Shown one piece after another: positions 1 through 22,666 of a stretch of 22,666 nt of DNA. The first letter of the stretch is position 1. Every line of letters starts with the position of its first letter. The notes under the pieces were generated by a model. The model saw nothing but the letters and a program-made list of their open reading frames with translations, did no database searches and had not been told where the DNA came from. Source of the stretch: a virus; the IMG/VR virus record IMGVR_UViG_3300008110_001031, positions 1-22,666 of that record. One strand, 5' to 3'. The position numbers were made by a program, and so were the translations under genes.

Positions 1-21
1 CTTTTTAACTGCTTTTTTCAT
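1..21 (-). CDS. 5' end of an unidentified gene (first seven codons, partial)
   Basis: An ATG at 21-19 opens a frame reading MKKAVKK to the window edge. It begins two bases after the stop codon of the 65-aa repeat protein, the tight spacing seen throughout this operon, so it is probably the next late gene. The Lys-rich beginning says nothing reliable about function. Only seven codons are visible. Confidence 0.55.
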
Positions 22-23
22 GA

Positions 24-221
24 TTAAACAGATTTAGGATTAACAGTTACTGAAGGATTTTTTCCACCTTTGTATTGGGTTGGACTAGTTACTACAGTAG
101 GGTAAGTATTTTTACCACCGGTGTAGCGAGTAGGATTCTTAACTACTTCTGGATAAGAATTCATCCCACCTTTGTATTGTGTAGGATTTTTTACTACTTC
201 TGGGTATTCGTTTTTTGCCAT
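24..221 (-). CDS. Small tandem-repeat protein (65 aa), function unknown
   Basis: The 65-aa product is almost wholly three tandem 17-residue units of the pattern N-x-YPxVVxxPTxYxGG-x, followed by a shorter degenerate fourth unit (NPSVTVNPKSV). At DNA level the units are spaced exactly 51 bases apart: the CCACC-type blocks begin at 64, 115 and 166. There is no signal peptide or membrane segment. The start follows an A-rich leader (AAAAAACAAAAACC before ATG) like those of the other late genes. It lies 12 bases downstream of the 341-aa gene in the head-gene cluster, so a minor virion or assembly role is plausible. I do not recognise the family. The regular Tyr-Pro and Gly-Gly spacing suggests an extended or beta-rich repeat. 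Confidence 0.75.
   Translation of the reverse strand: MAKNEYPEVVKNPTQYKGGMNSYPEVVKNPTRYTGGKNTYPTVVTSPTQYKGGKNPSVTVNPKSV
64..216 (-). repeat. Three 51-bp tandem repeats inside the 65-aa gene
   Basis: The plus-strand CCACCTTTGTATTG-type block occurs at 64, 115 (diverged) and 166, with perfect 51-base spacing. Each unit codes one 17-residue YPxVV-PTxYxGG repeat. Confidence 0.85.
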
Positions 222-233
222 GGTTTTTGTTTT

Positions 234-1259
234 TTATTTTTTCCAATAACTTTCTATTTTTGATAATAATTCTCCAAGGATCTTATCATTCAAAGGATTC
301 TTTAAATACTCAATACACTCTGATGAGTTACGACCCATCATTGATTGTGATGCCATATGATAAATCATACCATCTGATTTTGTGGCTATTAATTTATAGA
401 AGTTAGCATCTTTAACCAAAGCTCTTAACTTAAGACTTTCAACATCTTGTTCACAAGCTTCTAAGAAAGTTTCAGCTGCTCTTCTTAAATTAGTTTCAAC
501 ACCTTCACCTGTAATATATTTATCCATGTTGTCATAGATAACATCTAGAGGTGTAGATTTTTTGTATTGAGCACTGTTGCCATCAACAACTTTTGCAATA
601 TACATAAGCTTGCTTGGATTCTTTTTAAAGATTGCTTCAAGCTCAGACAATGCTTTGTTTCTAAGTTTTTTAACTTCTGTTTTAGTAGCAATTGTTGTAA
701 TTGCTTTATCTAAATAAAACTTAGGTGATACGGCTCTACTTCTAGCATCTTCATAGCTTTTAGCTACAATAGAAAATCCTCCGGCTTCAATAGCATATAA
801 CTTAATTAAATCATAAGCATTAGCTTCAGGATCTAGAGGCACAGGTTGATTACCACATCTTACAGTAATTCTACTCCAGAATTTTTCATTACTTGGAGAT
901 AACAATTTTACTTTGTTCCAAAAATCTGGATCTTTAGGATCCAAAATATTTGTTGCTAATTCTGCTTCCAGTTTAGCTACAACTTTGTTAATCTCACTAA
1001 TTCTAGCTTCCCTTTTTTCAGGATCTTGAATTAGTTTAACATCTGGAGCAAATGGATTAAGACCAGTAATGTATCTTATAACTCCATTGTTTTCTACACA
1101 AGCTAATTGCTCTTCATGAAATACTCCATCAAAAAGGGATATTCCATAGTTTTGCAATCCTAGGTTGTCTACATTAGGATCAAAGAACGGCTTAATTGTG
1201 ATTTTACCTTTTTCAGATAATGTTGGTATTTCTACCATTGTCATGTTTGTTTTACTCAT
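234..1259 (-). CDS. Conserved-looking phage protein next to the capsid gene (341 aa), probable structural role
   Basis: A 341-aa soluble protein with no membrane segment. The middle and C-terminal parts are helical and charged; examples are the stretch around TEVKKLRNKALSELEAIF (about 196-213) and the ending LSKIESYWKK. It resembles proteins encoded beside capsid genes in other large Bacteroidota phages, but I know of no assigned function. It follows the capsid gene after 138 bases that hold strong hairpins. Its start is preceded by AAAAACCAACAA two bases before the ATG, exactly as for the scaffold candidate and the 56-aa protein, which argues for co-regulation with virion genes. Candidate roles are head completion, head-tail joining or an internal head protein. 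That is inference from position only. Confidence 0.75.
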   Translation of the reverse strand: MSKTNMTMVEIPTLSEKGKITIKPFFDPNVDNLGLQNYGISLFDGVFHEEQLACVENNGVIRYITGLNPFAPDVKLIQDPEKREARISEINKVVAKLEAELATNILDPKDPDFWNKVKLLSPSNEKFWSRITVRCGNQPVPLDPEANAYDLIKLYAIEAGGFSIVAKSYEDARSRAVSPKFYLDKAITTIATKTEVKKLRNKALSELEAIFKKNPSKLMYIAKVVDGNSAQYKKSTPLDVIYDNMDKYITGEGVETNLRRAAETFLEACEQDVESLKLRALVKDANFYKLIATKSDGMIYHMASQSMMGRNSSECIEYLKNPLNDKILGELLSKIESYWKK

Positions 1260-1261
1260 TT

Positions 1262-1273
1262 TTGTTGGTTTTT
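1262..1273 (-). promoter_or_regulatory. Leader motif AAAAACCAACAA before the 341-aa gene
   Basis: Exact copy of the 12-base leader, again two bases before the start codon, located between the structured element at 1344-1299 and the ATG at 1259. Confidence 0.55.
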
Positions 1274-1298
1274 GGTGGTTTATTTGTCTGACATTTGA

Positions 1299-1344
1299 GC
1301 CTAGATCAGGTTATAATCCTACATGCTTAAAGCATCATCTAGGC
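1299..1344 (-). ncRNA. Three-way-junction RNA structure in the leader of the 341-aa gene
   Basis: GCCTAGAT (1299-1306) pairs perfectly with ATCTAGGC (1337-1344). Inside this 8-bp closing stem are two further inverted repeats: AGG/CCT around a seven-base TTATAAT loop (1308-1320) and ATGCT/AGCAT around TAA (1323-1335). The two arms fill almost the whole interval, giving a compact junction. No T-run follows on the minus strand, so it is not a standard intrinsic terminator. It is too short for a tRNA. Possible roles are mRNA stabilisation, RNase processing or translational control of the next gene. The pairing is seen in the sequence; the role is inferred. Confidence 0.5.
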
Positions 1345-1349
1345 GATGG

Positions 1350-1390
1350 CACTCTGTAGCGGGTAGTTGGGAGGGTCTACCCGCGTAGTG
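1350..1390 (-). terminator. GC-rich hairpin directly after the capsid gene (terminator or attenuator candidate)
   Basis: GCGGGTAG (1359-1366) pairs with CTACCCGC (1377-1384) around a 10-base loop. A second short stem, CACT (1350-1353) with AGTG (1387-1390), can extend it across an internal loop. It starts eight bases past the capsid stop codon and is the most GC-rich spot nearby. There is no downstream T-run on the minus strand. It may therefore act as a partial terminator, or as a 3'-end stabiliser for capsid mRNA, rather than a full stop. Confidence 0.5.
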
Positions 1391-1397
1391 CTAATGG

Positions 1398-3032
1398 TTA
1401 GAATGATCCACCTGTAATTGGGTTTCTCATTACAATCTTCAATACTTTGGTAGGATCTTTCACCCAGATAGCAGGCATGGTCTGTGTCATATAAACACGG
1501 TATCCATTAAACTGACCAACTGAAGCAAAACCTTGTGTACGGCCCATGTAATCCATAGTACCGTTTTGATACCACCATTTTAATTGATTATCCCAAGATA
1601 ACTTCAACATAAAGATGTTGTCATTTCCTGTATCAGTGATATCGAAAATGATGAAGCTATAAGATGATAAAGGATTACCATCGATGATTGGGTTTTCAAT
1701 ATCATTGGTATGTAAGTTATCAAAAGCTGGGTTCAACACAAACTTAACATTTGCTAAGAAAGGAATCACATAGCTAGTGAAAGCAAATCCAAAGTTCAAG
1801 TCCATTGCACTTGTTCCATTGATTGCATTACCAATACCTGTGTTAGAAGAACCAGTAACCGCTACAAGACCAGAGTTTACTGCCTCACGCTTGATAGCTT
1901 CGTTTACTAATCTCATACCACCCATACCTGTTTGAACAATTAATTGTCTCTTAGGATCTGGACCTTGGAACTCCACACGACCAGCGTAGAAGTTATATAA
2001 CTCAGCGCGGAACAATTCAAGTGAGAAACCTGATTTGTTGTATACGCGTTTGAAAGAGTTATCCAATTGCTTCCATAAACCTACTGATAAACGGATATCA
2101 TCTGGACCATCTTGCTTAACGCGACCACCATGACCCCACATTAAGTAAGTCTCAATATCTTGAGCTACCTTAGTTAAGTGAGCTGCTTCCATAGTTGTCA
2201 TAAAGGTACGAGTTAAAGTACCATTGCCCATAGCACGCTTAACATAATCCTTACCCATTTTAGCAACCATATCTTCAATCTTAGAGATTGATGGATCCAT
2301 TGTTTTGTCAAAGTTTCTCCAGATCTCAGTTACAGGTACTGTGCCATCAGCATTCATACCACCACGAGTCATTAAATCAGCACGAGAAGATACTGAATAG
2401 TGAACATGTGCTTCAGCTCCACCTACGAAGTTATAGAACTCGCGGAAACCAGCACGTGTTGCGATATCAGAGAATCTTTCGCCATACTCACCACGAGCAG
2501 AACCTTTACGGAAGATCTTGGTTCCATTGGTTAAGTATTTGTTGTCTAAGAACTTATAGTTATCATTGTTAACTAATTGAACGGTGTAGACAAATCCATC
2601 GCTCATTGGAAGAATATCATCAGCTGTGATATACAATTCGCAACCATTAAACTTATCATAAGTGATGATATCACCATGACCAAATTCTCTACGGCTGATT
2701 TTGATTTTGAAGGTTGTACCATCAATACCTTTGTTGTAGTTTTCTGGCTCAATATCTTCGATGATGAAAGGAAGATCTTGTGACACAGGAGTTTGCCATT
2801 TGTACTCACCACGCGCATTATCAACCATGATAATGTTCTTACCACCAAAAGATGATAATTGGTAAAGAGGCATTTCTACTTTTTGTGCCATTGCCCAAAT
2901 GTCTACTGGACCCATATCCATAGGCTCAGCATTTTTTAGCATATTCACTAAGTGATAAGAATCAACATGTGAACTCGCTTGATAGTTGGTATCTCTTAGG
3001 AAAATACCATTGTTTAAAACTGGAGTGCTCAT
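1398..3032 (-). CDS. Major capsid protein candidate (544 aa)
   Basis: This protein would form the icosahedral shell. Three things support the call: its length (544 aa, usual for capsid proteins of large Bacteroidota phages), its place after portal and scaffold candidates in the standard head-gene order, and a sequence character typical of HK97-fold capsid proteins. That character includes the GPDPKRQLIVQTGMGGM segment near residues 357-373 and an Asn/Gly/aromatic-rich C-terminal half without membrane segments or coiled coil. The N-terminus (MSTPVLNNG...) is not obviously a cleaved scaffold domain, in keeping with a separate scaffold gene. The start has an A-rich leader (AAAACAAAAAACAAAA) instead of a Shine-Dalgarno site. 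The scaffold stop lies 30 bases upstream. The assignment rests on context and general resemblance rather than on catalytic residues. Confidence 0.8.
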   Translation of the reverse strand: MSTPVLNNGIFLRDTNYQASSHVDSYHLVNMLKNAEPMDMGPVDIWAMAQKVEMPLYQLSSFGGKNIIMVDNARGEYKWQTPVSQDLPFIIEDIEPENYNKGIDGTTFKIKISRREFGHGDIITYDKFNGCELYITADDILPMSDGFVYTVQLVNNDNYKFLDNKYLTNGTKIFRKGSARGEYGERFSDIATRAGFREFYNFVGGAEAHVHYSVSSRADLMTRGGMNADGTVPVTEIWRNFDKTMDPSISKIEDMVAKMGKDYVKRAMGNGTLTRTFMTTMEAAHLTKVAQDIETYLMWGHGGRVKQDGPDDIRLSVGLWKQLDNSFKRVYNKSGFSLELFRAELYNFYAGRVEFQGPDPKRQLIVQTGMGGMRLVNEAIKREAVNSGLVAVTGSSNTGIGNAINGTSAMDLNFGFAFTSYVIPFLANVKFVLNPAFDNLHTNDIENPIIDGNPLSSYSFIIFDITDTGNDNIFMLKLSWDNQLKWWYQNGTMDYMGRTQGFASVGQFNGYRVYMTQTMPAIWVKDPTKVLKIVMRNPITGGSF

Positions 3033-3062
3033 TTTTTGTTTTTTGTTTTAGGTTGTTATTAA

Positions 3063-4346
3063 TTATCGTTTAAAAAAGTTTTGACTTGGTCTTTGAAGCT
3101 TTTGTTGAGAAGACTGTCTCTTGTTATCCTGATCAAAATCATCAGATGTTGTAGAAGATATCTTATTTTTTTCTTCTGTTTTTAACATTCTAACTGTTTT
3201 CTCTGTTGCTTCTTTTTTGCCTATTTCTCTTACTTTGTTTCTATATGATTCAGGATCAGCTAGTAACCAAAGAGCTTCGGCGATTAAATCGTGTCTAGGT
3301 TCTACCCATTGATACTTCTCTAAAAGGTGTCCTAACATATTAGTAGGCTTACCTGATATAGAAGGATAATTAGGCTGTACTAGTCCAGCGTATAATAAAC
3401 TCTGTGTTTTTTTATCTAACTTGATACCGTTAATTTCTGCAGGTTCAAGGACTTTATACACATTATTCATATACATTTGTGCTTGAGCGGCTTGTTGTTT
3501 ACGCATCTGCTCTTGTTGTGCTAACTGTCTAGCTACAACTTGTTCTTGCATAGCATCCAACTTTGGTTTAAATTTCTTAGCTTTAGCACCTAACTCATCA
3601 CGGTCTTTCCAACTGGTAATTTCCTCTTCGATTTCCTCAGCGGTACCAAATTGGGTTGCGTGCAAGTAAGATCTAACAATTTGCTCCTGATCATTATCTT
3701 CAGAAGGATCTAATTGTCTAACCTCTTCTACTTGGGCCAGGGTTCTAAATAAGCCTTTTAAATCCGCACCACCATCAGCTACATATTTTGCTGCAACTTG
3801 TAATTCTACTGGCAAACTATCAAAGAACTCAAGAGGAATCTCTTCTCTTGCTTTTCTTTCTCTTTCTTCAAAGTTTGCTTCAAATAACTCTTCAAAATCT
3901 TGAACAGTATATTTTTCTAAAGGTTTATCATCATCAAATGGAATAAGTTTCTTTTGGTCAATAAGCTTTTTAGCAAGCTCTAACATACCATTCTTATCCA
4001 TCTTAGGACGACCACCTTTATCAGAACCATCGGGTGATAATAATGCATCTATGTTTTTATCATCGTCATCATCACTTGCCGGTGCACCACTTGTAGTAGT
4101 TGTTGAAGCACTTGCTTGTGTAGATGCTGCTGAAGAACTACTAGAGTCATCATCGTCATCATCATCCTTATCAAGGAACGTCATATCTACTGGTTTTGAA
4201 GTAAACAAGTTAGGTTTTTTAACTTCTTTGCTTCCACCCTGATCTGGGACCATCACACTTTCTCCTGTGGGAGATCCTAAAATCGAGTCTAAATCTGCTA
4301 CATCTACTGTACTAACAGTAGTTGTACCGTTGTTGTTATCTGCCAT
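3063..4346 (-). CDS. Probable head scaffolding protein (427 aa)
   Basis: It sits between portal and capsid genes, the usual place of a scaffold gene, and has the composition of one. The N-terminal 110 residues are disordered and acidic: a seven-Asp run at 61-67, a Ser run, a Thr/Ala/Ser stretch and a second five-Asp run at 92-96. A helical, strongly charged middle follows. A Gln-rich coiled-coil segment covers about 260-295, and the tail is basic (about 405-427, ending QNFFKR). In known scaffolds, helical coiled coils with a basic C-terminal end bind the capsid protein. No protease motif is visible, so it is probably not a self-cleaving scaffold-protease. It has its own leader: a hairpin, a TATATTTG box and AAAAACCAACAA two bases before the ATG. 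An alternative is an internal head protein. Confidence 0.6.
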   Translation of the reverse strand: MADNNNGTTTVSTVDVADLDSILGSPTGESVMVPDQGGSKEVKKPNLFTSKPVDMTFLDKDDDDDDDSSSSSAASTQASASTTTTSGAPASDDDDDKNIDALLSPDGSDKGGRPKMDKNGMLELAKKLIDQKKLIPFDDDKPLEKYTVQDFEELFEANFEERERKAREEIPLEFFDSLPVELQVAAKYVADGGADLKGLFRTLAQVEEVRQLDPSEDNDQEQIVRSYLHATQFGTAEEIEEEITSWKDRDELGAKAKKFKPKLDAMQEQVVARQLAQQEQMRKQQAAQAQMYMNNVYKVLEPAEINGIKLDKKTQSLLYAGLVQPNYPSISGKPTNMLGHLLEKYQWVEPRHDLIAEALWLLADPESYRNKVREIGKKEATEKTVRMLKTEEKNKISSTTSDDFDQDNKRQSSQQKLQRPSQNFFKR

Positions 4347-4348
4347 AT

Positions 4349-4360
4349 TTGTTGGTTTTT
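4349..4360 (-). promoter_or_regulatory. Leader motif AAAAACCAACAA before the scaffold gene
   Basis: The 12-base sequence AAAAACCAACAA ends two bases before the ATG at 4346. The same 12 bases at the same distance precede the genes starting at 1259 and 13385. It is probably an unstructured translation-initiation enhancer replacing Shine-Dalgarno. Confidence 0.55.
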
Positions 4361-4383
4361 GTTACTGACAATTATAATAATCT

Positions 4384-4391
4384 CAAATATA
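4384..4391 (-). promoter_or_regulatory. TATATTTG box upstream of the scaffold gene
   Basis: TATATTTG on the minus strand matches the Bacteroidota -7 element TAnnTTTG, 37 bases before the scaffold ATG and just after the hairpin at 4455-4419. I see no TTTG or TTG at the expected -33 distance. It is therefore a half-site promoter, perhaps for a modified or phage-encoded initiation factor. Confidence 0.5.
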
Positions 4392-4418
4392 CGATACTTA
4401 AACTTAATATAGTTAAAA

Positions 4419-4455
4419 TGATATAGTGCAAAAGAAAAAATTTCGCACTATATCA
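4419..4455 (-). terminator. Long perfect hairpin between portal and scaffold genes
   Basis: TGATATAGTGC (4419-4429) and GCACTATATCA (4445-4455) form an 11-bp perfect stem with a 15-base A/T-rich loop, starting five bases past the portal stop. Transcribed leftwards it is followed by a short T-run (four T). It is probably a partial terminator separating the portal operon from the separately promoted scaffold unit. Confidence 0.6.
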
Positions 4456-4460
4456 CTAAG

Positions 4461-7235
4461 TTACTTTTTCTTCTCCTTACTTTTTTGTTTTGCTTTCTCG
4501 TCATACTTGTTTTTATTCTCTCTAGCTATCTGTAAATCAACATCTTTAAGGTTTCTTTGATTCTGTAACTTTTCCCTTTCTAGATTTATTTTTTCTCTAA
4601 ACTGGGATTGTTTATTAACCTCTTTAGTTTTATCAAAGTTCATGATTTGATTAAACTCATTTGACTGTTGGATTTTATCTAGAGTATCTTGGTAATCACT
4701 CTGCATATTCTGATTAATATCTTGCATAGCACCATAGCCTGCAGATTTAATCTCAGCAACCAAGATATCTTTTCTTCTATTCTTTTCTTCTTCAAGAGCT
4801 TTAGCATCAAGCTCCATTTGTTTTTCTTTGGTACGCTGTTCAACTTCCATCTGCTTCATCTGTTGCTCATGCTGCATTTGTTCTTGACGAGCTGCATTAG
4901 CTTTATCTTCTATTCCTTTCAATGTAGAAGAAAGCTCAGATAAAGAGTTACTTTGTATAACTTCACCAAGATCATAGATACTTGCACCGGCTGTATTATT
5001 ACTCATAGCTAATTGACGCATTTGTTCTAGTAATGCTCTATGATTAGATCTAGTTGTAGCGTAAACATTTATATCTCTTAGCAATAAAGTAGTACCATTT
5101 ATTTCAAAGTTTACTTTTTCTTCTTTGCTAGTCATGTATTGTAATCTTAAAGAAGGTTTTTTAGAATGGTAAAACTGTGCTAAATCAGTTCTCATCTGGT
5201 GTACTCTAGGCATTAGATAATCAGAGTGTTGTATAAAATACATCTCTGTTTGAGCATAAGATCCAGCCACAGCTTGTTCTATACCTTTAGCTGTTTCAGT
5301 TTGTCCTATTTGCTGACCCATTCTCTGAGGAGTAATACCTATAACTTCAAAAGCTTGTTGCTTAAAGTAGTTAGCCATCTGAATTCTAGACATCATCCTT
5401 TGAGTTTGCTCTAGATTCATCACTTGGAAGTGTTGGAAATTTAAAGCATTTTCTGTATTAGTGATGCTCGTATCTAGAGGTAGCATTTGGAAATTCTTCA
5501 TTGCTACATAGGCTTTTGCTAAATTATTTTTACCCCAATCTTCACCCAAGGAATGTCTAGGTAAAGCATTCTGATCCAACATGATCACGGTGCCCAATTC
5601 ATCTACCAGGATATCTGCTATCTGATTGTTAACAATGTTGTATCCAATCTGATAAGGTTTCATCAAATCTACTAAAGCTGTAGATCTAGTATTTCTATCT
5701 CCAAATACAGATCCCTCTACTGGTAATTTACATCCATACAAAGTATTATCACCTTTGAATTGGAATCTTAGTGGACCAATAACATTTTTATCAATACCTA
5801 GGTAAATAGGATTTACACCACCTGGATTATTCATACCCCAGAATGTAGGATGATTAGGGCCAATCTTTACTCCGCCCCAAGTTTGATTAATCCAAATCCA
5901 ATCTATATGCTCTCCAAATACTAAGGTGTCTTTGTTTTTATTTTTAACAAGCATGTTATTATAAACAGGCTTATCTGTTACTTTATAAGTTTCATCTACT
6001 ACATCAGTAATAACTTCACCTGCTTCTGTAATTCTAGTTAGATGACCTACTTTACGCTGAGACTTCCAATAACAAGTAGTTACACGAAGCATGTAAGCCA
6101 TACCCATATCAAAGTAATCTTCAGATTCACCCATGATCCAGTTAACAATATCTCCACCATTGTAGACAAAGTTATCCCACATAGATACAAATTGTCTATA
6201 AGCTAATGATGGCATATTAACATTCCACTCATGGCTTTTTGTAGCATCGTAATAAGCACCATCATTTTGGTATCCTTGAATAGGATAACCAGCTGATCTA
6301 ACCGGGTAGATAGCCTCTATAGATTCTAGCTGCTCTTGGTTCATGATATAGCCGTACTTGTCTATAACATCGGCCACAGTCATCATCTCAATTTTACCAA
6401 CCCAATTACCTTGGGAGATATATCTTACATCAGGTGATTTATGGTAGAAAGTTAATACAGGATTCCATAATTCTACATCATAATCATCCTCCATCATCCT
6501 GAAGTGCCAGAACTCTCTATCAGTAATTAAGCTATCGCGAAAACCTCTCTCTTCTAACTCATCCATTTTAAATCTTTCTTCATCAATAGCTAACTGATGA
6601 GAAGCCCATTCTTCTGCAACATTTCTGTAGCTTTTGCTAAAAAAGTCTTGAATCTCTGGTAATGTTTTAAGATTTTCTGGAGCCAATTGTTGTTGCATCT
6701 GCTGTTGCATCTCAGGATCATTAGGATCTGCACCAGATTCTAACATCTTAGTTATCAACATATTTTGAGCATCTTCCAATAATACAGCTTCAATAGCTGC
6801 GCGTTTTTGCTCCATTAACTCATTATAAGAATACTCATCAACAGCTGTGAATGATATCTTGCTATTTCTTTTAGCAAACTCAGCTGTCATGGTATTAATA
6901 ACATTAGGAATAATTGGATAAAACTTTAACTCTAAAGCTGTTGAATCATCTTTAGTTAAAGTCTCAACCAGATCACGCATCTCGTTATCTTCTTGAACAA
7001 TGTAATCAGTTTTATCAATGATCCCTTTGGCAAGCTTATAATTTTTCATAAGCCTTCTAGCATTTCTTCTGATTTGCTTAAGACCTTGCCACTCAAGCCA
7101 GTCCATGTTCCAAGACACCCATTCTTTGTCTTTTTCACTTCTTGGAATAAATTGAACAGGTTGAGTAATACTACCCATCCTATTATACTCAGCTTTAGCT
7201 CCTGATTTGAGCTGCATTGCATTTAATACTTTCAT
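4461..7235 (-). CDS. Portal protein (924 aa)
   Basis: The portal forms the dodecameric channel at one capsid vertex through which DNA is packaged and ejected. The gene begins one base after the large terminase stop, the standard arrangement, and the product has the length of long crAss-like and related portals. The N-terminal part is helical. The segment YHKSPDVRYISQGNWVG (264-280), followed by KIEMMTVADVIDKYG, is of a kind I associate with portals of large Bacteroidota podovirus-like phages. The C-terminal stretch from about 785 onward is a long Lys/Glu/Gln-rich coiled coil (EQMQHEQQMKQMEVEQRTKE region). It probably forms the barrel or crown, and ends in a highly basic tail (KAKQKSKEKKK). 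No signal peptide. No frameshift is seen. Confidence 0.88.
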   Translation of the reverse strand: MKVLNAMQLKSGAKAEYNRMGSITQPVQFIPRSEKDKEWVSWNMDWLEWQGLKQIRRNARRLMKNYKLAKGIIDKTDYIVQEDNEMRDLVETLTKDDSTALELKFYPIIPNVINTMTAEFAKRNSKISFTAVDEYSYNELMEQKRAAIEAVLLEDAQNMLITKMLESGADPNDPEMQQQMQQQLAPENLKTLPEIQDFFSKSYRNVAEEWASHQLAIDEERFKMDELEERGFRDSLITDREFWHFRMMEDDYDVELWNPVLTFYHKSPDVRYISQGNWVGKIEMMTVADVIDKYGYIMNQEQLESIEAIYPVRSAGYPIQGYQNDGAYYDATKSHEWNVNMPSLAYRQFVSMWDNFVYNGGDIVNWIMGESEDYFDMGMAYMLRVTTCYWKSQRKVGHLTRITEAGEVITDVVDETYKVTDKPVYNNMLVKNKNKDTLVFGEHIDWIWINQTWGGVKIGPNHPTFWGMNNPGGVNPIYLGIDKNVIGPLRFQFKGDNTLYGCKLPVEGSVFGDRNTRSTALVDLMKPYQIGYNIVNNQIADILVDELGTVIMLDQNALPRHSLGEDWGKNNLAKAYVAMKNFQMLPLDTSITNTENALNFQHFQVMNLEQTQRMMSRIQMANYFKQQAFEVIGITPQRMGQQIGQTETAKGIEQAVAGSYAQTEMYFIQHSDYLMPRVHQMRTDLAQFYHSKKPSLRLQYMTSKEEKVNFEINGTTLLLRDINVYATTRSNHRALLEQMRQLAMSNNTAGASIYDLGEVIQSNSLSELSSTLKGIEDKANAARQEQMQHEQQMKQMEVEQRTKEKQMELDAKALEEEKNRRKDILVAEIKSAGYGAMQDINQNMQSDYQDTLDKIQQSNEFNQIMNFDKTKEVNKQSQFREKINLEREKLQNQRNLKDVDLQIARENKNKYDEKAKQKSKEKKK

Positions 7236-7236
7236 C

Positions 7237-9441
7237 TTATCTTATATTTTTAAACATATTTCTTGGAGGCTTACCACCGGAAATAGAATTCCCCTTCCCC
7301 ATGTGGCGAAAAGGACTGCTCACTAATTTATATAAATTATTCTCTTTTTGCAAAGATTTTGTTTGTATATGTTCAACTCTTTTCTTTAGACCTCTATTAG
7401 ATTGCTGAATCTTTGCAAAAGCAATCAAAGCAGCTAAAGAAACTAATCTATCGACATTGACACCATCATCATAAGCTTCCATCTCTTTCATAGCCATAAC
7501 ATCTGGTATTCTTGATATACCATATACTCTTTTTACCACTGTTCCATCTTCCTTAGTTTCAACATCAATCTCTTCTTTTAAAAATTCAATAAGATAACTA
7601 AGTAGATGTGTTTTAAATAAAACACCAGTATTCTTCCAACCATATTCTTGATAAACATTTCTATTAGCTCCAAGGTCTTTTAGAAACATTATCTGATCTT
7701 TAGGTACTAGGTATTTTTGTTTATGCTTACTAATCATATATTGAATGAACAAAGATATATTGTTTTCTATGATTGTCCACGCATTATACCATTCAATTAT
7801 GAACTCTAATCTTTCATGGGTTCTATTTATATCGTCAAATCTACCACACCAGGCCGCAACAATTTTATCGTGTTCTATAAAAGTTTCTACTAATTCTCCT
7901 TTAATTCTCTTTACTTCTACAGCTCTTTTGTAAACATAGATGGAACAAAGAGATTCTGATGTAGTTGTTTTACCTTCTGATACCGGGTCAATTGATGCAT
8001 AGTATGTGCCCCATTCAGCATTTTTATCTGGTTTTTCCCAGACAACTATTGCACCTGTTTTGTCTTCAGTGTCTTTAGTTATTGGAAACTCTGATATAGG
8101 TATTTTATTTGTAAGTTTATGTTCTATCTTATTATCTATTAGATTTCTGTGTAACTCTACAAGCTCATATGGAAAATCTTTATCAAGAATTTTTCTTTTA
8201 TGACTACCAACTAATTCCATTGGAAACATAGAAACTTTTCTATAAGCAAATGCTTCACTTATATTAATCGGATGCTGAGATATACGAAGCTGATATTTTT
8301 CTGGAGTTAAATCTTTTTTCCAAGCTTTTCTCATAGAAGCTATCGCTTCCAAAGCATCTTCTACTTTAGAATTACCATACTCATCAATGTAAGGAGGCAT
8401 AGACCACTGCTCTGGAATAAATAATCCGGTGATTGCTACAGTGCCCTGATCATCTAGTAGATTTGTTTCTACTCCGTATATATCATTAGATAAAGGTCTA
8501 AGTATCATCTCTTTCAAAGGAACACATTGATCTAGATCACCCACGGATCCTGCTGCAATAAATAAACCTGTAGTCATATGACCAGATTGTAGAGCAGGTC
8601 TAAGGAACTCATAAGTCTGATCCATCTTAGGAGCAATACCTGCTTCTTCGTGGAAGAATATTGTACAAGGTCCACCGACACCAGCTGTTGGATCTTTCTC
8701 AAAAGTTAGCATGGACATTACACCCTTTAAACCTTTTAAGAACTTTCTACCTTGAGTGCTCATCTCTTCTATCTGCTGTTGCCAGTTACCCATTTTACCA
8801 GGATTCATTGGTCGGTACCAAGCAGTATGCTGGTTTAAAAAAGATCTATATTCTTCTAAAAATTTCCAAGAACCTTTGTCATTAATATAATCTTTTAGAC
8901 TAGCACCTATTTTGAGAATAGGTGTTTCTTCAAACCAAAGAGTATTAATAAGTTTAGCACAATGAAAATAAGAAGAAGCTATCTGTCTTTTCTTTAAAAT
9001 AGCAGCATGCTTATAGTTTAACTCAGCTAGTAACTCATATAGAGCCATATGATACTGAGCATCCCTGATAGAAGCAAAGTCAAACTTTTTTTGCTCTTTA
9101 TCATTGATTCTTAAAAAGTTAAGGAACATGTAATAGTCCCTAGGTAAATACCAAACTTTACCATTGTTTTTAAAAATAGCTCCTTTTCTACATTTTGTTT
9201 TTTGATCATCCCAATAGTTTATAAAGTCTCTGCTTTTAAAAGGAGCTGTACAATACAAACCATTTTTATTAAAATTCCTAGCTTGCTGATTAAACAATAA
9301 AGATGTTTCATCAAACTCGTATTTACCAGGTTCTTTAAAACAAGTATGGACAAATTCTCTAAAGTCATCTCTTGTTTCAAAAGATGTTGTTGTCCAGGTA
9401 CCGTTTTCCCAAGTAGGAACTTCTATAAAAGGATTACTCAT
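7237..9441 (-). CDS. terL: Terminase large subunit (734 aa)
   Basis: This is the ATP-driven packaging motor and headful nuclease. The ATPase half has a Walker A-like KKRQIASS (150-157), of the degenerate type common in T4- and P22-like terminases, and a Walker B with catalytic Glu in IFFHEE (261-266). The C-terminal nuclease half has an RNase H-like Asp in YYASIDP (Asp485), a Glu in WTIIENN (Glu559) and the closing acidic motif AYDDGVNVDR (Asp658, Asp659, Asp664). All key residues are present. The start overlaps the stop of the 73-aa gene by eight bases, so translation is probably coupled. The portal gene follows after one base. No intein or intron is apparent. Confidence 0.95.
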   Translation of the reverse strand: MSNPFIEVPTWENGTWTTTSFETRDDFREFVHTCFKEPGKYEFDETSLLFNQQARNFNKNGLYCTAPFKSRDFINYWDDQKTKCRKGAIFKNNGKVWYLPRDYYMFLNFLRINDKEQKKFDFASIRDAQYHMALYELLAELNYKHAAILKKRQIASSYFHCAKLINTLWFEETPILKIGASLKDYINDKGSWKFLEEYRSFLNQHTAWYRPMNPGKMGNWQQQIEEMSTQGRKFLKGLKGVMSMLTFEKDPTAGVGGPCTIFFHEEAGIAPKMDQTYEFLRPALQSGHMTTGLFIAAGSVGDLDQCVPLKEMILRPLSNDIYGVETNLLDDQGTVAITGLFIPEQWSMPPYIDEYGNSKVEDALEAIASMRKAWKKDLTPEKYQLRISQHPINISEAFAYRKVSMFPMELVGSHKRKILDKDFPYELVELHRNLIDNKIEHKLTNKIPISEFPITKDTEDKTGAIVVWEKPDKNAEWGTYYASIDPVSEGKTTTSESLCSIYVYKRAVEVKRIKGELVETFIEHDKIVAAWCGRFDDINRTHERLEFIIEWYNAWTIIENNISLFIQYMISKHKQKYLVPKDQIMFLKDLGANRNVYQEYGWKNTGVLFKTHLLSYLIEFLKEEIDVETKEDGTVVKRVYGISRIPDVMAMKEMEAYDDGVNVDRLVSLAALIAFAKIQQSNRGLKKRVEHIQTKSLQKENNLYKLVSSPFRHMGKGNSISGGKPPRNMFKNIR

Positions 9442-9655
9442 GTATCATTTTTTTAATAAGAGCTTTATCACCATTAGTCTTCAAAATTATATCCACTAAA
9501 GTACTATGCTTTTTGGAAGTAATTTTGTCTACTAATTTACCATTAAAATAATCTATTGAATCTTCTCTTTTAAAAGCAGTCCAAAGATTTTGAATATGGT
9601 TATAATGGAATAACCAGTCATAGAGGTTGTCTTTATTTTTCATATTATTGATCAT
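9434..9655 (-). CDS. Small protein upstream of the terminase (73 aa), unknown
   Basis: A compact 73-aa protein rich in aromatic residues at the start (DNLYDWLFHYNHIQNLWTAF, residues 9-28), basic overall, with no membrane segment. It overlaps both neighbours: 11 bases with the 170-aa gene and 8 with the terminase. It is therefore translated as part of a coupled chain. A second Met at residue 5 (MKNKD) is an equally good start and would remove most of the upstream overlap. Small proteins with a similar YDWLFHYN-type beginning seem to accompany terminases in related phages. Function is not known; a terminase accessory role is a guess from position. Confidence 0.8.
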   Translation of the reverse strand: MINNMKNKDNLYDWLFHYNHIQNLWTAFKREDSIDYFNGKLVDKITSKKHSTLVDIILKTNGDKALIKKMIHE

Positions 9656-10157
9656 AAGCTAAATCTGCACCACCGCGGTTTCTACCTTTTTGTTCTTCTT
9701 GTAAGTCCTTAAAGATACCTTTAAAAGAGTTACGTATAGCCTCAAAGTTTTTAGCAGCTGCTAACACTGCAGGCAAGTTTCCATCTCTACCATGGGTAAG
9801 CGGTGTATTCTCCATGTAGTCTGCTAGTCTATCCATCATCTTGGCCATCCCACTATAAGCTCTAAGTGTAGGAGTTTCATATAACTTAATACACTTTTCT
9901 AGAGCTTGTACAATCTCATCTTCGTCTGTAGAAAAATCAGCATCTATTTCTTTTAATATCATATCCTCTTTTTCATCTTCCGGCATATTAAAAAAAGGAT
10001 TTAAATCTTCATTTCTACAGCTCATATAAAACAAATACTTATAAACTGTGAGATAGTCATCAGGATGTTTATCCATAATAACTTTTAAAAAGTTAAGAGA
10101 ATAACAATGCTCTGTTGGTATAAGTTTATCTCCTTGTATATCGAATAGTTTTATCAT
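9645..10157 (-). CDS. 170-aa helical acidic protein, small terminase subunit candidate
   Basis: A 170-aa, mostly helical, acidic protein. It has an aromatic/Cys N-terminal segment (YLTVYKYLFYMSCRNEDLNPFF, about 36-57), a central Glu/Asp-rich region and a charged C-terminus (QEEQKGRNRGGADLAYDQ). It lies two genes upstream of the large terminase in an overlapping chain, and no other obvious small terminase is present. Size, helical content and location would fit a small subunit that recognises phage DNA. I see no clear helix-turn-helix, so this is only a positional candidate. The ATG leader, AAAAAACAAAAAC, lies inside the end of the overlapping 46-aa frame. Confidence 0.8.
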   Translation of the reverse strand: MIKLFDIQGDKLIPTEHCYSLNFLKVIMDKHPDDYLTVYKYLFYMSCRNEDLNPFFNMPEDEKEDMILKEIDADFSTDEDEIVQALEKCIKLYETPTLRAYSGMAKMMDRLADYMENTPLTHGRDGNLPAVLAAAKNFEAIRNSFKGIFKDLQEEQKGRNRGGADLAYDQ

Positions 10158-10266
10158 GTTTTTGTTTTTTAAGTTTTTCTACCGTTGGGCAAGAAACACT
10201 TTTAGGTTTTTTATCTTCTATTTTATCTCTCCAAAATTGTTGTTGTTGATATTCATCATTGCTCAT
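10126..10266 (-). CDS. 46-aa basic protein, overlapping at both ends
   Basis: A short frame running MSNDEYQQQQFWRDKIEDKK, then PKSVSCPTVEKLKKQKHDKT, and ending IRYTRR. Its ATG overlaps the TGA stop of the 82-aa gene as ATGA, a classic coupling arrangement. Its 3' end overlaps the 170-aa gene by 32 bases. It fills an interval of about 105 bases that would otherwise be the only large gap in a tightly packed operon. The product is Lys-rich with a polar Gln run, and I recognise no domain. The Lys-rich codons double as the A-rich initiation leader of the next gene. Confidence 0.6.
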   Translation of the reverse strand: MSNDEYQQQQFWRDKIEDKKPKSVSCPTVEKLKKQKHDKTIRYTRR

Positions 10267-10511
10267 TTTATACCTCTTACTTCTCGGTTATGTAATATTT
10301 TAAATTCTTCATAAGGAATATTTAAACAATAGGCTACACCATATGGTAAAACTACAATTGTATAAGGTTCAAGTTCACCGTCTTCTGTATAGGATTCTCT
10401 ATAAGCAATAACGCTGAATAAATCTATTGTGCAATTTGCAATTATTAATTGTTCTATTCCTAAATCTTCTTTTAGTTTAATGTTTTCTAACACTACTTCA
10501 AAATCTGTCAT
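10263..10511 (-). CDS. 82-aa unknown protein in the packaging operon
   Basis: A small acidic protein with hydrophobic beta-like stretches (EQLIIANCTIDLFSVIAYRE, about 20-39; YTIVVLPYGVAYCLNIPY, about 50-67), but no convincing membrane helix. It begins three bases after the nuclease gene and ends with a TGA overlapping the next ATG, so it is a coupled member of the operon. I do not recognise it. It could be a small alpha/beta partner of the nuclease, but nothing in the sequence shows this directly. Confidence 0.75.
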   Translation of the reverse strand: MTDFEVVLENIKLKEDLGIEQLIIANCTIDLFSVIAYRESYTEDGELEPYTIVVLPYGVAYCLNIPYEEFKILHNREVRGIK

Positions 10512-10514
10512 AAT

Positions 10515-11348
10515 CTATTTTTTAATTAAGTTGTTTCTATTATCATGTAACCAATTGATCATATCAATTACTTCTTTTTTCAAATAAGGTAAATCATATG
10601 GAACAATGTCTTTTACTATTGGTTCTCCTTTATCATTTCTTTTTGCTACAGGATAACCATATTCATCAATTGATTCTGATTCAAAGATAATATGATGAAT
10701 TTGAATTTTACCAGGATTATATCGCGGATTGTGTTTTAATATTATATACATATACACACTCAACTGTAAAGCATAGTGATTATAATTACAATTGTCTAGA
10801 TGGCTACAACAGTGTAACATCTTTTCTTTTTTACCTTCCCAATTTTTAAAACTTTCTGTTTTTATTTCTTTGTTGGTTTTGTAATCGTATATATCTACAA
10901 GATTTTTAATTACTTCTACTCTATCAGACTGGCCACAGATACCGGCAGATTTTAAATAAGCAAAATGCTCTGGATAAATTCCTTCTACTAGCTTTTGATC
11001 TGGAGCTATCTTTAAATCTCCTTCATAAATAGGTCTTATTATTGAAAGATCACGTCCTGATCTATTAATAGTATTGTGTCCTAGAGTATCTTCTTCTCTT
11101 TGGTTATGATACCAGGTTCCTAAATCAGTAGCTCTTTTACCTTCTTTTTCCCATATAGTTTCTATAACTTCTGGAGATAAACCATACCACTTAGATTTTT
11201 TATTTCCTGATGCTTTTAATGCTGCAGCTTTTGAATCAAACTGAGGTTTAAATTGAGAGATAAATGTTGTAACACTTATCCAATCTATATTTTCATTAGG
11301 ATCAAGACTCTGGTACTTGTGATTTTGTGCTTGAAAAGTTACTGACAT
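10515..11348 (-). CDS. PD-(D/E)XK superfamily nuclease, RecB/Cas4-like (277 aa)
   Basis: The protein shows the RecB-type nuclease signature in order: GTWYH (77-81) giving the motif I His, Asp142 in GQSDRVEV as the metal-binding Asp, D155-Y156-K157 in VDIYDYKTNK as the (D/E)XK motif, and Gln195/Tyr199 in ALQLSVYMY as the downstream QxxxY motif. It should therefore be an active metal-dependent DNA nuclease. A His/Cys-rich insertion (LHCCSHLDNC, about 178-187) sits between the catalytic Lys and the QxxxY motif. I see only two or three usable Cys there, so an iron-sulphur cluster is unlikely. Such nucleases occur in crAss-like phage genomes. Its place among packaging genes, rather than replication genes, suggests processing of DNA during maturation, but this is inference. 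The start has an A/C-rich leader. Confidence 0.85.
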   Translation of the reverse strand: MSVTFQAQNHKYQSLDPNENIDWISVTTFISQFKPQFDSKAAALKASGNKKSKWYGLSPEVIETIWEKEGKRATDLGTWYHNQREEDTLGHNTINRSGRDLSIIRPIYEGDLKIAPDQKLVEGIYPEHFAYLKSAGICGQSDRVEVIKNLVDIYDYKTNKEIKTESFKNWEGKKEKMLHCCSHLDNCNYNHYALQLSVYMYIILKHNPRYNPGKIQIHHIIFESESIDEYGYPVAKRNDKGEPIVKDIVPYDLPYLKKEVIDMINWLHDNRNNLIKK

Positions 11349-11380
11349 TTTGAGTTGGTGTTTGAGTTGATTTTAAATTA

Positions 11381-11710
11381 CTAATCTTTATCTGGATTAT
11401 ATTTTATTTTAGCATAATAAATATCCTCCTCCGCATAGGTCATAAGAGCTTTCCACTTAGGCCCTTTAGGATGGGGACACTCTGATGATAAAGACCTTGC
11501 TTTTAAAGATAACTTACACCCACATTCTCCACAGCAAGGTTGACTTCCTGGTAAAACACATTTGGATCCTTCCCTGTCTATTAAATCACAATCATCACAA
11601 ATAGCTAGTCTATCAAAAGCTATTCTTTCTATCTTAGGATGTCTAATCCAAGTATTTCTAATACCCTCTATAATTTGTTTTCTATTCTTCCAAATTTTTA
11701 TGAGATTCAT
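11381..11710 (-). CDS. Small Cys-rich zinc-binding protein (109 aa)
   Basis: The middle carries at least eight Cys in zinc-finger-like spacing: CDDC (38-41), then Cys at GSKC, CCGECGC (about 59-65) and SSEC-P. This predicts one or two zinc sites, perhaps a zinc ribbon or treble clef. The N-terminus is basic (MNLIKIWKNRKQIIEG). The final segment is enriched in Tyr and charged residues. It overlaps the end of the HU/IHF-like gene by 29 bases. Similar small zinc proteins are frequent in large Bacteroidota phages. Whether it binds DNA, RNA or protein cannot be told from the sequence. Confidence 0.8.
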   Translation of the reverse strand: MNLIKIWKNRKQIIEGIRNTWIRHPKIERIAFDRLAICDDCDLIDREGSKCVLPGSQPCCGECGCKLSLKARSLSSECPHPKGPKWKALMTYAEEDIYYAKIKYNPDKD

Positions 11711-12113
11711 TACTTTGTTTTTTAGATTTAACTTCTTTCTTCTTCACCTTATCTTCTTTTATAACTTCTACAAGTTTTAAAAGATTTTCTAATCTCTTTT
11801 CTATTTCAACTTTCCACTGATGTTTGAGAAAAGTCATATTCTCAGGATTATTATTTTCTAAGAATGTTTTATGCATATTCAAGGTTTCCTCTACCAGGGA
11901 TTCTTTAATCCTAAAAGATCCAAACTTTGCAACTACAACTCTAGGAGATTTAGTTTCTGTCAGCGCTTTTCTTATTTCTTTCCAATAGATATCAACTATA
12001 TCTTGCACTGTATTTTCAGATACCTCAAATTCTTTAGCAACTTCAGGTATAAAACTATTACTTTTTCTAGGCAGCAATGTATACAAATTTAAAATCCAAA
12101 CAAATATTACCAT
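11682..12113 (-). CDS. HU/IHF-like protein (up to 143 aa)
   Basis: Residues about 20-70 match the helical and first-strand core of the HU/IHF family: an N-terminal helix pair (FIPEVAKEFEVSENTVQDIV) followed by KALTETKSPRVVVAKFGSFRIK, with the characteristic FGSF turn. IHF-subunit-like proteins are recurring genes of crAss-like phages. The part that should form the DNA-inserting beta-arm with its proline is absent. It is replaced by a long Lys/Glu helix (about 75-143). The annotated ATG overlaps the preceding gene by 47 bases and adds a hydrophobic stretch (MVIFVWILNLYTLL) untypical for the family. A TTG at 12077-12075, giving (M)LPRKSNSF, would leave an 11-base overlap and a more normal N-terminus. 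Role: DNA bending or a structural partner in packaging, uncertain. Confidence 0.75.
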   Translation of the reverse strand: MVIFVWILNLYTLLPRKSNSFIPEVAKEFEVSENTVQDIVDIYWKEIRKALTETKSPRVVVAKFGSFRIKESLVEETLNMHKTFLENNNPENMTFLKHQWKVEIEKRLENLLKLVEVIKEDKVKKKEVKSKKQSNESHKNLEE

Positions 12114-12429
12114 CGGCCTGTATCTTAAGCTCAGGATTCAATGATATTTTCTTTTTGTTTTTACCTTCTTTTACAATAAAACTTGTTTTCTCCATTTTTG
12201 TTAAACAGTTTCTAACAGATTGAGTTGTTTTAAAAATCTTTTTGTTAGAAGCTTGAACGCAAAAATCTGCTAAGTCATACTCACCTGTAACTCCTAGTAG
12301 AGTAAGGCAATCCAACTCAGCCTCACTCATTACTATTTTATTAAGATAGCAATGAGTAAGCAGCTGAAATTTAACAATATCCCAGAGATTAAGCTTTTGA
12401 CGCTTGTCAACTAGATTAACTTTTGGCAT
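12067..12429 (-). CDS. Winged-helix-like protein (120 aa)
   Basis: A small alpha/beta protein. The segment from about 50 to 98 (EYDLADFCVQASNKKIF, then KTTQSVRNCLTKMEKTSFIV, then EGKNKKKISLNP) reads as a helix-turn-helix with a basic wing. It recalls the wHTH of replication or transcription regulators, where SVRNCLTKMEK would be the recognition helix. The N-terminal half is helical with many Leu. It follows the 94-aa gene after 15 bases and overlaps the HU/IHF-like gene. A DNA-binding role in late gene control or packaging-site recognition fits the position. The fold is inferred from the pattern only. Confidence 0.7.
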   Translation of the reverse strand: MPKVNLVDKRQKLNLWDIVKFQLLTHCYLNKIVMSEAELDCLTLLGVTGEYDLADFCVQASNKKIFKTTQSVRNCLTKMEKTSFIVKEGKNKKKISLNPELKIQADGNICLDFKFVYIAA

Positions 12430-12444
12430 TGATAAAATTTTTAA

Positions 12445-12729
12445 TTACTGAGTTTTTAATTTTCTTGACTTAGGAGCTTGTTCAACAGGTTGCTCTTCTT
12501 CCTCTTGTTCTACTTCCGGTGGAGGAGGATTAGTTAAATTTGTACCTCTAACAATAGCTACTAATCTTCTTAATCTAGCTTCTTCAATATCAGCTAGTAA
12601 GCTATCATAATGTTTTCTCTTTTCTAAAAGAGGTATTTCCTCTTCATAAAACTGAAGCATAATCTCCCTTTGTTTTTGGATTTCTTCAGGGGTTGCTTGT
12701 CTTTCTTGCGCGTTGGTTTCTTCTGACAT
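12445..12729 (-). CDS. 94-aa helical protein with Pro/Glu-rich tail, first gene of the packaging operon
   Basis: The first 60 residues are a charged helical region (EIQKQREIMLQFYEEEIPLL, about 15-34, then EARLRRLVAIVRG). Next comes a PPPPEVEQEEEEQ linker and a short basic end (KSRKLKTQ). There is no membrane segment or known domain. It is the promoter-proximal gene of the operon leading to terminase and portal, with the promoter ending about 30 bases upstream. Similar short helical proteins appear in related phages, but no function is known to me. Confidence 0.8.
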   Translation of the reverse strand: MSEETNAQERQATPEEIQKQREIMLQFYEEEIPLLEKRKHYDSLLADIEEARLRRLVAIVRGTNLTNPPPPEVEQEEEEQPVEQAPKSRKLKTQ

Positions 12730-12757
12730 GGCTATTATATTTTAAATTAAACTTAGA

Positions 12758-12788
12758 CAAATATAATAAGATAAGTTTAAACTTGCAA
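12758..12788 (-). promoter_or_regulatory. Bacteroidota-type promoter of the packaging operon
   Basis: On the minus strand TTG (12788-12786) is followed by 20 bases and TATATTTG (12765-12758), matching the Bacteroidota -33/-7 consensus. It lies directly after the intrinsic terminator of the holin gene and about 30 bases before the 94-aa gene. It should start the transcript carrying the packaging genes down to the portal. Confidence 0.8.
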
Positions 12789-12797
12789 GAGTTAAAT

Positions 12798-12825
12798 AAA
12801 AAAAAATCCCTAGATTTCTCTAGGG
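12798..12825 (-). terminator. Intrinsic terminator after the holin-like gene
   Basis: On the minus strand the stem CCCTAGA/TCTAGGG closes a GAAA tetraloop and is followed by A and then nine T. This is a textbook Rho-independent terminator. It lies 27 bases past the stop of the holin-like gene. Confidence 0.9.
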
Positions 12826-12851
12826 AGCAATTTAAAATATATAGTAAATGG

Positions 12852-13085
12852 TTATTCTTCTTTTTTATCTTCTGTAAAGAAGTTTGTTATAAACTTACCA
12901 GCTACACCTAATATAAAAGCTACTGCAATAATTATTTTTACCTCTTTAGGTGTAAAGATTTCTTTCATCTTATCATACTCTAATAGAGCACCTGCGGTTA
13001 CAAATGTACCAGCTGCTAGAATAGCATCACCAATTTTTCTCCATTTCTTAGGAGTTGGAGCCCAATATTTATCTTTTAGTTTCAT
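12852..13085 (-). CDS. Holin-like small membrane protein (77 aa)
   Basis: The product begins MKLKDKYWAPTPKKWRKIGD and has two hydrophobic segments, ILAAGTFVTAGALL (about 20-33) and VKIIIAVAFILGVAGKFITNFF (about 48-69), then a charged end (TEDKKEE). Size, two membrane spans and charged tail are those of a class II holin. The KYWAPTPKKWRKIGD beginning is typical of small membrane proteins in large Bacteroidota phages, including crAss-like ones. The frame is open further upstream to a TTG at 13187. I chose the ATG at 13085 because the promoter (13198-13167) lies inside that extension and because an A/C-rich leader (AACAAAACACTAAC) precedes this ATG. The gene forms its own transcription unit. The partner amidase is about 9 kb away at 22.2-22.7 kb. 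Confidence 0.75.
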   Translation of the reverse strand: MKLKDKYWAPTPKKWRKIGDAILAAGTFVTAGALLEYDKMKEIFTPKEVKIIIAVAFILGVAGKFITNFFTEDKKEE

Positions 13086-13166
13086 GTTAGTGTTTTGTTG
13101 CTGCCCATGATAGTTTCTGCTAGTTCCAGAGTCATATGCATAATAAATAAATATAAATAATAAAAA

Positions 13167-13198
13167 CAAATATAACTTATATTTCAAAAGAATGCAAA
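13167..13198 (-). promoter_or_regulatory. Bacteroidota-type promoter of the holin-like gene
   Basis: TTTG (13198-13195), 20 bases, then TATATTTG (13174-13167) on the minus strand: a full match to the -33/-7 consensus. It follows the terminator of the 56-aa gene without a gap and lies about 80 bases before the ATG at 13085. This leaves a leader of roughly 75 bases. Confidence 0.85.
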
Positions 13199-13199
13199 C

Positions 13200-13228
13200 A
13201 AAAAAAGGCAGAGATTAATCTACCTTTT
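13200..13228 (-). terminator. Intrinsic terminator overlapping the end of the 56-aa gene
   Basis: Minus-strand AAAAGGTAGA pairs with TCTGCCTTTT (one G-U pair) around a six-base loop that contains the TAA stop codon of the 56-aa gene. A run of seven T overlaps and follows the stem. The T-run ends two bases before the -33 element of the holin promoter. Confidence 0.75.
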
Positions 13229-13385
13229 CTAATGTTTTTTCATTTGTCTTTTCCAGCTCTTTAGCTATTACTATTAAAGCTGTTTGGACTGCTTGGTGAT
13301 CTTTAAGATTACCTACAAAAGCTGCTGCAACATTTTGAATAATCTTGAGAGCTTCTTCTTTGGGCATTTGAATTTGTTCACTCAT
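13215..13385 (-). CDS. 56-aa helical protein, unknown
   Basis: A short frame reading MSEQIQMPKEEALKIIQNVA, then AAFVGNLKDHQAVQTALIVI, then AKELEKTNEKTLEKVD. The whole protein should be helical and amphipathic, acidic, with no membrane span. Support that it is real: it has the 12-base leader AAAAACCAACAA two bases before its ATG, a TATATTTG box 22 bases upstream, and a terminator at its end. It lies between the fibre locus and the holin-like gene. A lysis-regulating (antiholin-like) or minor virion role is possible, but nothing in the sequence decides this. Confidence 0.8.
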   Translation of the reverse strand: MSEQIQMPKEEALKIIQNVAAAFVGNLKDHQAVQTALIVIAKELEKTNEKTLEKVD

Positions 13386-13387
13386 GG

Positions 13388-13399
13388 TTGTTGGTTTTT
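13388..13399 (-). promoter_or_regulatory. Leader motif AAAAACCAACAA before the 56-aa gene
   Basis: Third exact copy of the 12-base leader, two bases before the ATG at 13385. Confidence 0.55.
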
Positions 13400-13407
13400 A
13401 ATTATTG

Positions 13408-13415
13408 CAAATATA
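13408..13415 (-). promoter_or_regulatory. TATATTTG box between the fibre locus and the 56-aa gene
   Basis: TATATTTG on the minus strand matches the Bacteroidota -7 element, 22 bases before the ATG. As at the scaffold gene, no TTTG or TTG is found at the -33 distance. Confidence 0.5.
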
Positions 13416-13422
13416 AACTTTT

Positions 13423-14178
13423 TTATGCTATATTGTATTTTGATTTTAAATAAGTTTCAACAGCTGTTTCATTAGGAGTACCAATATTTCCACTATTATA
13501 CATTAGTATTTCTGGAATATCACATGAAAAATCATAAATGGTTGCTCCTCCACGAGCTATTTCTGGACTATAAGATAAAGATGGATCTGTATATGGACCA
13601 CTAAATGCTTTTGTTCCAGATGCTGGAACACTACCTAAGATTGAAGCAACAATATTTGTCCCTGTCCATTTAAACTTATATATCTGAGCAGATGCTGTAT
13701 TTGTATGTGGTATTTCAACATAATTTGCTACATTATTCCAGTTATTTACAAAAAACCTATAAGAATTTGTAGAACTATAATAAAGTATTCCCCATCCTTG
13801 AGTCCATGTAGAGCCATTTGAATGTTGAAGCAACATGTTAAAAGTATTAGTAAATGATACTTTAGCTACAACATATATTGTAAAACCTGAAGAAAAATTG
13901 AATAATGAACTTATAGCAAAAGTCATATAATCATCTCCTGCAGCAGAAAAATTTATTGTAGGTTTATTATTAAAGTTTGCATTTGTTGCAACATATGTTG
14001 GTTTATTTGTTGTGGTACTTTGAATAGCATTTAAACCATTACCTGTTTGAGTATTCCACTGAGCTACCTGATTTGATATATTATATGTTACACCTGTATC
14101 TGCTTTTAACCATACTCTTAAATTTCCTGTAGGTACAGATCCTCCGCTATTGGGAGCAAAATATGGATTAATTATCAT
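13423..14178 (-). CDS. Concanavalin A/LamG-like lectin protein (251 aa), probable fibre tip or adhesin
   Basis: After a short lead (MIINPYFAPNSGGSVPTG) the protein follows the LamG/concanavalin A-like pattern: LRVWLKADTGVTYNISNQVA (20-39), WNTQTGNG and NKPTINFSAAGDDYMTF, a run of beta strands (FTIYVVAKV), and the closing block EILMYNS...NETAVETYLKSKYNIA typical of these domains. Such jelly-roll domains bind glycans, so a receptor-binding or surface-adhesion role is likely. The start overlaps the stop of the 1073-aa fibre gene as ATGA, so both are probably made together and may assemble in one fibre. There is no signal peptide, as expected for a virion protein. It is the last gene of the fibre locus. 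Confidence 0.8.
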   Translation of the reverse strand: MIINPYFAPNSGGSVPTGNLRVWLKADTGVTYNISNQVAQWNTQTGNGLNAIQSTTTNKPTYVATNANFNNKPTINFSAAGDDYMTFAISSLFNFSSGFTIYVVAKVSFTNTFNMLLQHSNGSTWTQGWGILYYSSTNSYRFFVNNWNNVANYVEIPHTNTASAQIYKFKWTGTNIVASILGSVPASGTKAFSGPYTDPSLSYSPEIARGGATIYDFSCDIPEILMYNSGNIGTPNETAVETYLKSKYNIA

Positions 14179-17100
14179 GTTCTATACCCTATTAAAGTTA
14201 TTTTTAATCCTTTAGCTGTGCTATCACCAATTTGATCAACATCTACTGTAATTTCTGCATCATCTGTTAAAGCTGTTGTAGATAAAACAGATGGTGTTGC
14301 TGCTGTAGTTGTTGTTTTTTCTCCATTATCTATTGTAGGTCTAGTAGAAAATATGCTTACCCCGCCTTGATTAACATCTATTGTAAATATTGTTCCACTA
14401 GTTTGAGCTGTAGAAAGAGATGCTCTAACACTTGTTAAGGTCATAGCATAAGGCATTCTAAATGTTACTTTAGCTGTACCTACAGTAATAGCTGTGTTTT
14501 CATCTGAACAAGCAGCTTGAATAACTTCTTGTACTTGTATAGTAGAAGAAGCTATTAATCCTAAGTTACTTAATGCAGTAGCTATTCCTTGAATACTAGT
14601 AGTAGCAGCAGGTTGAACTATAGGAGTAGCATTGAAGAAACCAATTTTTTGAGTTGTTGCAGTTCCTATCTTAGTACCGGTTGTTGAACCTACTACCAAG
14701 TTACCAGCATCTTCTATTAATACATTACCACCACTGATTGTTAATCTTTCTGTAGGAGTTAGTGTTCCTATACCTACATGACCAGTTGATTGAATACCTG
14801 CTAAATATGTTTTTTGACCACCAGTAGTATTACCAGATTGTAAAGTTATATTATTAAAAGGTTCAATTATGCCTGTTGTACTCGATCTTCTTATAGAAAA
14901 ATTTGTATCGCCAATATATAGAGTAGTTGGTAATCTAAATAAATTATTAGATGTTATTATTCCCCAACCATAAGTTGAAAAAGCACCCCAATCTCCTATT
15001 ATCATTGTTGCACCTCCACTTGTCCATTCTAACCCTACTTGCCCTTTTACACCTAAAGCATAGTTATTTGTAATAGTAGCATTTGTACCAGCTGTGGGAG
15101 CATTTACATATAAAGAATAAGCATTTGCTATTGTAGATGCTCCTACAAATGAGTAAGTAGGTGTTGCTAACTCAAATTCTTTTTGTGTAGTAATAGCTCC
15201 TGTTGCCCATTGTCTTGAACCTAAAGTCCATAGAACACCATTAACTGGAGTAGATGCTGTTTGATTAGTATTATCTGGTTTTGTAAATGTAAATCCAACA
15301 ACCGCTCCTGAAGTTTGTGCAGAAGTAATAGTTAATCTTTGTGTACCTAATGTGTTTAAATTAAGAGTTGATGGACCATTTAAGTTAGTTGTAGTACTAG
15401 TACCTGATAATGCAGCATTACCACCACCACTTGGAGAAGTCTGATTGAAATATATAGCAGCAACTCCAACTGATGTTGCTAAAGAACCCATGGTAATCCA
15501 AGAGCTATCTTGGCCAACTGTTAAAATTCTTTGAGCAGAAGGAGTAGCATAATTACCTATGTTAACATTACCACCAGATAGAATAGACATCCTATTTGTT
15601 GCAGTTGTATAAAAATTTATAGGTACTGCTAATTGGTTATAAAAATAAAATTCAGTAGGAGTTTTACCAACTAAAGCCCAATCAGTACCACTATTACTTA
15701 ATTGATACATTGCCTCCGAAGATTGAACTATATCTAAACCTATTGTGCCAGTTACTTGATTTATTGTTACTTTTGATTGGTCAAAAAGAGCATCTCCAAC
15801 TACCGTTAATTCTTTAGATGGTGTATTAGTACCAATACCTAATCTATTATTTGAATCATCCCAGAAGAAATTGGCATTATCTTGACTTAGTGCTCCAGAA
15901 ACTCCAGCAAATAATACACTACCTGTTGTACCAAAACTTAAAGTAGATGTAGCTATTAAACCAAGATTAGATAAAGCAGTTGAAAGACCTTGTACTGTAG
16001 TTATACCTGTAGGTTGTACTATAGGTGAATTACCAAAGAAAGATAACTTAGCTCCTGTTAGACCTATAATAGTACCATCACCATCACTACCTATATCTAA
16101 TATAGTTCCTCCAAGATAGTCTGTAGCATTACCTTTCATTTGAAAGTTACCATATATACCTAAAGCATTACCATATACACCCCAAGTATCAACTGTTGGA
16201 GCATTAATATATAATGTATAAAAATCTCCACTAGGACCTGGAGGAGGCGGTAGTAGTGCAGTTACTGTATAATAAGGAGATGTTATTTCAATTTCTTTTT
16301 GTAATACTCCAGGAAAATTTGCCCAATCAGTCCATTCTGATGTACCTGTTGTTATTTGTATACCTTTAACATTCTCACCAGTTAAACCTGTTCTTGTAGG
16401 TTTGGTATAAGTTAAGCTAGCTGTATTTGATGTAGTAGCTCCTTTTAATATTAAACTATCTACTCCGTTAAATTGAACTTTAGTAGTACCATCTGCTGCA
16501 GTATTATTTACAAGTAATGTATTAGTACCGGATGATGATATACTTCCTTTAGTAGATATGTTTAATTGACTAGTTTTTAATGTATACGTATCTAAATCAA
16601 CATTAGCTGTAGCTCCTGTGTAAGGAACGTAACCTGATAAAGATCCTGAAGTAAGATACCCTGCAGGGTTACTAGATAAAGGATAATATGCTAATGCTGC
16701 TGCAGATGCTGTTAATATTATCGAAGTATCTACTGATAAAACACTAGGTGTTAATTCTAATAGACCATAACCTGCCGTTACAACTTGCCCTGCATTAAAT
16801 ACTACATAACTTATAGAAGTAGTTCCAAGTATAATAGTTCCTGTTGTGTTAAGTATATAACCTAATGCACCATTATTTAAACCTTGTTGTACAAAACAAA
16901 AGTCACCGTATGTCAATTCACCACTAGGTGAGTTATCTGCATCTGTTGCTCTTTCTAGTTCAAAAGGTGTTGATCCATCCCCGGGAACATTAACTACATA
17001 TATACCATTTTCTAATCCAGATACCTGATCTTTAATTAATACTCTTTCTCCACCTGTAAAAGATACAGTGTCTATACTAAGAGCTCCAGGAGCTGTTGCT

Positions 17101-17396
17101 ATTAAAGTTGCACCTACTCCAGCAATACCATTGTTATAAATAACCGATGGTAGAGGAGCTGTTGTAGCAGCAAGTACAGGCGCATGAAAATTTAAACCTA
17201 TTGCAATATTATCTACATATTGTTTAGTAGCTGCACCTAGTGCTGTTGTTGGATCAGCATTTAATATTAAATTGCCAAGCATAGTATCACCTAATACATT
17301 AACAGGTGTATATCCTAAACCAGCAGTAATAGTAGTAAAAGTAAGATCCGAAACTAAATCAAGCTGACCTGATATGGGATTATATTTATATGCCAT
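14175..17396 (-). CDS. Large tail fibre protein (1073 aa)
   Basis: A modular beta-rich fibre. Residues 1-15 (AYKYNPISGQLDLVSD type) are an N-terminal module also found in the 235-aa protein. About 50-200 is a common phage fibre domain (ATKQYVDN, then GGERVLIKDQ, NGIYVV, ATDADNSPSGELTYGDF). The shaft carries LGIGTNTPSKELTV (519-532) and VGIGTLTPTERLTI (874-887), motifs typical of S74-related fibres. It also contains duplicated segments ending ALSNLGLIATST and ALSNLGLIASST. The last 120 residues form a separate domain (ACSDENTAITVGTAKVTFRM onward to IGYRT) that recurs at the ends of phage fibres and may be the knob. No S74 peptidase Ser-Asp dyad or intramolecular chaperone end is seen. The gene starts two bases after the 214-aa gene. 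Confidence 0.85.
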   Translation of the reverse strand: MAYKYNPISGQLDLVSDLTFTTITAGLGYTPVNVLGDTMLGNLILNADPTTALGAATKQYVDNIAIGLNFHAPVLAATTAPLPSVIYNNGIAGVGATLIATAPGALSIDTVSFTGGERVLIKDQVSGLENGIYVVNVPGDGSTPFELERATDADNSPSGELTYGDFCFVQQGLNNGALGYILNTTGTIILGTTSISYVVFNAGQVVTAGYGLLELTPSVLSVDTSIILTASAAALAYYPLSSNPAGYLTSGSLSGYVPYTGATANVDLDTYTLKTSQLNISTKGSISSSGTNTLLVNNTAADGTTKVQFNGVDSLILKGATTSNTASLTYTKPTRTGLTGENVKGIQITTGTSEWTDWANFPGVLQKEIEITSPYYTVTALLPPPPGPSGDFYTLYINAPTVDTWGVYGNALGIYGNFQMKGNATDYLGGTILDIGSDGDGTIIGLTGAKLSFFGNSPIVQPTGITTVQGLSTALSNLGLIATSTLSFGTTGSVLFAGVSGALSQDNANFFWDDSNNRLGIGTNTPSKELTVVGDALFDQSKVTINQVTGTIGLDIVQSSEAMYQLSNSGTDWALVGKTPTEFYFYNQLAVPINFYTTATNRMSILSGGNVNIGNYATPSAQRILTVGQDSSWITMGSLATSVGVAAIYFNQTSPSGGGNAALSGTSTTTNLNGPSTLNLNTLGTQRLTITSAQTSGAVVGFTFTKPDNTNQTASTPVNGVLWTLGSRQWATGAITTQKEFELATPTYSFVGASTIANAYSLYVNAPTAGTNATITNNYALGVKGQVGLEWTSGGATMIIGDWGAFSTYGWGIITSNNLFRLPTTLYIGDTNFSIRRSSTTGIIEPFNNITLQSGNTTGGQKTYLAGIQSTGHVGIGTLTPTERLTISGGNVLIEDAGNLVVGSTTGTKIGTATTQKIGFFNATPIVQPAATTSIQGIATALSNLGLIASSTIQVQEVIQAACSDENTAITVGTAKVTFRMPYAMTLTSVRASLSTAQTSGTIFTIDVNQGGVSIFSTRPTIDNGEKTTTTAATPSVLSTTALTDDAEITVDVDQIGDSTAKGLKITLIGYRT

Positions 17397-17398
17397 TA

Positions 17399-18043
17399 TT
17401 AATTGTATTGAATATTAGTTACATTATCAGTTGCAAGATAATAAGTAAATGTTTCTGTTATTGTTTCACTACCTACAAGTGTTGTTCCTGTATGTATAAC
17501 AGTAAATACTCTAAAATCTCCATTTACAGGATCTATATAAGTAATAGCTCTATTGTAATCATCTGCGCCTTTTATTCTTTCTATCTTAGATGTTACATTA
17601 TTTCTAATATCTTGTGCTGTTACTTCTGTTGCAAAAGTGTTTAAAACATAAACATCTAAACCATTTACTCCCGGTAAAGTTGATGTACTTGTAATAGGAT
17701 TACCGCTACCATCATTTACATTAACATCTCCAGAATTAGATAATAATACAATATCTCCAGAAGGTGGTTGTGCGATAACAGTTTGCAGCGTATCATTAAA
17801 CCACATAGTAGTAGTTATTGTTGATGTAGCTACATCTATAATATCATATCTTACTATAATATTTCCTGTAGAATATCCTGTACCGTTAGTAGTAGCTTCA
17901 TATGTACTAGTTCTTGTTTCATAATCTACTCCTGGTAAAGCAGTAATAGCATCGTTAATAGAACCTAATAATTGTAGAGTTCTAAGTTGGTAGGGAAAAT
18001 TGTTGCCCTTATTACCATTGTCTTTTAAATTTCCTATGCTCAT
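17399..18043 (-). CDS. Fibre-locus structural protein (214 aa)
   Basis: It begins MSIGNLKDNGNKGNNFPYQL, then RTLQLLGSINDAI and DYETRTSTYEATTNGTGYST, a beginning recurrent in virion proteins of Bacteroidota phages. The rest is Thr/Asn/Val-rich and beta-stranded, ending TFTYYLATDNVTNIQYN. No enzyme motif, membrane span or coiled coil is visible. It lies between the 235-aa and 1073-aa NPISG-type proteins with gaps of 12 and 2 bases, so it is probably part of the same fibre or baseplate assembly, perhaps a connector. Confidence 0.75.
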   Translation of the reverse strand: MSIGNLKDNGNKGNNFPYQLRTLQLLGSINDAITALPGVDYETRTSTYEATTNGTGYSTGNIIVRYDIIDVATSTITTTMWFNDTLQTVIAQPPSGDIVLLSNSGDVNVNDGSGNPITSTSTLPGVNGLDVYVLNTFATEVTAQDIRNNVTSKIERIKGADDYNRAITYIDPVNGDFRVFTVIHTGTTLVGSETITETFTYYLATDNVTNIQYN

Positions 18044-18055
18044 TTTATATAAATA

Positions 18056-18763
18056 TTAATATGTTTTATGTAATGTAAATAGTTCTGTGTAGATAGAGTT
18101 TAAAGGGTCAGCTGCGCCCCATTGTGCTGTTATTTCTAAAGTATTACTTATAGTTGTATCAAATGTTGTATTATTTACAATAGATACATTCTCTCCCTCA
18201 AAAGATATACTTGCATCTTTAGTAAAAGTAAACAGTAATGTAGATGCTATAGATGCTACACCTGCAACACCCAAAGCTCTTATTGTAAAATTAATTTTTA
18301 AGTCCCAGTGTTGACTAGTACATTGAGGCATAGTAATAGCACCAGTATCTGCAAGTAAAATACCTGAAGATGTTTTAACTATTATTTCAAGTTGATCATT
18401 ATTTTTAGAACTAATATGACCACTTAGATTAGCTTGAAAACTATCACCAACTTTAAAACTATTTGGTGGTATTGTTAATGTTCCTACACCACCATTTATT
18501 AAAGATCCTTCTACAATTGTATTTGTAACAGGTATTGAATCACTAGTTTGAGCAAATAATCCATAATTTACTGTAGCAGGTGGTCCTGGTATAGTAACTA
18601 TAGTTTTAGAATTTAGAGGATCATCAGTAGCTGTAACTCCATCTCCTTGAAAGTCAATAACTTGTCTTTCTGGTAAAAGAATAGATTCATCCTGTATCTG
18701 ATTATAAGATTTATTAATATAATCAAATTCTCCAGATATAGGATTATATACAAATTGTTTCAC
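18056..18763 (-). CDS. Short fibre protein with NPISG N-terminus (235 aa)
   Basis: The beginning MKQFVYNPISGEFDYINK is the same N-terminal module as in the 1073-aa fibre (YNPISGQLD). A linker follows, then a beta-sandwich-like C-terminal domain from about 80 to 235. This domain (FAQTSDSIPVTN, then LTIPPNSFKVGDSFQANLSG, then SIYTELFTLHKTY at the end) is of a kind I associate with ends of phage fibres. The two proteins therefore share an attachment piece but differ in the distal domain. It is probably a short fibre or an alternative receptor-binding subunit. It starts four bases after the 74-aa gene. Confidence 0.78.
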   Translation of the reverse strand: MKQFVYNPISGEFDYINKSYNQIQDESILLPERQVIDFQGDGVTATDDPLNSKTIVTIPGPPATVNYGLFAQTSDSIPVTNTIVEGSLINGGVGTLTIPPNSFKVGDSFQANLSGHISSKNNDQLEIIVKTSSGILLADTGAITMPQCTSQHWDLKINFTIRALGVAGVASIASTLLFTFTKDASISFEGENVSIVNNTTFDTTISNTLEITAQWGAADPLNSIYTELFTLHKTY

Positions 18764-18767
18764 TTAT

Positions 18768-18992
18768 TTATAAAGATTTTAACTTATTGATTACATCTGT
18801 ATCAGTCCATTGACCAATAGCATCATAAGCTTCACCTTCCCAAAGAGTTACTACACCAAATTCTTTAGTGTGAGCTTCTACTTTTTTTTGTTCAGGGAAA
18901 TCTTTAAGTTCTGTTACTGTAATTTCAGTTATTGTTCTTTTTACTTCTTTTACAAGAACTACTTCTTTTTCTTTTTCTAATGTTATTTTCAT
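18768..18992 (-). CDS. 74-aa small protein in the fibre locus, unknown
   Basis: A charged protein with alternating Val/Glu/Lys/Thr suggesting beta strands (KEKEVVLVKEVKRTITEITV, about 6-25). It ends in a block I have seen in similar small phage proteins (VTLWEGEAYDAIGQWTDTDV). There is no membrane segment. Tight spacing to both neighbours (12 and 4 bases) shows it belongs to the fibre operon. It might be an assembly factor or minor fibre component. Confidence 0.7.
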   Translation of the reverse strand: MKITLEKEKEVVLVKEVKRTITEITVTELKDFPEQKKVEAHTKEFGVVTLWEGEAYDAIGQWTDTDVINKLKSL

Positions 18993-19004
18993 GATATATA
19001 AATT

Positions 19005-20327
19005 TTAAAATCTTATTCCTTCAATTGCTCCAGTTGTAGAATTATAATATAAATAAGTACTACCTGCAGAACCCCCTACTATAGCAGCTTGTGCAGTAGC
19101 TCTATCTACATAACTTGGTAAACTTGAATTACTTATAATGGTTTGCCCGCTTAGTGTATTATTTAAACCAGCATTTTGACCTAAAGCAATAACATTGTTT
19201 ACATTGTCATTATTATAAGCAGCTTGAAAACCTATACCAATTACATTATTGGAATTATTACATGCTTGTGTTGCACTTGTACCAATACCAATTATATTTT
19301 GACTATTGCTACTTACAAAACCTGCTGAGGTTCCTATTGCATAGTATCTGTAATTTCCTGAAGATACCCCTAGAGCATTTACATTTATACCGACACACTC
19401 ATTATTATTTTGAGCACCCCTCATTGCACCACTACCAATAGCACAAGAATCTGTTACAGTTTTAGATCCTTCGCCACATTGTGCTCCTACAAATAAAGAT
19501 TTTAAACAACCAAAAGAGTTACCATAAAATCCACCGCTTCCACCTGCTCCATTTCCTATAAATACTGCTTCAAAAGCACCAGTATGAGAGTTACCTGCGT
19601 AAGGTCCTATAAAAACACTTTTGTGAGAACTGCTAGCGTATGCTCCTGCTAAGTAACCAATAAAATTAGACCAATAAGAACTAGTAGCTTGCCTACCTGC
19701 GTAGTAACCTAAAAAATTAGAAGAGGTAGCATTATTACAACTTCGACCAGCATACTCACCTATAAAATTAGAACCACTTGATCCAAGTGCACCATATCCA
19801 GCATTGTTTCCTATAAAATTACTGTTTGCACAAAAATCTGCATTAAATCCTGCAGAAGATCCTATAAAATTAGAAGCAGAAGAATATGATGCTGAATAAC
19901 CAGCTAATGTTCCTATAAAATTAGATTGATATGAATTTGATAAATTAGCTCCAGCTTGTAACCCTATAAAATTAGATTCATAGGCATCAGTTGCATTTGC
20001 TCCAGATTGTTTACCGAGAAAAATTGAATAGTTTGCAGTTGATGAATTTAATCCAGCTTCTAATCCAAAAAAGATTCCATGGTTAATACTAAAATCAGAA
20101 CCCGCTGCTGGAGTTTTAGAATATAAAGATGTACCTAATAATCCTATAGGACCACCTACTTCACTAAGAGGTATAGCAAATAAAGGATAAGCATCATTAG
20201 CTGCTTTACTTTTTCTGTTACCTCTTTGGTATACACCGATTTGTAGGTAACTGTTATCTGGATCAATCTCTGCAGAAGTTACTATTCTACCTTGAGTGAT
20301 AAGTGTTTGTAATATATAATTATCCAT
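19005..20327 (-). CDS. Repeat-rich tail fibre (440 aa)
   Basis: The first 58 residues (MDNYILQTLITQGRIVTSAE, then NDAYPLFAIPLSEVGG) are paralogous to the 387-aa neighbour and probably anchor the protein to the virion. From about 88 to 257 come ten tandem 17-residue units of the pattern SNFIGxxAGxxAxxSxx, one of the head-type beta-roll repeats seen in trimeric adhesins and phage fibres. Less regular GxxA units follow to about 400. The end (STYLYYNSTTGAIEGIRF) resembles the cap of other phage fibres. No S74 chaperone domain follows. The gene starts one base after the 387-aa gene stop. Confidence 0.82.
   Translation of the reverse strand: MDNYILQTLITQGRIVTSAEIDPDNSYLQIGVYQRGNRKSKAANDAYPLFAIPLSEVGGPIGLLGTSLYSKTPAAGSDFSINHGIFFGLEAGLNSSTANYSIFLGKQSGANATDAYESNFIGLQAGANLSNSYQSNFIGTLAGYSASYSSASNFIGSSAGFNADFCANSNFIGNNAGYGALGSSGSNFIGEYAGRSCNNATSSNFLGYYAGRQATSSYWSNFIGYLAGAYASSSHKSVFIGPYAGNSHTGAFEAVFIGNGAGGSGGFYGNSFGCLKSLFVGAQCGEGSKTVTDSCAIGSGAMRGAQNNNECVGINVNALGVSSGNYRYYAIGTSAGFVSSNSQNIIGIGTSATQACNNSNNVIGIGFQAAYNNDNVNNVIALGQNAGLNNTLSGQTIISNSSLPSYVDRATAQAAIVGGSAGSTYLYYNSTTGAIEGIRF
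19555..20064 (-). repeat. Ten 51-bp tandem repeats inside the 440-aa fibre gene
   Basis: On the plus strand blocks like CCTATAAAATTAG recur at 19555, 19606, 19657, 19708, 19759, 19810, 19861, 19912, 19963 and 20014, exactly 51 bases apart, each coding one 17-residue unit. The middle copies are almost identical over about 13 bases. This makes copy-number change by recombination or slippage likely. Confidence 0.9.
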
Positions 20328-20328
20328 T

Positions 20329-21492
20329 TTATTGTATTAATAAATCCATTGTTAACATCATAGCAGAACTTGTTACTGTAGAGCTTGTTAATTGAAAAGA
20401 AAAATATATTTGATCAAAAGCTGCTACAGGAACACTACAAGGAACATCTACTTTAATAGTCCCATTTGTTTGTGTATTTATAAGACCTGTTGCTAGTACA
20501 GAATAAGGACCTCCATTAATAGAGTTTCTTATAATATAATTACCATTAGTAGCTGTACCAACACTAAGGTAAATTGTATATCTAGTTATAGTACCTGTTC
20601 TTGCAATTAATAAAGGAGCAACTTGTGCTATTGTATTAAGTGAAGCTACTCTTTGAACATGTCTACCAAAATAGTAAGTATTATTTCTAACAATTGTTGT
20701 AGCATTAAATCCTACACTTTGAAAAAACAAGTTAGTAAATGCTGGTAACTGTGTAGTAGGTACTTTACCAAGAGCATCTAACGCAGCATAACCATTTGGT
20801 ATTCCTTTGTTTGCAATATTCTCAGGAATATATCCTAGACCTACATTTAATATGCTCCAATCACTATTTAGTACAGGGTTGTCTACTAAAGCTCTAAAAC
20901 TATTACCAACAACAACTGGTGTACCGCCTAAAGTACCACCTACTGATACATACCAAAGATCACCTTTAAGTATTGTACCACCAGGACCCGATCCTCCGGT
21001 AGTAGGCCATAAGGTAGTAGATGCATCCCAATTACCGCGATCATCTAATAAACCAACAATTAATCCATCAGCATAAGTTTTAACCGCTTTTTGTGTTGGA
21101 TAAAAATCATCAGAATTTGCACTTAATGTTGTATCAGGATTTTTATTAGCTGAATCTTCTGGTATATAACCTAGTATAGGTTGATATGTAAAAGCAGCTT
21201 CTCCACTTGTAATAAAACCGCTAGGATTAGTTGCATCATATTTAGAATCTAATATTAATTTTAAATCTAATTGATCATTAATATTTCCTGTAATATTACC
21301 CCATACAATTTCTTGACTCAAAATACTGTTTAAAGGAATAGCATACAAAGGATATGCATCATTGCCTGATGCTAACTTCCTATTACCCGGTTGGTATACA
21401 CCTACTGGTAGATAGGCAGAGTTAGTATCTATCTCTAAAGGAGATACTAACTTACCTTGAACTATTAGACTTTGTATTAGGTATGGGTCCAT
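20329..21492 (-). CDS. Tail fibre protein (387 aa)
   Basis: The N-terminal 58 residues (MDPYLIQSLIVQGKLVSPLE, then NDAYPLYAIPLNS) match the 440-aa neighbour. The body carries motifs common in phage tail fibres: YPTQKAVKTYAD (about 112-123), LGYIPEDSANK and GYIPENIANK, followed by GYAALDALGKVPTTQLP. The last 140 residues form a beta-rich distal domain that ends AMMLTMDLLIQ. No enzyme motif is visible. It is preceded by the 60-aa gene at 11 bases. The shared N-terminus with a different distal half suggests two fibres attached at equivalent sites, or alternative versions. Confidence 0.82.
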   Translation of the reverse strand: MDPYLIQSLIVQGKLVSPLEIDTNSAYLPVGVYQPGNRKLASGNDAYPLYAIPLNSILSQEIVWGNITGNINDQLDLKLILDSKYDATNPSGFITSGEAAFTYQPILGYIPEDSANKNPDTTLSANSDDFYPTQKAVKTYADGLIVGLLDDRGNWDASTTLWPTTGGSGPGGTILKGDLWYVSVGGTLGGTPVVVGNSFRALVDNPVLNSDWSILNVGLGYIPENIANKGIPNGYAALDALGKVPTTQLPAFTNLFFQSVGFNATTIVRNNTYYFGRHVQRVASLNTIAQVAPLLIARTGTITRYTIYLSVGTATNGNYIIRNSINGGPYSVLATGLINTQTNGTIKVDVPCSVPVAAFDQIYFSFQLTSSTVTSSAMMLTMDLLIQ

Positions 21493-21503
21493 GATTTATT
21501 TTA

Positions 21504-21686
21504 TTAAACTCTTCCTTCAATAGCAGCAGTATCTTTTCCTGTTGCTGCTTCTTCCTCTTTTATAGCACCTGATTGAATACCGTAGTTAGATCTAATCTTA
21601 GCTAAAGCATTATTAGCTTCTTTTAATTTAGCAGGATTTTTAATCTTGCTTTCTATATGTTTGATAATTGCATTTTGTGTTGCCAT
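21504..21686 (-). CDS. 60-aa helical protein, unknown
   Basis: A basic helical N-terminal half (MATQNAIIKHIESKIKNPAK, then LKEANNALAKIRSNYG) and an acidic, Ala-rich end. No domain is recognised and there is no membrane segment. Gaps of 11 and 15 bases to its neighbours place it in the fibre operon. It could be a small assembly chaperone, but this is only positional reasoning. Confidence 0.65.
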   Translation of the reverse strand: MATQNAIIKHIESKIKNPAKLKEANNALAKIRSNYGIQSGAIKEEEAATGKDTAAIEGRV

Positions 21687-21701
21687 GATTATAATTTTTA
21701 A

Positions 21702-22097
21702 TTAGTTATACATTGTGATTACTATAGTAGTCTGAGGGTAAAAAGGATTTCCTAATATATTATTAGCTCCAGAACCATTATCGATACTATAAAGCAAAGC
21801 CATATCATTAGTAATAGGAAATGGTATAGCTGCTGTAAAAATATCTGGTGTAACCACTGGATTAGTAAACTCAATTTGAGTTTTTCCATCTCCCATAAAA
21901 ATATCTTTACTAGCTACTATAGCATATTCACCTGGATCTCCATATAGAAAAGTAAATGCTACACCAGTATCATTATACAATTCAGTAGCAACAGGAGCAG
22001 CAGTTCCAGACTGTGATAATTGTGCTACATATTTTTTTACAATCTTCTCACTAGCTTTTTGCCAGTTAAAAATTTTTGGTAAGTTAAACTCTTTCAT
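21702..22097 (-). CDS. 131-aa virion-associated small protein
   Basis: The N-terminal part is basic and helical (NLPKIFNWQKASEKIVKKYV, about 5-24). The remainder is beta-rich, starting with AQLSQSGTAAPVATELYNDT. This SQSGTxAPxATxLxN beginning recurs in small modules of Bacteroidota phage fibre loci. The gene opens the fibre operon. A TATATTTA sequence 35 bases upstream resembles the -7 promoter box with one change. The leader CCCAAAAACTAAAAAC is A/C-rich. Function is likely structural and not known in detail. Confidence 0.7.
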   Translation of the reverse strand: MKEFNLPKIFNWQKASEKIVKKYVAQLSQSGTAAPVATELYNDTGVAFTFLYGDPGEYAIVASKDIFMGDGKTQIEFTNPVVTPDIFTAAIPFPITNDMALLYSIDNGSGANNILGNPFYPQTTIVITMYN

Positions 22098-22150
22098 GTT
22101 TTTAGTTTTTGGGTAAGTTATAAATAGTTCCTAAATATACAATAATAAAA

Positions 22151-22666
22151 TTACAAAGACAAGAGCATATCCAACAATTCTTGTTGAGGAAACATATCCA
22201 CCTTGTCTTTTCTTACATTTGTGTGAGACCATAATCCTCTAGTATTTTCTACCAGGGTTGGGTCATAAAGATCAAAGGCATCTGCACCCTTACTTTTAAT
22301 AAGTGGTACAAGACCCTTGTGAACATCTACAAGATCTCGATTAGCCAGGTAGAGAATTAGTTTCTTCAGAGCCTCTATTTGTTTATCTGAATACGCGTGC
22401 CAAAACTGGTGTCCTCTAAAAGGCTTAGTCAATTTTGTAATTTGACTTTTATGAGCCTGAACATTTACATAAGTTTTACCATTGGTAATCGCACCAAAGT
22501 TGCACACTTCTATTCCTGTGCTACATCTGTGCATTACATTATTACCGGTACCTAGGTGCCAAGCATAATTACCTTTAGGAAAAGCTTGAACTATAACACC
22601 ATCGTGTTTGTTATCATCTCCTTTTACAGATTGTCCCCCTAGTACAAACTCAGTAGCAATTGTCCC
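22151..22666 (-). CDS. N-acetylmuramoyl-L-alanine amidase (endolysin), partial at the window edge
   Basis: The frame is open from the right edge. The first visible residues are GTIATEFVLGG, so the ATG at 22534 is internal and the gene continues outside the window. Amidase_2-type landmarks are seen: IVQAFPKGNYAWHLGTGNN with the His of the WHLG motif, STGIEVCNFG, and near the end the zinc-ligand region SHTNVRKDKVD. The first zinc His expected upstream is beyond the edge. The sequence between (KPFRGHQFWHAYSDKQIEAL) is typical of large-phage amidases. It cleaves the bond between N-acetylmuramic acid and L-alanine in peptidoglycan. Whether it acts as endolysin or as a virion-associated wall hydrolase is open; it stands next to the fibre genes and far from the holin-like gene. 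Confidence 0.85.
   Translation of the reverse strand, partial: GTIATEFVLGGQSVKGDDNKHDGVIVQAFPKGNYAWHLGTGNNVMHRCSTGIEVCNFGAITNGKTYVNVQAHKSQITKLTKPFRGHQFWHAYSDKQIEALKKLILYLANRDLVDVHKGLVPLIKSKGADAFDLYDPTLVENTRGLWSHTNVRKDKVDMFPQQELLDMLLSL

Follow-up and report, generated by a model that had tools for sequence, protein, structure and literature searches.

The tRNA-like structures (TLS) of plant viruses of the TYMV type lie at the ends of RNA-virus genomes, contain a pseudoknot in the acceptor arm and can be aminoacylated. Bacterial RNase P recognises an acceptor stem stacked on a T-arm. It also cuts phage M3 RNA, the C4 RNAs of P1 and P7, T4 gene 32 mRNA and operon mRNAs, which it sees as tRNA-like, as well as the plant-virus TLS (PMC11143913). 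In MALAT1 and NEAT1, a tRNA-like RNA (mascRNA/menRNA, RF01684) is excised by RNase P and RNase Z, and an RNA structure protects the new end (PMC12941219). In mitochondrial polycistrons, intergenic tRNAs punctuate the transcript, and RNase P together with a 3' nuclease frees the mRNAs (PMC5474008).

In this study, we focused on the gap behind the major capsid protein gene of a virus in IMG/VR (record IMGVR_UViG_3300008110_001031, positions 1 to 22,666; this whole stretch of 22,666 bases, G000, is called the window below). As in MALAT1 and NEAT1, a tRNA mimic with an acceptor/T-arm minihelix and a reduced anticodon side is found, and another RNA structure is positioned just 5' of the predicted cut, where it would have a stabilising role. 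However, those transcripts are vertebrate lncRNAs with a triple-helix stabiliser, whereas the viral gap carries a two-storey hairpin in the protein-coding mRNA of a bacterial virus, in which transcription continues into the next gene and cleavage is presumed. The element also resembles mitochondrial punctuation, since an intergenic tRNA-shaped RNA would free mRNAs, but the mitochondrial elements are functional tRNAs and the viral one has no decoding capacity and occurs singly, at one gene boundary. It shares with the plant-virus TLS the character of a viral tRNA mimic with a pseudoknot; unlike the TYMV type, it is internal, its pseudoknot joins a linker to the T-loop, and it has no usable anticodon. 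To our knowledge, none of the known non-tRNA substrates of RNase P has been described as a conserved, covarying TLS taking the place of a terminator downstream of a capsid gene. The same applies to those covered in PMC11143913.

A tRNA-like RNA structure behind the capsid gene

All genes of the window are on the minus strand (Table 1). The closest annotated relatives of the capsid protein belong to crAss-like and allied phages, with less than 30% identity, and at least 599 matching stretches in IMG/VR encode relatives of the gene. Relatives were found in MAGs labelled Bacteroidia, Bacteroidales and Chitinophagaceae, and also Campylobacteraceae and Pseudomonadales, labels that hint only weakly at the host. 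No family match was found for the 341-aa product of the downstream gene, and the record contains no tRNA gene. A small protein of 'YPEVVKNPTQYKGGKN'-like repeat units is located at 24-221.

Between the capsid gene and its downstream neighbour lies a gap of 138 bases (1260-1397). The minus strand of 1255-1405 folded at -36.1 kcal/mol, compared with -21.7 +/- 3.4 kcal/mol for 200 dinucleotide shuffles (z -4.22), none of which was as low, and the plus strand of the gap folded unremarkably (z -1.73). The GC-rich multi-hairpin element proposed here by the initial annotation is thus real, with positions off by one or two bases. The 8-bp GC-rich hairpin with an outer extension, which had been placed at 1350-1390, was found at 1391-1349 with a bulge (1358-1354) on its 3' side, and the three-way junction at 1299-1344 was recovered as an 8-bp stem (1344-1337/1306-1299) enclosing two hairpins. 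The same annotation had seen a T-run behind neither element; we also found none behind hairpin 1 or the TLS, and the window gap contains no intrinsic (Rho-independent) terminator. Hairpins with T-runs are present in other large gaps of the window, such as 12730-12851 and 13188-13422, which indicates that this virus uses ordinary terminators elsewhere.

The initial annotation recognised neither the tRNA-like character of the three-way junction nor the terminators that mostly fill this slot in sister viruses. The junction has an acceptor stem of 7 (8) bp, a T-arm lying directly against the acceptor 3' strand, and an N-C-N-A tail; a D-arm and an anticodon arm with a 7-nt loop are absent. It conforms to a strict tRNA-like geometry, defined as seven Watson-Crick acceptor pairs, a T-arm and an N-C-N-A tail; among 4000 shuffled gap sequences, one had this geometry. 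Across the 22.7-kb window, this geometry was found on the minus strand only at the TLS and on the plus strand in two chance matches.

Table 1. Coordinates of the genes and RNA features in the window
Feature	Position	Strand	Description
Large terminase gene	7237-9441	minus	
Portal gene	4461-7235	minus	
Major capsid protein gene	1398-3032	minus	PHROG 11589 major head protein, E 1.3e-28; upstream of gap
Hairpin 1	1349-1391	minus	5-bp outer stem 1391-1387/1353-1349; 8-bp GC-rich inner stem 1384-1377/1366-1359
Spacer, 4 nt	1345-1348	minus	from hairpin 1 to TLS; predicted RNase P cut 1345/1344
TLS body, acceptor position 1 to 72	1299-1344	minus	three-way junction; fold, covariation and geometry scan
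Acceptor stem, 5' strand GCCUAGA	1338-1344	minus	followed by eighth pair U1337-A1306
Extra hairpin (AUGCUUUAAGCAU) replacing D/anticodon arms	1323-1335	minus	fold; variable or absent in relatives
T-arm UAGG-AUUAUAA-CCUG	1307-1321	minus	4 bp and 7-nt loop; fold and alignment invariants
Acceptor stem, 3' strand UCUAGGC	1299-1305	minus	
TLS 3' tail U-C-A-A, positions 73-76	1295-1298	minus	without CCA
Downstream gene, 341 aa	234-1259	minus	next gene past gap

The element escapes the usual finders. Rfam 15 gave no match in window positions 1150-1500 at E <= 10, nor in 14 relatives at the gathering score, and the TLS was recognised neither in the window nor in the relatives by ARAGORN and the tRNA covariance model (RF00005). 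The mascRNA-menRNA model (RF01684) found nothing in the window. It was the sole Rfam match of the TLS of one relative, L348, at 24.9 bits against a gathering score of 42.5, with an E value of 0.0026 in a 153-base stretch picked after the fact and 0.47 in a wider search; this match is an illustration and not a proof. Literature searches, covering few subscription journals and no preprints, retrieved no earlier description.

Selection on the structure and its variation among relatives

We collected 172 distinct post-capsid gaps from relatives, and about 80 of them carry the TLS, with labels assigned partly by eye. The usual form consists of a 7-bp acceptor stem and a 5-bp T-stem with a 7-nt loop, which abuts the acceptor 3' strand, and an N-C-N-A tail. 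This 7+5-bp stack is the constant part, and the region of the D and anticodon arms is variable or missing. In most copies the middle consists of a linker GUAYGCR and an anticodon-like arm, in the L018 group of a linker without an arm, and in the window, L008, L109, L012 and L130 of one hairpin. The TLS of L192 has no middle part at all and is a bare 12-bp minihelix with the 7-nt loop CUCGUAA and the tail UCUA. Such reduction around a constant acceptor/T-arm stack is what would be expected of an RNase P substrate. The anticodon-like arm is confined to one subgroup, and the full tRNA complement of D-arm and anticodon arm was not found. In the group CCTGTT copies (L172, L258, L259 and others), this arm has a 7-nt loop YUGAUCA, a conserved palindrome combined with a U33/GAU-like pattern.

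Absence of covariation in homologous gaps had been named in the initial annotation as grounds for rejecting the element; strong covariation was found. In a structure-free MAFFT alignment of 18 copies, 94.9% of the cells were paired, with two-sided changes at 12 of 19 pairs (slid controls, 34-43%), and in 50 copies 96.6% were paired, 12 of 15 pairs having changed on both sides, with 118 two-sided cells (slid controls, 35-44%). Groups were counted separately because all-group MAFFT alignments misregister the 5' acceptor strand. In the window's own group (n=5), the eight acceptor pairs were 100% paired and three had changed on both sides. The outer stem of hairpin 1 was likewise 100% paired in 13 of 13 sequences, with two-sided changes at two of its four pairs. 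These results indicate that the TLS is an RNA structure under selection.

In relatives, GYR of the linker also pairs with YRC of the T-loop (95.7% paired, 19 two-sided cells), a pseudoknot that was outside the model behind the 50-copy alignment. Its pairings include GCA-UGC, GCG-CGC, GCC-GGC (L193, L219) and GUA-UAC (L197, L170, L213), and it resembles the D-loop/T-loop contact of tRNA. It is demonstrable in relatives but not in the window copy, whose T-stem has 4 pairs. Covariance model R1, built on distant relatives, misses the window's TLS; the membership of this copy in the family is deduced from synteny, geometry and alignment with L008, L109, L012 and L130. A match of R1 elsewhere in the window (E 0.15, in coding sequence) was judged to be due to chance.

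Bases at tRNA positions 53, 55, 59, 61, 71 and 74 were invariant in a renumbered alignment of 16 diverse copies including the window's. The acceptor pair C2-G71 was near-invariant across all TLS groups. In most copies the T-loop is non-canonical (not UUCRANN), with A at position 59 and not 58. T-arms reading GGTTCGATCC or TTCGAAT, as in tRNA, occur in L008, L109, L012 and L348, the last having the canonical loop UUCGAAU and the tail GCAA.

The tails were compared with those of genuine tRNA genes in near-complete relatives. These genes mostly lack CCA and end in N73-C74-(A/T)-A, with C74 in 43 of 43, and their tails read CAA (17), CTA (10), CTG (5) and CCA (4). Among 28 TLS copies, C74 was present in 27, position 75 was A in 14 and T in 12, and A76 was present in 23. 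The TLS tails are the same set as those of the related viruses' tRNAs, so that the TLS bears the 3' mark of the group's own tRNAs. Several tRNA-model matches in relatives (G001:13491-13605, G017:120625-120739 and 2186-2353, G015:95139-95281) contain inserts of 47-60+ nt in the D-loop, anticodon arm or variable region and are possibly intron-bearing or tRNA-like RNAs.

A different conserved RNA, CTCCTGAGAAGCAACNACC-TTGACGT-GGTTCAGGAGCTTT...AGTTGC, occupies the post-capsid gaps of L201, L204, L211 and L317-L347. It has an acceptor-like stem, the 7-nt loop TTGACGT and a possible long pseudoknot, and it may represent another mimic of tRNA or have no relation to the TLS; it was excluded from the TLS family for lack of an N-C-N-A tail. 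The TLS was not recognised in distant capsid relatives, namely the Leptolyngbya phage and its kin, csAssE, gut crAss-like phages, Cellulophaga phi4:1 and MAG-derived loci (66-75% identity), whose post-capsid slots contain terminators or plain gaps.

Genomic position and exchange with terminators

The TLS is tied to one place in the genome. All 14 long relatives with a strong model match have one strong copy per record. When all viral contigs were scanned for the T-arm/acceptor pattern, 60 of the 63 stretches found were behind this capsid gene: in 58 the gene immediately precedes the match within the stretch, and two (L265, L280) are edge-cut copies from the same contigs as L191 and L194. The remaining three were chance matches in coding sequence. 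A hairpin ends no more than 8 nt (median 3) 5' of acceptor position 1 in 53 of 55 relatives, and 4 nt from it in the window. Small genes inserted after the capsid gene leave the TLS in its position ahead of the next gene (338-341 aa). Such genes directly follow the capsid gene and displace or separate the TLS in L019, L035, L124, L004, L089, L101, L198 and L401, and judging from their reading frames by eye they apparently encode DNA-binding-like products. A second conserved module, AACAGTACYCAGG...CCTGRGTC followed by a T-run, lies between the capsid gene and the TLS in L183, L184, L187, L197, L202, L205 and L357 and has sometimes grown into a multi-branched element.

In sister viruses without the TLS, the slot is mostly filled by a terminator. 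According to script labels, the 172 gaps comprise 75 in which a terminator occurs without a TLS, 61 in which a TLS occurs without a T-run terminator, 14 with both and 22 with neither; L121, labelled as neither, was later seen by eye to carry a TLS, and the tree analysis scored L164, L217, L195 and the truncated L132 as having a reduced or partial TLS. An intrinsic terminator was thus present in 75 of 97 TLS-less relatives and in 14 of 75 TLS-bearing ones (Fisher p 8e-15, a value that ignores ancestry). The exclusion is inflated by shared ancestry, and its direction holds on independent pairs: the supported tree pairs number only six, of which about three go in opposite directions and none in the same direction, and the sign test is not significant. 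Approximately 14-15 changes of the TLS are needed on the capsid tree. In L015 (TLS) and L084 (terminator), the capsid genes are 97% identical and the device has been swapped.

Proposed formation of the capsid mRNA 3' end

We consider it probable that the gap RNA is a bipartite 3'-end former, in which the TLS is excised by RNase P, probably assisted by a tRNA 3' nuclease, and hairpin 1 protects the end of the capsid mRNA. Host RNase P would cut on the 5' side of the TLS, by prediction between 1345 and 1344, and the tRNA 3'-processing nuclease would probably cut behind position 73. The capsid message would thereby be split from the downstream message without termination of transcription. Its new 3' end would lie 4 nt past hairpin 1, which may shield it from 3' exonucleases. 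The analysis shows the RNA structure with its tRNA-like geometry and tail, the selection on it, its position and the terminators that replace it in sister viruses; from there on, cleavage, enzymes and stabilising effect are inferred.

The mimic might instead be the product itself, a small RNA released by RNase P that acts in trans, for example by occupying RNase P, EF-Tu or a synthetase, with trimming of the mRNA as a by-product. Its tail and geometry would permit excision, mascRNA is stable in human cells (PMC12941219), and each genome keeps a single conserved copy. However, the body sequence is very variable, down to a bare minihelix, what stays fixed is the position behind the capsid gene and the presence of a preceding hairpin, and the TLS alternates with terminators, which makes such a role rather unlikely. 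Terminators at the same slot in sister viruses, and the strong hairpin ahead of the junction, would also suit a static 3' roadblock that stabilises the capsid mRNA, or an aid to Rho-dependent or structural termination, without cleavage by tRNA enzymes. This is unlikely too, because the 7+5-bp geometry, the 7-nt loop, the loop-linker pseudoknot and the tRNA-matching N-C-N-A tail would be left unexplained and a T-run is absent.

The sister-virus terminators point to 3'-end formation and so weigh against a cis-acting regulator of the downstream gene, operating on translation or in a riboswitch-like manner. That the TLS stays upstream of the 338-341-aa gene even when small genes intervene would agree with such control, but an A-rich unstructured stretch separates the TLS from the start codon, no alternative pairing of the TLS region with that codon was seen, and we hold this role to be improbable. 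Among the interpretations in the initial annotation, stabilisation of the capsid mRNA and processing together give the best fit, with the hairpin guarding the 3' end ahead of a tRNA-like signal for processing. Least of all do we expect a decaying or defective tRNA gene inserted behind the capsid gene. Real tRNA genes are present in these viruses and the T-arms of L008, L109, L012 and L348 are tRNA-like; yet across dozens of lineages the tail is conserved and base changes compensate each other, which implies selection on the reduced form, to which ARAGORN and the tRNA model are blind. The TLS may have descended from a tRNA long ago.

Beyond excision at this one gap, we lean slightly towards a wider reading: in a large environmental crAss-like group, a tRNA mimic may serve as a dedicated processing terminator. 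RNase P would thereby form the 3' end of the structural mRNA with the highest abundance, evolution would exchange the device freely with intrinsic terminators, and bacterial viruses would possess a counterpart of MALAT1/mascRNA. The locus illustrates how such elements evade tRNA finders and Rfam, and its graded mimics (pseudoknotted, D-armless and bare minihelix) would be useful for studying the requirements of RNase P. If the proposed processing is right, tRNA-like 3'-end processing would have evolved in bacterial viruses besides vertebrate lncRNAs and mitochondria, and numerous natural changeovers between a terminator and an RNase P signal could be compared at one gene boundary. An abundant virus group would then rely on the tRNA maturation of its host to express the capsid gene.
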